Translations under genes and position numbers: made by a program
Notes under the pieces: generated by a model
Seen by the model: only the letters and a program-made list of their open reading frames with translations
Databases searched by the model: none
Told to the model about the DNA's origin: nothing
Shown: in pieces, positions 1 to 64,000 of the stretch
How the letters are laid out: every line of letters starts with the position of its first letter
Position numbering within the stretch: the stretch's first letter is position 1
Source of the DNA: Cyanobium sp. M30B3
GTDB taxonomy: Bacteria; Cyanobacteriota; Cyanobacteriia; PCC-6307; Cyanobiaceae
Direction of reading: 5' to 3'
DNA: 64,000 bases
Assembly (NCBI GenBank): GCA_018399015.1
Contig: CP073761.1
Coordinates: 248,001 to 312,000, forward strand

Positions 1-171
1 GCCACTGGTGGTGATCAGGGCCACAACCTGGCGATCATCCCCAGAGAGGATGCGATAGGTGCGGCCATCCGAGCAGCAGCGCATCTGGGCCTCCTGATGG
101 GCCCAGTACTCCAGCTGGGCTGTGCCCTGATCAACCCAGCCCGCTGGATGGAGTGCCTGAATCACAAACAT
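1..171 (-). CDS. Hypothetical protein, N-terminal part (runs off window)
   Basis: The first 57 codons of a minus-strand gene that continues past the left edge. It starts at ATG 169-171, and a good ribosome binding site (AAAGGA, complement of 182-187) lies about 10 bases upstream, which decides the start. The visible residues begin MFVIQALHPAGWVDQG and include a paired cysteine (MRCCSDG) followed by a short basic/hydrophobic strand pattern. No family is recognised and no signal peptide or membrane segment is visible. Function unknown. Confidence 0.6.
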   Translation of the reverse strand, partial: MFVIQALHPAGWVDQGTAQLEYWAHQEAQMRCCSDGRTYRILSGDDRQVVALITTSG

Positions 172-208
172 GGTGTGCTGATCCTTTGTTTGAACTGCCT
201 ACAGCCAA

Positions 209-669
209 TCAAGCCCTCACTGGGCTGCATCGAACAAAGCAACCTGGTCTCTTTGGGATCAACCCCGATCGCGGCCCTGCCTGTTCCTTCTGAACGGCTT
301 TTGGTGTGCATTTCCAGTCATCACCTGGGCGAGAGAGGCGGCCGGTTGCCGGTGCCCAGCCCTTCTGCCGCACCAGGTCGTCGCTCCAACCCTGGCAGCG
401 GCTGGGCCTGACAGATGAGGAGTGGCTGCTGACGTCCAGGACCGAAGGCGAGACCAGCAGCAACAGGCCGACGCTCGAGATGATGGCGATGGGCAGCCAG
501 GCGGAACAGACTCCCGTACCCGCCCTACGCCCAGAGGGTGCGCGGTGACCTCGACCACGTCATCGCAGGGGACGCCGGGGGCCTCCTCCAGCTCAAACAG
601 CAGCAGGGCTGACCCCAGCCAGGCGGCCGCAGGCCTGCAGGGCCCGTGCAGATCCTCTGCACCGCTCAC
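209..669 (-). pseudogene. Frameshifted small membrane protein, unknown function
   Basis: Two minus-strand frames with GC-rich third positions abut around 500-525. The upstream one starts at GTG 667-669 and reads ...FELEEAPGVPCDDVVEV...; the downstream one contains a clear membrane segment (AWLPIAIISSVGLLLLV) followed by a soluble tail ending at 209. Adding one base near the junction joins them into 154 codons. I do not recognise the family. It could be an intact gene with a base missing from the sequence, a decayed gene, or chance in a high-GC region. The rest of 172-802 holds nothing else convincing, apart from a short inverted repeat at 212-226 and a possible -10 (TAGCGT) at 776-781 before the next gene. 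Confidence 0.3.
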
Positions 670-802
670 GTCAAGCCCATGGCTTGCCCGCCAGAAGCGG
701 TTGACATGCTCCCCTGATGCGCATGCCGGTAGTGAGCACTACTGGCTGTTGCTTTCTGATTTCGGGCGCCACGGCTAGCGTGGAGCAACCGCACCCCTCG
801 GC

Positions 803-1093
803 ATGACCCAGCTGCACGACCTGCGTCTGCGCCTGCTGGTGCAGCAGGAGACCCAGCGGATCCTCGACAGCCAGCCCGACGAGCTGGAGCTCTCCCTGGT
901 GCAGGCCCGCTGCCTCTGCTGGCTCGCCCTGCTGGCCGAGGCCCACGAGGAGCAGGCCAGCGATGCCGAGCGCCGGGGCGACACGGAGCAGGCCATGGGC
1001 TGGTTTGCCGACTCGATGCGCCTGCGGGACGTGATCCAGGTGGTGAGCTCGATCGAGATTCCGATCCCGGATGCCGAGGAGCTCAGCGCCTGA
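803..1093 (+). CDS. Conserved-looking hypothetical protein, 96 aa
   Basis: A small acidic, almost wholly helical protein starting MTQLHDLRLRLL. It has heptad-like leucine spacing across residues 5-50 and several alanine/glutamate stretches (LLAEAHEEQASDAERRG), which suggests a short coiled coil or helical hairpin. There is no signal peptide, cysteine motif or recognised domain. It ends 37 bases before the start of the next same-strand gene, so the two may be co-transcribed. Function unknown; codon use matches the surrounding genes, so I take it as real. Confidence 0.6.
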   Translation: MTQLHDLRLRLLVQQETQRILDSQPDELELSLVQARCLCWLALLAEAHEEQASDAERRGDTEQAMGWFADSMRLRDVIQVVSSIEIPIPDAEELSA

Positions 1094-1130
1094 GCCGCCG
1101 CTGCGGTGCCATGATGGGATTTGTGAACAG

Positions 1131-1654
1131 ATGGGGAGTGCGGTGCCCGAAGAGCCCTGCCAGTGCCCTGATTGCCAGCGCTTCTATCGGGAACACGACC
1201 GATTGATTCGCGAAAATCCCACCCTGCGCCAGCAGCAGGAGCTCAACTGGGCTGCGCTGCAGTCGTTCCGCACCCTGGCGGGCCGGGTGATGGAGGAGCT
1301 CCAGAAGCAGGAGGAGCTGCTCAAGCAGGGCGACGGCGCTGATCCTGGCGCCGAGCCCCCCCAGGGCTCCGGAGCCGCTCCGGCTGCCCCCGGGCAGGCC
1401 TCCACCGCCGCCGCTGGAGCGGCTGAGGTCTCAGCGGAAGCCGATGGCCTGCAGCAGGCGATGGCCGACCTGGAGAACATCAACGCCCACCTGTTCTCGA
1501 TCGAGGCGCTGATGGAGCGCATCTTCGACGTGCGCGTGCCCGAGCCGGTGGAGCAGATGTTCCGCGAGGTGGCCGGTGAGCTGGCCCCCGATCCGCTCAA
1601 CGCGGACCGGTTGCGGCTCAACCGGCTCCTGCACCAGACCCCCGACCTGCCCGG

Positions 1655-1658
<4 letters not shown>
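1131..1658 (+). CDS. Hypothetical protein with N-terminal Cys cluster and coiled coil
   Basis: About 175 aa from ATG 1131; an upstream in-frame start at 1071 would overlap the previous gene. An N-terminal CxCxxC motif (CQCPDC) is followed by a glutamine/glutamate-rich helix likely to form a coiled coil (roughly residues 25-65), then an Ala/Pro/Gly-rich linker (70-105) and a C-terminal helical domain. The cysteines could bind a metal, but no family is recognised. Its stop overlaps the stop of the convergent glycogen phosphorylase gene by 4 bases. Function unknown. Confidence 0.65.
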
Positions 1659-4176
<2,518 letters not shown>

Positions 4177-4177
<1 letters not shown>

Positions 4178-6612
4178 CAGTGTTCCGTGGGGGTCCAGCG
4201 CCAGTTGGTGATCTCGGGTGAATCCATGCCGTGGAGGTGGGCATAGCTGCGGTGCTGGAGGATCGCCTCCTTCATCCGCTCCTTGATGTGGGCCGCGCGG
4301 GACCCTAACCCCGGCACCCGGTCGATCACATCGATCACCAGGTTGAAGCGGTCGATCTGGTTGTTCATCGCCAGCTCCAGGGGCGTGTTGATGTTGCCCT
4401 TCTCCTTGTAGCCGCGCACGTGGATGTTGGCGTGGTTGGTACGGTGGTAGGTGAGCCGGTGGATCAGCCACGGATAGCCGTGGAAGTTGAAGATCACCGG
4501 CCGGTCGGTGGTGAACAGGCTGTCGAAGTCGCGGTCGCTGAGGCCATGGGGGTGCTCGTCGGGGGTGGTGAGCGAAAACAGCTTCACCACGTTGAGCACG
4601 CGGATCTTCAGGTGGGGGATCTCCATGCGCAGGATCTCCACCGCCGCCAGGGTCTCCTTGGTGGGGATGTCGCCGGCGCAGGCCATCACCACATCTGGCT
4701 CGTCGGGCTCGGTGCCGTTGTCGTCGTTGCTGGCCCAGCTCCACAGGCCGATGCCCTTGGCCACGTGGGTGCGGGCCTGCTCCAGGGTGAGGTACTGCAG
4801 GTGGCTCTGCTTGTCACTCACGATGATGTTGCACACATTGTTTTCCACCAGGGCCTCTTCGGCCACCGCCAGCAGGCAGTTGGCGTCGGCGGGCAGGTAC
4901 ACCCGCACCACCTCGCCGCTCTTGTTGCCGGCCAGGTCGATGAAGCCGGGGTCCTGGTGGGTGAAGCCGTTGTGGTCCTGGCGCCACACGGTGGAGCTGA
5001 TCAGGCAGTTCCAGGGGCCTATGGGGGCCCGCCAGGGGGCGTGGTGGATGCAGCTCTCCAGCCACTTGGCGTGCTGGTTGAACATCGAGGCGATCACATG
5101 GGCGAAGGCCTCGTAGGTGTGGAAGAAGCCGTAGCGGCCGGTGAGCAGGTAGCCCTCCATCATTCCCACCAGGGTGTGTTCGGAGAGCATCTCCACCACC
5201 CGGCCGCTGCGGGAGAGCTCGCTGCCGTTCATGTCCTCCGGCAGGAACTCCTCCATCCACACCTTCTTGCTCACCTCGTAGATCGCCTGCAGGCGGTTGG
5301 AGGCCGTTTCATCGGGGCCGAACACCCGCAGTGAATCAGGGTTGCCGGCGATGGCATCGCGCAGCAGCTCGCCGAGGGGATAGGTGTTCTCGGCCTCGCT
5401 CTGGCCTGGAGCCGCCACCGGCACGGCGTAGGCCTCCACCGGAGGCAGGTGCAGCTTGCGGCGCAGCAGGCCGCCGTTGGCGTGGGGGTTGGAGCCCATG
5501 CGGCGCCGGCCCTCGGGGGAGAGGGCCTTCAGCTCCGGCCGCAGCCGGCCCTGCTCATCGAACAGCTCCCAGGGGCGGTAGCTCTTCAGCCAGGCCTCCA
5601 GCTGCTGCAGCTGGGCGGTGTCCTGGCGGGGTTTGGCCAGGGGCACCTGGTGGGCGCGCCAGAAATTTTCCACCTTCTTGTCGCCCACGTACTGGGGACC
5701 GGTCCAGCCCTTGGGGGAGCGCAGCACGATCATCGGCCAGTGGGGCCGGGTGGCGTTGCTGGGGTCGCCGCTGGCCCGGGCCTCGGCCCGGATCGCCAGG
5801 ATGCGGCCGATGGCGGTGTCCATCGCCTCGGCCATGGCGGCGTGCATGGCCATCGGCTCGCTGCCCTCCACGAACAGCGGCTCCCAGCCGTAGCCGCGCA
5901 TCAACGTGGCCAGCTCGTCTTTGGGGATGCGGGCCAGCAGGGTTGGGTTGGCGATCTTGTAGCCGTTCAGGTGCAGCACCGGCAGCACGGCACCGTCGCT
6001 CACCGGATTGATGAATTTATTGATGTGCCAGCTGGTGGCCAGGGGGCCGGTTTCGGCCTCGCCGTCCCCCACGCAGGCGATGGCGATCAGCTCCGGGTTG
6101 TCGAACACCGCGCCGCAGGCGTGGGAGAGCACATAACCGAGCTCGCCGCCTTCGTGGATCGAACCGGGGGTTTCCGGGGTGCAGTGGCTGCCGATGTGCC
6201 CCGGAAACGAGAACTGCTTCATGAACCGCCGCATGCCCTCGGCGTCCTGCGACTTGTCCGGATAGATCTCGCTGTAGGAGCCGTCGAGGTAGGTGGGGGC
6301 CAGCACCCCCGGGGCGCCATGGCCCGGCCCCGACAGGTAGATCATGTCCAGGTCGTGCCGGCGGATCAGCCGGTTGGCGTGGGTCCAGATGAACGATTGC
6401 CCCGGACTGGAGCCCCAGTGGCCCAGCAGCCGGTTCTTGATGTGCTCCGGCTGGAGGGGCTCCGTGAGCAGCGGGTTGTCCTGGAGGTAGATCATGCCCA
6501 CCGCCAGGTAGTTGGCGGCGCGCCACCAGGCATCGAGGTGCTCGAGCTCGGAGCTGGAAGGGGCCTGGACGCTCTGGGGGTCCGGGGCGTGGGAGATGCC
6601 GGTGGACTGCAC
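4177..6612 (-). CDS. xfp: Xylulose-5-phosphate/fructose-6-phosphate phosphoketolase
   Basis: Thiamine-diphosphate enzyme that splits xylulose-5-P (or fructose-6-P) with phosphate into acetyl-P and glyceraldehyde-3-P (erythrose-4-P), a carbon-saving bypass to acetyl units. 811 aa, full length. Visible signatures are SGPGHGAPG (94-102), the ThDP motif GDGEAETGP from about 182, and [13 protein letters not shown] in the middle domain. GTG start at 6610-6612. It is the first gene of a two-gene operon with glgP. The 148-base gap to the divergent antiporter gene must hold both promoters; I see no clear boxes there. Confidence 0.97.
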
Positions 6613-6760
6613 GGGATCGCCTGGTTCGGGTTGTCCAGAACGTAGCGATGGCTGCCACGCAGAACGTCAAGATCCGGTTAGGCATCAGGAAGCGAACACC
6701 GGCAACCGACCAGCCGCCGAAGTCCCGCAGCAGTGGCCTTAGGGTCGGCCCCACCTGTAG

Positions 6761-8122
6761 ATGCGTATGTCCTGGCCAGCTGTGCTGCTCGAGGTGGGCA
6801 ACCACCAGTTGGAAGTTGCCGAAACCCTGCTCTCCGTGGGGGAATTCCTGGTGATCTTTCTGGCCGCCAGGGCCCTGGCCGAACTGATGGTGCGCATCCA
6901 GCTGCCGACCATCCTCGGCGAGCTGGTGGCCGGGGTGCTGATCGGCGTGTCCGGCCTGCACCTGATCGTGCCACCCGACACCCAGGCCCAGCTCAGTGGC
7001 GCCGTGCTGGGCCTGGTGGGCTCCCTGGCCGACATCACCCCGGCGGCGGTGCAGGAGCTCTACACAGAAACGTTCCCCAACCTCCAGGCCGTGTCCCAGA
7101 TCGGCCTGTTCGCCCTGCTGTTCCTTACAGGCCTGGAGAGTGATCTCGACGAGCTGGTGGCGGTGGGGACCCAGGCCATCACCGTGGCGGTGACCGGGGT
7201 AGTGCTCCCCTTTGCCCTGGGCACGGCCGGCCTCTACTACCTCTTCCATGTGCCCCTGATCCCGGCGGTGTTCGCCGGGGCGGCCATGACCGCCACCTCG
7301 ATCGGGATCACGGCGAGTGTGTTCAGCGAGCTCAAGTTCCTCAAGACCCGCGAGGGCCAGACCGTGATCGGCGCCGCCGTGCTCGATGACATCCTCGGCA
7401 TCGTGATCCTGGCGGTGGTGGTGAGCCTCGCCGGCGGCGGGGCCTTCGCCGTGGGGCCCATCCTCAAGTTGCTGATTGCGGCCGGGGTGTTCGTGGCGGC
7501 GGCCCTGTTCCTCAGCCGCACGGCGGCGCCGGCCTTCGACTGGGTGCTGGATCAGCTCAAGGCACCGGGGGAAGCAGCGGTGGCCTCGTTCCTGGTGCTG
7601 TCGATCTGCTGCTTTGCTGCCCAGGCCATCGGCCTGGAGGCTGCCCTGGGGGCGTTCGCGGCCGGCCTGATCCTCAGTGCCTCCAAGCACACCCACGCGA
7701 TCGATGCCGCCGTGAAGCCGCTGGTGGCCCTGTTCGCCACCATCTTCTTCGTGCTGATCGGCACCGGCATGGACCTGGCGGTGCTCAATCCCTTCAACCC
7801 CGAGAACCGGGAGGGCCTGATCATCGCGGCCTTCCTGCTGGTGGTGGCGATCGTCGGCAAGATCGCCTCGGGCTGGAGCTACGTGAGCAAGGAGAAGACC
7901 AACCGGCTGGTGGTGGGGTTGGGGATGATGCCCCGCGGTGAGGTGGGTCTGATCTTCCTGGGCCTCGGCACCCAGGCCGGCCTGCTCACCAAGCCCCTGG
8001 AGGCCGCCATCCTGCTGATGGTGATCGGCACCACCTTCCTGGCACCGATCCTGCTACGCGTGGTGTTGCGCGGCAACAGCGGAGGCCCCGACCTTGACCC
8101 CCTCGCCGAAGTCCCCACCTGA
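6761..8122 (+). CDS. Na+/H+ (cation:proton) antiporter, CPA2 family
   Basis: Integral membrane protein of 453 aa with about 12-13 hydrophobic segments, no TrkA-N or other cytoplasmic tail. It matches the Na+/H+ exchanger fold: the conserved segment LPTILGELVAGVLIG near residue 50, LLFLTGLESDLDEL near 120, GAAVLDDILGIVIL near 210 (two ion-binding-type aspartates) and MMPRGEVGLIFLGLG near 390. Expected role is extrusion of Na+ (or K+) in exchange for protons at the plasma or thylakoid membrane for pH and salt homeostasis. Start ATG 6761 (an in-frame ATG at 6767 is also possible). Overlaps the next gene by 29 bases. Confidence 0.9.
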   Translation: MRMSWPAVLLEVGNHQLEVAETLLSVGEFLVIFLAARALAELMVRIQLPTILGELVAGVLIGVSGLHLIVPPDTQAQLSGAVLGLVGSLADITPAAVQELYTETFPNLQAVSQIGLFALLFLTGLESDLDELVAVGTQAITVAVTGVVLPFALGTAGLYYLFHVPLIPAVFAGAAMTATSIGITASVFSELKFLKTREGQTVIGAAVLDDILGIVILAVVVSLAGGGAFAVGPILKLLIAAGVFVAAALFLSRTAAPAFDWVLDQLKAPGEAAVASFLVLSICCFAAQAIGLEAALGAFAAGLILSASKHTHAIDAAVKPLVALFATIFFVLIGTGMDLAVLNPFNPENREGLIIAAFLLVVAIVGKIASGWSYVSKEKTNRLVVGLGMMPRGEVGLIFLGLGTQAGLLTKPLEAAILLMVIGTTFLAPILLRVVLRGNSGGPDLDPLAEVPT

Positions 8123-8651
8123 ACAGCGCTTCTGGCGCCGCTGGGGCCTCAGCTGGGGCGGCTGGCTGGACAACCGCCGCGGCGAGTGGTGGCTGCTGGC
8201 CCAGGTGGCGCTGATCCTGGCCCACGCCCTGCCCCCCTGGCCGGCCCCCGGCAGCTGGGGCTACGCCTGGCCCCTGCCGCTGGCCCTCAGTGGCGCCGTG
8301 CTCCTGCTGCTCGGTCTGGCGTTGGCGCTGCAGGCCTTCCTGCGGCTTGGGCCCAGCCTCACCCCGCTGCCCGAGCCGATGGCCGGGGCGGCGCTGGTCA
8401 CCACCGGCGCCTACGCCCGCTGCCGCCACCCGCTGTATCAGGCGGTGCTGCTCTGTTCGCTCGGCGTGACCTTGGCCCTGGGCAGTCTTCTCCACCTGGC
8501 CCTGCTGCTCGGCCTGTGTGCGGTGCTGGGGGGCAAGGCCCGCCGCGAGGAGCGCGCCCTGGCGGCCGCGCACCCGGAGTACGCCGCCTACCGGGCCGCC
8601 ATGCCGGCGATCATTCCCCGTCTCCCCTGGCTCGACTGGCGAGCGCTGTGA
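8094..8651 (+). CDS. Isoprenylcysteine/phospholipid methyltransferase-like membrane protein
   Basis: 185 aa with four or five membrane segments. The C-terminal half carries the ICMT/PEMT-type signature: TGAYARCRHPLYQAVLL (near 110-125) and the downstream EE...AAHPEYAAYRA pattern that binds S-adenosylmethionine in this superfamily. The substrate cannot be told from sequence; bacterial members methylate lipids or small molecules. It starts at TTG 8094 inside the end of the antiporter gene, so translation is probably coupled. Its 3' end overlaps the convergent small membrane gene by 41 bases. Confidence 0.75.
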   Translation: MTPSPKSPPEQRFWRRWGLSWGGWLDNRRGEWWLLAQVALILAHALPPWPAPGSWGYAWPLPLALSGAVLLLLGLALALQAFLRLGPSLTPLPEPMAGAALVTTGAYARCRHPLYQAVLLCSLGVTLALGSLLHLALLLGLCAVLGGKARREERALAAAHPEYAAYRAAMPAIIPRLPWLDWRAL

Positions 8652-8961
8652 ACAGGCCCCAGCCGGCGGCGATCAGCCCCAGGCTGCTCGCCCAGCCGGG
8701 GCCGAGGGCCCAGCCCAGGGCCAGGCAGGTGAGGGTGCCGATGGCCAGGGCCAGGGCCAGGCTGGCCAGCACCAGCAGCAGCTGTTGCAGCCCAGGCTCC
8801 AGGCCGCTGGCCTCCAGGCTCTCCTCCAGGCGGCTGAGCGGCAGGCTGAGGGGCAGATAGAGGGCCAGGGCCCAGAGGGCGATGCCTGGCAGCAGGGCGG
8901 ACCAGTCGGGGCCGGCGAGGAGCAAGGGGCCAGGGCGATTCTCCCTAGCATCGGCCCCCAC
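8611..8961 (-). CDS. Small hydrophobic membrane protein, unknown function
   Basis: 116 aa with three predicted membrane helices (roughly residues 20-42, 57-80 and 88-108), a GTG start and a short basic C-terminus (ASRARGDGE). No family recognised. It is convergent with, and overlaps by 41 bases, the methyltransferase-like gene; it is divergent from the alpha/beta hydrolase gene, with only 11 bases between start codons. The hydrophobic pattern is regular enough to accept as a gene, but an antisense artefact of high GC cannot be fully excluded. Confidence 0.55.
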   Translation of the reverse strand: MGADARENRPGPLLLAGPDWSALLPGIALWALALYLPLSLPLSRLEESLEASGLEPGLQQLLLVLASLALALAIGTLTCLALGWALGPGWASSLGLIAAGWGLFTALASRARGDGE

Positions 8962-8972
8962 GCCGCCTGGCC

Positions 8973-9938
8973 TTGCTCACCCCCTCCGCCCTGGTTCAGC
9001 CCTGGACCCACCTCGGCCATCCGGTGCATGCCCTGCGGGCCGGCCCGGAGCAGCCCGAGGGGCCGGCCGTGCTGCTGGTGCACGGCTTCGGGGCCAGCAC
9101 CGACCACTGGCGCTTCAACATCCCCGTGCTGGCCGAGCGCCACGAGGTGCACGCCCTCGATCTGCTCGGCTTCGGCCGCAGCGCCAAGCCCGCCGGACTC
9201 GGCTATGGCGGTGCCCTCTGGCGCGACCAGCTGGCCGCCTACGTGGAGGAGCGCATCGGCCGGCCCACGGTGCTGGTGGGCAATTCCCTCGGCGGTTTCG
9301 CCGCCCTAGCGGCCGGTGCTGCCCTGGGGGATGGGGCGGCTGGGGTGGTGCTGCTCAATGCGGCCGGCCCGTTCAGCGATGAACAGGCTCCGCCCAGGGG
9401 CTGGGCGGCCATCGCCCGCCAGACGATCGGCGGCGCTCTGCTCAGGAGCCCGGTGCTGCAGCGGCTGCTGTTCGAGAACATGCGCCGGCCGGCCACGGTC
9501 CGCCGCACCCTCAACCAGGTGTATCTGGACCGCACCAACGTGGATGACGACCTGGTGGAGGCGATCCTGCGCCCCTCGCGCGATCCGGGGGCCTTCGGGG
9601 TGTTCCGCACCGTGTTCGACATCCCCCGCGGCCAGCCCCTCGACGAGCTGTTCGCCGAGCTGGCTTGCCCGCTGCTGCTGCTCTGGGGCATCCGCGACCC
9701 CTGGATCAACGCCGCCGGCCGCCGCGCCGCCTTCCAGCGCCACGCCCCGGCGGCCACCAGTGAGGTGGTGTTGGAGGCGGGCCACTGCCCCCACGACGAG
9801 GTGCCGGAGCAGGTGAACAGCGCCCTGCTGGAGTGGCTGGCGGGCCTGCCTGCGGGCGGTCGTGGCCCTACGCCTGGGGCTGAACCCCGGGCAGCCGGCC
9901 CCGCGCCAGCTGCTGTTTCGGGTCGAACTGGCGCTTGA
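8973..9938 (+). CDS. Alpha/beta-fold hydrolase
   Basis: 321 aa hydrolase of the alpha/beta superfamily. Oxyanion-hole motif LLVHGFGAS near residue 35, nucleophile elbow GNSLGG (about 107-112), acid residue in LLWGIRDPW and catalytic histidine in EAGHCPHDE near 275. The cap region between the nucleophile and the acid is typical of the cyanobacterial/chloroplast pheophytinase-like and epoxide hydrolase-like group, but the substrate is unknown. TTG start at 8973. The C-terminal 35-40 residues after the histidine are low-complexity and overlap glcE by 71 bases, an unusually long tail; one missing base near 9860 would give a stop at 9881 instead. Confidence 0.88.
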   Translation: MLTPSALVQPWTHLGHPVHALRAGPEQPEGPAVLLVHGFGASTDHWRFNIPVLAERHEVHALDLLGFGRSAKPAGLGYGGALWRDQLAAYVEERIGRPTVLVGNSLGGFAALAAGAALGDGAAGVVLLNAAGPFSDEQAPPRGWAAIARQTIGGALLRSPVLQRLLFENMRRPATVRRTLNQVYLDRTNVDDDLVEAILRPSRDPGAFGVFRTVFDIPRGQPLDELFAELACPLLLLWGIRDPWINAAGRRAAFQRHAPAATSEVVLEAGHCPHDEVPEQVNSALLEWLAGLPAGGRGPTPGAEPRAAGPAPAAVSGRTGA

Positions 9939-11091
9939 TCGCCTCGATCACCGGCCGGGAGGGCGCATCCAGCCAGGCGGGAATGCGGCTGCCGGCCGGC
10001 TGCCGCAGCACGGTGAGATGGCCGCCCAGAGCGCCGCAGCGGCGGCGCAGCTGGTCCACCTGATGGCTCGCCAGCTGGGAGGGCTCGGCCCAGGCCATGC
10101 CCAGGCCACTGCCGGCGGCGAAACACCAGTTAGTCGCCGCCAGCTCAGGGGCCTGCAGCAATCCGGGCAGCTCGGCCGCGCGCACCCCCAGGCGCAGCAG
10201 CCAGGCCGGAGCGGCTGGCAGGGCCGCCCCGCTGCCGCCGCCCAGGCCCGCCCCCAGGTGCTGGCGCAGGCCGGCGGCGTCCAGGCACGCCACCGCCAGG
10301 CCCGGGGCGCGCTCGCGGATGCAGGCGATCTGCTCGTCGAGGGTCTGGGCGCTGATGCTGGCCAGGCTGAGCAGCAGGCCGCTGCTGGGGCTGGCCGGGC
10401 TGTCGAGGCTGGCCCCACAGGACGGAGCGGTCTGCTGCCAGTCGATCCGCTCGGGGCTGAGGCTGGAATCCAGCAGCCAGCGGGCCATGGCGGCCAGCTC
10501 GCCGGCCGGGCCCTGCAGCCACAGCCCCCGGCGCTCGGGTGGAACGGGCAGGGTACGCAGGGTGAGTTCGCTGATCAGGGCCAGGGATCCCCAGCTGCCG
10601 TTGAGCAGGCGCATCAGGTCGTACCCGGCCACGTTCTTCACCACCTGGCCGCCGGCCCGGGCGGCGGTGCCGTCGGCCCGCACCAGGCCGATGCCGATCA
10701 GCTGGTCGCGTACCCCCAGGTAGCGCTGGCGGGCGCCGCCCGCCAGGCCGCGGGCCACGAGCCCGCCCACGCTGCCGCTGGCGCTGCCGTCCGGGCCGCT
10801 GCCCCAGGGCCAGTCGAGGGCCAGCCACTGCCGGTGGTGGGCCAGTTCCTGCTGCAGCTCCACCAGTGGTGTGCCCGCCTGCACCGTCACGGTGAAATCG
10901 TCGGGGCTGAAGCTGAGGATCCGGTTCAGCCGCCCGGTGCTCAGCACCAGCGGCTCGCTCCGCCCCGGCCCCGCCTGCACCGCCGGCCCCCAGGCCAGGC
11001 GGCTGCCGCTGCCGGCCGGCAGCCAGGGGGAGGCCTGCCGGTGCAGGTCCCGCACCAGCTCCTGCAGCTCGCTGGGCTCAGGACAGATCAC
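9868..11091 (-). CDS. glcE: Glycolate oxidase/dehydrogenase FAD-binding subunit GlcE
   Basis: FAD-linked subunit of the glycolate dehydrogenase that oxidises photorespiratory glycolate to glyoxylate. 407 aa. The PCMH-type FAD-binding domain occupies the first half: LVLSTGRLNRI..., GSGPDGSASGSVGGLVA (the pyrophosphate-binding loop) and VVKNVAGYDLMRLL, a signature of GlcE. GTG start at 11089-11091, 14 bases from the start of the divergent sugar-acid kinase. The partner iron-sulfur subunit gene glcF lies 5.3 kb further on, not in the same operon, and no glcD is in the window. Confidence 0.88.
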   Translation of the reverse strand: MICPEPSELQELVRDLHRQASPWLPAGSGSRLAWGPAVQAGPGRSEPLVLSTGRLNRILSFSPDDFTVTVQAGTPLVELQQELAHHRQWLALDWPWGSGPDGSASGSVGGLVARGLAGGARQRYLGVRDQLIGIGLVRADGTAARAGGQVVKNVAGYDLMRLLNGSWGSLALISELTLRTLPVPPERRGLWLQGPAGELAAMARWLLDSSLSPERIDWQQTAPSCGASLDSPASPSSGLLLSLASISAQTLDEQIACIRERAPGLAVACLDAAGLRQHLGAGLGGGSGAALPAAPAWLLRLGVRAAELPGLLQAPELAATNWCFAAGSGLGMAWAEPSQLASHQVDQLRRRCGALGGHLTVLRQPAGSRIPAWLDAPSRPVIEAIKRQFDPKQQLARGRLPGVQPQA

Positions 11092-11105
11092 GGCACGATG
11101 GTGCC

Positions 11106-12566
11106 ATGGCAGAGAGGCGCAAAGTCGTCGTGTTCGACGACGACCCCACCGGATCTCAGACCCTGCACGGCTGTCCGCTGTTGTTGCGCTGGGATCGCCG
11201 CACCCTGCGGCGGGGTCTGGCCCATCCCTCCCCCTTCCTGTTCCTGCTGGCCAACACCCGTGCCCTCGCCCCCGAGGCGGCTGGGGAGCGCCTGCGCGCC
11301 ATCTGCCGGGAGCTGCGGCCGGCCCTGGCCGAGGCCCGGGATGCCGGAGAGCTGGACCAGTGGCTGCTGGTGAGCCGGGGCGACTCCACCCTGCGGGGCC
11401 ATTTCCCCCTGGAGGTGCAGGTGCTGGTGGAGGAGCTGGGGCCCTTCGACGCCACCCTGCTGGTGCCTGCCTTCCTGCCGGGCGGCCGCACCACCCGCGA
11501 TGGGGTGCATCTGTTGCAAGGGGAGCCGGTGCACACCACCGCCTTTGCCCGTGACCGGCTGTTCGGCTACCGCCACAGCTTTCTGCCCGCCTGGGTGGAG
11601 GAGAAGAGCGCCGGCCGCATCCCGGCGGCGGCGGTGCAGCGGCTCGGCCTGGCGGCGCTGGATCGGGCGGCGGCGGCGCTCGAGGCGGGCACCGGGGAGG
11701 GGGCTCGCCAGGGGGAGGGGACGGCCAGCGGGTTCCAGGAGCTCTGCGGGCGCCTGGCCGGTTTCGAGGGCAATCCCTGCGTGGCGGTGGATGCGGAGCG
11801 GCCGCAGCAACTGGCGGCCCTGGGTGCCGCGGTGCGGGAGCTCACGGCGCCAGCCGCCACCGAGCGCTGGGGCCGGCCGCGGCGGTTCCTGTTCCAGTCC
11901 GCTGCCAGCCTGCTCAACGGCCTGGCGGAGATCGGCGAGCCGCCGCTGGATCCGGCCGGGCTCGCGGCCCTGCGCCGCCGGGATGGGGCCGGCCGGCCCC
12001 TGCCGGGACTGGTGCTGGTGGGCTCCCACGTGCCCCTGGCCGATGCCCAGCTGGAGCGGCTGCTGGCCCAGCCCGGCTGCGCTGGCCTGGAGCTGCCGGT
12101 GGCCCGGCTGGCGCGGGTGCTGGAGGGTCCGCTGCCCGAAACGCTGCTGGCCAGCCTGGAGCGGGAGTGGGGCGCGCGGCTGGAGGCGCTGCTGGCGGGT
12201 GGGCGCACGCCGGTGCTGTTCACCAGCCGGGGGGAGCTGCACTGCCGCCATGCCGCCGAGCGGCGGCGGCTGGGCCTGGCCCTGGCGGGGCTGATGGCCC
12301 GGCTGGCGGCCCGGCTGGCGCCGGGGCTGGGCTACCTGATCAGCAAGGGGGGCACCACCAGCCAGACCCTGCTGGCCGAGGGTCTGCAGCTGGCCCTGGT
12401 GGAGTTGCAGGGCCAGCTGGCGCCCGGCCTCTCGCTGGTGCTCACCCCGGCGGAGGCCGCCGTGCCCCTGCTGCCGGTGGTGACCTTCCCCGGCAACCTG
12501 GGGGATGGGGACAGCCTGGTGGCGGCCTGGCGGTTACTGGAGGGCCCGGGCGGTGCCGCCGGCTGA
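11106..12566 (+). CDS. Four-carbon acid sugar kinase family protein (DUF1537)
   Basis: 486 aa kinase-like protein of the family that includes 3-oxo-tetronate and D-threonate kinases. N-terminal DDDPTGSQ (about 10-17) and SRGDSTLRGHFPLE (about 95-108) form the substrate-binding domain; the C-terminal nucleotide-binding domain has SKGGTTSQTL and TFPGNLGDGDSLV. Expected reaction is ATP-dependent phosphorylation of a four-carbon acid sugar; the actual substrate in a cyanobacterium is not established. It is divergent from glcE, and this adjacency may point to a role in two- to four-carbon acid metabolism (inference). Overlaps the convergent transglycosylase gene by 33 bases. Confidence 0.82.
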   Translation: MAERRKVVVFDDDPTGSQTLHGCPLLLRWDRRTLRRGLAHPSPFLFLLANTRALAPEAAGERLRAICRELRPALAEARDAGELDQWLLVSRGDSTLRGHFPLEVQVLVEELGPFDATLLVPAFLPGGRTTRDGVHLLQGEPVHTTAFARDRLFGYRHSFLPAWVEEKSAGRIPAAAVQRLGLAALDRAAAALEAGTGEGARQGEGTASGFQELCGRLAGFEGNPCVAVDAERPQQLAALGAAVRELTAPAATERWGRPRRFLFQSAASLLNGLAEIGEPPLDPAGLAALRRRDGAGRPLPGLVLVGSHVPLADAQLERLLAQPGCAGLELPVARLARVLEGPLPETLLASLEREWGARLEALLAGGRTPVLFTSRGELHCRHAAERRRLGLALAGLMARLAARLAPGLGYLISKGGTTSQTLLAEGLQLALVELQGQLAPGLSLVLTPAEAAVPLLPVVTFPGNLGDGDSLVAAWRLLEGPGGAAG

Positions 12567-13583
12567 GCTTCCGGGACGGGGTGGGGCACTGGCGGGCACC
12601 CGCTGCAGCCAGGTGGCCACCGCAACCGGCTGGCTCTGGCTGTAGCCCACCGGCAGCCAGAGGTCGCCGGCTTCGGCGTGGAAGTGGATCTCCCAGTGGT
12701 ACAGGCCGGTGTAGGCGCGTGGGTCGTCCTTGAGCAGGGCGGCGTAGTGGAGCACCGCCCGGCCGTAGCGCTCGCTGTTGTTGTAGCCCCACAGGCCCTT
12801 GCGGATGTCCTGGAGGCCGCCACGGCGCACGAGGTAGCGGGCGGCGGCCTGGATCGCGTCGTGGGGGTCGCGGATGTTGCCGGCACCCACGCCGGCCTGG
12901 GCCCAGGTGGTGGGCAGGAACTGCATCGGCCCCTGGGCATTGGCCACCGACACCCCGTCGATGCGGCCCATGCCCGACTCCACCAGGTTGATCGCCGCCA
13001 GCACCTCCCAGTCGATGCCGGTGGCTGCGGCCGCCTTGCGGTAGTGGGCCAGCAGCTCCTCGGCCGGCGCGGGCGGGATGATCCGCCAGGCCGGCAGGCT
13101 GGTGGGCCGGCGGTGGTGGCGGTGCATGGCCAGGAATTCGCGCCGGGCCTCCAGGTGGTGGTGGGCCACCCCACGCCATTGCTGCGGCAGCAGGGCCTGC
13201 ACGGCGGCGGCCCGCTCGGGATCGCGGGAGAGCACCCGGTAGATCACCTGCTGCTGGTGGCCGAGCCGGGGCAGCTGCTCGGCGGGGGTGGCCGGATCGC
13301 GCAGGGCCTGCTCCACCGCCGCCAGCAGGCGGGCCGTGGCAGCCGGATCCTTTGGCACCAGCGGGTAGTGGCGCCCGTCGGCCTGGCGGGGCAGGGCGGG
13401 ATCCGTTGGCAGCGCCAGCCTGGGCACGGTGGCTGGAGCCTCAGCTTGAGCCTCGCTGCCGGCCGTTGCGGAGCTGGCCTGGCTGGATGCCCCCTCGCGG
13501 CCGCTGAGGCCGATGGCGAGCACGGCGCCGGCGGCGAGCAGGCCGCTGGCCAGCAGGGCGGTGCCAAGGCGGGGGATGGCCAT
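12534..13583 (-). CDS. Lytic transglycosylase (SLT domain), exported
   Basis: Peptidoglycan-cleaving enzyme, 349 aa. An N-terminal hydrophobic segment (TALLASGLLAAGAVLAIGL) acts as signal peptide or anchor, followed by a Ser/Ala/Glu-rich linker. The C-terminal catalytic domain (about 195-310) has NLVESGMG with the catalytic glutamate, ANAQGPMQFLPTTW and a YNNSERY motif, all typical of SLT/MltE-like transglycosylases. Acts in the periplasm on the murein sacculus. Start ATG 13583; monocistronic as far as can be seen. Confidence 0.88.
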   Translation of the reverse strand: MAIPRLGTALLASGLLAAGAVLAIGLSGREGASSQASSATAGSEAQAEAPATVPRLALPTDPALPRQADGRHYPLVPKDPAATARLLAAVEQALRDPATPAEQLPRLGHQQQVIYRVLSRDPERAAAVQALLPQQWRGVAHHHLEARREFLAMHRHHRRPTSLPAWRIIPPAPAEELLAHYRKAAAATGIDWEVLAAINLVESGMGRIDGVSVANAQGPMQFLPTTWAQAGVGAGNIRDPHDAIQAAARYLVRRGGLQDIRKGLWGYNNSERYGRAVLHYAALLKDDPRAYTGLYHWEIHFHAEAGDLWLPVGYSQSQPVAVATWLQRVPASAPPRPGSSAGGTARALQ

Positions 13584-13644
13584 GGGTGGATCTGCAGCCG
13601 CAGGCCTTCAGACGCTACCGGCCGAGGCTGGGGGCACCAGCTGC

Positions 13645-13923
13645 CTACGGCCATGGACTGTCAAGACCTGCAGAGCTCTGGCTGGCGTCGCCCTCCAGCC
13701 AGCTGCGGGTGATCACCACCTCATCCATTCCGCCTGGATCGCGCGCGACCGCCACTGCCGACATCACCCACAGCCCCTCCCCTTGCTGAGGGCCCAACTG
13801 AAGGCCCAGGGCGACCATGGCAGCCACCACAGCGCTGGCATCGGCGGCCGCATCCACCTTCAATTTCAGGGCGACGTCGGCGTCGACCCTGGCCAGGAAG
13901 GCGATCAGCTGGGCTTTTGACAT
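13645..13923 (-). CDS. Nif11-like leader-peptide domain protein
   Basis: 92 aa from ATG 13921-13923 (a TTG 12 bases upstream is also in frame). Residues 1-42 fit the Nif11/N11P leader domain: MSKAQLIAFLARVDAD, then an alanine-rich helix and a short ...AAMVALG end. In picocyanobacteria such domains act as leader peptides of ribosomally made natural products or occur as orphan small proteins. Here the expected glycine-rich helix end is weak; a GG occurs at residues 64-65, followed by a 27-residue tail with Ser and Thr but no Cys. No modifying enzyme or exporter is nearby, so product formation is uncertain. Confidence 0.6.
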   Translation of the reverse strand: MSKAQLIAFLARVDADVALKLKVDAAADASAVVAAMVALGLQLGPQQGEGLWVMSAVAVARDPGGMDEVVITRSWLEGDASQSSAGLDSPWP

Positions 13924-13951
13924 GGAGCGAACCAATCCGTTCGCCTGAGCC

Positions 13952-14404
13952 CTAGGGGTACTCGACCGGCTGGGCCGGGATCGAGAGCGCCTCGGCTGCC
14001 TTGATCAGCGCCTGGTCGGCGGTGATCAGCGTGAGCCCATGGCGATGGGCGATGGCCAGATGCAGGGCGTCAGCACCCTTCAGGCCGCAGGCCGGCGCCT
14101 GCTCCAACCATCGTTGGGCGCACAGAAAGTCATCCCCCCGCGGCTCCAGCATCCCGAGCCGCTCCCGGCGGAAGGCCTCCAGAGTCGCCCGCAGGGGTTC
14201 GGCCTTGGCGGCGTTCAGGTCGCCACGGCGAAGTCGCACCGTGGTCGCCGAGGCGAATTCCAGAAGCACCCAGTGGCTGATCCAGAGTTCGTCCTCCGCC
14301 GCCGCCACCAACCAGGCCTCGGCAGCGGCGTAGCCGCTGTCGTTGTGAAACAGCGAGATCAACAGGCAGGTGTCGAGATAGAAGCTGCCGGCGCTGGGTG
14401 TCAA
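13952..14404 (-). CDS. vapC: Type II toxin, PIN-domain ribonuclease (VapC family)
   Basis: 150 aa PIN-domain protein. The acidic metal-binding residues are visible: D11 (YLDTCLLISLF), E49 (VLLEFASA), D112 (GADALHLAIAH) and D130 (ITADQAL). Members of the family are Mg2+-dependent RNases that cut tRNA or rRNA unless bound by their antitoxin. The only in-frame start next to the antitoxin is TTG 14402-14404, overlapping the antitoxin stop as TTGA, so toxin translation depends on antitoxin translation. Minus-strand operon with the antitoxin upstream. Confidence 0.88.
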   Translation of the reverse strand: MTPSAGSFYLDTCLLISLFHNDSGYAAAEAWLVAAAEDELWISHWVLLEFASATTVRLRRGDLNAAKAEPLRATLEAFRRERLGMLEPRGDDFLCAQRWLEQAPACGLKGADALHLAIAHRHGLTLITADQALIKAAEALSIPAQPVEYP

Positions 14405-14646
14405 GGCTCATGATCCCGCAGCTCCCGCAGCAGCTCCACGGCCGAACCCTGCAGCGGTGGCTGATCGCGATGCAGCTCCCGCAGTCGCCTCGCCCAGCCT
14501 GAGGCGGGCATGACAGCAGGCTTCTCCCGCACCACCCGGGCCACGGGCCTGCCGCGGCGGGTGATCACCACCTCTTCACCGGCCTCCACGGCAGCGAGGA
14601 GCGCCGAGAGCTGGGCCTTGGCCTCTGCCAGACCAACCTTGCGCAT
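14401..14646 (-). CDS. Type II antitoxin, Phd/YefM-like (VapB partner)
   Basis: 81 aa from ATG 14644-14646. The N-terminal MRKVGLAEAKAQLSALLAAV and VVITRRGRPVARVV are the Phd/YefM DNA-binding fold signature; the C-terminal half (about 45-81, ...LRELHRDQPPLQG...) is the usual toxin-binding tail. It neutralises the downstream PIN toxin and likely represses its own promoter. A perfect inverted repeat 16 bases upstream of the start (14662-14676) is the obvious candidate operator. Confidence 0.85.
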   Translation of the reverse strand: MRKVGLAEAKAQLSALLAAVEAGEEVVITRRGRPVARVVREKPAVMPASGWARRLRELHRDQPPLQGSAVELLRELRDHEP

Positions 14647-14661
14647 GACCAATCAACCAAA

Positions 14662-14676
14662 TAGTCATTTAGACTA
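14662..14676. promoter_or_regulatory. Palindromic operator candidate of the PIN toxin/antitoxin operon
   Basis: Perfect inverted repeat TAGTC-ATTTA-GACTA, 5-base arms with an AT-rich 5-base spacer, in an otherwise GC-rich genome. It lies 15 bases before the antitoxin ATG, where a -10 box would overlap it (TAAATG or TAGTCT on the minus strand). Phd/YefM antitoxins bind such short palindromes for autorepression. Binding is inferred, not shown. Confidence 0.5.
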
Positions 14677-14951
14677 AGTGGTCCGCCTGGGTCGCGCGGG
14701 GAATCGATGGGCGACGGAACTGGGCGACGGAACCCCAGCGCCGCCGCTGCTTCCCCGCAAACGCGGGTTGGACCAGGGCACGACGCGCAGCCGGCTGGCT
14801 CAGGGAATCCGGGGCTCATGTCGGTCAGGAGCCAGAAGCCAAACGGATCCACCGCCAGGAAAAACGACCTGCTGCCTGGGTCAATCGGGAAAGCGTCTAC
14901 TACTGCGGCTGCAAAGGCTCGGGGGGATGATTAGAATGTTGCATACAAATC
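14677..14951. other. Intergenic region between toxin/antitoxin operon and AT-rich gene
   Basis: No convincing gene. It holds a 12-base direct repeat GGGCGACGGAAC (14709-14720 and 14722-14733, one base apart) and, at the right end, a sharp fall in GC content. The inverted repeat TTGCAT(14939-14944)...ATGCAA(14952-14957) overlaps the ATG of the next gene. The change in base composition marks a junction between resident and probably acquired DNA. Confidence 0.4.
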
Positions 14952-15599
14952 ATGCAAAATATTAACCAACATTTAATCAAAATATCCAAAAAACTTGTCT
15001 TTATTTCAGTATCGATTGCACTGTATTTGAATGCAAATCCGGCCAAAGCTATTCTCAATATCAATATTTTTGACGATGGCCCTGACCTGAAGGTCGTTAC
15101 TTCGGGAACATTGTCTGAGCTTGGCAATCAAGTGTTTTCTCAGAATTGCGGGGCCAACGGAGTGTTGCTTTCGCCATCTATCATTTGCACTGGCGTTGAT
15201 ACTCCATCCCCGCTGTATTCGATAACCGGTCTGGCTGGGTTTGGTGGAACGGCATCTTTATCTTCTGCGGCTTCTGTGTTTGGCCCATTCTTTGTCCTTG
15301 CTACAAGTGGCCCATTTGGTCAAATTTATGCCATTGATCCGTCATATGTGACAGGCCAGCCATTCCTGAGCAGTGCAACCTTCAGCGGCACTAGCCTTGC
15401 CTCCCAGGGTTTCACCGTCCCCGGTCTTGTAGGCACCTGGAGCATTGATGGCACATCAGAATCCATCAATCTGATCGTTGGACCTCCTGCAGAGGTTCCT
15501 GGCCCCTTGCCCCTGTTCGGCGCAGCCGCTGCCTACGGCTGGAGCCGGCGGATTCGGCGTCGCATCACCGCTCCTGTGAGGACACCGCCCCAGGCCTGA
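14952..15599 (+). CDS. Secreted protein with PEP-CTERM-like C-terminal anchor
   Basis: 215 aa, starting MQNINQHLIKISKKL with a signal peptide (FISVSIALYLNANPAKA). The middle is a Gly/Ser/Thr-rich beta-type extracellular region. The C-terminus reads EVPGPLPLFGAAAAYGWSR followed by RRIRRR: a short motif, a hydrophobic alanine-rich segment and an arginine cluster, i.e. the layout of PEP-CTERM/VPGPLPL sorting signals recognised by exosortases. The gene is far more AT-rich than its neighbours, which suggests horizontal transfer, while its last 120 bases return to high GC. No exosortase gene is in the window. Function unknown; surface or extracellular polymer association is inferred from the sorting signal only. 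Confidence 0.75.
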   Translation: MQNINQHLIKISKKLVFISVSIALYLNANPAKAILNINIFDDGPDLKVVTSGTLSELGNQVFSQNCGANGVLLSPSIICTGVDTPSPLYSITGLAGFGGTASLSSAASVFGPFFVLATSGPFGQIYAIDPSYVTGQPFLSSATFSGTSLASQGFTVPGLVGTWSIDGTSESINLIVGPPAEVPGPLPLFGAAAAYGWSRRIRRRITAPVRTPPQA

Positions 15600-15621
15600 T
15601 CTGGATTCCCTTCTTCTCCAG

Positions 15622-15645
15622 CCCTGCCAATGGCAGGGGTTTTTT
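15622..15645 (+). terminator. Intrinsic terminator after the PEP-CTERM-like gene
   Basis: 7-bp GC stem CCCTGCC/GGCAGGG with a 3-base loop, then a run of six T (15640-15645). It lies 22 bases after the stop codon at 15599. One of the few textbook intrinsic terminators in the window. Confidence 0.85.
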
Positions 15646-15695
15646 GTTGCCATCAGGCGCGGGCAGACGGACAGGCCGTTGGGGGCTGCTCTCGC

Positions 15696-16433
15696 TCATC
15701 GCACCTGCACGAACAGGTGCATCTGCTGGCTGCCCGGCCCCATGGGCACCTCCCGCACGTTCAGGTAGGGCTGGCCCTTCACCAGTTCGCTGAGCTTGCG
15801 GAAGCCGTAGTTGCGGGCGTCGAAGGCGGGGTCGTTCTTCTGCAGCAGGCTGCCCACCATGCCCAGGGGCGCCCAGCCGTCGTCCTGGGTGACGGCCGTG
15901 ATCGCCTCGCACAGGAAGGGCTTCAGCGGCGGGGCTCCCTCGTCGTCGGCTGGCCGGCGCTGGCTGGAGCCGGAGCTGGGGCCTCCGCTGCTGCCGCGCC
16001 TGAGGATGTCGGTGTAGAGGAAGCGGTCGCAGGCGGCCACGAAGGCCTTCGGGGTCTTGCGCTCGCCGAAGCCGATCACCAGCAGCCCCTGCTCGCGGAT
16101 GCGGGTGGCCAGGCGGGTGAAGTCACTGTCGGACGACACCAGGCAGAAGCCGTCCACCCGGCCGCCGTGGAGCAGGTCCATGGCGTCGATGATCAGGGCC
16201 GAATCGGTGGCGTTCTTCCCCGTGGTGTAGCTGAACTGCTGCACCGGCACGATCGCGTGCACGTTGAGCACCTCCTTCCAGCTGCCCAGCTGGGGCGTGG
16301 TCCAGTCGCCGTAGGCCCGCTTCACGGTGGCGGTGCCCACCTGGGCCACCTCCGCCAGCAGGTCGCTGATCACCGCCGCCTGGGCGTTGTCGGAGTCGAT
16401 CAGCACCGCCAGGTTGGGGGCGTCGCGGTTCAT
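15696..16433 (-). CDS. NYN-domain putative RNase with C-terminal OST-HTH/LOTUS domain
   Basis: 245 aa from ATG 16431-16433. The N-terminal NYN (PIN-like) domain shows LAVLIDSDNAQAA (D13, D15), SALIIDAMDLLH and VSSDSDFTRLA, the acidic residues of the nuclease site. After a Ser/Gly/Arg-rich linker (about 145-165) comes an OST-HTH/LOTUS RNA-binding domain (PLKPFLCEAI...WAPLGMVGSLLQ...NYGFRKLSELV). Expected role: Mg2+-dependent RNA cleavage or RNA binding; targets unknown. Its start overlaps the glcF stop as ATGA, so it is translated with glcF and icd. Confidence 0.85.
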   Translation of the reverse strand: MNRDAPNLAVLIDSDNAQAAVISDLLAEVAQVGTATVKRAYGDWTTPQLGSWKEVLNVHAIVPVQQFSYTTGKNATDSALIIDAMDLLHGGRVDGFCLVSSDSDFTRLATRIREQGLLVIGFGERKTPKAFVAACDRFLYTDILRRGSSGGPSSGSSQRRPADDEGAPPLKPFLCEAITAVTQDDGWAPLGMVGSLLQKNDPAFDARNYGFRKLSELVKGQPYLNVREVPMGPGSQQMHLFVQVR

Positions 16434-17818
16434 GCCCTGCCGCCCCCGGCCCGCCAGCTGTGCTCCAGCAGCTGCAGGGGGTGCAGCACCGCCTGGGGAT
16501 GGCCGCCTTCCTCCAGGTGGCGGCGGATCTGGAGGGTGCAGCCGATGTTGGCGCTGGCCACCAGCGCCGCGCCGGTGCCGCCCAGATCGGCCGCCTTGAT
16601 CCGGCCCAGCTCGGCGGCCTCCTCGGGCTGCACCAGGTTGTAGATGCCGGCGCTGCCGCAGCACACGCCCGCCTCGCTGGCCTCGCGCAGCAGCAGGTGG
16701 GGGATGCGGCGCAGCAGGGCCCGCGGCTCGGCGCTGATGCCCTGGCCGTGGAGCATGTGGCAGGCATCGTGATACGCCACCGCCAGGGGCCGTTCGGCGC
16801 TGGCCGGGCTGCCGTCGGCGTGGGACAGGGGGGCGAGGCGGGCGCTGAAGGCCTCGCTCAGGCCCAGGCGTTGCAGGAACTGGTGCACATCCAGCACCTG
16901 GGCGGCGAAGGCGCTGCCCCGCTCGGCCCAGGCGGGGTCGGTGGCCAGGATGGCGTCGTAGTGCTTGAGGGTGTGGCCGCAGCCGGAGGCCGCCACCAGC
17001 ACCGCATCGAGCGGCTCCTCTCCCGCCGGGCGGCCCGGCCCCACCACCGCCGCGAAGCTGTCGATCACCGCCGCTGCCAGCTCCCGCGTCTGGCCCAGTT
17101 CGCCCTGGTGGTGGGTGACGGCGCCGCAGCAGCCCTGCTGGGGGGGGATCACCACCTCCACGCCGTTGGCGCTCAGCACCGCCACCGCTGCCGCGTTCAC
17201 CTGGGGGTCGAACAGGCGCTGCACGCAGCCCAGCAGCAGGCCCACCCGGGCACGCTTTTCCCCCTCCGCCGGCACCACCAGCGGGAAGGAGTCGGCGAAC
17301 GCCTCAGGGGCCAGGGGCGGTAGCAGCCGCTCCATCGCCTCAATCTGGGGACCGAACAGCCGGGTGAGCCCGCTGCGGCGGGCCAGACCCTGCAGCGGCG
17401 TGCCGGCGTAGGCCCGCAGGGGCGTGAGCAGGGCCCGCAGCCGCTGCGGGTAGGGCAGCAGGGCGAACAGCAGGCGCCGGAACGCCCGCTGGGCCGGGCT
17501 GCGCAGCTCCGGCGCGTTGAGCTTCGGGCGGGTGGCCTCGATCAGCTGGTCGTAGCGCACCCCCGAAGGGCAGGCCGTCACGCAGGCGAAGCAGCCCAGG
17601 CAGCTGTCGAAGTGCTGGGCCACCGTGGCATCGAGAACGAGTTCCCCGGCCTCGATCGCCTTGAGGGCGTGGATGCGGCCCCGCGGCGAATCCATCTCCG
17701 TGCCCAGCACCCGGTAGCTGGCACAGGTGGGCAGGCAGAAGCCGCAGTGCACGCAGGGGTCGGTGGCCGACCCGCTGGCGAGGGGCTGGGGGAGGGCTGG
17801 GATGCCGGAGCCATTCAT
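16430..17818 (-). CDS. glcF: Glycolate oxidase/dehydrogenase iron-sulfur subunit GlcF
   Basis: 462 aa. The N-terminal part carries two 4Fe-4S clusters: CVHCGFCLPTC (from residue 22) and CLGCFACVTACPSG (about 72-85). The C-terminal half has the two CCG-type domains (QGCCGAVTHHQGE, YHDACHMLHGQG, GVCCGSAGIYNL), which bind a further iron-sulfur centre in GlcF/LutA/HdrB proteins. It passes electrons from the FAD subunits during glycolate oxidation. Lies 62 bases downstream of icd on the same strand and overlaps the NYN gene by 4 bases. Lactate utilisation proteins look similar; with glcE nearby, GlcF is the better call. Confidence 0.9.
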   Translation of the reverse strand: MNGSGIPALPQPLASGSATDPCVHCGFCLPTCASYRVLGTEMDSPRGRIHALKAIEAGELVLDATVAQHFDSCLGCFACVTACPSGVRYDQLIEATRPKLNAPELRSPAQRAFRRLLFALLPYPQRLRALLTPLRAYAGTPLQGLARRSGLTRLFGPQIEAMERLLPPLAPEAFADSFPLVVPAEGEKRARVGLLLGCVQRLFDPQVNAAAVAVLSANGVEVVIPPQQGCCGAVTHHQGELGQTRELAAAVIDSFAAVVGPGRPAGEEPLDAVLVAASGCGHTLKHYDAILATDPAWAERGSAFAAQVLDVHQFLQRLGLSEAFSARLAPLSHADGSPASAERPLAVAYHDACHMLHGQGISAEPRALLRRIPHLLLREASEAGVCCGSAGIYNLVQPEEAAELGRIKAADLGGTGAALVASANIGCTLQIRRHLEEGGHPQAVLHPLQLLEHSWRAGGGRA

Positions 17819-17880
17819 GGGGGCAGTCTGACGCCCATGGCCGCGGCGGAGCCCCGCGGCAACCCCTCAGCCGTGGATCG

Positions 17881-19335
<1,455 letters not shown>

Positions 19336-19359
19336 TCGTGCGGCAGTTGCGGTTTGGCG

Positions 19360-19369
19360 AGCCTAGGTT
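19360..19369. promoter_or_regulatory. Divergent overlapping -10 boxes built on CCTAGG
   Basis: The palindrome CCTAGG (19362-19367) gives TAGGTT on the plus strand (towards 19404) and TAGGCT on the minus strand (towards icd), both matching the cyanobacterial TANNNT -10 pattern and sharing bases. No clear -35 is seen on either side. If both are used, the two promoters should exclude each other. Confidence 0.35.
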
Positions 19370-19403
19370 TCTGTGATCTGCGGTTCTGCTCAGGGGAAAC
19401 GGC

Positions 19404-19847
19404 ATGAACGCTGCCGACCAGGCCCGCAATCTGGAGCTGGCCCAGGCGATCGCCTCGGTGGCCGCCCTGTTCCGCAGTCGGTTTCCCGCCGCACGCGCCA
19501 ATCTCACCCCCTGGCGCGATGACCCGCTCACCCGCGCCTGGGCCGAGGCGGAGAGCGTGGATCTCTCCTTTCACTTCCCGGGCTGGAACCCCCGCAACCA
19601 GTGCCGCTCGGTGCTGGTGCAGCTGCGCCTCGACGCGGCACCCGCCAGTGGCCGGCCCCGGCTGCTGGGGGTGGTGGTGCGCGGGCTCACCTACGAATCG
19701 GAGCGCTGGCGGCTGGCCACGGTGGGCGACTGGCAGTGCAGTGGCAGCCATCTGCCCGATCCGGCGGTGGTGGACAAGCTGCAGAGCTTCTGCCGCGAGC
19801 TGTTCGACCTCTTCAATGGCGCTGGTGCTGACGCCGCCGCGGCCTGA
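19404..19847 (+). CDS. Hypothetical protein, 147 aa
   Basis: Soluble protein starting MNAADQARNLELAQAI with an N-terminal helix and a beta-rich core (SVLVQLRLD..., LLGVVVRGLTYESERWRLATVGDWQ) ending in a helix (KLQSFCRELFDLFNG). No signal peptide and no catalytic motif known to me. It resembles the small conserved cyanobacterial proteins that lack a named function. Divergent from icd; separated from the following minus-strand toxin gene by 39 bases. Confidence 0.65.
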   Translation: MNAADQARNLELAQAIASVAALFRSRFPAARANLTPWRDDPLTRAWAEAESVDLSFHFPGWNPRNQCRSVLVQLRLDAAPASGRPRLLGVVVRGLTYESERWRLATVGDWQCSGSHLPDPAVVDKLQSFCRELFDLFNGAGADAAAA

Positions 19848-19886
19848 AGGGCAGCGGGCGCCTCTTTTCACCAGAGCAACCGCACG

Positions 19887-20294
19887 TCACCAGAGCAACC
19901 GCACCGGATAGCGATGAATCTGGGGGTCTGGGGTCACCAGGACCAGGCCGTTGTCGATGGCCTGACAGATCAACATCCGATCAAAAGGGTCGCGATGGTG
20001 ATCGGGGAGCTTCGGAAGGTGGCGCAGAGCATCCTCCTCCAGGGAAAGGGGGAGGACGCCATGGCGCTGCCGTTCCTTCCGCGCATAGCTGGCGGGGTCG
20101 TCCGGCAGGGGCAGCCTTCCGGCCAGTGCTTTCACCGTGAGCTCCCACTGGCTCACCACACTCAGATAGACCGGCACGGCCGGATCCACCACGGCTTCGC
20201 GGGCCGCTGTTGAGAGTTCATTCGGTGTGCGTACCATCCACAGGAAGGTGCAGGTGTCGAGCAGCAGCCCGGCGCCATCCCGGATGGGGCTCAA
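19887..20294 (-). CDS. Type II toxin, PIN-domain protein (VapC family), second copy
   Basis: 135 aa PIN-domain toxin of the plasmid-type subgroup that pairs with Phd-like antitoxins. Acidic residues: D13 (LLLDTCTFLW), E51 (VSQWELTVKA), D105 (HHRDPFDRML) and D123 (VTPDPQI). Starts at TTG 20292-20294, overlapping the antitoxin stop as TTGA, exactly the arrangement of the other toxin/antitoxin pair in this window although the two toxins belong to different subgroups. Probable RNase activity, kept in check by the antitoxin. Confidence 0.85.
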   Translation of the reverse strand: MSPIRDGAGLLLDTCTFLWMVRTPNELSTAAREAVVDPAVPVYLSVVSQWELTVKALAGRLPLPDDPASYARKERQRHGVLPLSLEEDALRHLPKLPDHHRDPFDRMLICQAIDNGLVLVTPDPQIHRYPVRLLW

Positions 20295-20575
20295 GGTGTC
20301 TCCCCTTCAAAGGCCGCCTGCAGGTCGGCGGGCAGTGGTTCGAAGAACGCTGCTGGGATGGGCGTGCCGGCGTCGTCGGCCTGGCCCAGGGGGCGGGGTG
20401 CCATGGGCAAGGGCGGTTGCGTGGGCCGCAGTTCGGCGATCGGACGGTTGCGGCGGGTGATGACCAGATGTTCCCCCTGCTCCACCCGGTCGAGCAGGGC
20501 TGAAAACTGGGCCTTGGCCTGTTGGGCACTGACCGGGCCGGTGCAGCTCGCTGGCCGTGGGTGCTCGTGCGCCAT
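20291..20575 (-). CDS. Type II antitoxin, Phd/YefM-like, second copy
   Basis: 94 aa. An N-terminal 14-residue extension precedes the Phd/YefM core (VSAQQAKAQFSALLDRVEQGEHLVITRR, NRPIAELRP), followed by a proline-rich, acidic C-terminal toxin-binding tail. ATG start at 20573-20575. A long near-perfect palindrome 50 bases upstream (20625-20646) is the likely operator. Upstream partner of the PIN toxin, with TTGA coupling. Confidence 0.83.
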   Translation of the reverse strand: MAHEHPRPASCTGPVSAQQAKAQFSALLDRVEQGEHLVITRRNRPIAELRPTQPPLPMAPRPLGQADDAGTPIPAAFFEPLPADLQAAFEGETP

Positions 20576-20624
20576 CGCCTCTTTCAGACGCCCCTTTCGG
20601 AACAGCTGATTTTCTGACCAGCTA

Positions 20625-20646
20625 ACAGGTTAGGTACCTGACCTGT
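20625..20646. promoter_or_regulatory. 22-base near-perfect palindrome, operator candidate
   Basis: Symmetric site: outer arms ACAGGT/ACCTGT, core GGTACC, with a single non-complementary pair between arm and core. It is far longer than expected by chance, and lies between the minus-strand antitoxin gene (start 20575) and plus-strand ho1 (start 20747). A second, shorter repeat AGCTG/CAGCT flanks it at 20604-20623. Autoregulation of the toxin/antitoxin operon is the simplest reading; an effect on ho1 is possible. Confidence 0.5.
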
Positions 20647-20746
20647 GCCCTGTTGTCCGCGGCGTAATCCTTCGCAACCTTGACGGCGCTGCGGCGGAGG
20701 CCGCACCTAATTTGGCCTCTCGCTCCCGTTGCGCCCTCGCCTGGCC

Positions 20747-21466
20747 ATGCCCGTCGCCCTCGCTTCCCAGTTGCGTGAAGGCACCAAGAAGTCGCACACC
20801 ATGGCCGAGAACACCGGCTTCGTGAGCTGCTTCCTCAAGGGGGTGGTGGACAAGGCCAGCTACCGCACCCTGGTGGCCGACCTCTACTTCGTGTATGACG
20901 CGATGGAGCAGGAGATCGGCAGGCTGCGGGCCGCCGGCCATCCGGTGGTGGGCCCCGTGGGCTTCCCCGAGCTCAACCGCCGCGAGAGCCTGGAGCAGGA
21001 CCTGGCCTTCTATTTCGGGGACGGCTGGCGCAGCAGCGTCAAGCCCACACCCGCGGCCCAGGAGTACGTGGCCCGCCTCCACCAGGTGGCGGCCGAGGCT
21101 CCCGAGCTGCTGGTGGGCCACCACTACACCCGCTACATCGGCGACCTCTCCGGCGGCCAGATCCTCAAGGCCATCGCCCAGAAGGCCATGAATCTCGGCG
21201 AGCACGACGGCCTGCGCTTCTACGAGTTCGACGCCATCCCCGACGAGAAGGGCTTCAAGACCAACTACCGCGCCACCCTGGATGGCCTGCCGATCGACCA
21301 GGCCATGGCCGATCGCATCGTGGAGGAGGCCAACCACGCCTTCCACCTCAACATGAAGATGTTCCAGGAGCTGGAGGGCAACCTGATCGCCGCCATCGGC
21401 AAGGTGCTGTTCGGCTTCCTCACCCGCCGCCAGCGCGCCGGCAGCACGGAGGTGGTGGCGGCCTGA
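20747..21466 (+). CDS. ho1: Heme oxygenase (biliverdin-forming)
   Basis: 239 aa from ATG 20747 (an in-frame start 18 bases earlier is less likely). Opens heme to biliverdin IX-alpha with ferredoxin, the first step of phycobilin synthesis. Proximal heme ligand H17 in REGTKKSHTMAEN, the GFVSCFLKG helix, and the distal-helix motif RYIGDLSGGQILKAIAQKA near 130-148. The short C-terminal extension (RRQRAGSTEVVAA) is not conserved. Shows that the organism makes bilins for phycobilisomes or phytochromes. Confidence 0.96.
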   Translation: MPVALASQLREGTKKSHTMAENTGFVSCFLKGVVDKASYRTLVADLYFVYDAMEQEIGRLRAAGHPVVGPVGFPELNRRESLEQDLAFYFGDGWRSSVKPTPAAQEYVARLHQVAAEAPELLVGHHYTRYIGDLSGGQILKAIAQKAMNLGEHDGLRFYEFDAIPDEKGFKTNYRATLDGLPIDQAMADRIVEEANHAFHLNMKMFQELEGNLIAAIGKVLFGFLTRRQRAGSTEVVAA

Positions 21467-21500
21467 GCCAGAGTCTGGTTCTGCCTACGTAACCCGCTCC

Positions 21501-22574
21501 TTGCGTTCCCTCCGCTTTCTGGTGCCGGGCACCAGCGGTCGCTTCCGCTGCGGTGGCCTGCTGGTGGAGCAGCAGACGGCTCGCCTGCTCGGGGAGCTGG
21601 TGCCCACCGCGCTGGTGACCTACCGGCAGCGCGAGCCGGGTCTGCCCTTTCTGGCCGATCTGCTCAAGGCGGAGCCCCCTGGCAGCGCCGCCGCCGATCA
21701 GGTGCTGTGGATCGTGAGCTGGGGCTTCGATGTGCCGCGCCAGCTGCGGGCCCTGCGGGGGCGGCCGGTGGCCTACCACGCCCACAGCAGCGGCTATGGC
21801 TTCCGGCTGCCGCCAGGGGTGCCGGTGCTGGCGGTGAGCCGCAACACGCTCGGCTACTGGGGCCAGTGGGCCAGCCGCAATCCCCTGTTCCTGGTGCCCA
21901 ATGCCCTGGAGGAGCGCTGGCTGGCCCGCGGCGATCGGCCCCACAATCTGGGCGGTGAGCGTGCCCCCGGAGGCCGCTCCATCGATGTGCTGGTGCAGAA
22001 GCGCAAGTGCAGTGCCTACGTGCTGGAGCGGCTGGTGCCCGCCCTGCGCGCCCGCGGCCTGGCGGTGGTGGTGCAGGACGGCTGGGTGGATGACCTGGTG
22101 GACCTGTTCAACAGCGCCAGGGTGGTGCTCTACGACTCGGCTGACCACTGGCGCTGCAGCGGCGTGAGCGAGGGCTTCGGCCTGCCGCCGATCGAGGCCC
22201 TGGCCTGCGGTTGCGTGCTGTTCAGCAGCTTCAACCACGCCCTGGCCGACACCCTCGACCCCGGCGTCACCGCCCACCAGATCGGCGCCGGCACCCTGGC
22301 GGTCGACGTGGAGCGGATCGCCGCGGCGGTGGCCGATCCGGGCCCCTGGCTGCCGTCGCCACGCCGGCTGGAGGAGCTGCTGGCGGACTTCAGCGAACCG
22401 CGGCTGCGGGAGCGTTGGCGCCAGGCGCTGCAGGCGATCAACGCCCACCTGGATCGCCTGCAGGCCGGCGAAGCGCCGTTGCGGGCCCCCGCGTTGGTGC
22501 AGTTGCGGCTGCAGCTCTGGCGGCAACGCTTGAGCCAGCGCCTGCCCGCGGGTCTGGCCCGCCACTTTGCCTAG
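21501..22574 (+). CDS. Glycosyltransferase, GT4/GT1-like (unknown acceptor)
   Basis: 357 aa. GT-B type: the N-terminal half starts RFLVPGTSGRFRCGG and has few conserved residues, while the C-terminal half has the donor-binding block HWRCSGVSEGFGLPPIEALACGC (about 213-235, with the EX7E-like glutamates). No signal peptide. The acceptor cannot be deduced; a role in surface polysaccharide is likely by family. The only nearby start is TTG 21501. It ends 10 bases before the UvrD-like gene. Confidence 0.75.
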   Translation: MRSLRFLVPGTSGRFRCGGLLVEQQTARLLGELVPTALVTYRQREPGLPFLADLLKAEPPGSAAADQVLWIVSWGFDVPRQLRALRGRPVAYHAHSSGYGFRLPPGVPVLAVSRNTLGYWGQWASRNPLFLVPNALEERWLARGDRPHNLGGERAPGGRSIDVLVQKRKCSAYVLERLVPALRARGLAVVVQDGWVDDLVDLFNSARVVLYDSADHWRCSGVSEGFGLPPIEALACGCVLFSSFNHALADTLDPGVTAHQIGAGTLAVDVERIAAAVADPGPWLPSPRRLEELLADFSEPRLRERWRQALQAINAHLDRLQAGEAPLRAPALVQLRLQLWRQRLSQRLPAGLARHFA

Positions 22575-22584
22575 GGTCGAGCCC

Positions 22585-25011
22585 ATGAGCGCATTCCTTG
22601 CCGGCCTCAACGACGCCCAGCGCCGGGCGGTGGACCACCACACCGGCCCCCTGCTGGTGGTGGCGGGCGCCGGCAGTGGCAAGACCCGGGCCCTCACCCA
22701 CCGCATTGCCCACCTGGTGGGCCACCACGGCGTGGATCCGGCCGAGCTGCTGGCCGTGACCTTCACCAACAAGGCCGCCCGTGAGATGAAGGAGCGGCTG
22801 GAGCTGCTGCTGGCCCAGAAGCTGGCCCAGAGCCAGTTCGGCCAGCCCTGGAGCACCCTGCCGGCGGTGGAGCAGCGCCAGTTGCGCAGCCGCATCTACC
22901 GCGAGGTGATCAAGGACCTCTGGATCGGTACGTTCCATGCCCTGTTCGCGCGGCTGCTGCGCTTCGACATCGACAAGTTCAAGGACCCGGAGGGCCTGAG
23001 CTGGACGCGCCAGTTCTCGATCTACGACGAGGGGGATGCCCAGAGCCTGGTGAAGGAGATCGTGACCCAGGAGCTGGGCCTCGACCCCAAGCGCTTCGAG
23101 CCCAAGAAGGTGCGCTGGGCGATCAGCAACGCCAAGAACCAGGGCTGGCTGCCGGAGCAGATGGAAGCGAAGGCGGAGGGGATGCGCGGCCGCAAGGAGG
23201 CGGAGGCCTACCGGCTCTACCGCCGTGCCCTGGCCGCCAACAACGCCCTCGACTTCGACGACCTGCTGCTGCTCCCTGTGCAGCTGCTGCGCCAGCACGA
23301 GCAGGTGCGCCACTACTGGCACCGCCGCTTCCGCCACGTGCTGGTGGATGAATACCAGGACACCAACCGCACCCAGTACGACCTGATCAAGCTGCTGGTC
23401 ACTGACGGCCGCGATCCCGACGCCTTCGACGACTGGAACGGCCGCTCGGTGTTCGTGGTGGGCGACGCCGACCAGAGCATCTACAGCTTCCGCGCCGCCG
23501 ACTTCACGATCCTGATGGGCTTCCAGGACGACTTCGGCGACGGGGCCGCCGATGACGCCACCCGCACGATGGTGAAGCTGGAGGAGAACTACCGCTCCAC
23601 CGCCACGATCCTGGAGGCGGCCAACGCCCTGATCGCCCACAACAGCGAGCGCATCGACAAGGTGTTGCGCCCCACCCGCGGCGAGGGCGAGCCGATCACC
23701 CTCACCCGCTGCGACGACGAGATCGCCGAGGCCGAGGCGGTGGTGCACCGCATGCGCATGCTCGACGCCGCCCACGACGAGCTGCGCTGGGGCGACATGG
23801 CCGTGCTGTATCGCACCAACGCCCAGTCGCGGGCGATGGAGGAATCGCTGGTGCGCTGGGGCATTCCCTACATCGTGGTGGGCGGCCTGCGCTTCTACGA
23901 CCGGCGCGAGATCAAGGACGTGCTCGCCTACCTCAAGCTGCTGGTGAACCCGGCCGACACGGTGAGCCTGCTGCGGGTGCTGAACGTGCCCAAGCGCGGC
24001 ATCGGCAAGACCACGATCGAGCGCCTCACCGATGCCGCGGGCCAGCTGGGCATCCCCCTCTGGGATGTGGTGAGTGATGCCGAGGCGGTGCGCTCCCTGG
24101 GGGGGCGCTCGGCCAAGGGGCTGCTGCAGTTCTGTGAGCTGGTGAACGACCTGCAGCGCTCGGCCCAGGACGCGCCGCCCTCGGCGCTGGTGCAGAAGGT
24201 GATGGAGCAGAGCGGCTATCTGGCCGAGCTGATCGCCACCGGCACCGATGAGGCCGAAGACCGGCGCCGCAACCTCAACGAGCTGGTGAACGCCGCCCTG
24301 CAATACCAGGAGGAGAACGAGGAGGGCTCCCTGGAGGATTTCCTGGCCTCGGCGGCCCTGGCCAGCGACGCCGACTCCAAGGACACTGACCAGGACCGGG
24401 TGACGCTGATGACCCTGCACGCCAGCAAGGGTCTGGAGTTTCCGGTGGTGTTTCTGGTGGGCATGGAGCAGGGCCTGTTTCCCAGCTACCGCTCCCTCGA
24501 CGATCCCGCCTCCCTGGAGGAGGAGCGGCGGCTCTGTTACGTGGGCATCACCCGCGCCAAGGAGCGGCTGTTTCTCTCCCATGCCAGCGAGCGGCGCCTC
24601 TGGGGTGGCATGCGCGAGCCGGCCGTGCCCTCGGTATTTCTCTCGGAGCTGCCCGAGGAGCTGGTGCAGGGCGACATCCCCCGCAGCGGCGGCGCGGCGA
24701 TCCGGCGCGAGCAGCGGCTCGATCGGCTCACCCGCGTCGATCGCGAGGAGAGCCGGCGGGTGGCCGGCGGCGGGGCGGCCGCTGCCCCCAGCAATGCGGT
24801 GCGGCGGCGGGGCTCGGCCCAGCCCGGCCGCAACTGGGCGGTGGGTGACCGCCTGCGCCATGCCGCCTTCGGGGAGGGCCGGGTGACGCACCTGTTCGGC
24901 AGTGGCGAGAAGATCTCCCTGGCCGTGAAGTTCGAGGGGATGGGCCCGAAAATCCTGGATCCCCGCCTGGCGCCGATCCGGCCGCTTGAGGCGGACCAGC
25001 ATCCCTCTTGA
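22585..25011 (+). CDS. pcrA: UvrD/PcrA/Rep-type DNA helicase
   Basis: 808 aa superfamily 1 helicase, 3'-5' DNA unwinding in repair and replication-fork maintenance. All motifs are present: I (AGAGSGKT, 28-35), Ia (VTFTNKAAREM), II (VLVDEYQDTN), III (VVGDADQSIYSFRAAD), IV (LEENYRS), V (LMTLHASKGLEFPVVF) and VI (CYVGITRAKERL). The C-terminal KOW-like tail (RHAAFGEGRVTHLFG) is typical of PcrA. ATG 22585 chosen; a TTG 18 bases earlier would overlap the upstream stop. UvrD and PcrA cannot be separated from sequence alone. Confidence 0.95.
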   Translation: MSAFLAGLNDAQRRAVDHHTGPLLVVAGAGSGKTRALTHRIAHLVGHHGVDPAELLAVTFTNKAAREMKERLELLLAQKLAQSQFGQPWSTLPAVEQRQLRSRIYREVIKDLWIGTFHALFARLLRFDIDKFKDPEGLSWTRQFSIYDEGDAQSLVKEIVTQELGLDPKRFEPKKVRWAISNAKNQGWLPEQMEAKAEGMRGRKEAEAYRLYRRALAANNALDFDDLLLLPVQLLRQHEQVRHYWHRRFRHVLVDEYQDTNRTQYDLIKLLVTDGRDPDAFDDWNGRSVFVVGDADQSIYSFRAADFTILMGFQDDFGDGAADDATRTMVKLEENYRSTATILEAANALIAHNSERIDKVLRPTRGEGEPITLTRCDDEIAEAEAVVHRMRMLDAAHDELRWGDMAVLYRTNAQSRAMEESLVRWGIPYIVVGGLRFYDRREIKDVLAYLKLLVNPADTVSLLRVLNVPKRGIGKTTIERLTDAAGQLGIPLWDVVSDAEAVRSLGGRSAKGLLQFCELVNDLQRSAQDAPPSALVQKVMEQSGYLAELIATGTDEAEDRRRNLNELVNAALQYQEENEEGSLEDFLASAALASDADSKDTDQDRVTLMTLHASKGLEFPVVFLVGMEQGLFPSYRSLDDPASLEEERRLCYVGITRAKERLFLSHASERRLWGGMREPAVPSVFLSELPEELVQGDIPRSGGAAIRREQRLDRLTRVDREESRRVAGGGAAAAPSNAVRRRGSAQPGRNWAVGDRLRHAAFGEGRVTHLFGSGEKISLAVKFEGMGPKILDPRLAPIRPLEADQHPS

Positions 25012-25039
25012 TATCACGAAGGCGTGATAGTGCTATAAA
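25008..25039 (+). promoter_or_regulatory. Promoter with inverted repeat in the spacer
   Basis: TTGATA (25008-25013) and TATAAA (25034-25039, preceded by TG) resemble -35 and extended -10 boxes, with a long 20-base spacer. Between them, overlapping the -35, lies a perfect inverted repeat TATCACG-AAGG-CGTGATA (25012-25029). The expected transcript starts about 40 bases before the GT8-like gene. The layout fits a repressor or activator site controlling that gene. Confidence 0.5.
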
Positions 25040-25086
25040 AATGTTCTGGCCCGTGCTCGGCGGGCCGATGCTCTGCCGCATTGCCG

Positions 25087-25797
25087 ATGTCTTCTGCTGT
25101 GCCTGTGCCGGTGTTTGTGGGCTACGACCCCCATGAGCGGGCGGCGGTGAATGTGCTGATCGACAGCCTCTATCAGCACAGCAGCCTGCCCCTGGCGATC
25201 ACGCCGATCGTGGCCTCCCAGCTGACAGGCGTGTTCAACCGGGAGCGCAATCCCCAGCAGAGCACTGAGTTTTCATTCAGCCGTTTTCTGGTGCCCTATC
25301 TGATGGGCTACCAGGGCTGGGCGGTGTTCATGGACTGCGACATGTTGTGTCGCGGTGATCTCGCCGAGCTGTGGGCCTGCAGGGATGATCGCCATGCCCT
25401 GATGGTGGTGAAGCACCATCACGAGCCCGAGGAAACGGTGAAATTCCTCGGAGCTGTGCAGACCCGCTACGCGCGCAAGAACTGGAGCTCCCTGATGCTC
25501 TTCAACTGCTCGCGCTGCACCGCGCTCACGCCGGACTACGTGAACACGGCCACCGGTCTGGCCCTGCATCGCTTTGAGTGGCTGGAGGACGACGCGATCG
25601 GTGCTCTGCCGGCCCAGCGCTGGAACCATCTGATCGATGTTCAGGAGCCGCCGATCCTGGAGCCCGAGCAAGGCGGGCCGCTGTTGGTGCACTGGACCAA
25701 GGGCGGTCCCTGGTTCAGCGACTATCGCCACGCCGGGGGGGCGCTGGCGGCCGAGTGGTTTGCGTCCCGTGACGCCGCTTTCCGCCTCTGGGACTGA
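25087..25797 (+). CDS. Glycosyltransferase family 8-like protein
   Basis: 236 aa from ATG 25087 (an in-frame TTG at 25081 is possible). Begins VPVPVFVGYDPHERAAVNVL, a nucleotide-sugar-binding start, and has the DxD metal motif in FMDCDMLCRGDL near residue 80. The C-terminal LVHWTKGGPWF near 200-210 is the HxxGxxKPW-type motif of GT8-like enzymes. The acceptor is unknown; related proteins act in cell-surface glycan assembly. It is preceded by a well-defined promoter with an inverted repeat, so it is probably regulated on its own. Confidence 0.72.
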   Translation: MSSAVPVPVFVGYDPHERAAVNVLIDSLYQHSSLPLAITPIVASQLTGVFNRERNPQQSTEFSFSRFLVPYLMGYQGWAVFMDCDMLCRGDLAELWACRDDRHALMVVKHHHEPEETVKFLGAVQTRYARKNWSSLMLFNCSRCTALTPDYVNTATGLALHRFEWLEDDAIGALPAQRWNHLIDVQEPPILEPEQGGPLLVHWTKGGPWFSDYRHAGGALAAEWFASRDAAFRLWD

Positions 25798-25866
25798 TCC
25801 GCCAAGCGCTGGTGTGGCACGCTCCCGGAGTGCCCGCTTTGGCCGGGTGCCTGCCATGCCAGCTCC

Positions 25867-27078
25867 ATGGATATCCCCGGCCTGCCCCCCAGCCTGCTTC
25901 GCCAGCTCGCCGCCGCCGCCGCGGATTGCCAGGTGGCCCTGGTGGGAGGGGCCGTGCGGGATCTCCTGCTGCACCGGGTTCACAACGACCCCTGGCGAGG
26001 CCTGCCCGATCTGGATCTGGTGGTGGAAGGCCAGGCCAGCGCGTTTGTCGGTCGATTGGCGCAGCAATGGCCGGCCGGGGCCTTGCGGGCTGCTCGGGAG
26101 CATGGCGCGTTCGGCACCGTGGAACTGGAGGTGGTGATCGCCGGACAGGCGGTGCTGCTCGATGTGGCCTCCGCCCGGGCCGAGACCTATCCGGTGCCCG
26201 CCGAGAATCCCCGGGTCACCCTCGGTGCCCTGGCGGATGACCTGGCCCGGCGCGACTTCAGCATCAATGCCATCGCCCTCGATCTCGGCACTGGCCAGCT
26301 GCTGGATCCCCACGGGGGCCAGCTGGATTTGCAGCGGCGCACGCTGCGCCTGCTCCATGCCGCCAGCATCCGCGACGATCCCACCCGGCTGGTGCGCGGT
26401 GCCCGTTACGCCGCCAGGCTCGGTTTTTCCCTGGCGGAGGATGCCCAGGTCCAGGCGCGCGCCACCCTGGCGGCCTGGCCCTGGCCCTGGCGGCCAGGCG
26501 ATCCTCCTGGCCTGGCGCCGCCGGCGCTGGGCACCCGCCTGCGCATGGAGCTGGAGTTGCTCCTGGAGCGGGAGCCCTGGTGGGCAGCGCTGACGGCGCT
26601 CCAACTGTGGGGCGGCCTGGTGTTGCTGGATCCCGCGCTTCAGGACGACCGGCGTTGGTGTCGCCGGATCCAGTGGGCCGTGCGTCTGGGTTTGCCGCGC
26701 CTGGTGGCCCTGGTGGCCGGGGCCCGAGACCCCCTGGCCGTGGCCGAGCGGCTGCAGCTTCCCCACCGTCAGCATCGGCTCCTGGACCGTTGGCTGGCCC
26801 TGCGCAGCGCCCTTCCGGGACGGGGTGAGCGCCTGTCTGTCCAAGATTGGTGTGCCTTGCTGGAGGCCCATGGCCACGGCCCCGAGGCGGTGGCCATGGC
26901 GCTGGCCGCCGGTGACGGTCCGCGGCGGCCGCTGCTGCGCTGGCTGCTGCGCTGGCGCTTCCTCAGGCCGGCCCGCACCGCCGAGCAGCTGCTGGCGGCG
27001 GGCTGGCGGCCCGGGCCTGAACTGGGGGCCGAATTGCGCCGCCTACGCTCGATCCGACTGGCCGAGGAGCGCTGCTGA
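25867..27078 (+). CDS. cca: tRNA nucleotidyltransferase / poly(A) polymerase family protein
   Basis: 403 aa class II nucleotidyltransferase adding CCA (or C/A residues) to tRNA 3' ends. Head domain: ALVGGAVRDLLL near 25, the DxD metal pair in LPDLDLVVEG near 55, ARRDFSINAIALDL near 130 and RDDPTRLVRGARYAARLGF near 170-188 (the neck motif). The C-terminal body is divergent and arginine/tryptophan-rich. Some bacteria split CCA addition between a CC- and an A-adding enzyme, and sequence alone does not settle which this is. Overlaps kdsB by one base (TGATG). Confidence 0.85.
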   Translation: MDIPGLPPSLLRQLAAAAADCQVALVGGAVRDLLLHRVHNDPWRGLPDLDLVVEGQASAFVGRLAQQWPAGALRAAREHGAFGTVELEVVIAGQAVLLDVASARAETYPVPAENPRVTLGALADDLARRDFSINAIALDLGTGQLLDPHGGQLDLQRRTLRLLHAASIRDDPTRLVRGARYAARLGFSLAEDAQVQARATLAAWPWPWRPGDPPGLAPPALGTRLRMELELLLEREPWWAALTALQLWGGLVLLDPALQDDRRWCRRIQWAVRLGLPRLVALVAGARDPLAVAERLQLPHRQHRLLDRWLALRSALPGRGERLSVQDWCALLEAHGHGPEAVAMALAAGDGPRRPLLRWLLRWRFLRPARTAEQLLAAGWRPGPELGAELRRLRSIRLAEERC

Positions 27079-27866
27079 TGGCAAAGGGGGCGGTGGTGGT
27101 GGCCGTGCCGGCGCGGCTGGCCTCGTCGCGGCTGCCGGGCAAGGTGATGGCCGACATCGGTGGCCGGCCGATGCTGCGCCATGTGCTGGAGCGTTGCCGC
27201 CGGGCCGATGGGGTGGCCGCGGTGCTGGCCTGCACTGACAGTGCTGAGGTGCTCAAGGCCGTACGCGACTGGGGCTTTGCCGGCCTGGCCACCGCTGAGA
27301 CCTGCAGCAGCGGCAGTGAGCGACTGGCTTCGGTGCTGGACCAGCTGGTGGCGTCCGGTGGCGCGGCTCCAGAGGACACGTTGGTGATCAACGTGCAGGG
27401 CGACCAGCCCCTGCTGGATCCGGCGATTGTGGAGGCGATGGTGGCCCGGGCGGCGGATCCTGCCGGTGGCTGGCTGCCGGTGACCACACCCGTGTATCCG
27501 CTCCCGGCTTCGAAGATTCACGACCCCAATGTGGTGAAGGTGCTGCGAGCCAGCGATGGCCGGGCGATCACCTTCTCCCGCAGTGCCCTGCCCCATGTGC
27601 GCGACCTGCCCCCGGAGCAGTGGCCCAGCCGCACCACCCACTGGGGCCACGTGGGCATCTACGGCTACCGGGCCGATGTGCTGGCCGGCTGGAGCGGGCT
27701 GCCGCCCTCGCCGCTGGAGGACCTGGAGAAGCTGGAGCAGCTGCGTCTGATCGAGGCGGGCATCCCCATCGCCACCTTCGCGGTGGATGCGGACTGTTTC
27801 TCGGTGGACACCCCCGATCAGCTGGAACAGGCTCGCCAGCTGCTGGCGGCCCGGCAGGCCAGCTGA
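27078..27866 (+). CDS. kdsB: 3-deoxy-manno-octulosonate cytidylyltransferase
   Basis: 262 aa. Activates KDO with CTP to CMP-KDO for lipopolysaccharide core synthesis. The N-terminal VAVPARLASSRLPGKVMADI is the family signature (nucleotide-binding loop), followed by VINVQGDQPLLDP (about 107-119) and HVGIYGYRADVL. Translationally coupled to the CCA-type gene. It converges on kdsC, with 5 bases between stops, so all four KDO synthesis genes lie together on both strands around 27-30 kb. Confidence 0.93.
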   Translation: MAKGAVVVAVPARLASSRLPGKVMADIGGRPMLRHVLERCRRADGVAAVLACTDSAEVLKAVRDWGFAGLATAETCSSGSERLASVLDQLVASGGAAPEDTLVINVQGDQPLLDPAIVEAMVARAADPAGGWLPVTTPVYPLPASKIHDPNVVKVLRASDGRAITFSRSALPHVRDLPPEQWPSRTTHWGHVGIYGYRADVLAGWSGLPPSPLEDLEKLEQLRLIEAGIPIATFAVDADCFSVDTPDQLEQARQLLAARQAS

Positions 27867-27871
27867 GCGGA

Positions 27872-28441
27872 TCAGCCGTTGCCCTCACGCCAGCCGTTGC
27901 GGTGCAGCTCCTGCAGCCGCCCCTGGCTGGCCAGCAGGGTCTCCGTGAGCTCCCGCAGGGCACCGTCGCCGCCGCGGCTGCGCAGCACCCAGTCGGCCTG
28001 GCGGCGCAGGCCCGGGGCCCCGTTGGCCGGGGTCACCAGCAGGCCGGTGACGGGCCGCACGGCCAGGTCGTTGAGGTCGTCGCCGAGGAAGGCGGTGGCC
28101 TCCCGGGCCATGCCCAGTTCGCCGTGCAACTGGGCCAGGCCGGCCTGCTTGTCGCCGACGCCCGTGCGGCAGTGCTCGATGCCCAGGTGGCGGGCCCGCT
28201 GTTCGATGGCGCCGCTGCGGCCGCCGCTGAGCAGGGCCACGGCGATGCCGGCGCGCTGCAGCATGCGCACCGCCAGGCCGTCGCGCACATCGAAGCGCTT
28301 CACCACCCGGCCGTCCTCGTCGTAGTGGAGGCCGCCGTCGGTGAGCACTCCGTCCACATCGCACACCAGCAGTTGGATCCGGCGCAGACGGGGGCGCAGC
28401 AACCGGCCCCGCAGGCGGGAGCGCAGACCGAGGCCGCTCAC
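27872..28441 (-). CDS. kdsC: 3-deoxy-manno-octulosonate-8-phosphate phosphatase (KdsC-type HAD)
   Basis: 189 aa HAD-superfamily phosphatase. Motif [15 protein letters not shown] near 23, motif [12 protein letters not shown], the lysine region GVGDKQAGL and motif [14 protein letters not shown]. Removes the 8-phosphate from KDO-8-P before activation by KdsB. The start is GTG 28439-28441, overlapping the kdsA stop as GTGA; an upstream in-frame extension runs through kdsA and is rejected. Last gene of the minus-strand tract. Confidence 0.88.
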
Positions 28442-29265
28442 AGCGTGCTCACCGCCATGCCGCCTTCCACGGCCTCCCGGATCGCCAGCAGCTGCACCAG
28501 CAGCGCCTCCAGCCGGTGCAGCGGCACCATGTTCGGCCCGTCGCTCAGGGCGTTCTCGGGGTCGGGGTGCACCTCCATGAACAGCCCGTCCACCCCCACC
28601 GCCACGGCGGCCCGGGCCAGGGGCGCCACGAACTCCCGCTGGCCGCCTGAGCTGCTGCCCCGCCCCCCCGGTTGCTGCACCGCATGGGTGGCATCGAAGA
28701 TCACCGGGCAGCCCAGGGCCTGCAGCTGGGGCAGGCTGCGGTAGTCCACCACCAGGGTGTTGTACCCGAAGCTGGTGCCGCGCTCGGTGAGCCACAGCCG
28801 GCCGCTGCTCGCCTGCAGGTCGCATTCCGCCAGCTTGCCCACCACCTGGGCCATGTCCCAGGGCGCCAGGAACTGGCCCTTCTTCACATTCACCACCTTG
28901 GCCGTGCCGGCCACGGCCTTGGCGGCGGCCTCCAGCAGGTCGGTCTGGCGGCACAGAAACGCCGGGATCTGCAGCACGTCCACCGCCTGGGCGGCAGCTG
29001 CGGCCTGGTGGCTCTCGTGGATGTCGGTGAGCACCTTCACCTCGAAGCGCTCGCCCACCTCCTGCAGGATCGCCAGACCTTCCTCGGGCCCGGGCCCCCG
29101 GAACGACTTGCCGGAGCTGCGGTTGGCCTTGTCGAAGCTGGCCTTGAAGATGTACTCGACGCCCAGCGTCCGGCAGAGATCGCTCACCTGCTCGGCCACC
29201 TGCAGCACCAGGTCGCGGTTCTCGATCACGCAGGGGCCGGCGATCAGGCGCAGGGGGGTGGTCAT
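28438..29265 (-). CDS. kdsA: 3-deoxy-8-phosphooctulonate synthase
   Basis: 275 aa. Condenses arabinose-5-phosphate and phosphoenolpyruvate to KDO-8-phosphate. Family signatures: [10 protein letters not shown] (8-17), [12 protein letters not shown] near 41-52, [39 protein letters not shown] and [16 protein letters not shown] start at 29263-29265. Lies 79 bases after the kdsD stop and overlaps kdsC by 4 bases, so kdsD-kdsA-kdsC form the KDO supply operon. Confidence 0.95.
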
Positions 29266-29344
29266 GGGTTCCGTAGCGGCGGTGACGGTAAAGAGGTGCC
29301 GAGAAAGGGTTGAGATCGCGACGTGCGAGCCGGGTGGAGGTCGC

Positions 29345-30388
29345 TCAGGTCCCGTTGCGGCTGAAGCCAGCCTGGACCAGGTCGTGGAGCCGCAGCAGGC
29401 CGCTGACCCGCCCGGGCTGGTCCACTTCCACCACGGGCAGCACCGAGATCGCCTTGCGAGGATTGCGCTCCATCAGTTCCAGGGCCGTGGCCGCCAGCAC
29501 CTCGGCGGTCACGGTGATCGGATCAGCCGTGGCCATCTGGGCGGCGGTCACCTGGCCCCAGCCACCCGGCTCGTGCCGTTGCAGGGTGCGGCGCAGGTCG
29601 CCATCGGTGATCAGGCCCGCCAGTCGGGTGGGCTCGCCCGGGGCATGCACCCAGCTGGCTCCGAGGCTGCCCCGGCTGGCGCTGCCCTGGGTGAGGTGGG
29701 CGATCACCTCCGGCAGCGGCGCATCCGGCGCTAGGGGGGTGAGCTCGCTGGCCGGCACCATCACCTCCGCCACGGTGAGGGTGAGCTGGCGGCCCAGGGA
29801 GCCCGCCGGGTGGTTGATGGCGAAATCCTCAGGCGAGATGCCGGCCCGCTCCATCCACACCGCCGCCAGGGCATCGCCGATCGCCATGGCCACCGCCGTG
29901 CTGGCCGTGGGCGCCAGGTTCAGCGGGCAGACCTCCCGGTCCACCGAGCCGTCGAGCACCACGTCGCAGCCCCGGGCCAGGCTGGAGCCGATCCGCCCCA
30001 CCAGGGCGATCCGCGCCGTGCCCCGCCGTTTCAGGTGGGGAAGGATCGCCAGCAGCTCCTCGGTTTCGCCGCTGTTGGAGAGCAACAGGGCCACATCGTC
30101 GGCATGGACGATCCCCAGATCGCCATGCAGGGCATCCACGGGGTTGAGGAACACCGCCGTCAGCCCGATGGACGAGAAGGTGGCGGCGATCTTGCGGGCC
30201 ACGATGCCGCTCTTGCCCACCCCGGTGATCACCAGCTTGGCGCGCCGCTGTCGGCAGGCCTCCAGCTGGCGCAGGGCCAGCTCCACCTGGCCGGCATCCA
30301 GCCGCTGGGCGGTGGCGGCAATCGCGGCCGCCTCTTCCTCCAGGCAGCGGGTGAGGGCGGACAAGGGGATCTGCAGGATGACAGTCAT
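29345..30388 (-). CDS. kdsD: Arabinose-5-phosphate isomerase (KdsD/KpsF)
   Basis: 347 aa. Converts ribulose-5-P to arabinose-5-P, the first step of KDO synthesis. N-terminal SIS sugar-isomerase domain (about 40-180) with [34 protein letters not shown] and [17 protein letters not shown]-terminal pair of CBS domains (about 205-340) with [14 protein letters not shown] and [21 protein letters not shown]. The ATG overlaps the selD stop as ATGA, so it is co-translated with the SelD fusion, an unusual partner. Confidence 0.94.
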
Positions 30389-32504
30389 TCTCTCAGGTCT
30401 GCCCCTGGGGCCCCTACCTCACCGACCAGCCGGGCCTCCCTGAAGCCACGCTGGCCCAGCTGCTCCAGGGCGGTCTCCGCCGCCGTGGCGGGAACTGCCG
30501 CCAGCAGGGGCCCGCAGGTCTGGGGGTCGATGAGCAGGCCCTGCAGGGCGGCGCTGGCTGGGCCCTGGAGCATCACCGGACCCTCCAGCAGGGCGAGGGC
30601 CCGGGCGTTGGCGGGGGCCAGGCTGCTGGCATGGCCCCCGCCCAGCAGCTCCAGGGCCCCCGGCAGGGCCGCCACGGCGCCGCTGTACAGCCGCACCCCC
30701 AGGTGGGCGGGGCTGGCGGCCAGCATCTCGCCGAGATGGCCCAGCAGGCCGAAGCCGGTCACGTCCGTGCAGGCGCTGCAGCCCAGCTCCTGCAGCAGGG
30801 GCACCAGTGGTGCCTGGCTCTGCTGCATCTGCTCCAGGGCGGCGTCGATCCATGCCGCCCTGGCGTCCCCGGCCATGGCGGCGGCGAACAGCACGCCGGT
30901 GCCCAGGGGCCGGGTGAGGAGCAGGGCCTGCCCGGCGCGGAGGGGGCCCTTCGGCCAGTGGCGGGCCGGCGCCACGGTGCCGTTCACGCTCAGGCTGAGG
31001 GCCAGGCCGCCGCCGTCGCGGGCCTCCAGGGTGTGGCCGCCCACCAGCTGCGCCTCCAGGGGGGCGAGCACCGAGCGGATGCCGGCCAGGGTGTGCGCCA
31101 GCAGCTGCTGCTGGATCGGCGGTGCCGCCTCCGGCAGGGTGACCACGGCCTGGGCACTGTGCACCCGGGCGCCGCTGGCCCAGAGGTCGCTGCAGGCATG
31201 CAGGGTGGTGAGCCTGGCATTGAGCCAGGGGTCGTCCACCAGGGCAGGAAAGCCATCCACGCTCTGCAGCAGCAGCGCGCCGTCCTGGAGCTGGCCCACC
31301 ACGGCGGCGTCCTCGGCGCCCCCCCCCAGCCCCGCCTGGCGCAGGCCCGCCTCCAGGGTGGCTGGCGCCAGCTTGGCCGCGCAGCCACGGCAGGCCATCG
31401 GTTCATCCCTGCCCTGGGCCTCCCTGCCCCCCATGGCCCCGGCCTGCTGGAAGCGGGCCATGAACTGGCGGTCGATGTGCTGTTTCCAGTGCCACAGCAG
31501 CCGGCTCGGCCCCAGGGCCAGGGGCCCCCACAGGGCGATCGCCGCCGGTGCTCCGTCAGGGCTGAGGTCGGCGAGCAACTGCAGGGCCCGGCGCTGGGGC
31601 CGCCATGCCCGCAGCCTCTGGGGCGGTTCCCCGGCCGTCAGGCAGCGGGCCAGGTTGGCCGCCAGGGTGGGGGCCGCCCGCACCGCCCATACCCCCGAGG
31701 GCGGCCGGGGCGCGGCGCTGACCACGCCGCAATCGCCTACGGCGAAGATGCGCGGCTGGTTCTCCACCTGCAGGCTGGCCGAGGTGCGCACACGGCCGTC
31801 GCCATCGCAGGGCAGGCCGGCCCCGCCAGCCAGGCCGGCGCCCGGCTGCCCGTGCAGGCCAGCGCGGCCGGCAGATCATCTGCCACGCGCCGCCGTAGGG
31901 CCACGCCGGCCTGCCGCAGCAGGCGCTCGCCCAGGGGCCGGGCGGCGGCGGGGTGCAGGTGCAGCTGGTCGCCCCGCAGCAGCAGCTCCAGGGCCTGGCC
32001 GCGCTGGCGGCCGCGCAGGGCCAGGGCCAGCTCCACCGCCGCCGCACCGCCGCCGCGGATGCGCAGGGGCGCGGCCTGGTCGTGGCCTTCGTTGAGCCAG
32101 TGCAGGAAGGGCTCCAGCGGTTTCACGCCGATCCGGCAGCTGTCCAGGTTGCGGGTGGTGCAGCCCAGATCGAGGCTCAGCCAGTCCCAGATGAGGGGCG
32201 GCCGGTCGGCCAGCAGCAGGCGGCGGTTCGCCAGCTCGAGCCCGGTGATCTCGGCGATCACCAGGGTCACGTCCACGGCGCTGCAGAGCCGCCGCAGGTC
32301 GATGCTGCACTCCTCCAGTGCGTACACGCCCGCCACCAGGCCGGGGAGCATGCCGGAATAGAGAGCCGTGCTGGCCCGGTTCACCAGGGTGATGGCTCCG
32401 GGCGGCCGCTCGCCGCGCATCAGCCAGCGCAGCAGCACCAGGGCGTGGGTGTGGCCGCCACCCGCCAGCAGCAGCTGCTGGGCCGGCGGCCTTGCGGAGG
32501 ACAT
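30385..32504 (-). CDS. selD: SelD fusion: NDH-2-like flavoprotein domain + selenide,water dikinase (frameshifted here)
   Basis: Makes selenophosphate from selenide and ATP, used for selenouridine in tRNA or selenoproteins. N-terminal pyridine nucleotide-disulfide oxidoreductase domain from ATG 32504 (QQLLLAGGGHTHALVLLRW...) and C-terminal SelD domain with MACRGCAAKL (catalytic Cys and Lys), CTDVTGFGLLGHLGEML and DPQTCGPLLA. This fused layout is known in cyanobacteria. The reading frame breaks at the CCCC run 31821-31824: the first part would end at 31737, and the second is open from about 31840. Adding one base gives 707 codons with the expected ...GLPCDGDGRVRTSASLQVENQPR junction. Probably intact in the cell. 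Confidence 0.85.
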
Positions 32505-32526
32505 CGACGGGCTCAGGGCACGCAGC

Positions 32527-33408
32527 TCAGAAGGGCAGGGGCAGGAAGGCCTTGGCCGCCAGCGGGGCCAGGAACTGGAGCACGCCAAGGGCCCCGCTCA
32601 GGGCGGCCGAGCCCATGCCGTTGCCAGCGCCGCCCGGCTGGGGCTCGGCGGCGCCCACCTGCCTGGCGGCCTGGCGCAGCTGGCGGGCTTCGGCCTCCTC
32701 GCCCCGTGCCGCATACAGCGAGGCCGCGTAGTCGAAATCGCTGGCCGCCAGCTGGCGCTGGCCCAGCTCGCTGCGGGTGATGGCCCGGGCCAGCCAGCTC
32801 ACCGCCGCGGCTGGCTCGCGCCGGATCGCCTCGCTGAACCACTGCTCGGCCTCGGGCATCCGCCCCTGACGGGCCGCCTCCACGCCGGCGTTGTGCAGTT
32901 CCCCGAAGCTGAACAGGCTGGGGTCCAGTCCACGGGCCCCCTGCCAGTGGGCGCGGCTGAGGGCGCCGCCATCCAGCAGGGCCCCGCCGAGGTCGGCCTG
33001 GCGCAGATCGGTGCCCTCCAGTCGGGCCCCGCGCAGATCGGCACCCCGCAGGGAGGCCCCCAGCAGGCTGGTGAAGCTGAGGTCGGCGCCGTTCAGCCGG
33101 GCGCCATCCAGCCGGGCCTGGCTGAGGTTGGCGCGCTGCAGCCGGGCACCGCGCAGATCCACATCGGCCAGCTGGGCATGCACCAGGTCGGCGCCCGCCA
33201 GCTCGCAGTCGGGGCAGCGCCGCTGCTCCATGAGCTGCACCAGTCCAGTGCTGGCCAGGGCGGCCTGTGTGCCGCCGAGGCTGACCACGGCCAGGGCGGC
33301 CATGCCGGTGAGGGCGGTGCCTGCGGCTGAGACCAGCTCCAGCCCCAGCGGCAGGCGGGTCAGCGGACCGGCCCGTCGTGCCAGTGGGCCCCGGCAGTGC
33401 GCTGTCAT
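32527..33408 (-). CDS. Exported pentapeptide-repeat protein with TPR-like tail
   Basis: 293 aa from ATG 33406-33408. A hydrophobic N-terminal segment (VSAAGTALTGMAALAVVSLGG) is followed by about 15 A(D/N)Lxx pentapeptide repeats, forming a right-handed quadrilateral helix (roughly 70-150), then helical TPR-like pairs (EAARQGRMPEAEQWFSEAIRREP...) and a C-terminal hydrophobic segment. Function unknown; such proteins often act as scaffolds or inhibitors at membranes. The start overlaps the transglutaminase stop (ATGA), and the stop lies 22 bases before selD. Confidence 0.8.
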   Translation of the reverse strand: MTAHCRGPLARRAGPLTRLPLGLELVSAAGTALTGMAALAVVSLGGTQAALASTGLVQLMEQRRCPDCELAGADLVHAQLADVDLRGARLQRANLSQARLDGARLNGADLSFTSLLGASLRGADLRGARLEGTDLRQADLGGALLDGGALSRAHWQGARGLDPSLFSFGELHNAGVEAARQGRMPEAEQWFSEAIRREPAAAVSWLARAITRSELGQRQLAASDFDYAASLYAARGEEAEARQLRQAARQVGAAEPQPGGAGNGMGSAALSGALGVLQFLAPLAAKAFLPLPF

Positions 33409-35254
33409 GGCCTGGCTCCCTGTGCCTGCCTTATAGCGTCCCGGCGGCGGCGTTTCAGCTCCCGCAGGCCCTGCCGCCAGCGCTGCCGGGCCTGCCGGAC
33501 AGCGCTGGCACTGCCCGCCGCCGCGAACCGCCGCTGGCGATGGCAGGCCACCAGCTGCGTGAGCGGTTGGGCCAGCTGCGGATGGAGGGCCCGGGCCCGG
33601 GCCGCCAGCTGCTCCAGGGTCTCCCCCGGTTCGGGCTCCAGCCCCAGCTGCCCCAGCACCTGCAGCAGCCCGCGCAGGTCGCGCTCGTGCGGATCGCGGG
33701 GCCGCTGGCTCCGGCGCAGCAGCAGCAGACCCGACGTCAGGCCGGCGGCGACCCCGGCCAGGATCAGCCAGCCGAGGGCCCAGCGCTGCCCGCCCAGCAG
33801 CCGGCGGAGCAGCTCCTCCTGTTGCGCCTGGTCGAAGCCCAGCCACCAGCGGCTCCAGGCCATGTCCAGCCCCCACCACTGCCGCTGCAGCCAGCTCCAG
33901 GGACCCGGGACCGAGCGGCGGAGGGCGCTCGCCGCGCCGTCCGCCACGCTGCCGCCTGCCACCCAGCTGCTGGGATCCACCGCCAGCCAGCCCTGGCCTG
34001 GCAGCCACACCTCACTCCAGGCATGGGCATCGCTCTGGCGCAGTTCCAGGTAGCTGGCCCCGCCCAGCGGCTCCACCCAGGTGCCGCCCAGATAGCCGCT
34101 CACCACCCGGCTGGGTACGCCGGCGGCGCGCATCAGGGCGCTGAAGGCACTGGCGTAGTGGCCGCAGAAGCCCACCCGGCGCTCAAACAGGAAGCGGTCC
34201 AGGCCATCGGGGCCGTCCAGGAGCCCCGGCTGGCGGTCGTAGCGGAACCCCTGGCCCTGGAACCAGGTGCGGGCGGCCTGCACCCGGGCGGCCGGGTCGG
34301 CCAGGGTGGTCCACTGGCGGCCCAGGGCCAGCAGGCGGGGATTGCGGTTGGCGGGCAGCACCAGCTCGCTCAGCCGCGGGGCTGGCGCTGCCAGTCCGGG
34401 GGGACGCCGGCTTCGAGCAGCCGGTAGCTGCGTCGCTCCAGGGCAGGTCGCAGCAGGCGCAGCTCGCCGTTGGGCTGGGGGCGCAGATTGCCATCGAGCG
34501 GCTGGCCGCCGCCACTCCAGGGCACGGCCGTGAACCGGCTCGGCTCCACCAGCCACACCTGATCCCGCGTCGCCGGCGTGGTCGCTGGGGGGAGGGGTCG
34601 GGCGGGGTTGATCCGCCCGCTCTCCGCGTTCGGTTCCCGCCGCCAGCGCTGGCCGTCGAAGTTGGGATGCACCAGCACCCGCCAGTAGCGCTGGGCCGGC
34701 GGCGGCGGCCGGTCGTCGCTGAAGGCCACCCGCGCGGCCGGACTGGTGTTGTCCACCAGGGTGGCGATCGAGCCGGGATCCAGGCTGTCGCTCAGGCCCG
34801 TGCCGGCCCGGGCGCCGGGGCCGCCGCCGGCCGTGCCGAAGGGGCTGACGCGGGGCAGCAGCAGGAACAGCACCAGGGCCACGGGCAGCGCGGCGGCCAG
34901 CAGCCGCAGGCTGCGCCGCAACAGCTGGGGCCAGGCCAGGGCCAGGTTGGTCTCCAGTTGCAGCAGGCCCGCCAGGCTGAGCAGGGCCGCCAGCAGCTGC
35001 AGCAGGCTGGGCAGCAGGTCGGCCTGCTGGGCCGCCAGCAGCCCGCAGATCACCAGCTGCAGCAGGGCCACCAGCCGGCGGCCGGCCCGGTCCCGGGCTT
35101 CGCGCAGCTTGAGTGCGGCCATCAGCAACAGGGCCAGGGTGAAGGCGCCCAGCAGCCAGCCCGGGTCGAGGCCCAGGCCGCCCAGCCCCAGCACCGCCAG
35201 GGTGAGCCACTGCAGCCGCTTCGCAGGCAGGGGGGCGAGGGGCGTGCTGGCCAT
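33405..35254 (-). CDS. Membrane-anchored transglutaminase-like protein (frameshifted here)
   Basis: A DUF3488/transglutaminase-like protein of the type encoded next to moxR and DUF58 genes. The N-terminal half (from ATG 35254) has five to six membrane helices plus a periplasmic region; the C-terminal half has the transglutaminase core with cysteine in RRVGFCGHYASAF, histidine in SDAHAWSEVWL and aspartate in LAVDPSSW, then a membrane helix (ALGWLILAGVAAGLTSGLLLL) and an Arg-rich tail. The frame is broken at the GGGG run 34378-34381: the first part stops at 34370, and the second continues to 33405. One added base gives 617 codons and a clean ...DWQRQPPRLSELVLP junction. Role (protein or peptidoglycan modification) unknown. 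Confidence 0.82.
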
Positions 35255-36249
35255 CAGCGACTCAGGGCCAGGGCCCGCAGGCAGCGCTCCCGGTGCTCCT
35301 TGCCCTGCCCGGGGGGGATGGGCTGATCGGGCAGCAGCAGGCCGAAGCGTTCGCCGGCCTGGCTGCGCTGCCAGACCGCCGCACTGAGGTGCTCCAGGGC
35401 CTGCTCATGGGGCACCTGGGGGGCCAGGGTGAGCCAGGGGGGCTGGTGGCCCTCCCCCTGGAACAGCTTGGTGAGGCGGCCGCGGCCCTGGGCCAGGGCC
35501 TTCCAGGCCAGGCGGCTCTGGCTGTCCTCGGGGCGCTGGGGGCGCAGGTCGTGCCAGTGGTCGATGCCGTCCCCGCTGGCCGCCGCTGCGGGGCCGCCCG
35601 GGGTCTGGGGCGGCGGGCCGGGGGCCAGGGCCACCGGCCCCCGCCGCCGCGCCGGGATCACCAGCTGGGGCACGGGCGGCTGCCAGCGGCTCCAGCACAC
35701 GAACAGCCCCAGGGGGGCCGTGCTGCGGATCAGCAGCGCTCCCGGGGTCTGGAGTCCGCGCCGCCGGCAGTGCCACTCCAGCTGCAGCGGATTGGCGCCG
35801 GCCTTCAGCCGCTGCGGCGGGCTGGGCGGGCCATCCGCCAGCCGCAGCTCGATGCCCTCGCGCCAGCTGTCGCTGTGCAGCAGCAGGGGGTAGGCCAGCG
35901 GTGCATCGGCGAAGCCGGGCGCGGGGGGGGCGCAGCGCAGCTCCAGCCCCTGCAGGTTGGCGTGGGTGAGGTGCATGGCCAGCAGCAGCAGCGCCAGCAG
36001 CAGAAAGCTCAGCAGCAGCGGGCCGTTGCGCTGGGTCTGGATGCCCACCACCTGCAGCAGCGCGGCGCCGGCCAGCCACAGGCCCCCGAAGCGCGTCGGC
36101 ACGATGTAGAGGTTGCGCAGGTGCAGGCGGAGCGCTTCCCCTGTGTGGAGCCGGCCCAGTCCCTCCGGCCACCGCCGCGTCCAGGGTGCCGTGCCGGCGG
36201 TGATGCTCCCGGCCCGGCGGCTCGCTGCGCTGCGTTCAACGGATCGCAT
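35254..36249 (-). CDS. DUF58 domain protein (MoxR-associated)
   Basis: 331 aa from ATG 36247-36249, overlapping the moxR end by 14 bases. Two hydrophobic segments near the N-terminus (LWLAGAALLQVVGIQTQ and LLLSFLLLALLLLAMHL), then a beta-rich region and the DUF58/vWA-like core (DGIDHWHDLRPQRPEDSQSRLAWKALAQGRG). The RP-D-RxI-WKA pattern is degenerate but recognisable. DUF58 proteins are thought to work with MoxR ATPases in assembly of envelope complexes. TGATG overlap with the downstream transglutaminase gene. Confidence 0.82.
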   Translation of the reverse strand: MRSVERSAASRRAGSITAGTAPWTRRWPEGLGRLHTGEALRLHLRNLYIVPTRFGGLWLAGAALLQVVGIQTQRNGPLLLSFLLLALLLLAMHLTHANLQGLELRCAPPAPGFADAPLAYPLLLHSDSWREGIELRLADGPPSPPQRLKAGANPLQLEWHCRRRGLQTPGALLIRSTAPLGLFVCWSRWQPPVPQLVIPARRRGPVALAPGPPPQTPGGPAAAASGDGIDHWHDLRPQRPEDSQSRLAWKALAQGRGRLTKLFQGEGHQPPWLTLAPQVPHEQALEHLSAAVWQRSQAGERFGLLLPDQPIPPGQGKEHRERCLRALALSR

Positions 36250-37132
36250 CCACCTGCTCCAGCAGGGCGCGGCTGAGCTGGCCGCTGGCGGTTGGATCGA
36301 GCCGGTGCTCGGCCACCGCCGGGAAGACGGCCTGCACGTCATCCGGGGTGACGAAGGCGCGCCCCTCCAGCAGGGCCCAGGCGCGGGCGGCCGCCAGCAG
36401 CCCCTGGGAGGCCCGGGGGGAGAGGGGTGCCCCGGGCGCCTGGGCGCTGCGGCTGGCGGCCACCAGGTCGAGCAGGTAGTCGAGCAGGGTGTCGCTGCAG
36501 TGCTGGCCGCGGCAGTGCTCCTGCAGGGCCAGCAGATCCTCGGGCTGGCGGCCGGTGGCCAGCCTGGAAAGGGGCAGGGCCTGCCCCGCCAGCAGGGCCC
36601 GCTCCGCCGCCCGCTCCGGGAAGCCGAGGCTGAGGCGCATCAGGAAGCGGTCGAGCTGGGATTCCGGCAGGGGGGCGGTGCCCACCTGGTCGAGGCTGTT
36701 CTGGGTGGCGATCACCATGAATGGCTGGGGCAGGGGGTGGCTGGTGCCGTCCACACTCACCCGGCCGCTGGCCATCGCCTCCAGCAGGGCGCTCTGGGTG
36801 CGGGGACTGGCCCGGTTGATCTCGTCGGCCAGCAGCACCTGGGTGAACAGCGGTCCGGGCTGGAAGCGGAAGCTGCCGCTGGCCGGGTCGAGCACGTTGA
36901 TGCCGGTGAGATCGGCGGGCAGCAGGTCGCTGGTGAAGCTCACCCGGCGGAAATCCAGCCCGAAGCTGCGGGCCAGGGCCTCGGCCAGGGTGGTCTTGCC
37001 GGTGCCGGGCAGGTCCTCCAGCAGCAGGTGGCCGCCGGCCAGCAGGCAGCTCAGGGCCAGGCGCACGCTCCCCTGCTTGCCGAGCAGCACCCGGCTGATG
37101 GCCTCCACCTGGCCGTCGAGGCGTGTGGTCAA
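36236..37132 (-). CDS. MoxR-type AAA+ ATPase
   Basis: 298 aa. Walker A LPGTGKTTLAEAL (41-53), Walker B VLLADEINRASPRTQSALLEAM (about 105-126), sensor 1 FMVIATQNSLDQVGTAPLPESQLDRFLM and the MoxR C-terminal lid. MoxR ATPases act as chaperones that insert cofactors or assemble complexes, usually together with DUF58/vWA proteins. TTG start at 37130-37132. First gene of the co-directional tract that runs to kdsC at 27872. Confidence 0.9.
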   Translation of the reverse strand: MTTRLDGQVEAISRVLLGKQGSVRLALSCLLAGGHLLLEDLPGTGKTTLAEALARSFGLDFRRVSFTSDLLPADLTGINVLDPASGSFRFQPGPLFTQVLLADEINRASPRTQSALLEAMASGRVSVDGTSHPLPQPFMVIATQNSLDQVGTAPLPESQLDRFLMRLSLGFPERAAERALLAGQALPLSRLATGRQPEDLLALQEHCRGQHCSDTLLDYLLDLVAASRSAQAPGAPLSPRASQGLLAAARAWALLEGRAFVTPDDVQAVFPAVAEHRLDPTASGQLSRALLEQVDAIR

Positions 37133-37190
37133 CGGGGGTGCTGGCGGGGCTGGGCCGATTCTGGCCCTGGCGCCGCCCTAGCGTTCGCCC

Positions 37191-38336
37191 ATGGCCAGCG
37201 CCGATGCCACCCAGCGCCATGGCGGCAACCTGGCCGCGGCGGCGCGGCAGCTGGGGCGGCGGCCCGGCTCCCTGCTCGATGCCAGTGCCTCGCTGGTGCC
37301 CTTCGGGCCGCCCCTGGCGCTGCGGCTGGCCCTGCTGCGAGCGGTGGCCGGCTCGCCGCTGCGGGCCTACCCCGACCGCGACTGGCAGGGTCTGCGGCGC
37401 TGCCTGGCCGAGCTGCATGGCCTGGCGCCCGCCTGGGTGCTGCCCGGCAACGGTGCCGCCGAGCTGTTCACCTGGGCTGCCCGCGACGCGGCGGCCGCCG
37501 GCGTCAGCCTGCTGCCGGCGCCGGGCTTCGCCGACTACCAGCGCGCCCTCGCTTGCTGGAGCGGCGCCCACAGGCTCTGGGCCCTGCCCCTGCACTGGCA
37601 CGGCGCCTTCCCCCAGTCATTTCCCCAGCCCGACCCCAGCGCTGGAGACGCCGCTGCGCTCTGGATCACCAACCCCCACAACCCCACGGGCCAGCTCTGG
37701 AGCCGGGCCTCCCTGGAGCCCCTGCTGGCCCGCTTCGCCCTGGTGATCTGCGACGAGGCCTTCCTGCCCCTGGTGCCGGGCGGCGAGGCCCAGTCGCTGA
37801 TCCCCCTGCTGGCCCAGCATCCCAATCTGGTGGTGATCCGCAGCCTCACCAAGCTGCTGGCGGTGGCCGGGCTGCGGCTGGGCTATGCCCTCGGCAGCCC
37901 GGAGCGGCTGGAGCGCTGGGCGGGGTGGCGGGATCCCTGGCCCCTCAATGGCCTGGCCCTGGCGGCGGCGGAGGCGGTGCTGGCCCGGCCGGGCTGGCTG
38001 GCCGGCTGGACCGCCCGGGTGCAGCACTGGGTGGCCCGGGAAGGGCCCTGGCTGGGCGAACAACTGGGGTGCTGGCCCCAGTTCACGGTGCTGCCCTCGG
38101 CCGCCAACTTCCTGCTGCTGCGGGGCGAGCAGGACCTCAGCCCCCTGGCCGGGGCCCTGGCCGGGCGCCATGGGGTGCTGGTGCGCCAGTGCCGCTCATT
38201 TGCCGGGCTGGATGGCCGTTGGCTGCGGCTGGGCCTGCAGGATCGCCACGGCAACCGGCGCCTGCTGCGCGCCCTGGCCGCCGAGCTCCCCCCGGGCTCC
38301 TACACCAGCTCCGCCAGCAGGTCGGCCAGCCGCTGA
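37191..38336 (+). CDS. cobD: Class I/II PLP aminotransferase, CobD-like (threonine-phosphate decarboxylase)
   Basis: 381 aa. Fold type I PLP enzyme: substrate loop [24 protein letters not shown] near 85, [13 protein letters not shown] (about 161-173), [12 protein letters not shown] and the PLP lysine in [20 protein letters not shown] near 220. These fit L-threonine-O-3-phosphate decarboxylase of cobamide synthesis; histidinol-phosphate aminotransferase is the close alternative. ATG 37191. Its 3' end overlaps murG by 37 bases, tail to tail. Confidence 0.78.
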
Positions 38337-39373
38337 TCGGCATCGCGCACCGCCAGCTGCTCCATGCCCTGGCGCATCGCCGGCAGCGGATCCGCTTCCC
38401 CCTGGCCGCCGCGCAGGCGCGGGCCCAGCAGGCGCCAGAGGGTGCGCTCCAGGGTGGGACTGTCGGGCTGGTGCTGCTCCACGATCACGGCGGCTCCGAG
38501 GGTGGCGGCCGCCTCGGCGTTGGCGTCCTGGTGGCGGTCGGCCGCGGCCGGGTAGGGCACCAGGATCGCCGGTGTGCCGCACACGGCCAGCTCGCTGAGG
38601 GCCCCGGCACCGGAGCGGCTGATGGCCAGATCGCAGTGCTGGAGCAGGCCGGCCATGGTGTCGCAGAACGGCCGCTCCACCACTCCCGCCGGCAGGGCTC
38701 CGCCGCTTTCCGGGTCGTTGTGGCCGGTGAGGTGCACCACCCGCACGCCCGCCTGGCTCAGCCGGGGCAGCAGGGGGCGCACCATGCGGTTGAGGCCCAC
38801 GGCCCCCTGGCTGCCGCCCATCACCAGCAGCAGGGGGCCGTCGCCGGGGGGCAGCCAGGCGGGGGGTGAGGCGGGTTCCAGGAAGGCGTGGCGCACCGGG
38901 GTGCCGGTGACCAGGGGCCGGCTGCCGGGCAGCCGCTCGGCCGCGGCCGGCAGCCCCACCGCCACCCGGCTGCACATCCGCCCCAGCAGGCGGGTGACGC
39001 GGCCGGGGATGGCATTGCTCTCGTGCAGCACCACGGGGATGCCACTCCAGCGGGCCGCCAGGATCGCCGGGGCGGCGATGTAGCCGCCGCTGCTGAACAC
39101 CACATCGATCCTCTCCCGGCGGATCAGCCGGCGCACGCTGCGGGTGGCGGCCAGCAGCCGCAGCAGGTTGAGCAGCTTGCGCAGCCCCCTTCCCTGCAGC
39201 CCGCCGGCCTTCACCGTGTGCAGGGGGTACTGGCTGGGCACCAGGTCCCGCTCCAGCCGGTCCGGCACCCCCAGCCACTGGGTGTGCCACTCGGGCGGCA
39301 GGGCCTCGGCCACCGCCAGGGCGGGAAACAGGTGCCCACCGGTGCCACTGGCGGCGATCAGGAGCCTGGGCAT
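38300..39373 (-). CDS. murG: UDP-GlcNAc--lipid I GlcNAc transferase MurG
   Basis: 357 aa. Converts lipid I to lipid II, the last cytoplasmic step of peptidoglycan synthesis, at the inner face of the plasma membrane. GT-B fold with [17 protein letters not shown] (9-25), [15 protein letters not shown] near 95, [17 protein letters not shown] near 115, [16 protein letters not shown] and the donor site [24 protein letters not shown] near 255-278. Start ATG 39371-39373; promoter within the 50-base gap to the next, divergent gene. Confidence 0.95.
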
Positions 39374-39422
39374 GGATGGGGGCTGCGGGCGCGCCTAACT
39401 TAAAAGCCGTTCCCACAGGCGC

Positions 39423-40229
39423 ATGGGGCCCTTCCGCGTTCAACGCCCACCACTCCGGTCCCGTCTCCGGTTCGCTCTCCATGCCACCCGCCGGCCCGCG
39501 GCCGGGCTGGCCCTGGCCCTCAGCCTGAGCACGGCAGGCAGCTGGCTGCCGTTGCGGGCAGCTCCTCCCACACCCCAGCTGCTGCAGTCGCTGGAGGCTG
39601 CCTTCAACGGCGAAGGGGAGCTGCAGCCCCTGCTGGAGCCGGGCCCGGGGCTGGATCCGGGCCTGGTGGAGCGTCAACGCCGCGTGCTGCGGGCCCAGTT
39701 CCCCGATGCCCGCTGGCAGTTGATCCCCGACCCGGCCCAGGGCGATGGCCGCTCCACCGTCACCGTGCAGGTGCGTGGCAGCCGTCAGGACGGCCCCCTG
39801 CGCTTCCGCCTGCAGGCCGAGCAACAGCTCGCCCTGGACAGCGACGGCCGCCGGATCACCGGCCAGACCGTGCTGCGGGAGCAGTCGATCCTGCGCAGTG
39901 GGGAGGGCGATCTGGCCGTGACCCTGCAGATCCCCGACGTGGTGCTCACGGGCCAGCGCTACGACGTGGACGTGCTGCTGGATGAGCCGCTGGAGGGCGC
40001 CATCGTCGCTGGCGGCATCGTGGAGCTCACCGCTGAGCAGGCCAGGGCCCTGGAGAGCCCCAACCTGCAGCTGGGTGCCCTCGGCGGTGGCGGACTGTTC
40101 CGCACGGTGCAGGCGCCGCTCACCCCGGGCAGCCAGACCTGGGCGGTGCTGCTGGTGCACCCGCAGGGCCTGGTGAGTGTGAGCAAGCGGGTGCGGGTGG
40201 TGGCCGACAAGGCCCAGCTGAAGCCCTGA
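39423..40229 (+). CDS. Secreted hypothetical protein, 268 aa
   Basis: Starts with a long basic stretch and a hydrophobic signal segment (AAGLALALSLSTAGSWLPLRA). The mature part is beta-rich (STVTVQVRGSRQDGPLRFRLQAEQQLALDSDGRRITGQ..., ...YDVDVLLDEPLEGAIVAGGIVEL). I recognise no named domain; it looks like a conserved picocyanobacterial periplasmic protein. Lies between murG (divergent) and the small EF-hand gene (convergent). Function unknown. Confidence 0.7.
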   Translation: MGPFRVQRPPLRSRLRFALHATRRPAAGLALALSLSTAGSWLPLRAAPPTPQLLQSLEAAFNGEGELQPLLEPGPGLDPGLVERQRRVLRAQFPDARWQLIPDPAQGDGRSTVTVQVRGSRQDGPLRFRLQAEQQLALDSDGRRITGQTVLREQSILRSGEGDLAVTLQIPDVVLTGQRYDVDVLLDEPLEGAIVAGGIVELTAEQARALESPNLQLGALGGGGLFRTVQAPLTPGSQTWAVLLVHPQGLVSVSKRVRVVADKAQLKP

Positions 40230-40236
40230 TCCAGCC

Positions 40237-40500
40237 TCAGCGCAGGTCGCCCGGCAGCAGATAGCCCTTGCCGCCCCGGTCGAGGCGGTCGAAGTGGCGT
40301 TCCAGGTAGGCATTGCGGCTCGCCTCCCGGCGGTTCAGCCGGCCGTCGGCGTTGCGGTCGAGCTGGTGGAACAGCTGCCGCAGCCGCTGCTGGTAGTGCT
40401 GCTCCTCGCTGGCCTGGGCCAGTGCCGCTGGCGCCGGGGCGCCCCACACCAGGAGCAGGCCCGCCATGGCCGCTGCCAGAACTGGGGATCGGTAGGTCAT
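40237..40500 (-). CDS. Small exported EF-hand protein
   Basis: 87 aa with a signal peptide (VLAAAMAGLLLVWGAPAPAALA) and one good EF-hand loop DRNADGRLNRREA near 48-60, with the D-x-N-x-D-G-x5-E ligand pattern. A second loop, DRGGKGYLLPGDL, is degenerate. Probably binds Ca2+ in the periplasm. Convergent with the preceding gene (7 bases between stops) and divergent from the OmpR-type regulator, whose promoter must lie in the 63 bases between starts. Confidence 0.75.
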   Translation of the reverse strand: MTYRSPVLAAAMAGLLLVWGAPAPAALAQASEEQHYQQRLRQLFHQLDRNADGRLNRREASRNAYLERHFDRLDRGGKGYLLPGDLR

Positions 40501-40563
40501 GGCGTCAGGCTATGCAGCCCCTGGGGGCCCTTTGTTGCCCATCTCCAGGCAAGCTGTGACCAG

Positions 40564-41307
40564 ATGTTTCCGGCGGAACCGATGGCGGCTGGCCAGCGCA
40601 TCTGGGTGATCGACGACGACCCCGAACTGCGCAGGATGGTGGGCACCTACCTCACCGACCAGGGCTACGACGTGCGCTGCCTGGCCAACGGTGAGCAGCT
40701 GATCGCCCGCCTGGCCAGCCAGCGGCCCGACCTGGTGGTGCTCGACCTGATGATGCCCGGTGACGACGGCCTCACGATCCTGCGCCGCCTGCGCGATGGC
40801 GGCGACGACCTGCCGGTGGTGATGCTCACCGCCCGGGGCGATGCGGTGGACCGGATCATCGGCCTGGAGCAGGGTGCCGACGACTACCTGGCCAAGCCGT
40901 TCCTGCCCCGCGAACTGAGCGCCCGCATCGAGGCCGTGCTGCGCCGCCGGGTGGCCCTGCCGGCCGGGACGCCGCTGGCGGAGGGGCAGCGGGTCTCCAT
41001 CGGCGAGCAGCTGCTCGACCTCGCCGCCCGCACCCTGGAGCGCGGCGGCCAGATCACCGTGCTCACCTCGGGGGAGTACGCCCTGCTGGCCGCCTTCGTG
41101 CAGCACCCCCACAGGCCCCTCTCTCGGGAGCGGCTCGTGGAGCTGGCCCGGGGGCCCGGGTCGGCCACCGACAGCCGCAGCATGGACGTGCAGGTGTCGC
41201 GGCTGCGCAAGCTGGTGGAAGCCGATCCCGGCCGCCCCCGCTATCTGCAGACGGTGTGGGGCTATGGCTACGTGTTCGTGCCCGATGGCCAGCCTCGCAG
41301 CCGTTAA
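40564..41307 (+). CDS. ompR: OmpR-family response regulator
   Basis: 247 aa from ATG 40564 (ATG 40582 also in frame). Receiver domain with IDDDPE (16-21), phosphoacceptor D61 in VVLDLMMPGDDG, and conserved K111 in DDYLAKPF. C-terminal winged-helix DNA-binding domain (LTSGEYALLAAFVQHPHRPLSRERLV, VQVSRLRKLVEADP, QTVWGYGYVF). Likely pairs with the kinase gene overlapping its 3' end by 23 bases. The signal is unknown; envelope or osmotic stress is the usual theme for OmpR/EnvZ pairs. Confidence 0.93.
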   Translation: MFPAEPMAAGQRIWVIDDDPELRRMVGTYLTDQGYDVRCLANGEQLIARLASQRPDLVVLDLMMPGDDGLTILRRLRDGGDDLPVVMLTARGDAVDRIIGLEQGADDYLAKPFLPRELSARIEAVLRRRVALPAGTPLAEGQRVSIGEQLLDLAARTLERGGQITVLTSGEYALLAAFVQHPHRPLSRERLVELARGPGSATDSRSMDVQVSRLRKLVEADPGRPRYLQTVWGYGYVFVPDGQPRSR

Positions 41308-42592
41308 ATACGGCCTGGCCGGGGTGGCCGTGGCCCTGCTGGGCACGGCCCAGCTGCAACTGCTGCTGGCGGAGCGCCTGCAGCGTGACCGCATCGCCCA
41401 GCAGGGGCCGGAGGTGCTGTTCCAGCTGCGGCTGGCGGAGCTGGCCCTCGACCGCCTGCCGCCCGGCAAGCTCGCCCGGCTGAGCGGCCTGCCGCTGCGG
41501 GTGGGGGACAACCCGCCCACCACGGCCGACCGGCAGCTGGAGGGCCAGGCCCGGCTGCTGCGCCGGCACCTCTGCCCTGCCATCAGCCCCTGCCCGGTGG
41601 TGCTGCCGGCGGCGGCAGAGCGCCGGGGTGTGTGGGTGGAGGTGCTGGCGCCGCTCGATCCGGTGTGGCTGCTGGTGCCGATCCCGCCCGTGCGCCCCTG
41701 GCCGCCGGACCCCTGGCTGCTGCTGGTGGGGCTGGGTCTGGGGGCCAGCTCGGCCCTGCTGCTCTTTTTCTGGTGGGAGGTGCAGCGGCCCCTGCGCCAG
41801 CAGCAGCAGGCCCTGGCGCGGGTGGGCCGCGACCAGTGGCCCGACCCCCAGCGGGAGCGGGGCACCGCCGTGGTGCGCCAGTTGATCGGCCGCTTCAACG
41901 CCATGGTGCAGCGCCTGCAGGCCGGCGAGCGGGAGCGGGCGGTGATGCTGGCCGGCATCGCCCACGACCTCAAGAGTCCACTCACCCGCCTGCGCTTCCG
42001 GCTCAGCCTGGCCGGCCTGCCCGCCGCCGACCTGCAGCAGGCGGAGGCGGACATCACCGCCATGGAACGGATCACCGGCCAGTTCCTGCAGTTCGCCGGG
42101 GGTGTGGATCAGGAGGCTGCCGTGGCGGTGCCGCTCGACCAGCTGCTGGCCGAGCTGAGCGCCGGCATCGCCGCGGCAGACCTCGAACTGGCCCTGGAGC
42201 CGCTGGAGCGGGTGGTGCGGCCCGTTGCCCTGGGCCGGGCCGTGGCCAACCTGATCGACAACGCCCGCAGCTACGGCGCCCCCCCGCTGCTCCTGCACCT
42301 GCAGGCGGCCGAGCCGGAGGGCCAGGGCTTCCGGATCGCCGTCTGGGATGGCGGGGCGGGCATCGACGCCGAGCGCTGGCAGCAGGCCCTGATGCCGTTC
42401 CAGCGCCTGGATGCGGCCCGGGGCGGCAGCGGCCACTGCGGCCTGGGGCTGGCGATCGCGGCGCGGGTGGCCCAGGGGCACGGCGGTCAGCTCGAACGGC
42501 TGGAGGCCAGCGGCAGCGGCCCGTATCGCTTCGGCATCGCCATCTGCGGCCGCTCGATCGAGGTGTCCACCACCCCGGATCGCCCGGCCTGA
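41285..42592 (+). CDS. Sensor histidine kinase (EnvZ-like)
   Basis: 435 aa from ATG 41285. Two membrane segments (about 8-28 and 145-164) enclose a periplasmic sensor region of about 115 residues, followed by HAMP and a dimerisation helix with phosphoacceptor H227 in MLAGIAHDLKSPLTRLRF. The ATPase domain shows the N box (AVANLIDNARSYG), G1 (VWDGGAGID), F box (LMPFQRLDAARGGSGH) and G2 (CGLGLAIAARVAQGHGG). Co-transcribed with the response regulator upstream. Confidence 0.93.
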   Translation: MASLAAVKYGLAGVAVALLGTAQLQLLLAERLQRDRIAQQGPEVLFQLRLAELALDRLPPGKLARLSGLPLRVGDNPPTTADRQLEGQARLLRRHLCPAISPCPVVLPAAAERRGVWVEVLAPLDPVWLLVPIPPVRPWPPDPWLLLVGLGLGASSALLLFFWWEVQRPLRQQQQALARVGRDQWPDPQRERGTAVVRQLIGRFNAMVQRLQAGERERAVMLAGIAHDLKSPLTRLRFRLSLAGLPAADLQQAEADITAMERITGQFLQFAGGVDQEAAVAVPLDQLLAELSAGIAAADLELALEPLERVVRPVALGRAVANLIDNARSYGAPPLLLHLQAAEPEGQGFRIAVWDGGAGIDAERWQQALMPFQRLDAARGGSGHCGLGLAIAARVAQGHGGQLERLEASGSGPYRFGIAICGRSIEVSTTPDRPA

Positions 42593-42740
42593 TCCCTCTG
42601 GGAGCCAGGGGTCTGGGGTGGTGGACGGATTTGGTCACAGTTTCGGTGCAGGTGCGTAGCACTTCGCCGTGGCGCCGGCCGCAGAGTTCAGGAGCGGCAG
42701 CACAGACGCTGCCTGCCCTCACCCCACACCTGTCCTCACC

Positions 42741-43280
42741 ATGACCCTGCGCATCTCCAGCCTCACCCTGGCCCTTGCCGCCCTGGCCCTGCAGACCCCG
42801 GCCCAGGCCTTCCCCCACGGCCAGCGAAACACCATCGTCTACGCCTATCCCCAGACCCAGGGCTATGCCCAGCAGCCCTATGCCCAGCAGCCCAGCGCCT
42901 ATCTGATGCGGCGCCATGTGGTGGTGACCCAACCCCAACACCGGCCCCGGCCCATCTACCGCCCTTTGCCGGCGGTCCAGACCGGTTACGCCCCCCATCC
43001 CGGTTTTCCGCCGCAGCTGGTGAACCGCCATGGCGACCCGGTCACCGACTACCCCGTGCCGGTTTATCCCTCCCGTCCTGCGCCCATCCTGGCCGGCGGC
43101 AATGGGCTGGTTCAGCAGCCCCGGACCTGCCGGCCGGTGGTGCCGCTGGTGGGGGCAGCCCTGGGCGGCACCGTGGGCGCGGTGATGGCCCACAACTCCC
43201 GCTCCCGCAACCGCATCTGGGCGCTGCCGATGGGTGCAGCTGTGGGTGGCATCCTCGGCGGGGTGGCCTCGGGCTGTTGA
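42741..43280 (+). CDS. Exported glycine-zipper protein with Gln/Tyr-rich middle
   Basis: 179 aa from ATG 42741. Signal peptide (LTLALAALALQTPAQA), then a region rich in Gln, Pro and Tyr with YAQQP repeats (residues 35-55) and a Pro/Arg stretch, and a C-terminal glycine-zipper membrane-type segment (LVGAALGGTVGAVMAHNSRSRNR, WALPMGAAVGGILGGVASGC). Probably outer-membrane or periplasm associated; function unknown. The 148 bases upstream contain no gene. Confidence 0.7.
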   Translation: MTLRISSLTLALAALALQTPAQAFPHGQRNTIVYAYPQTQGYAQQPYAQQPSAYLMRRHVVVTQPQHRPRPIYRPLPAVQTGYAPHPGFPPQLVNRHGDPVTDYPVPVYPSRPAPILAGGNGLVQQPRTCRPVVPLVGAALGGTVGAVMAHNSRSRNRIWALPMGAAVGGILGGVASGC

Positions 43281-43306
43281 GCCAGGGACTGTCACCAACC
43301 TCAGCG

Positions 43307-44182
43307 TCAGCGATCGAGGCTGAACCAGCGGGCCAGGGCCGACACGTCGTCGTCGCCGTGGCCCGCGTTCAGCAGGTCGTCCTCCAGGGCGGCCACCAGC
43401 CGGCTGATGGGCAGCTCCAGGCCGGCCTCGGCGGCGGCCTCCAGGGCGATGGCGAGATCCTTGCGGTGCAGGGCCAGTCGGAAGCCGAGCGGGAAGTGGC
43501 CCTCCAGCATGTTGGCGGCGCGGTTGTCGAGCGCCCAGGAGCCGGCCGCCCCCGCCCGCAGGGCCTCACACACCTGGCGCATCGGCAGGCCCAGCCGCTG
43601 CCCCAGGGCCAGGGCCTCGGCCACGGCGGCATAGCTGCCGGCCACCAGCACCTGGTTCACGGCCTTGGCCTGCTGGCCGGCGCCCACCGGCCCCAGGTGG
43701 TTGATGCGGCCCCCCACCACCTCCAGCACGGGTCGGGCCCGCTCCAGGTCGACCGCCGCCCCGCCCACCAGCACCGACAGGCTGCCGGCGCGGGCCCCTT
43801 CGGTGCCGCCGGTCACCGGGGCGTCCAGATAGGCCACCTGCCGGGTGGCCAGGTGCTTGGCCAGCGAACGGCTGGTGGCCGGCGCGATGGTGGAGAAATC
43901 CACCACCAGGGCCCCAGGGGCCAGACCGCCGCTGGCCTGCGCGATCACCGCCTGGGCGGCCTGGTCGTCGCTCACGCACAGGCAGAGCAGGGCGGCACCA
44001 CAAGCCGCCGCCGCGGGGCTGGTTGCCAGCTGGGCGCCGCCGGCCAGCAGCGGCTGCTCGGGGCCGGCGCTGCGGTTGTGCACCCGCAGGGGAAAGCCCG
44101 CCGCCAGCAGATTGGTGGCCATCGGCGCCCCCAGGGCCCCCAGGCCGATCCAGCCCAGGGCCGGCCGGTCAGATCTGGTCAC
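43307..44182 (-). CDS. NAD(P)-dependent beta-hydroxyacid dehydrogenase (GarR/3-HIBDH family)
   Basis: 291 aa. N-terminal Rossmann motif LGWIGLGALGAPMATNLLAAGF (9-30), substrate motif DAPVTGGTEGARAGSL near 120-135 and catalytic lysine in GAGQQAKAVNQVLVAG near 165-180. Reduces tartronate semialdehyde, glyoxylate/succinic semialdehyde or oxidises 3-hydroxyisobutyrate, depending on the member; glyoxylate reduction would fit the glycolate genes in this window (inference). GTG start at 44180-44182. Confidence 0.85.
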   Translation of the reverse strand: MTRSDRPALGWIGLGALGAPMATNLLAAGFPLRVHNRSAGPEQPLLAGGAQLATSPAAAACGAALLCLCVSDDQAAQAVIAQASGGLAPGALVVDFSTIAPATSRSLAKHLATRQVAYLDAPVTGGTEGARAGSLSVLVGGAAVDLERARPVLEVVGGRINHLGPVGAGQQAKAVNQVLVAGSYAAVAEALALGQRLGLPMRQVCEALRAGAAGSWALDNRAANMLEGHFPLGFRLALHRKDLAIALEAAAEAGLELPISRLVAALEDDLLNAGHGDDDVSALARWFSLDR

Positions 44183-44254
44183 AACTTGTGCGGTTATCAG
44201 TCACAACCCAGTCAAGCGAGTGGGCCAGGCTGAACCTGTCAACCCTGAGGTGCC

Positions 44255-44704
44255 ATGACCACCCTTTCCCGCCGCCGCCCGCTGCTGCTGGCCGCCGCCC
44301 TGCTGCTGCTGGCCAGCCCACTCCAGGGCGGCCCGGCCCTGGCCGAGGGCCGTGAGGCCATGCAACGTCAGCAGGCCGAGGCGATGGCCAAGCTCAGCAC
44401 CCAGCAGCGGCAGCAGTATTTCGCCGCCCGACGGGAGCTGGACCAGCGCCAGTCGGCCCAGCGCCAGGAGGCGCTGAAGGAGTCGGAGGGCTGCGTGCTC
44501 AAGGCCCGCGACGGGGCCGCCGTGGAGCGCTGCCTGAAGCAGTACACCCGCAAGGCCAAGCAGGCGCGCCGCAGCCAGATGAACCAGCTGGCCGAGCTGC
44601 AGCGCCGCTACAACCTGCCGGGCTGGGGAGGGGAGCGTGCGGGCAAGACGAAGGGCGGTCCGAAGCCTGGCAAAGAGCAACCGGCCAGCAAGAAAGGGGC
44701 CTGA
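44255..44704 (+). CDS. Exported basic coiled-coil protein, unknown function
   Basis: 149 aa with a signal peptide (LLLAAALLLLASPLQGGPALA) and a charged helical mature region (residues 30-120) rich in Gln, Glu, Arg and Lys, with two cysteines (GCVLKARDGAAVERCLKQY) likely to form a disulfide. The C-terminus is lysine/glycine-rich. No family recognised. Followed by a hairpin terminator candidate at 44717-44739. Confidence 0.65.
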   Translation: MTTLSRRRPLLLAAALLLLASPLQGGPALAEGREAMQRQQAEAMAKLSTQQRQQYFAARRELDQRQSAQRQEALKESEGCVLKARDGAAVERCLKQYTRKAKQARRSQMNQLAELQRRYNLPGWGGERAGKTKGGPKPGKEQPASKKGA

Positions 44705-44710
44705 GGCCCC
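44696..44710 (-). terminator. Possible pgk terminator on the minus strand
   Basis: Read on the minus strand, GGGGCC-TCA-GGCCCC forms a 6-bp GC stem followed by TTTCTT. It lies 76 bases beyond the pgk stop and inside the 3' end of the convergent gene. The T tract is broken, so efficiency is uncertain. Confidence 0.4.
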
Positions 44711-44716
44711 CGAGGC

Positions 44717-44739
44717 GTCCCCGGCAACCTGCCGGGGAC
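44717..44739 (+). terminator. Strong hairpin between convergent genes
   Basis: Perfect 10-bp stem GTCCCCGGCA/TGCCGGGGAC with a 3-base loop, 12 bases after the stop of the plus-strand gene. The following T tract is weak (TCCTTGTTTC). It could end transcripts from both sides, since pgk converges on it. Confidence 0.55.
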
Positions 44740-44785
44740 GTCCTTGTTTCGTTCCTCGATGTCTCGTTCCCCGACCAGACCTGAA

Positions 44786-45991
44786 TCAGGCTTCGTCGAG
44801 GGCGGCCACCCCGGGCAGCACCTTGCCCTCCAGCAGCTCCAGGCTGGCGCCACCGCCGGTGGAGATGTGGCTCATGCGGTCGGCCAGGCCGGCCTTCTCC
44901 ACGGCCGCCACCGAGTCGCCGCCGCCGATGATCGTGCAGCAGCCCTTGCCGCCCAGGTCGGCCAGGGTGGTGGCGATGGCGTTGGTGCCGGCGGCGAAGG
45001 CGTCGAACTCGAACACGCCCATCGGGCCGTTCCAGATCACGGTCTGGCAGTCGGCCAGGGCGTCCTGGAACACCTTCACCGAATCAGGGCCGATGTCGAG
45101 GCCCATCCAGCCGTCGGGGATGGCCTCCACCTTGGCGATCTGGCTGTTGGCATCGGGGGCGAAGTTGTCGGCCAGCACCACATCGGTGGGCAGCAGGAAC
45201 TGCACGCCCTTGGCCGCGGCCTTGGCTTCGAGCTCCTTGGCCAGCTCCAGCTTGTCCTCCTCCACCAGGCTCTTGCCGACGGCCAGGCCGCGGGCCTTGT
45301 AGAAGGTGAAGATCATGCCGCCGCCCACCAGGATCTTGTCGCACTTGTCGAGCAGGGCCTTGAGCACGCCGATCTTGGAGCTCACCTTGGAGCCGCCCAC
45401 GATCGCCGCCAGGGGACGCTTGGGCTCATCGATGGCGCCCTGCAGGTACTGCAGCTCCTTCTCCATCAGGTAGCCGGCCACGCTGGGGCTGAGGGCCTTG
45501 GTGACGCCCTCGGTGGAGGCATGGGCGCGGTGGGCGGCGCCGAAGGCGTCGTTCACATACACGTCGGCCAGGGCGGCCAGCTGGGCGGCGAAGCCCGCGT
45601 CGTTCTTCTCCTCCTCAGCGAAGAAGCGCACGTTCTCCAGCAGCACCACGTCGCCCTCGGCCATGGCGGCCACCTTGGCCTCGGCGTCGGGGCCGATGCA
45701 GCTGTCGGTCTTCACCACGCCCTTGCCCAGCAGCTCGCTGAGGCGGGCGGCCACGGGGGTGAGGCGCATGCCCTCGTTCACCTGGCCCTTGGGCCGGCCG
45801 AAGTGGGCGGCCAGGATCACCTTGGCGCCCTTGCCGCTGAGGTCGTTGATGGTGGGCAGGGCAGCGCGGATGCGGGTGTCGTCGGTGATGGCGCCGGCGT
45901 CGTCCAGCGGTACGTTGAAGTCGACCCGCACCAGCACGCGCTTGCCGCGCAGCTCATCGGCGCTGAGGCTGGCCAGGGATCGCTTCGCCAT
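44786..45991 (-). CDS. pgk: Phosphoglycerate kinase
   Basis: 401 aa, full length. Interconverts 3-phosphoglycerate and 1,3-bisphosphoglycerate in the Calvin cycle and glycolysis. N-terminal [18 protein letters not shown] (13-30) and [11 protein letters not shown]; hinge and nucleotide site motifs [15 protein letters not shown] near 205, [13 protein letters not shown] near 330 and [15 protein letters not shown] near 360, the Mg-ADP loop. ATG 45989-45991. Monocistronic; its promoter lies in the 149 bases before the divergent stress-protein gene. Confidence 0.97.
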
Positions 45992-46140
45992 GGAACGGCT
46001 CCGGGAGGGTGGATAAACGGGCGGGAGCTTAGCCCGGCCGGTTCATGCGTCCTTGCCGGCTCCCGGTGCCCTTCTGCCCCTGCCCCGTCAGACTGGAGCC
46101 ACCCGGATGGCCCCGGGCACTGCCAATGGCCACTCCAACC

Positions 46141-46512
46141 ATGTTCCACACCGTTCTCTTCCCGATCGACCGCAGCCGCCAGGCGCTGGAGACCGCCGCC
46201 GTGGCCCTCAAGCTGGTGCAGCAGCACGGCAGCCGCCTGGTGTTGCTCTCGGTGGTGGAGGCCGGCGACGAGGAGTCGGCCGTGGCCGAGCTGCTGCAGC
46301 AGGCCCGGGGCAGCTTCGAGCAGGCGGGTGTGGCCTGTGAGGTGCTGGAGCGGGAGGGCAAGGCCGCCTTCGTGATCGGCGATGTCGCCGATGAGATCAA
46401 CGCCGACCTGATCGTGATGGGCACCCGCGGCATCACCCTGGAGAGCGATCAGCAGAGCACCGCCGCCCGGGTGATCCAGCTGGCCCCGTGTCCGGTGCTG
46501 GTGGTGCCCTGA
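46141..46512 (+). CDS. Universal stress protein (UspA family), ATP motif degenerate
   Basis: 123 aa from ATG 46141; ATG 46126 is equally possible in frame. UspA fold: MFHTVLFPIDRSRQALETAAVAL at the start, DLIVMGTRGITLESDQQSTAARVIQLAPCPVLVVP at the end. The usual ATP-binding G-x2-G-x9-G(S/T) signature is broken after GTRG, so this member probably does not bind ATP. Stop overlaps the start of the RbgA-like GTPase gene (TGATG), making it first in usp-rbgA-rluD. Confidence 0.85.
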   Translation: MFHTVLFPIDRSRQALETAAVALKLVQQHGSRLVLLSVVEAGDEESAVAELLQQARGSFEQAGVACEVLEREGKAAFVIGDVADEINADLIVMGTRGITLESDQQSTAARVIQLAPCPVLVVP

Positions 46513-47420
46513 TGGCTGAGCTCGCCGCTCAGCTGAGCGTCAATGCTCCGGCGATCCAGTGGTACCCGGGCCACATCGCCAAGGCCGAGAAGGCCCTGCA
46601 TGAGGCCCTGGCCAAGGTGGACCTGGTGATCGAGGTGCGCGACGCCCGCATCCCCCGCTCCACCGGCCACCCGCGCCTGCAGCGCTGGATCAGCGGCAAG
46701 CAGCACCTGCTGGTGCTCAACCGGCGCGACATGGTGCCGCCCGTCGCCCAGCAGCTCTGGAGCGACTGGTTTCGCGGCCAGGGCCAAACGGTGTGGTGGT
46801 GCGACGCCAAGGCCGGCACCGGCGTGAAACAGCTGCAGCAGGCGGCGATCCGCGCCGGCGCGGCCCTCAACGCCCGCCGGGCCGGGCGGGGGATGCGCCC
46901 CCGGCCGGTGCGGGCCCTGATGCTCGGTTTTCCCAATGTGGGCAAGTCGGCCCTGATCAACCGGCTGGTGCGCCAGAAGGTGGTGGAGAGCGCCCGCCGC
47001 GCCGGCGTCACCCGCAGCCTGCGCTGGGTGCGCCTCGGCCAGGACCTCGACCTGCTCGATGCCCCCGGCGTGCTGCCGCCCCGGCTCGACGACCAGCAGG
47101 CCGCCCTGCGCCTCGCCCTCTGCGACGACATCGGCCAGGCCGCCTACGACAACGAGGGCGCCGCCCTGGCCTTCGCCCAGCTGCTGCGGCTGCTGGAGCC
47201 AGTGCCAGCGGCGGGTGTGGGGGCAGGGCTGCTGGAGCGGCGCTATGGCATCCCCCTGGGTGAACGACCGGCCGGTGGCCCGGATGTGGAGGGCTGGCTG
47301 GCCGCCGCCGCCGAGCGTCACACCGGCAACGACACCCTGCGCATGGCCACCAAGCTGCTCGACGACTTCCGCTGCAGCCGCCTGGGGGCCATCGCCCTGG
47401 AGCTGCCGCCCGTGCCATGA
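46512..47420 (+). CDS. rbgA: Ribosome biogenesis GTPase YlqF/RbgA
   Basis: 302 aa circularly permuted GTPase needed for late assembly of the 50S subunit. N-terminal IQWYPGHIAKAEKALHEAL, then G4 (VLNRRD) before G1 (GFPNVGKSALINRL near 140-153), with G3 (LLDAPGVLPP) following. The C-terminal helical domain ends with a typical basic pattern. ATG 46512, one-base overlap with usp upstream and ATGA overlap with rluD downstream, grouping two ribosome-maturation functions. Confidence 0.93.
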   Translation: MAELAAQLSVNAPAIQWYPGHIAKAEKALHEALAKVDLVIEVRDARIPRSTGHPRLQRWISGKQHLLVLNRRDMVPPVAQQLWSDWFRGQGQTVWWCDAKAGTGVKQLQQAAIRAGAALNARRAGRGMRPRPVRALMLGFPNVGKSALINRLVRQKVVESARRAGVTRSLRWVRLGQDLDLLDAPGVLPPRLDDQQAALRLALCDDIGQAAYDNEGAALAFAQLLRLLEPVPAAGVGAGLLERRYGIPLGERPAGGPDVEGWLAAAAERHTGNDTLRMATKLLDDFRCSRLGAIALELPPVP

Positions 47421-48646
47421 GTGAAGCGGGGTTCGGAGCCGGCGAGGGCGAGCTGCTGACGCTCACCTACCCCAAGCCCCTGCCGATGCGGCTGGACCGC
47501 TGGCTGGTGGCCCAGCGGCCGGAGCAGAGCCGCTCGCGCATCCAGAAATTCATCGATGCCGGCTACGTGCGGGTGAACGGCGCCACCGGCCGGGCCAAGA
47601 CCCCCCTGCGCCACGGCGACACGGTGGAGCTGTGGATGCCGCCGCCCGAACCCCTGCCCTACCTGTTGGCCCAGGCGATGCCCCTGGATGTGCTTTATGA
47701 GGACGCCCACCTGATCGTGCTCAACAAGCCCGCCGGCCTCACGGTGCATCCGGCGCCGGGCAACAAGGACGGCACCCTGGTGAACGGCCTGCTGCACCAC
47801 TGCCCTGACCTGCCGGGCATCGGCGGCGAGCTGCGGCCGGGGATCGTGCACCGGCTCGACAAGGACACGACGGGCTGCATCGTGGTGGCCAAGAGCCAGG
47901 AGGCCCTGGTGAAGCTGCAGGTGCAGATCCAGAAGCGGATCGCCTCGCGCGAATACCTGGCGGTGGTGCACGGCCAGCCGGCCGCCGATGCGGGCACGAT
48001 CGTGGGCGCCATCGGCCGCCATCCGGCCGACCGCAAGAAGTACGCGGTGGTGAGCGACGGCAGCGGCCGCCACGCCTGCACCCACTGGCGGGTGACCGAG
48101 CGGCTGGGCGACTACGCCCTGCTGCGCTTCAAGCTCGACACCGGCCGCACCCACCAGATCCGGGTGCACTGCGCCCACATCAATCATCCGATCGTGGGCG
48201 ATCCGGTGTATTCGCGGGCCCGGCGCCTGCCGGTGGCTCTGCCGGGCCAGGCCCTGCACGCCGTGCGACTGGGGCTCAACCACCCGATCACGGGTGAGCG
48301 GATCGTGTGCGAGGCACCACCGCCGGCGGTGTTTGACAAACTGCTGGCCGTGCTGCGCCGCCAGCACCCGGCCCCCCAGACTGCAGCGGTGTTGCCGGGT
48401 GTGTCCCGTTCCATGGCGCAGAGCGATCTCCAGGCCTTCATCCAGCGGGTGCAGCAGGACGCAGCCCTGCAGGAGCAGCTCTCCACCACCCGGGCGGCCG
48501 ATGCCGATGAGGTGGCGGCGATGGCGCGCGCGCTGGGTTTCAGCGTGTCGCCGGCCGACCTGGTGGATTGCGGCGGCGGCGCGCTGGTGGACTACGAGGA
48601 CGAGGACTACTTCATGAAGCCGCGCTGGTGGAGCCTGGCCGCCTAA
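47417..48646 (+). CDS. rluD: RluD-type 23S rRNA pseudouridine synthase with C-terminal Nif11-like domain
   Basis: 409 aa. Residues 22-70 are an S4 RNA-binding domain and 90-310 the pseudouridine synthase domain, with catalytic D148 in HRLDKDTTG and DTGRTHQIRVH near 240. A normal RluD ends near 315. Here the frame continues through a short linker into residues 333-409, which form a complete Nif11-type domain (MAQSDLQAFIQRVQQDAALQ...DADEVAAMARALGFSVSPADLV) ending in an acidic/aromatic tail (GGGALVDYEDEDYFMKPRWW). An ATG at 48413 could start the Nif11 part alone. No stop occurs between the two parts in any frame. Stop overlaps the convergent ABC gene stop. Confidence 0.9.
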   Translation: MSEAGFGAGEGELLTLTYPKPLPMRLDRWLVAQRPEQSRSRIQKFIDAGYVRVNGATGRAKTPLRHGDTVELWMPPPEPLPYLLAQAMPLDVLYEDAHLIVLNKPAGLTVHPAPGNKDGTLVNGLLHHCPDLPGIGGELRPGIVHRLDKDTTGCIVVAKSQEALVKLQVQIQKRIASREYLAVVHGQPAADAGTIVGAIGRHPADRKKYAVVSDGSGRHACTHWRVTERLGDYALLRFKLDTGRTHQIRVHCAHINHPIVGDPVYSRARRLPVALPGQALHAVRLGLNHPITGERIVCEAPPPAVFDKLLAVLRRQHPAPQTAAVLPGVSRSMAQSDLQAFIQRVQQDAALQEQLSTTRAADADEVAAMARALGFSVSPADLVDCGGGALVDYEDEDYFMKPRWWSLAA

Positions 48647-50237
48647 ACCGGCAGCCTTGGGCAGGCCTCCACCAGCGTGCGGGTGATGGCTGCCTGGGGC
48701 TGGGCCAGCAGCCGCGAGCCGGGCCCCTCCTCCACGATGCGGCCGCCGTCGAGCACGATCACCCGGTGGCAGAAGCCACTGGCCACCGAGAGGTCGTGGG
48801 TCACGAACAGCATGCCCAGGCCCAGGCGCGCCTGCAGGCCGCGCAGCAGGTCGAGCACATCCGCCTGCACCTCGGCGTCGAGCATGCTCACGCTCTCGTC
48901 GCAGAGCAGCACCTTCGGCTCCAGGATCAGGGCGCGGGCGATCGCCACCCGCTGCTGCTGCCCCCCGGAGAGCTGGCGCGGCAGGCGGTTCTCGAAGGCC
49001 TCCGGCGGCGTGAGCCCAACGGCCTCCAGCAGCTCGCGGGCCCGTTCGCGGGCCCCGGCGCGGCTGGCCAGGCCGTGGATCAGCAGCGGATCGGCGATCG
49101 CCTCGCCCACCCGCATCTGCGGGTTGAGGCAGGCCAGCGGGTCCTGAAACACCATCTGGATCGCCCGCCGCGCCCGCCGCAGCCTGCCGCCCCGCAACTG
49201 CTGCAGGTCGACCCCCTCCAGGCGCACGGCGCCACCCCGCACCGGCGCCAGACCCATCAGCGCCCGGCACAGGGTGCTCTTGCCGCAGCCGGAAGCCCCC
49301 ACCAGGCCGATGGTCTCGCCCTGCTGCAGCCGCAGGCTCACCCCGTCCACGGCCTTCAGCCACTGGCGCTGCCAGGGCAGCCCCGGCAGCGGGTGCCAGC
49401 AGCGCAGAGCCTCGATCTCCAGCAGCAGCGGCGTGGCCTGGGGCGGCTGGCTGTCGCGCCCCTCCCGCTCCCGGGCCCGGGCCACCAGCCGCTGGGCCAG
49501 GGCGGAGCGGGGGCGGTGAGCAACTGGAAGGAAGGCGCGCGCTCGATCAGCCGGCCCTCGTCGAGCACGCCGATCTGGTCGCACCAGCGCCCGGCCATCG
49601 CCAGATCGTGGCTGATCAGCAGCAGGGCGCTGCCCGCGTCCCGGCAGAGCTGGGTGAGTTCCGCCATCACCTGGCCCGCCACCGCCACGTCCAGGCTGGT
49701 GGTGGGCTCGTCGGCGATCACCAGGGGCGGCTTCAGGGCCATGGCCAGGGCGATCGCCAGGCGCTGGCGCATGCCGCCGCTGAATTCATGGGGATAGCTG
49801 CCGTAGCGCTGGGGGCTGATGCCCACCCGCTCCAGCAGCTCCTCCGCCCGCCGGCGCACCTCCCGGCGCTGCCAGGCCGGCCGGTGGGCAGCCAGGGTGT
49901 CGGCCAGATGGCCTCCGATCGTGAGCAGGGGATTGAGGCGGGTCATGGGGTCCTGGAACACCAGGCCCACCGCCTCGCCCCGCAGGCGGCGCAGTGCAGG
50001 CCGCGACAGCAGGCGGGGATCCCGGCCAGCCAGCAGCACGCTGCCCGTACAGCTGCTGCCGGGGGGGAGCAGCTGCAGCACGGCCCGGGCCACCGTGCTC
50101 TTGCCGCAACCGGAGGGCCCCACCAGGGCCAGGGTCTCACCGGGATTCAGCTCCAGATCGAGCTGCTGCAGGGTGAAGCGCTCCGCCTGTGGGTAACGCA
50201 CATGGAGGCCGTCAAGGCGGAGGACGGGCTGGGTCAT
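48643..50237 (-). CDS. Double-domain peptide/nickel-type ABC transporter ATPase (DppD-DppF fusion, frameshifted here)
   Basis: Two ATP-binding cassettes in one polypeptide, powering an oligopeptide/nickel-type importer whose permeases are not in the window. First cassette from ATG 50237: Walker A GPSGCGKST (40-48), signature FSGGMRQRLAIALA, Walker B VIADEPTTSLD. Second: GASGCGKST, LSGGQQQRVAIARA, LLCDESVSMLD. The frame breaks in the GGGGG run 49509-49513: the first part would run out of frame to 49356, while the second frame is open to 48643. One added base gives 532 codons with the junction ...LLTAPRSALAQRLVARAR. Probably intact in the cell. Confidence 0.87.
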
Positions 50238-50276
50238 GGCCCCTAGCTTGGGTGCGCGGACGCAGATCTGCTGCCG

Positions 50277-52721
<2,445 letters not shown>

Positions 52722-52859
52722 GGACTGCCTGACCGGCTGGCGCCCCGGGCTTGGGCCTGGCTCTGTGAGGGTCTGCCCATCTGGCTGGCTGGGCGTGGCG
52801 AAGGCGACAGCAGCCCGGTGGTGGCCCACCTACGACGCCGCCAGTGATTGTTCCTGCCC

Positions 52860-53042
52860 ATGACCTCCGAACAGGCGGCCCAGCTGATCGACCACACCCT
52901 GGCCCTGGTGCACGACCGCTTGCAGCTGCTCCAGGCCCAGGGCCCGGAGCAGCGGGCCCTGGCGGCGGAATTCCGGGAATGGGCCGAGCCCAAGGGGGGC
53001 TGTATCGACCTGATGCTCTGCCCGGGCACCTCCAGCCCCTGA
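52860..53042 (+). CDS. Small hypothetical protein, 60 aa
   Basis: From ATG 52860: a helical N-terminal half (MTSEQAAQLIDHTLALVHDR) with leucine spacing, then a short C-terminal segment with two cysteines (GGCIDLMLC). No family known to me. Convergent with the DUF2062 gene, 15 bases apart. The regular helix and in-frame ATG support it, but a gene this short cannot be proved from sequence alone. Confidence 0.4.
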   Translation: MTSEQAAQLIDHTLALVHDRLQLLQAQGPEQRALAAEFREWAEPKGGCIDLMLCPGTSSP

Positions 53043-53057
53043 GCTGGACGGGCCGTG

Positions 53058-53546
53058 TCAGCCGCGCTGGCGCTGTTCCCGCTCCAGCCACCACCAGTAG
53101 AGCAAGCCGCCCGCCATCGCGCTGGTGGCGCCCACCAGGGTGGAGCCCAGCAACAGCCGGCTGGCCACGCTCCAGCCCAGCTGCTTCAGGCCCTCGGCCT
53201 GCAGGGCTCCGAGTCCGGGCCAGTCCTGGCCTGGCCCCAGCAGCCAGCAGCCCAGCCGGTAGTTGAACCAGTAGAGCGGCACGTAGGTGAAGGGGTTGCT
53301 GATCCAGGTGCCGGCGGCGGCCAGCAGGTGGTTGCCGCGCACCAGGGTGGCCAGGCCGATCCCCAGCAGGGTCTGCAGTCCGAAGAAGGGAAAGCAGCCA
53401 CAGAAGATGCCCGCCGCCAGCCCCCGGGCCCGCTGGCCGTGGCTGCCCTCCTGGGCCCAGAGCCAGGTGATCAGTGCTCTGGCGCGCTCGCCGAGGCGGC
53501 TGAGAGCAGCCCCCAGGGAGGGGATGGGGGGCTGAAATGGGGGCAT
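53058..53546 (-). CDS. DUF2062 membrane protein
   Basis: 162 aa from ATG 53544-53546. The DUF2062 core is clear: GLAAGIFCGCFPFFGLQTLLGIGLATLVRGNHLLAAAGTWISNP and YVPLYWFNYRLGCWLLG, with two to three membrane helices and a final helix (LLGSTLVGATSAMAGGLLYWWWL). Function of the family is unknown; glycosyltransferase-associated forms exist. Its start codon shares bases with the divergent mnmE start, so the two genes leave no leader between them. Confidence 0.85.
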   Translation of the reverse strand: MPPFQPPIPSLGAALSRLGERARALITWLWAQEGSHGQRARGLAAGIFCGCFPFFGLQTLLGIGLATLVRGNHLLAAAGTWISNPFTYVPLYWFNYRLGCWLLGPGQDWPGLGALQAEGLKQLGWSVASRLLLGSTLVGATSAMAGGLLYWWWLEREQRQRG

Positions 53547-54954
53547 GGGAGACCTTCGAGCGGCAGACCTTCGAGAGGGAGCGGCTGACACCATTGCCGC
53601 CGTGGCCACGGCCGTGGCACCCGGCCAGGGCAGTGTGGCGATCGTACGGATCTCGGGGCCCCGGGCGCTGGCGATCGGCCGCAGCCTGTTCGCCGCAGCG
53701 GGCCGGCAGGAGTGGCAGAGCCACCGGGTGCTCTACGGCCACGTGCTGGATCCCGCCAGCGGTGAGCGGGTGGATGAGGCCCTGCTGCTGCTGATGCAGG
53801 CGCCGCGCAGCTTCACCCGGGAGGACGTGGTGGAGCTGCACTGCCATGGCGGGCTGGTGGCGGTGCGGCGGGTGCTGGAGCTGGTGCTGGCGGCCGGCGC
53901 GCGACGCGCTCAGCCCGGGGAGTTCAGCCAGCGGGCCTTTCTCAACGGCCGCCTCGACCTCACCCGCGCCGAGGCCATCGGCGAGATGGTGAGCGCCCGC
54001 AGCCGCCGGGCCGCCCAGCTGGCGATGGCGGGCATCGACGGCGGCCTGCAGCGGCGCCTGACGGCCCTGCGCGGCCGCCTGCTCGACCAGCTGGCCGAAC
54101 TGGAGGCGCGGGTGGACTTCGAGGAGGACCTGCCGCCCCTGGATGGCGGGGCGGTGGCGGCCGAGCTGGCGGCGGTGCGGGCCGAGCTGGAGCGTCTGGT
54201 GGCCGAGGCGCGCCAGGGGGAGCTGCTGCGCGAGGGCCTGCGGGTGGCGATCGTGGGCCGGCCGAACGTGGGCAAATCGAGCCTGCTCAACCGGCTCAGC
54301 CGCCGCGAGCGGGCGATCGTGACCGACCTGCCCGGCACCACCCGCGACCTGCTGGAGAGCGAGCTGGTGCTCGACGGCGTGCCGCTCACCCTGCTCGACA
54401 CGGCGGGCATCCGCCCCACCAGCGACCGGGTGGAGCAGCTGGGCATCGCGCGCAGCCGCCAGGCGCTGGCCGCTGCCGACGCGGTGCTGCTGCTGTTCGA
54501 TCTGGCCGCCGGCTGGACGGCGGACGACGAGGCCCTGCGCCAGCAGGTGCCCGCCGGGGTTCCCCTGCTGGTGGTCGGTAACAAGGCCGATGCGGCCGGC
54601 ATCCCGGCCGGGCTGGAGACCGGTGCCGCCGCCCTGCCGCCGCCGGCGGATCTGAGCCTCTCCGCCCTGAGCGGCGAGGGCCTGGCGGCGCTGGAGACCG
54701 CCCTGTTGCGCTGCTGCGGCGCCGGACCGCTGGAGGGTCTGCAGGTGGCCCTCAACCAGCGCCAGCGCGATCTGGCGGCGGCGGCGGCGGCCAGCCTGGA
54801 GCGGGCCCTGGTGGCGGCCGATCAGCACCTCCCCTGGGACTTCTGGACGATCGACCTGCGCGCCGCCGTGCGCTCCCTGGGCGAGATCACCGGCGAGGAG
54901 GTGAGCGAAGCGGTGCTCGACCGCGTGTTCGCCAGGTTCTGCATCGGCAAGTAG
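53545..54954 (+). CDS. mnmE: tRNA uridine-5-carboxymethylaminomethyl modification GTPase MnmE
   Basis: 469 aa. With MnmG, modifies the wobble uridine of several tRNAs. N-terminal folate-binding domain with DTIAAVATAVAPGQGSVAIVRISG near 15-38; inserted G domain with G1 GRPNVGKSSLLNRLS near 235, G3 LLDTAGIRPTSD and G4 VVGNKADA; C-terminal CIGK, the conserved cysteine end. ATG 53545 overlaps the start of the divergent DUF2062 gene; a slightly later start cannot be excluded, since the first 14 residues are not conserved. Confidence 0.95.
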   Translation: MGDLRAADLREGAADTIAAVATAVAPGQGSVAIVRISGPRALAIGRSLFAAAGRQEWQSHRVLYGHVLDPASGERVDEALLLLMQAPRSFTREDVVELHCHGGLVAVRRVLELVLAAGARRAQPGEFSQRAFLNGRLDLTRAEAIGEMVSARSRRAAQLAMAGIDGGLQRRLTALRGRLLDQLAELEARVDFEEDLPPLDGGAVAAELAAVRAELERLVAEARQGELLREGLRVAIVGRPNVGKSSLLNRLSRRERAIVTDLPGTTRDLLESELVLDGVPLTLLDTAGIRPTSDRVEQLGIARSRQALAAADAVLLLFDLAAGWTADDEALRQQVPAGVPLLVVGNKADAAGIPAGLETGAAALPPPADLSLSALSGEGLAALETALLRCCGAGPLEGLQVALNQRQRDLAAAAAASLERALVAADQHLPWDFWTIDLRAAVRSLGEITGEEVSEAVLDRVFARFCIGK

Positions 54955-54995
54955 GGCTGGCGATGTCTGAACGCTGCCTGGTCGGATTGCTCCGT

Positions 54996-55014
54996 CGGGT
55001 CTAGACCCGAAACA
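54996..55014 (+). promoter_or_regulatory. 14-bp palindrome and shared upstream element
   Basis: The palindrome CGGGTCTAGACCCG (54996-55009) continues as AAACA. The 14 bases CTAGACCCGAAACA (55001-55014) recur on the minus strand at 63657-63670. Here they end 20 bases before the ATG of the secreted-protein gene; at the other copy they end 14 bases before the GH13 start. Function unknown; regulator site, promoter element or shared 5' leader are all possible. Confidence 0.35.
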
Positions 55015-55034
55015 AGTGCCCCGCCCCGCCTCCC

Positions 55035-55853
55035 ATGCCGTTCCCTGCCCTGCGGCTTGCCCTGCTCGCTGCCCTGCTGCCGCTGCCGCTTTCGTTGCCC
55101 GCCGCTGCCGCCTCGCCGCCGGCACCGGCGGGGCTGGAGAGCTGCGGCGCCCCGCGCCCCGGCCGCTACGTGCTGCTGGGCAGCGGCGAACACCGCGGCG
55201 AGCCGGTGGCCCTGCTGCTGCAGGAGCGCTGGCATGCCGACGGCCGCGTGGAGGGGGTGCTCTACCGCCGTCAGGGCCAGCGCTTCGAGGAGGCCCGCAC
55301 CAGCGGTCTGTGGAAGGCTGATGCCCACTGCTGGGCCACGGTGGAGCGGCGGTTGCAACCGGCCGCTGCAGGGAAGGCCAGCTCGATGGTGGCCGGCTCC
55401 GTGATGGCCGAGTCGGTGGCGCTTGACCAGCGGGGCCTGCCCCGCGCCTCGCTGGTGCTCGCGCCCGATGAGGTGCTGTCGCTCCGCTACGTGCCCCAGC
55501 CGGACACCGCCTGCAATCCTGGCCTTCTCGATGGCCTGGTGACCAGCCAGCAGCAGGGCCGCAGCTGGCAGGGCGGCCGCTGGCAGGCCAATGCCGTGGT
55601 GCAGCGGGAGTGGTGGAGCGGCGGCATCGTGCAGGGCTGGGCCGTCTCCAGCTATGGCGGCCGGCTGGAGCGGGCGGGCTACAGCGGCCGGCTGCAGCTC
55701 GGCGGTGACTGCCTGGGCACGCTGGCCCAGCGCGACGCCCTGGGCACTGCCTACAACTACCGGGTGGTGGTGCTGGCCGGCGGTGGCGGTTACTTCTACC
55801 TGCAGACCGACCCCGCCAACCTCACCCTGGGCCTGCTGCAGCACCAGCGCTGA
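55035..55853 (+). CDS. Secreted hypothetical protein, 272 aa
   Basis: Signal peptide (LALLAALLPLPLSLPAAAA) followed by a beta-rich mature domain with five to six cysteine-free strands and repeated YVLLGSG/VVVLAGGGGYFYL-type segments near both ends; four cysteines in total. The N-terminal LESCGAPRPGRYVLLGSGEH and the C-terminal GTAYNYRVVVLAGGGGYFYLQTDP suggest a SPOR-like or duplicated lipocalin-like fold, but this is a guess. Function unknown. Confidence 0.65.
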   Translation: MPFPALRLALLAALLPLPLSLPAAAASPPAPAGLESCGAPRPGRYVLLGSGEHRGEPVALLLQERWHADGRVEGVLYRRQGQRFEEARTSGLWKADAHCWATVERRLQPAAAGKASSMVAGSVMAESVALDQRGLPRASLVLAPDEVLSLRYVPQPDTACNPGLLDGLVTSQQQGRSWQGGRWQANAVVQREWWSGGIVQGWAVSSYGGRLERAGYSGRLQLGGDCLGTLAQRDALGTAYNYRVVVLAGGGGYFYLQTDPANLTLGLLQHQR

Positions 55854-55857
55854 CCGC

Positions 55858-55912
55858 GCTGGCCTCGGATTTTGCTGGCCTCAGACCGTGCTGGCCTCAG
55901 ATCGTGCTGGCC
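55858..55912 (+). repeat. 16-bp tandem repeat, three units plus a partial fourth
   Basis: Units GCTGGCCTCGGATTTT (55858-55873), GCTGGCCTCAGACCGT (55874-55889), GCTGGCCTCAGATCGT (55890-55905) and a partial GCTGGCC (55906-55912). Units 2 and 3 differ at one position. It fills the gap between the secreted-protein gene and the TerB-like gene, so copy number may affect expression or mark a variable locus. Confidence 0.75.
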
Positions 55913-55952
55913 GGGGAGAACAATGGGGGCGGCCTGCCGTTCCCCAGCACCG

Positions 55953-56507
55953 ATGCCTGCCGATTCCGCCAGCGCGCCGTCGCCCCAGCCCCTGGATGGG
56001 CTGAGCCCGTCCCAGCGGGCCCTGTTGCGCATCGTCTGCTGGGTGGCCTGGGCGGACGGCGACTTCGCCGCCGAGGAGCGGGAGTTGCTCGACAAGCTTG
56101 TGCAGCGCCTGCTGCCGGCCGATACCGGAGCCGGGGCGGCGGCATCGGCATCGGCATCGGCGCTGGCCACCGAGCCCCCCACCGCCGCGGAGCTGGCGCT
56201 GCTGGTGGCGGCCCTCGAGGGCAGCGACCAGCGCCAGCTGGCGGTGAAACTGGCCCTGCAGATGGTGAGCGTGAACCAGCGGCCCGGGGATGCCGCGGCG
56301 ATCAACCCGGCCGAAAAGGGGGCCTACCGCCAGCTGCTGGAGGCCCTGGCCCTGCCGGAGAGCGAGGTGGAGGAGGCGGAGTGGGCGGCGCGGCAGGAGC
56401 TCGAGCAGCCCCGCAGCCTGCTGGAGCTGATCGGCGCCGCCCTCAGTGGCTTCGGGGCCTGGCCGGCCCTCGATGACGGCCAGCTGCCACCCGGGTACTG
56501 GCTCTGA
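55953..56507 (+). CDS. TerB-like (tellurite-resistance B family) protein
   Basis: About 184 aa from ATG 55953; ATG 55923 would add ten residues. After a Ser/Pro linker comes a helical TerB-type domain: LLRIVCWVAWADGDFAAEERELLDKL (the acidic DGDF...EE residues are the family's metal site) and, later, NPAEKGAYRQLLEALALPESEVEEAEWAAR. Members act in membrane-associated stress complexes; tellurite resistance as such is not implied. One-base overlap with nadC (TGATG) suggests co-translation. Confidence 0.7.
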   Translation: MPADSASAPSPQPLDGLSPSQRALLRIVCWVAWADGDFAAEERELLDKLVQRLLPADTGAGAAASASASALATEPPTAAELALLVAALEGSDQRQLAVKLALQMVSVNQRPGDAAAINPAEKGAYRQLLEALALPESEVEEAEWAARQELEQPRSLLELIGAALSGFGAWPALDDGQLPPGYWL

Positions 56508-57388
56508 TGGCCGGCCCCGCAACAGCCTCGCTGCCGCTCACCCCGGCGCTGCTGCGCCAGCTGGAGCGGTGGCTGGCGGAAGACCTGGGCCGCGGCGATC
56601 TCAGCGCCCCGGCGTTGGTGGGCCGCCATGGCCGGGCCCACTGGCAGTGCAAGGCCGACGGCGTGTTCTGCGGTGGCGTGCTGGTGGAGCCCCTGTTCCG
56701 CCTGCTCGATCCGGCGCTGCAGGTGCGGCTGCTGGTGGCCGATGGCGAGCCGGTGCGTGCCGGCCAGCGGCTGCTGGAGCTGGAGGGTGCCGCCACCGCC
56801 CTGGTGGCCGGCGAGCGCACCGCCCTCAATCTGGCGATGCGGCTGAGCGGGGTGGCCACCGCCACCGCTGCCCTGGTGGCCCAGCTGGAGGGCAGCGGCG
56901 TGCGCCTGGCCGACACCCGCAAGACCACCCCCGGCCTGCGGGTGCTGGAGAAGTACGCCGTGCGCTGCGGCGGTGGAGTGAACCACCGGCTTGGCCTGGA
57001 TGATGCCGCCATGCTCAAGGAGAACCACCTGGCCTGGAGTGGCGGTGTGGGGCCGGCGATTGCCGCCGTGCGGGCTGCCGCCCCCTGGCCGGCGCGGGTG
57101 ATCGTGGAGGCGGAGACCGCTGCCGAGGCCGAGGCGGCGGTGCGGGCCGGCGCCGATGCGCTGCTGCTCGATGAATTCCAGCCCGAGGAGCTGGCGGCCC
57201 TGGTGCCGCGGCTGCGCGCCCAGGCCCGGGCTGGTGGCGTGGTGCTGGAGGCCTCCGGTGTGCGGCCCGAGCAGCTGCGGGCCTACGCCGCCACCGGCAT
57301 CGATCTGATTTCCACCAGTGCACCGGCCACGCGCAGCGCCTGGCTGGATCTCAGCATGCGATTTCAATCCCCTTTCCCCCTGGTGTGA
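56507..57388 (+). CDS. nadC: Nicotinate-nucleotide pyrophosphorylase (carboxylating)
   Basis: 293 aa. Forms nicotinate mononucleotide from quinolinate and PRPP in de novo NAD synthesis. Signatures: LAEDLGRGDLSAPALVG near 24-40, GERTALNLAMRLSGVAT near 103, ADTRKTTPGLRVLEKYAVRCGGGVNHR near 140-165, LKENHLAWSGG and the C-terminal phosphate-binding LEASGVRPEQLRAYAATGIDLISTSA. ATG 56507, coupled to the TerB-like gene; 3' end overlaps the convergent GH13 gene by 38 bases. Confidence 0.95.
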   Translation: MAGPATASLPLTPALLRQLERWLAEDLGRGDLSAPALVGRHGRAHWQCKADGVFCGGVLVEPLFRLLDPALQVRLLVADGEPVRAGQRLLELEGAATALVAGERTALNLAMRLSGVATATAALVAQLEGSGVRLADTRKTTPGLRVLEKYAVRCGGGVNHRLGLDDAAMLKENHLAWSGGVGPAIAAVRAAAPWPARVIVEAETAAEAEAAVRAGADALLLDEFQPEELAALVPRLRAQARAGGVVLEASGVRPEQLRAYAATGIDLISTSAPATRSAWLDLSMRFQSPFPLV

Positions 57389-58784
57389 GTGGCAGCACCA
57401 GGGCGCGGCGGCCCCCCAGCCGGCGGCCCAGGGCCGGCGCTGGCAACGCCAGTGGGATGGCGCTGCGGTTGAGGGCGATCCAGAGTGCGGCAGCCTGGTT
57501 GCCATCGCCGCGCTCCAGCAGCAGCAGGTCATCGTGGGGAGTGGGCAGAATGCGCAGGGCTGTGGAGCGCAAGGCCGGCCAGTCGCGGCGCAGGGCCGCC
57601 AGCTCGGCCAGATGGCCCGCCAGGGGGCCGGGGGTCTGCGGCCAGTCCATCGCCTCGCGGCACCCCGGCTCAGTGCCGCCGGCATAGGCCAGCTCCGTGC
57701 CGTAGTACACGCAGGGGGCGCCGGGCAGCAGGAACAGAAACAGCAGGGCCTGGCGCAGGGCCGCCCGGTCATGGCCCAGGGCATGGAGGGCGCGGGCGGT
57801 GTCGTGGCCGTCGAGCAGGTTGAGCATCGCCCGCTGCACCGCCGCCCCATGGCGGGCCAGCACCGCCGTGAGCTGGGCCACGAAATCGGCCTGGTTCAGG
57901 GGCTGGTAGGGCGGATGGGCCAGGGCGGGCAGCCGGATCTGCCGCTGCAGGCTGCCCGCCCCGAAGTAGCCCAGGATCGGCCAGGCCAGGGGGTAGTGCA
58001 TCACCCCGTCGAAAACCGGGTCCGGCCCCAGCCAGGGGCTGGCCTCCCCCCAGATCTCCGCCACGATCCAGGCCTCGGGGTTGACCTGCTTCACGGTGCG
58101 GCGGAAGTCGCGCCAGAAATCGATCGGCACCTCATCGGGCACATCCAGGCGCCAGCCATCAATGCCCGCCTCCAGCCAGTGCCGGGCCACCGCCAGCAGG
58201 TGGCGGCGCAGGGCCGGATCGGCGTGGTTGAACTTGGGCAGGGCCGGGTCGTTCCACCAGGCGTGGTACCTGCAGCGTTCCCCGGCGGCTGGATAGGGCC
58301 GCAGCGGCCAGGCCTGGACGTGGAACCAGGAGCGGTAAGGCGAGGCCTCGCCGTTCTCCAGCAGGTGCTGAAACGCCCAGAATCCCCGGCCGCAGTGGTT
58401 GAACACGCCATCGAGGATCAGCCGCATGCCCCGTTCGTGCACCGCCTTGATCAGCGCCTTGAGGGCGGTGTTGCCCCCCAGCAGCGGGTCCACCTGCAGG
58501 TAGTCCACGGTGTGATAGCGGTGATTGGCCGTGGATCGGAACACCGGATTCAGGGATAGGCAGGTGACCCCCAGGGCCTGGAGGTGGTCGAGGGCCTCGA
58601 TCACGCCGTACAGATCACCCCCCTGGAACCCCTGGCTGGCCGGGTTGCTGCCCCAGGGCCGCAGGCCCAGGTCGGCCTGGGCCGCCACCCGGCCGCTGCG
58701 CCGGAAGCGATCCGGGAAGATCTGGTACACCACGGCGTCGGCCACCCAGGCCGGGGTGGACAGGCCGGCTGTTGCAGGGGCCAT
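57351..58784 (-). CDS. Glycoside hydrolase family 13 (neopullulanase/cyclomaltodextrinase-like)
   Basis: 477 aa alpha-amylase-family enzyme, cytoplasmic (no signal peptide). Catalytic triad: nucleophile Asp in GIDGWRLDVPDEV, acid/base Glu in IVAEIWGEASPW and third Asp in NLLDGHDTARA; N-terminal DAVVYQIFPDRFRRSG and GGDLYGVIEALDHLQALGVTCLSLNPVF. No N-terminal CBM34 domain is seen, so it is shorter than classic neopullulanases. Likely cuts maltodextrins or glycogen fragments. ATG start at 58782-58784. Confidence 0.85.
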   Translation of the reverse strand: MAPATAGLSTPAWVADAVVYQIFPDRFRRSGRVAAQADLGLRPWGSNPASQGFQGGDLYGVIEALDHLQALGVTCLSLNPVFRSTANHRYHTVDYLQVDPLLGGNTALKALIKAVHERGMRLILDGVFNHCGRGFWAFQHLLENGEASPYRSWFHVQAWPLRPYPAAGERCRYHAWWNDPALPKFNHADPALRRHLLAVARHWLEAGIDGWRLDVPDEVPIDFWRDFRRTVKQVNPEAWIVAEIWGEASPWLGPDPVFDGVMHYPLAWPILGYFGAGSLQRQIRLPALAHPPYQPLNQADFVAQLTAVLARHGAAVQRAMLNLLDGHDTARALHALGHDRAALRQALLFLFLLPGAPCVYYGTELAYAGGTEPGCREAMDWPQTPGPLAGHLAELAALRRDWPALRSTALRILPTPHDDLLLLERGDGNQAAALWIALNRSAIPLALPAPALGRRLGGRRALVLPLTPGGKGIEIAC

Positions 58785-58866
58785 CGACCACCTTGGTGAA
58801 TCCCTTCTCCAGCGCTAGCACGGAGGGCAGGGGTGCCCGGTGGTGGTGCCATCACGGAGAGAGGCC

Positions 58867-60431
58867 ATGGCTGGGCAGGCGCTGCTGCTGACCCTCGATC
58901 AGGGCACCACCAGTTCCAGGGCCGCCGTGTACAGCGCCGACGGTCACCGCCTGCTCAGCCGCTCGGCGCCGCTGGCCAATACCTATCCCGCAGATGGCTG
59001 GGTGGAACAGGATCCGGAGGCGATCTGGAGCAGCCAGCTGGCGGCGATGGCCGCCCTGGAGCAGGCGCTGAGCCCGGAGCAGCGCAGCGCCGTGGCCGCC
59101 TGCGGCATTGCCAACCAGCGGGAGACCACCGTGCTCTGGCGGCGTGGCGACGGCAGCCCCCTCGGGCCCGCCATCGTCTGGCAGGACGGCCGCACGGCGC
59201 CGCTCTGCCTGCGGTGGAAGCAGCAGGGGCTTGAGCCCCTGATCCGCCAGCGCACCGGCCTGCTGGCCGATCCCTACTTCTCCGCCAGCAAGATCGTCTG
59301 GCTGCTGGAGCAGCACCAGGCGGGCGCCCTGGCCCGTGCCGGAGCGCTGGCCTTTGGCACGGTGGACAGCTGGCTGCTGTGGCGCCTCAGCGGCGGCCGT
59401 CGCCACGCCACCGACCGCAGCAACGCCAGCCGCACCTTGCTGATGGACCTGGAGACCCGCCGTTGGGATGGCGACCTCTGCGCCGCCCTGGGGGTGCCCG
59501 AGCCGCTGCTGCCCGAGCTGCTGCCCAGTGCGGCCGACTATGGGGCGATCGCGGCTGGCCTGCCCTTCGCCGGCGTGCCGATCACCGCCGTGCTCGGCGA
59601 CCAGCAGGCCGCCACCCTGGGGCAGAGCTGCCTGGAGCCCGGCCAGGCCAAGTGCACCTACGGCACCGGGGCCTTTCTGGTGATCAACACCGGCTCCAGC
59701 CCCTGCCGCTCCCAGCACGGCCTCCTGAGCACCTACGGCTGGACCGACGCCAGCGGCGCCGACACCTACTGCCTGGAGGGCAGTCTGATGAATGCCGGCA
59801 CGGTGATCCAGTGGTTGCGTGACGGCCTCGGTCTGATCGAGCGCGCCGACCAGGTGAACGACCTGGCGGCTGCGGCCCCGGCCCGCGGCGGTCTGATGCT
59901 GGTGCCGGCCTTCACCGGCTGGGGCACCCCCCACTGGGACCCCCTGGCCCGCGGGCTGCTGCTCGGCATCACCCGCGACACCGACGCGGCCCAGCTGGCC
60001 CGGGCGGGCCTGGAGGGCATCGCCCTGGCGGTGGCCAACCTGGTGCAGCTGGCCCAGGAAGCCCTCCCGGCCCCCTGGCCGAGCTGGCCGCCGATGGTGG
60101 GGCCGCCGCCGCCGACCTGCTGCTGCAGGCCCAGGCCGATGCCACTGGCCTGCCGGTGCGCCGCCGCGCCGATCTCGAGAGCACCGGCCGTGGCGCCGCC
60201 CTGCTGGCCGGCGTGCAGGCGGGCGTGGTGCGCGCGCTGGCGGCCTGGAGCCAGCTGCCCGAGGAGCCGCCCGCCCGCTGCTTCAAACCCGCGATCCCGC
60301 CGGACGAGGGGCGCCAGTGGCTCGGTCGCTGGCAGGGGGCCCTGTGCCGCAGCCTGGCCTGGCACATCCAGCCGGCCGATCCGCCTCCCCCTTCGGCCCC
60401 AACCTGTCCTCCCGAGCCGCTCCAGTCATGA
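58867..60431 (+). CDS. glpK: Glycerol kinase (frameshifted here)
   Basis: Phosphorylates glycerol to glycerol-3-phosphate. From ATG 58867: LTLDQGTTSSRAAVYS near 8, CGIANQRETTVLWRRGDGSP, LFAGVPITAVLGDQQAATLG and YGTGAFLVINTG near 275. After VQLAQEALP the frame is lost: the CCCCC run 60071-60075 lacks one base compared with a frame that continues PLAELAADGGAAAADLLLQAQADATG, the ATPase end, to the TGA at 60429-60431. One added base gives 522 codons, the normal size. Overlaps glpD as ATGA. Probably intact in the cell. Confidence 0.85.
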
Positions 60432-61981
60432 CCGCCTCGGCCCCCACCCAGCCGGGCAACGGCTGTGATCTGCTGGTGATCGGTGCCGGCGCCAGCGGTG
60501 CGATGGCGGCCCTGGAGGCGGCCCGCCGCGGTCTGCGGGTGGTGCTGGTGGAGGCCCGCGACATCGCCAGCGGCACCAGCAGCCGCAGCACCAAGCTGCT
60601 GCACGGTGGCGTGCGCTACCTGGAGCTGGCCGTGCGCCGCTTCGATCGCCGCCAGCTGCAGCTCGTGCGCGAGGCCCTCGCCGAGCGGGGCCACTGGCTG
60701 GAGGCTGCCCCCTTTCTGGCCCACCGCCTCGAGCTGCTGCTGCCCACCCGCCAGCCCCTGGCCCAGGCCTATTACGGAATCGGCCTGGCTCTCTACGACC
60801 GCCTGGCCGGCCGCCATGGCATCGGTGCCAGCCGCTGCGTGTCGGCAGAGGGGGTGCGGGAGCTGCTGCCCCAGTTGGCGCCAGGCCACAGCGGCGTGGC
60901 CTACAGCGATGGCCAGTTCGACGATGCCCGCCTCAACCTGCTGCTGGTGCGCAGTGCCGCCGCCCTGGGGGCGCGCGTGCACACGCGCACGGCGGTGGTG
61001 GAGCTGCTGCGCGATGGTGTGGGCCGCCTCAACGGGGCCGTGATCGAGCACGGTGACGGCCGCCGCGAGCGCCTGCAGGCTGCGGCGGTGCTCAACGCCA
61101 CGGGCATCGGTGCCGATGCCGTGCGCTGCCTGGCCGCTGCCGACGCTCCGCCGCGGCTGCAGGTGAGCCGCGGCACCCACCTGGTGCTGGCGCACGATCT
61201 CTGCCCTGGCGGCACCGGCCTGCTGGTGCCGGCCACCGACGACGGCCGCGTGCTGTTCATGCTGCCGTTTTTCGGCCGCACGCTGGTGGGTACCACCGAT
61301 GGGCCCTGCCCGTCCGCGGCGGCGGAGCAGCCCAGCGCCGCGGAGGAGGCCTACCTGCTCGCCTATGTGCGCCGCTGGTTCCCCGGGCTGGGGGAGCCGG
61401 AAGTGGCCAGCCGCTGGGCGGGCGGCCGCCCGCTGCTGCTGCCGGAGGAGGGGACCGGGGCCGGCACCGCCGGCATCGTGCGCGAGCACGCCGTGGAAAC
61501 CCTGCCCTGCGGGCTGGTGAGCCTGATGGGCGGCAAGTGGACCACCTGCCGACCGATGGCTCGCGATGCCCTCGCCGCCGTGGCCCGCCAGCTGGGCCGT
61601 CCCCTGCCGGAGCCGGCCGGCACCCCGCCCCTGCTGGGCAGCGCTGCCACCGCTGCCGCCACCTGTGCCCAGCTGGAGGCGCTGCGGGCCTGCCTGCTCC
61701 CCCAGCACCCACCGGCCCTGGTGGCCCACCTGCTGGCCAGCCACGGTCTGGCGGCGGAGGCCGTGCTCGCAGCGGCCAGGGGCGCCCACGAGTTGGAGCC
61801 ACTCAGTGCCGTGATCCCCCTCACCGTTGCCGAGGTGCGGCACATGGCCCGCCACGAGTGGGCCCGCCGGCCCGCCGATGTGCTGGCCCGCCGCTGCCGA
61901 CTGGCGATGGTTGACCAGGCCGAGGCTCTGCGGCTGGAGCCGCTGGTGCAGGCCGTGCTCGCCGAGGAGCTGCAGGGCTGA
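60428..61981 (+). CDS. glpD: Glycerol-3-phosphate dehydrogenase (FAD)
   Basis: 517 aa from ATG 60428, coupled to glpK (ATGA). Membrane-associated flavoenzyme converting glycerol-3-phosphate to dihydroxyacetone phosphate and feeding electrons to quinones. FAD motif LLVIGAGASGAMAALEAARRG (15-35), RSTKLLHGGVRYLEL near 60-74 and the C-terminal substrate region MGGKWTTCRPMARDAL near 365-380. With glpK it forms a glycerol catabolic operon, which would allow use of external glycerol or recycling of glycerol from lipids or glucosylglycerol. Confidence 0.92.
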   Translation: MTASAPTQPGNGCDLLVIGAGASGAMAALEAARRGLRVVLVEARDIASGTSSRSTKLLHGGVRYLELAVRRFDRRQLQLVREALAERGHWLEAAPFLAHRLELLLPTRQPLAQAYYGIGLALYDRLAGRHGIGASRCVSAEGVRELLPQLAPGHSGVAYSDGQFDDARLNLLLVRSAAALGARVHTRTAVVELLRDGVGRLNGAVIEHGDGRRERLQAAAVLNATGIGADAVRCLAAADAPPRLQVSRGTHLVLAHDLCPGGTGLLVPATDDGRVLFMLPFFGRTLVGTTDGPCPSAAAEQPSAAEEAYLLAYVRRWFPGLGEPEVASRWAGGRPLLLPEEGTGAGTAGIVREHAVETLPCGLVSLMGGKWTTCRPMARDALAAVARQLGRPLPEPAGTPPLLGSAATAAATCAQLEALRACLLPQHPPALVAHLLASHGLAAEAVLAAARGAHELEPLSAVIPLTVAEVRHMARHEWARRPADVLARRCRLAMVDQAEALRLEPLVQAVLAEELQG

Positions 61982-61992
61982 GGGCAGCGGGC

Positions 61993-63642
61993 TCAGGCCT
62001 CCTGCTCGCCCACGATCCACCAGTAGAAACCGTAGGCCGGCAGGTACACGAACCACTGTTTGGTGGCTGCGGGAAAGTCGCAGCCCCAGAGCACCTCGCG
62101 CACGCGACTGCCCTGCCATGGGCTGAGGTCGAGGTGGCTGGAGGCGCCGGTGGCTGAGAGGTTGGCGGCGATCACCAGGGTCATGGTTTCGGTGCGGCGC
62201 GTGTAGGCGATCACGGCCGGGTGCTGGCTGGCCAGCAGGCCGAAGCTGCCGTGACGCAGGGGCGGCAGCGAGCGCCGGCAGGTGAGCATGCGCCGATGCC
62301 AGTTGAGCAGGGAGCCGTAGAGCTGCTGCTGCACCTCCACGTTGATCACGCGGTAGTCGTAGCCGGGCGCTGTGATCGGTGGCAGCACCAGCAGCGGGTC
62401 GGGGGCGCTGGAGAAGCCGCCATTGGCCTCGCTGCTCCAGGCCATCGGCGTGCGGTTGGCATCGCGGTCGCGCAGGCCCGGCCAGTCGCCCATGCCCAGT
62501 TCGTCGCCGTAGTAGAGACAGGGCATGCCCGGCAGGCTGTAGAGCAGACCGTGCAGCAGGGTGTTGGGGCGGGGGTCGCCATTGAGCAGGGGGGCCAGGC
62601 GGCGGTTGATGCCCCAGTTCAACCAGTGGCCGCGGGCCTGGGGGAAGCCGGTGCGGATCGCCTCGATCACCGCCTCCTCCACCAGGTGACCATCGCCGAG
62701 CCAGAGCTCGTCGTGGTTGCGCAGGGGCAGGGCCCAGCGGCAGCCCGGCACCATCGCCTGGGCATGGCGCAGGCAGTCGCGCAGTCCGTCCACCCGGCCC
62801 CGGGCAATCGCGCCGAACAGGTGGGCCGTGAGCACGAAGTCGAAGGCGGCGTGCAGCTCGTCGGCGGCGAGGTAGGGCGCCGACTCCGTCACCGGCTGGA
62901 TGGCCTCGGCCACCAGCAGCACGTCGCGGCCGCAGCCGTCCACCCGCTGGCGCACCCGCTTGAGGTAGGCATGGGTTTCCGGCAGTCCCTCGCAACGGCT
63001 GTGTTCCGCTTCGCAAAGAAACGGCACGGCATCGAGGCGGAAGCCGTCCACCCCCTGGGCCAGCCAGAAGTCCACCACGGCGAGCATGGCCTCCTGCACG
63101 GCCGGGTTGGCGTAGTTCAGGTCGGGCTGGTGACGCAGGAAGCGGTGCAGGTAGTACTGGCCCGCCACCGGGTCCCACTGCCAGTTCGACTGCTCGAAGT
63201 GGCGAAACAGCACGGGCGCCTCGGCATAGCCCCTGTCGTCGTCGCGCCACACGTAGAAGTCGCGTTCGGCGCTGCCCCGCTCGGCCCAGCGGGCGCGCTG
63301 GAACCAGGGATGCAGGTCGCTGGTGTGGTTCAGGACCAGGTCGAGGATCACCCGCAGCCCATGGTCGTGGGCGGCATCGAGCAGTTGCCGCAGGGCGGTG
63401 AGATCGCCCAGGTCGGGGTGCACCGCCATGAAGTCGGTGATGTCGTACCCACCATCCCGCAGGGGAGAGGGGTAGATCGGCGTCAGCCAGATGGCATCAA
63501 CGCCCAGCCATTGCAGGTAGGGCAGGCGGGCCTGGATGCCAGCCAGGTCGCCGATGCCATCGCCATTGGCATCGCTGAAGCTGCGCGGCATCAACTGATA
63601 GATCACACAGCCGTGCCACCAGGGCGCTGCTGGGTTCGGCAT
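61993..63642 (-). CDS. GH13 alpha-glucosidase / trehalose synthase-like enzyme
   Basis: 549 aa. N-terminal WWHGCVIYQLMPRSFSDANGDGIGDLAGI, nucleophile Asp in GVDGFRLDAVPFL, acid/base Glu in VLLVAEAIQPV and third Asp in LRNHDELWLG. The overall pattern is closest to GH13_16 trehalose synthases/maltose glucosyltransferases, but the usual EANQ motif is replaced, so alpha-glucosidase or trehalase-like activity is also possible. ATG 63640-63642. It lies 75 bases downstream of the sugar ABC ATPase gene, suggesting use of an imported sugar or solute. Confidence 0.8.
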   Translation of the reverse strand: MPNPAAPWWHGCVIYQLMPRSFSDANGDGIGDLAGIQARLPYLQWLGVDAIWLTPIYPSPLRDGGYDITDFMAVHPDLGDLTALRQLLDAAHDHGLRVILDLVLNHTSDLHPWFQRARWAERGSAERDFYVWRDDDRGYAEAPVLFRHFEQSNWQWDPVAGQYYLHRFLRHQPDLNYANPAVQEAMLAVVDFWLAQGVDGFRLDAVPFLCEAEHSRCEGLPETHAYLKRVRQRVDGCGRDVLLVAEAIQPVTESAPYLAADELHAAFDFVLTAHLFGAIARGRVDGLRDCLRHAQAMVPGCRWALPLRNHDELWLGDGHLVEEAVIEAIRTGFPQARGHWLNWGINRRLAPLLNGDPRPNTLLHGLLYSLPGMPCLYYGDELGMGDWPGLRDRDANRTPMAWSSEANGGFSSAPDPLLVLPPITAPGYDYRVINVEVQQQLYGSLLNWHRRMLTCRRSLPPLRHGSFGLLASQHPAVIAYTRRTETMTLVIAANLSATGASSHLDLSPWQGSRVREVLWGCDFPAATKQWFVYLPAYGFYWWIVGEQEA

Positions 63643-63656
63643 TGAGGCGGGGTCGC

Positions 63657-63670
63657 TGTTTCGGGTCTAG
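63657..63670 (-). promoter_or_regulatory. Second copy of the 14-base upstream element
   Basis: Minus-strand CTAGACCCGAAACA, identical to 55001-55014, ending 14 bases before the GH13 start codon. The full palindrome of the other copy is not kept here. Two copies upstream of two start codons in 64 kb is unlikely by chance. Confidence 0.35.
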
Positions 63671-63716
63671 TGGTGGAGCCCGTCGCTGCCAAGGGTTGTT
63701 GCAGCGGCAGCGCTGC

Positions 63717-64000
63717 TCAGAGACGCTCACCGCTGGCCTGGTCGAAGTGGTGTTCGTGCTCCCGTCGCCAGCCCAGGCGCAGGGCATCACCGATTGGTTG
63801 CTGGCCATCGCAGGTCCAGCGCAGCTCTCCCCGGGGGCTGCTGAGCAGGAGCAGCTGGCTGGCGCCGTGCCATTCCCGGCTCATCACCTGCACCGGCAGG
63901 CCTCCCTCGGCCACCGGCTCCAGGTGCTCTGGGCGGATGGCCAGGACGCGGCCATTGGCCTCGGGCAGGAGATTGATCCGAGGCCGGCCGATGAAGCCCG
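63717..64000 (-). CDS. Sugar ABC transporter ATP-binding protein (MalK/UgpC-type), C-terminal part
   Basis: The last 94 residues of a minus-strand gene entering from the right edge. Reading into the window it shows GFIGRPRINLLPE, then VLAIRPEHLE and the C-terminal TOBE/MalK domain ...ELRWTCDGQQPIGDALRLGWRREHEHHF, which is diagnostic for MalK/UgpC/GgtA-type ATPases. In cyanobacteria the likely substrate is glucosylglycerol, sucrose or trehalose (inference); the walker motifs lie outside the window. Confidence 0.8.
   Translation of the reverse strand, partial: GFIGRPRINLLPEANGRVLAIRPEHLEPVAEGGLPVQVMSREWHGASQLLLLSSPRGELRWTCDGQQPIGDALRLGWRREHEHHFDQASGERL

Follow-up and report, generated by a model that had tools for sequence, protein, structure and literature searches.

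The gene at positions 14952-15599 of the window (the whole 64,000-nucleotide stretch of the Cyanobium sp. M30B3 genome that was analysed) very probably encodes a protein handled as cargo by a cyanobacterial exosortase system whose tag is a Pro-Gly-Pro variant of the PEP-CTERM one; we coined the name PGPLP tail for it. The open reading frame lies on the plus strand, starts with ATG and codes for 215 amino acids in three parts: a basic, hydrophobic N-terminus ending in ANPAKA, a 148-aa body, and a 34-residue tail that forms the C-terminal end of the protein (VPGPLPLFGAAAAYGWSRRIRRRITAPVRTPPQA). The features of the locus are as follows:

14930-15490, no strand: low-GC block, from 200-base GC windows
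14952-15599 (stop included), plus strand: coding sequence of a 215-aa secreted-type protein with a PGPLP tail, from the open reading frame and the orthologue L121:4135-4779 in the congener G010
14952-15050, plus strand: putative signal peptide of 33 aa ending in ANPAKA, with the cleavage site placed by eye and an N-terminal hydropathy peak
15051-15494, plus strand: AT-rich, presumably exported body, predicted mainly beta from a model of residues 34-180, no Pfam family
15495-15596, plus strand: putative C-terminal sorting tail, with VPGPLP, a short hydrophobic stretch, an Arg cluster and 11 more residues
15622-15638, plus strand: intrinsic-terminator-like hairpin followed by a T run (1 found against 1.6 expected in shuffles)

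A similar hairpin is found 3' of the G010 orthologue, and no sigma-70-like site was found near the gene. The downstream neighbour is a minus-strand gene (15699-16430). Upstream lie two small minus-strand genes (13952-14652) that by inspection resemble a Phd/PIN toxin-antitoxin pair, of which G010 (L121) matches only pieces: the first 31 aa of Phd at 90% and 35 aa of PIN at 83%.

The protein shares several traits with PEP-CTERM proteins, namely an N-terminal signal peptide, judged by eye and from hydropathy only, and a C-terminal hydrophobic stretch followed by a basic cluster. The hydrophobic stretch is short and scores low (mean hydropathy of 1.06 over its best 14 residues), and VPGPLP stands in place of the near-invariant Pro-Glu-Pro. 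The 215-aa protein scores below every Pfam and NCBIfam cut-off, that of the curated PEP-CTERM model included; the nearest NCBIfam tail model is PID_CTERM (11.3 bits, below the cut-off of 26). The earlier note had described a PEP-CTERM-like tail, and this largely holds, but the tag is a Pro-Gly-Pro one and this protein passes none of the Pfam and NCBIfam tail models.

A degenerate DNA pattern for the tail matched at 7 places, against 3 for a reversed control; one match (L005) fell in an unrelated frame and was dropped from the tail set. A six-row profile built from six real tails, all from this genome, finds 12 tails in it (E from 1e-16 to 5.5e-5), six of them by construction and the other six not, while the next match has an E of 1.55. 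These 12 matches and the clear gap that follows them rule out a motif arisen by chance. All 12 tails, that is, 11 besides the one studied here, carry Pro-Gly-Pro, and Pro-Ala-Pro and Pro-Ser-Pro also occur in relatives. As in PEP-CTERM families, with several copies per genome on otherwise mostly unrelated proteins, the 12 bodies are mostly unrelated (mean column identity of 22% over 561 columns), some pairs being homologous. One of the 12 proteins matches Pfam Trypsin. The protein at L089:1960-3366 (minus strand; G000:C1 near 507 kb) reads like a trypsin-type serine protease, and the 117-aa frame at L080:141-491 (plus strand; G000:C1:918404) has no signal peptide and is probably truncated or decayed. 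No clear match to the NCBIfam tail models was found among the 12 tails, the G010 orthologue and one homologue from G043. The best E values for the tail proteins of the genome were 0.002 for cyano_PEP, a model that two of the 12 touch, and 0.12 for PEP_CTERM; like the 215-aa protein, the other 11 presumably lie under the curated cut-offs. Since these models do not clearly recognise the tails scanned, exosortase cargo is probably under-annotated in the family. As for a shared upstream motif, the best 8-mer occurred in 7 of 73 upstream stretches, whose start sites are uncertain, with shuffle maxima of up to 6.

The 3.18-Mb, one-contig genome contains a single exosortase (G000:C1:2172796-2173548, minus strand), with 90 bits for PF09721 (E 2e-25; cut-off 25.7). 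The Cys, Arg and His typical of the family lie in its motifs CTGID, NAVRIAL and FHDSYG, and the enzyme combines the family score with the Cys-x-Gly, N-x-x-R and H-x-x-x-G patterns of EpsH-type exosortases (CTG, NAVR and HDSYG). The earlier note had made its reading hinge on an exosortase and sibling tails elsewhere in the genome, and both were found. The CrtA type that it had named is only loosely right: the best NCBIfam match is indeed cyanoexosortase A (CrtA, TIGR03763), but its 92.4 bits fall short of the cut-off of 150. Polysaccharide-type genes (SIS, two ABC transporters, an epimerase and a FkbM methyltransferase) lie within about 10 kb, and one neighbour is nearest to HpsJ_like_A (58.1 bits, below the cut-off of 140).

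Tail and exosortase occur together across the family. Among 400 family genomes, scored like the 388 of a class-wide survey on the top 21-22 candidates of each, 56 have both, 5 the tail only, 13 the exosortase only and 326 neither (exosortase in 69, tail in 61; Fisher p 1e-49, a value that ignores relatedness). By genus (n=59), the exosortase is present in 12 and the tail in 9, all 9 within the 12 (p 2e-8, relatedness again ignored). The link was not significant within the genus (13 genomes), where tails occur in 4 of the 8 exosortase genomes and in 0 of the 5 others (p 0.10). Tails at E<=0.001 were found in 8 of the 388 class genomes, all in the family of Cyanobium sp. M30B3; weaker matches elsewhere in the class (E 0.01-0.1) look like chance. 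With the best 21 candidates scored, several family genomes hold at least 21 tails. In G059 two tails flank the exosortase at 1.6 and 1.8 kb, one on each side, and the distances are 2.3 and 3.0 kb in G043 and 6.4 and 7.5 kb in G003. The tail-only genomes (G464, G469, G648, G653 and G678) are 84-95% complete and in 140-390 contigs, and the exosortase-only genomes include the congeners G004, G011 and G012, with 99-100% completeness. When 16 exosortases of 14 family genomes were aligned, the Cys motif varied (CTG, CSG, CNG or CLG) and two groups stood out by eye, which mostly differ in FFH versus FWH at the His motif, L128 being an exception. The second group (L134, L135, L136, L137, L138, L139, L140 and L141) includes some genomes without PGPLP tails and may read another tail. 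Against the cargo reading stand the tail models, none of which is passed, the weak hydrophobic part, the 5 tail-only and 13 exosortase-only genomes, the non-significant link within the genus and this second group, which blurs the pairing of tail and exosortase.

What we regard as the best single argument for VPGPLP as a sorting tag comes from sequence relatives of the body. A five-row body profile searched in the 388 class genomes retrieved relatives in three other families (E 2.6e-11, 1.1e-9 and 3.7e-7); one of them ends in a PFE-CTERM tail (33.2 bits, cut-off 24) and two in cyano_PEP tails (34.4 and 23.1 bits, cut-off 21.6). Since body homologues carry curated sorting tails at this place, the VPGPLP tail sits in the position of a sorting tag, and the three kinds of sorting tail borne by one body family suggest that the tag evolves independently of its cargo. 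That the tail is a plain membrane anchor at the C-terminus, unrelated to the exosortase, is highly improbable. Hydrophobic residues with Arg behind them could hold the protein in the membrane with no processing, the motif lacks PEP, cleavage by the exosortase is argued by analogy, and 5 tail genomes have no detected exosortase; yet a mere anchor would sit poorly with a motif kept on mostly unrelated bodies, with the co-occurrence of tail and exosortase in the family and with the curated tails of the body homologues. The exosortase-type signal of the earlier note is therefore borne out by the one exosortase, the 11 further tails, the co-occurrence and the three homologues. The body itself, modelled over residues 34-180, is mainly beta (mean pLDDT 69.7, pTM 0.69). 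Foldseek gave no PDB match at E<=0.001 for this model, PDB sequences searched with a profile yielded a single match, at E 0.14, and the best VIA-align scores on the Foldseek list (Z 3.6 for a GH20 enzyme and 2.6 for a cellulose-binding domain) were too weak and were rejected.

By analogy with the PEP-CTERM/EpsH literature, the cargo reading implies the following path. The signal peptide would carry the protein across the inner membrane, where the hydrophobic stretch and the Arg cluster of the tail would retain it with VPGPLP at the outer face; the single exosortase would then cut at or near VPGPLP through its Cys, Arg and His, and the released body would go to the cell surface or the exopolysaccharide. 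All the steps after export are modelled on PEP-CTERM/EpsH work, on the CrtB study and on ZepA of Anabaena. In the Cyanobium protein the exosortase probably removes the tag on the way to the cell surface. Topology, cleavage, destination, a role in the matrix and the function of the cargo are likewise extrapolated from that literature.

The AT-rich, secreted-type protein announced by the earlier note was confirmed: its gene has a GC3 of 0.48 in a window with an overall GC of 71.5%. The minimum GC3 among 46 other window genes is 0.75, in a comparison biased by the simple GC-pattern caller that supplied them and that favours high GC3. In a scan with 500-base windows and a step of 50, the ten poorest in GC all begin within 14601-15051. 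In 200-base windows, GC goes from 0.66 at 14700-14899 to 0.375 at 14900-15099 and 0.435-0.535 up to 15499, with 0.64 at 15400-15599 and 0.64-0.665 past the block. Of the two edges proposed before, a drop at about 14930 and a return at about 15480, the left one is sharp (14900-14930), but the right side is a ramp that ends near 15480-15500, with no step. GC climbs again at the tail (VPGPLPLFGAAAAYGWSRRIRRRI), GC3 being 0.42 in the body (computed on the open frame, with 7 codons upstream of the ATG included) and 0.74 in the tail.

Such a profile raises the suspicion, voiced by the earlier note, of an acquired gene with a 3' end repaired from or recombined with local DNA. That the gene came recently from a foreign source and then exchanged its 3' end with the host we consider quite unlikely. 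The GC contrast is strong, and amino-acid-matched GC3 in the tails (12 genes, 403 tail codons) is 0.71 versus the 0.565 expected from body codon use, as a recombined 3' end would have it. Nonetheless, 11 of the genome's 12 tail genes have a low body GC3 (range 0.38-0.76; below 0.75 in those 11 and 0.76 in the twelfth), GC3 is higher in the tail than in the body for 11 genes, and the syntenic G010 orthologue has a similar composition. Because of this orthologue the AT-rich body with a GC-rich tail is not a recent one-off, and the claim of a recent transfer followed by repair at the 3' end is for the most part unsupported. Regarding a mobile origin, tblastn gave no match in phage or plasmid records, and a scan of genome contigs with two short N-terminal peptide patterns, a weak test, found one locus only, taken as that of G010 itself.

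The low body GC could instead reflect weak codon selection and the amino-acid use of fast-evolving secreted proteins, with neither transfer nor recombination, a reading to which we give somewhat less than an even chance. It agrees with the low body GC3 throughout the tail genes and with a set of 73 tail genes at loci of 11 genomes (four genes with short open frames kept), 56 of which have a tail GC3 above that of the body, compared to 24 of 46 window genes in which the last 32 codons are higher. PMC1569441 likewise counts PEP-CTERM sets among the most rapidly evolving of their genomes. By itself, however, weak codon selection does not predict the drop in identity in the non-coding leader near 14760, nor does it predict same-site genes whose bodies are unrelated by blastp at 1e-5. 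The best explanation is that AT-richness of the body is a property of the cargo class, not of one recent transfer, and that the body changes fast or gets replaced.

The history of the locus bears on this last alternative. Among 119 relatives, the only other homologue within the genus is that of G010, with a weak one in G043 (E 3.2e-5). The G010 orthologue is syntenic: the gene downstream of it is the same, and the upstream pair persists beside it as remnants. It is 54-59% identical, the value varying with the alignment, and its body is similarly AT-rich and its tail GC-rich. In six other congeners with both flanks on the fetched stretch, 1.6 to 11 kb apart, no homologue was found between them, and none was found in four congeners of which the stretch showed the downstream gene alone (tblastn, E 1e-4 in both cases). 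Synonymous divergence from G010 (pS) is 0.71 in the body (90/128) and 0.37 in the tail (11/30; Fisher p 0.0012), and 0.24 in the downstream gene. Identity to G010 is 0.85-0.98 at 14550-14759 and 0.52-0.56 further upstream, in the disrupted pair; near 14760, in the non-coding leader, it drops from 0.92 to 0.55, staying at 0.33-0.73 across the leader and most of the body and returning to 0.73-0.89 from about 15420 to 15690. The contrast in pS and the upstream break also speak for acquisition, whose proposed recency the G010 synteny opposes. The sequence profile fits a replacement of leader and body at a resident tail, and a body saturated at synonymous sites, next to a tail that is not, suggests that such a replacement would be an older one.

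A resident tail was rejected as a general rule. In a set of 19 pairs that matched in one or both flanks, 7 had tails closer to each other than to any control from a different locus, and the bodies in these 7 were all related (44-92% identical); for the remaining 12, at least one control tail was equally close. Synonymous divergence of body and tail differed in 2 of 7 orthologue pairs (this gene and G010, p 0.0012; L152 and L214, p 0.029, unadjusted), and one of the 7 was reversed, with the tail more diverged than the body. Since both tests fail in general, body replacement is a possibility for the 14952-15599 locus only. In some same-site pairs the bodies are unrelated by blastp at 1e-5, yet the tails of such pairs are not clearly closer than controls. 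One example is an interval beside a tRNA-Arg that contains PGPLP-type tail genes with very different bodies in four genomes, L079, L150, L209 and L196, the last an eroded remnant. The tRNA was located in the first two and is visible by alignment in the others. That PGPLP-tail genes occupy fixed chromosomal "sockets", in which the exported body is swapped by recombination while tail and flanks stay, is an unlikely picture; if true, one exosortase would display a rapidly renewed set of surface proteins.

On sequence grounds, the Pro-Gly-Pro tag is a candidate new variant of PEP-CTERM-like sorting, unrecognised in the 215-aa protein by Pfam and NCBIfam; no paper describing it was found in our searches of the open-licence literature. 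A divergent exosortase with a non-PEP tail makes a testable pairing. The closest parallel is the PEP-CTERM/EpsH system (TIGR02595, TIGR02602; PMC1569441): a signal peptide, a C-terminal motif with hydrophobic stretch and basic cluster, many fast-evolving cargo genes, a Cys-Arg-His exosortase and polysaccharide-type neighbours. It differs in having Pro-Glu-Pro where we find Pro-Gly-Pro-Leu-Pro, in a model that the 215-aa protein does not reach, and in that the PGPLP tail at E<=0.001 is confined to one family of the class. Non-PEP sorting tails are also known in PFE-CTERM (NF050011), found on one body homologue, and PID-CTERM (NF046080), the model nearest to our tail, although the motifs differ and 11.3 bits remain under the PID-CTERM cut-off of 26. 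Compared with cyano_PEP (TIGR04155) and cyanoexosortases A, B and C (TIGR03763, TIGR04156, NF033464), two body homologues have cyano_PEP tails, the exosortase is closest to CrtA and has an HpsJ-like neighbour below cut-off; unlike in that system, the enzyme scores 92.4 bits against 150 for CrtA and the best of the 12 tails has an E of 0.002. ZepA of Anabaena is a secreted PEP-CTERM protein in which both end signals are reported to be apparently cleaved (PMC10957091). Finally, Nostoc punctiforme (PMC12188702) has one cyanoexosortase, CrtB, with many PEP-CTERM proteins and a link to polysaccharide and biofilm, and the abundance of PEP-CTERM proteins differs in the exoproteome of its crtB mutant: one cyanoexosortase and many tailed proteins are common to both systems, but there the host is filamentous and pairs CrtB with PEP tails, whereas here the enzyme is CrtA-like.
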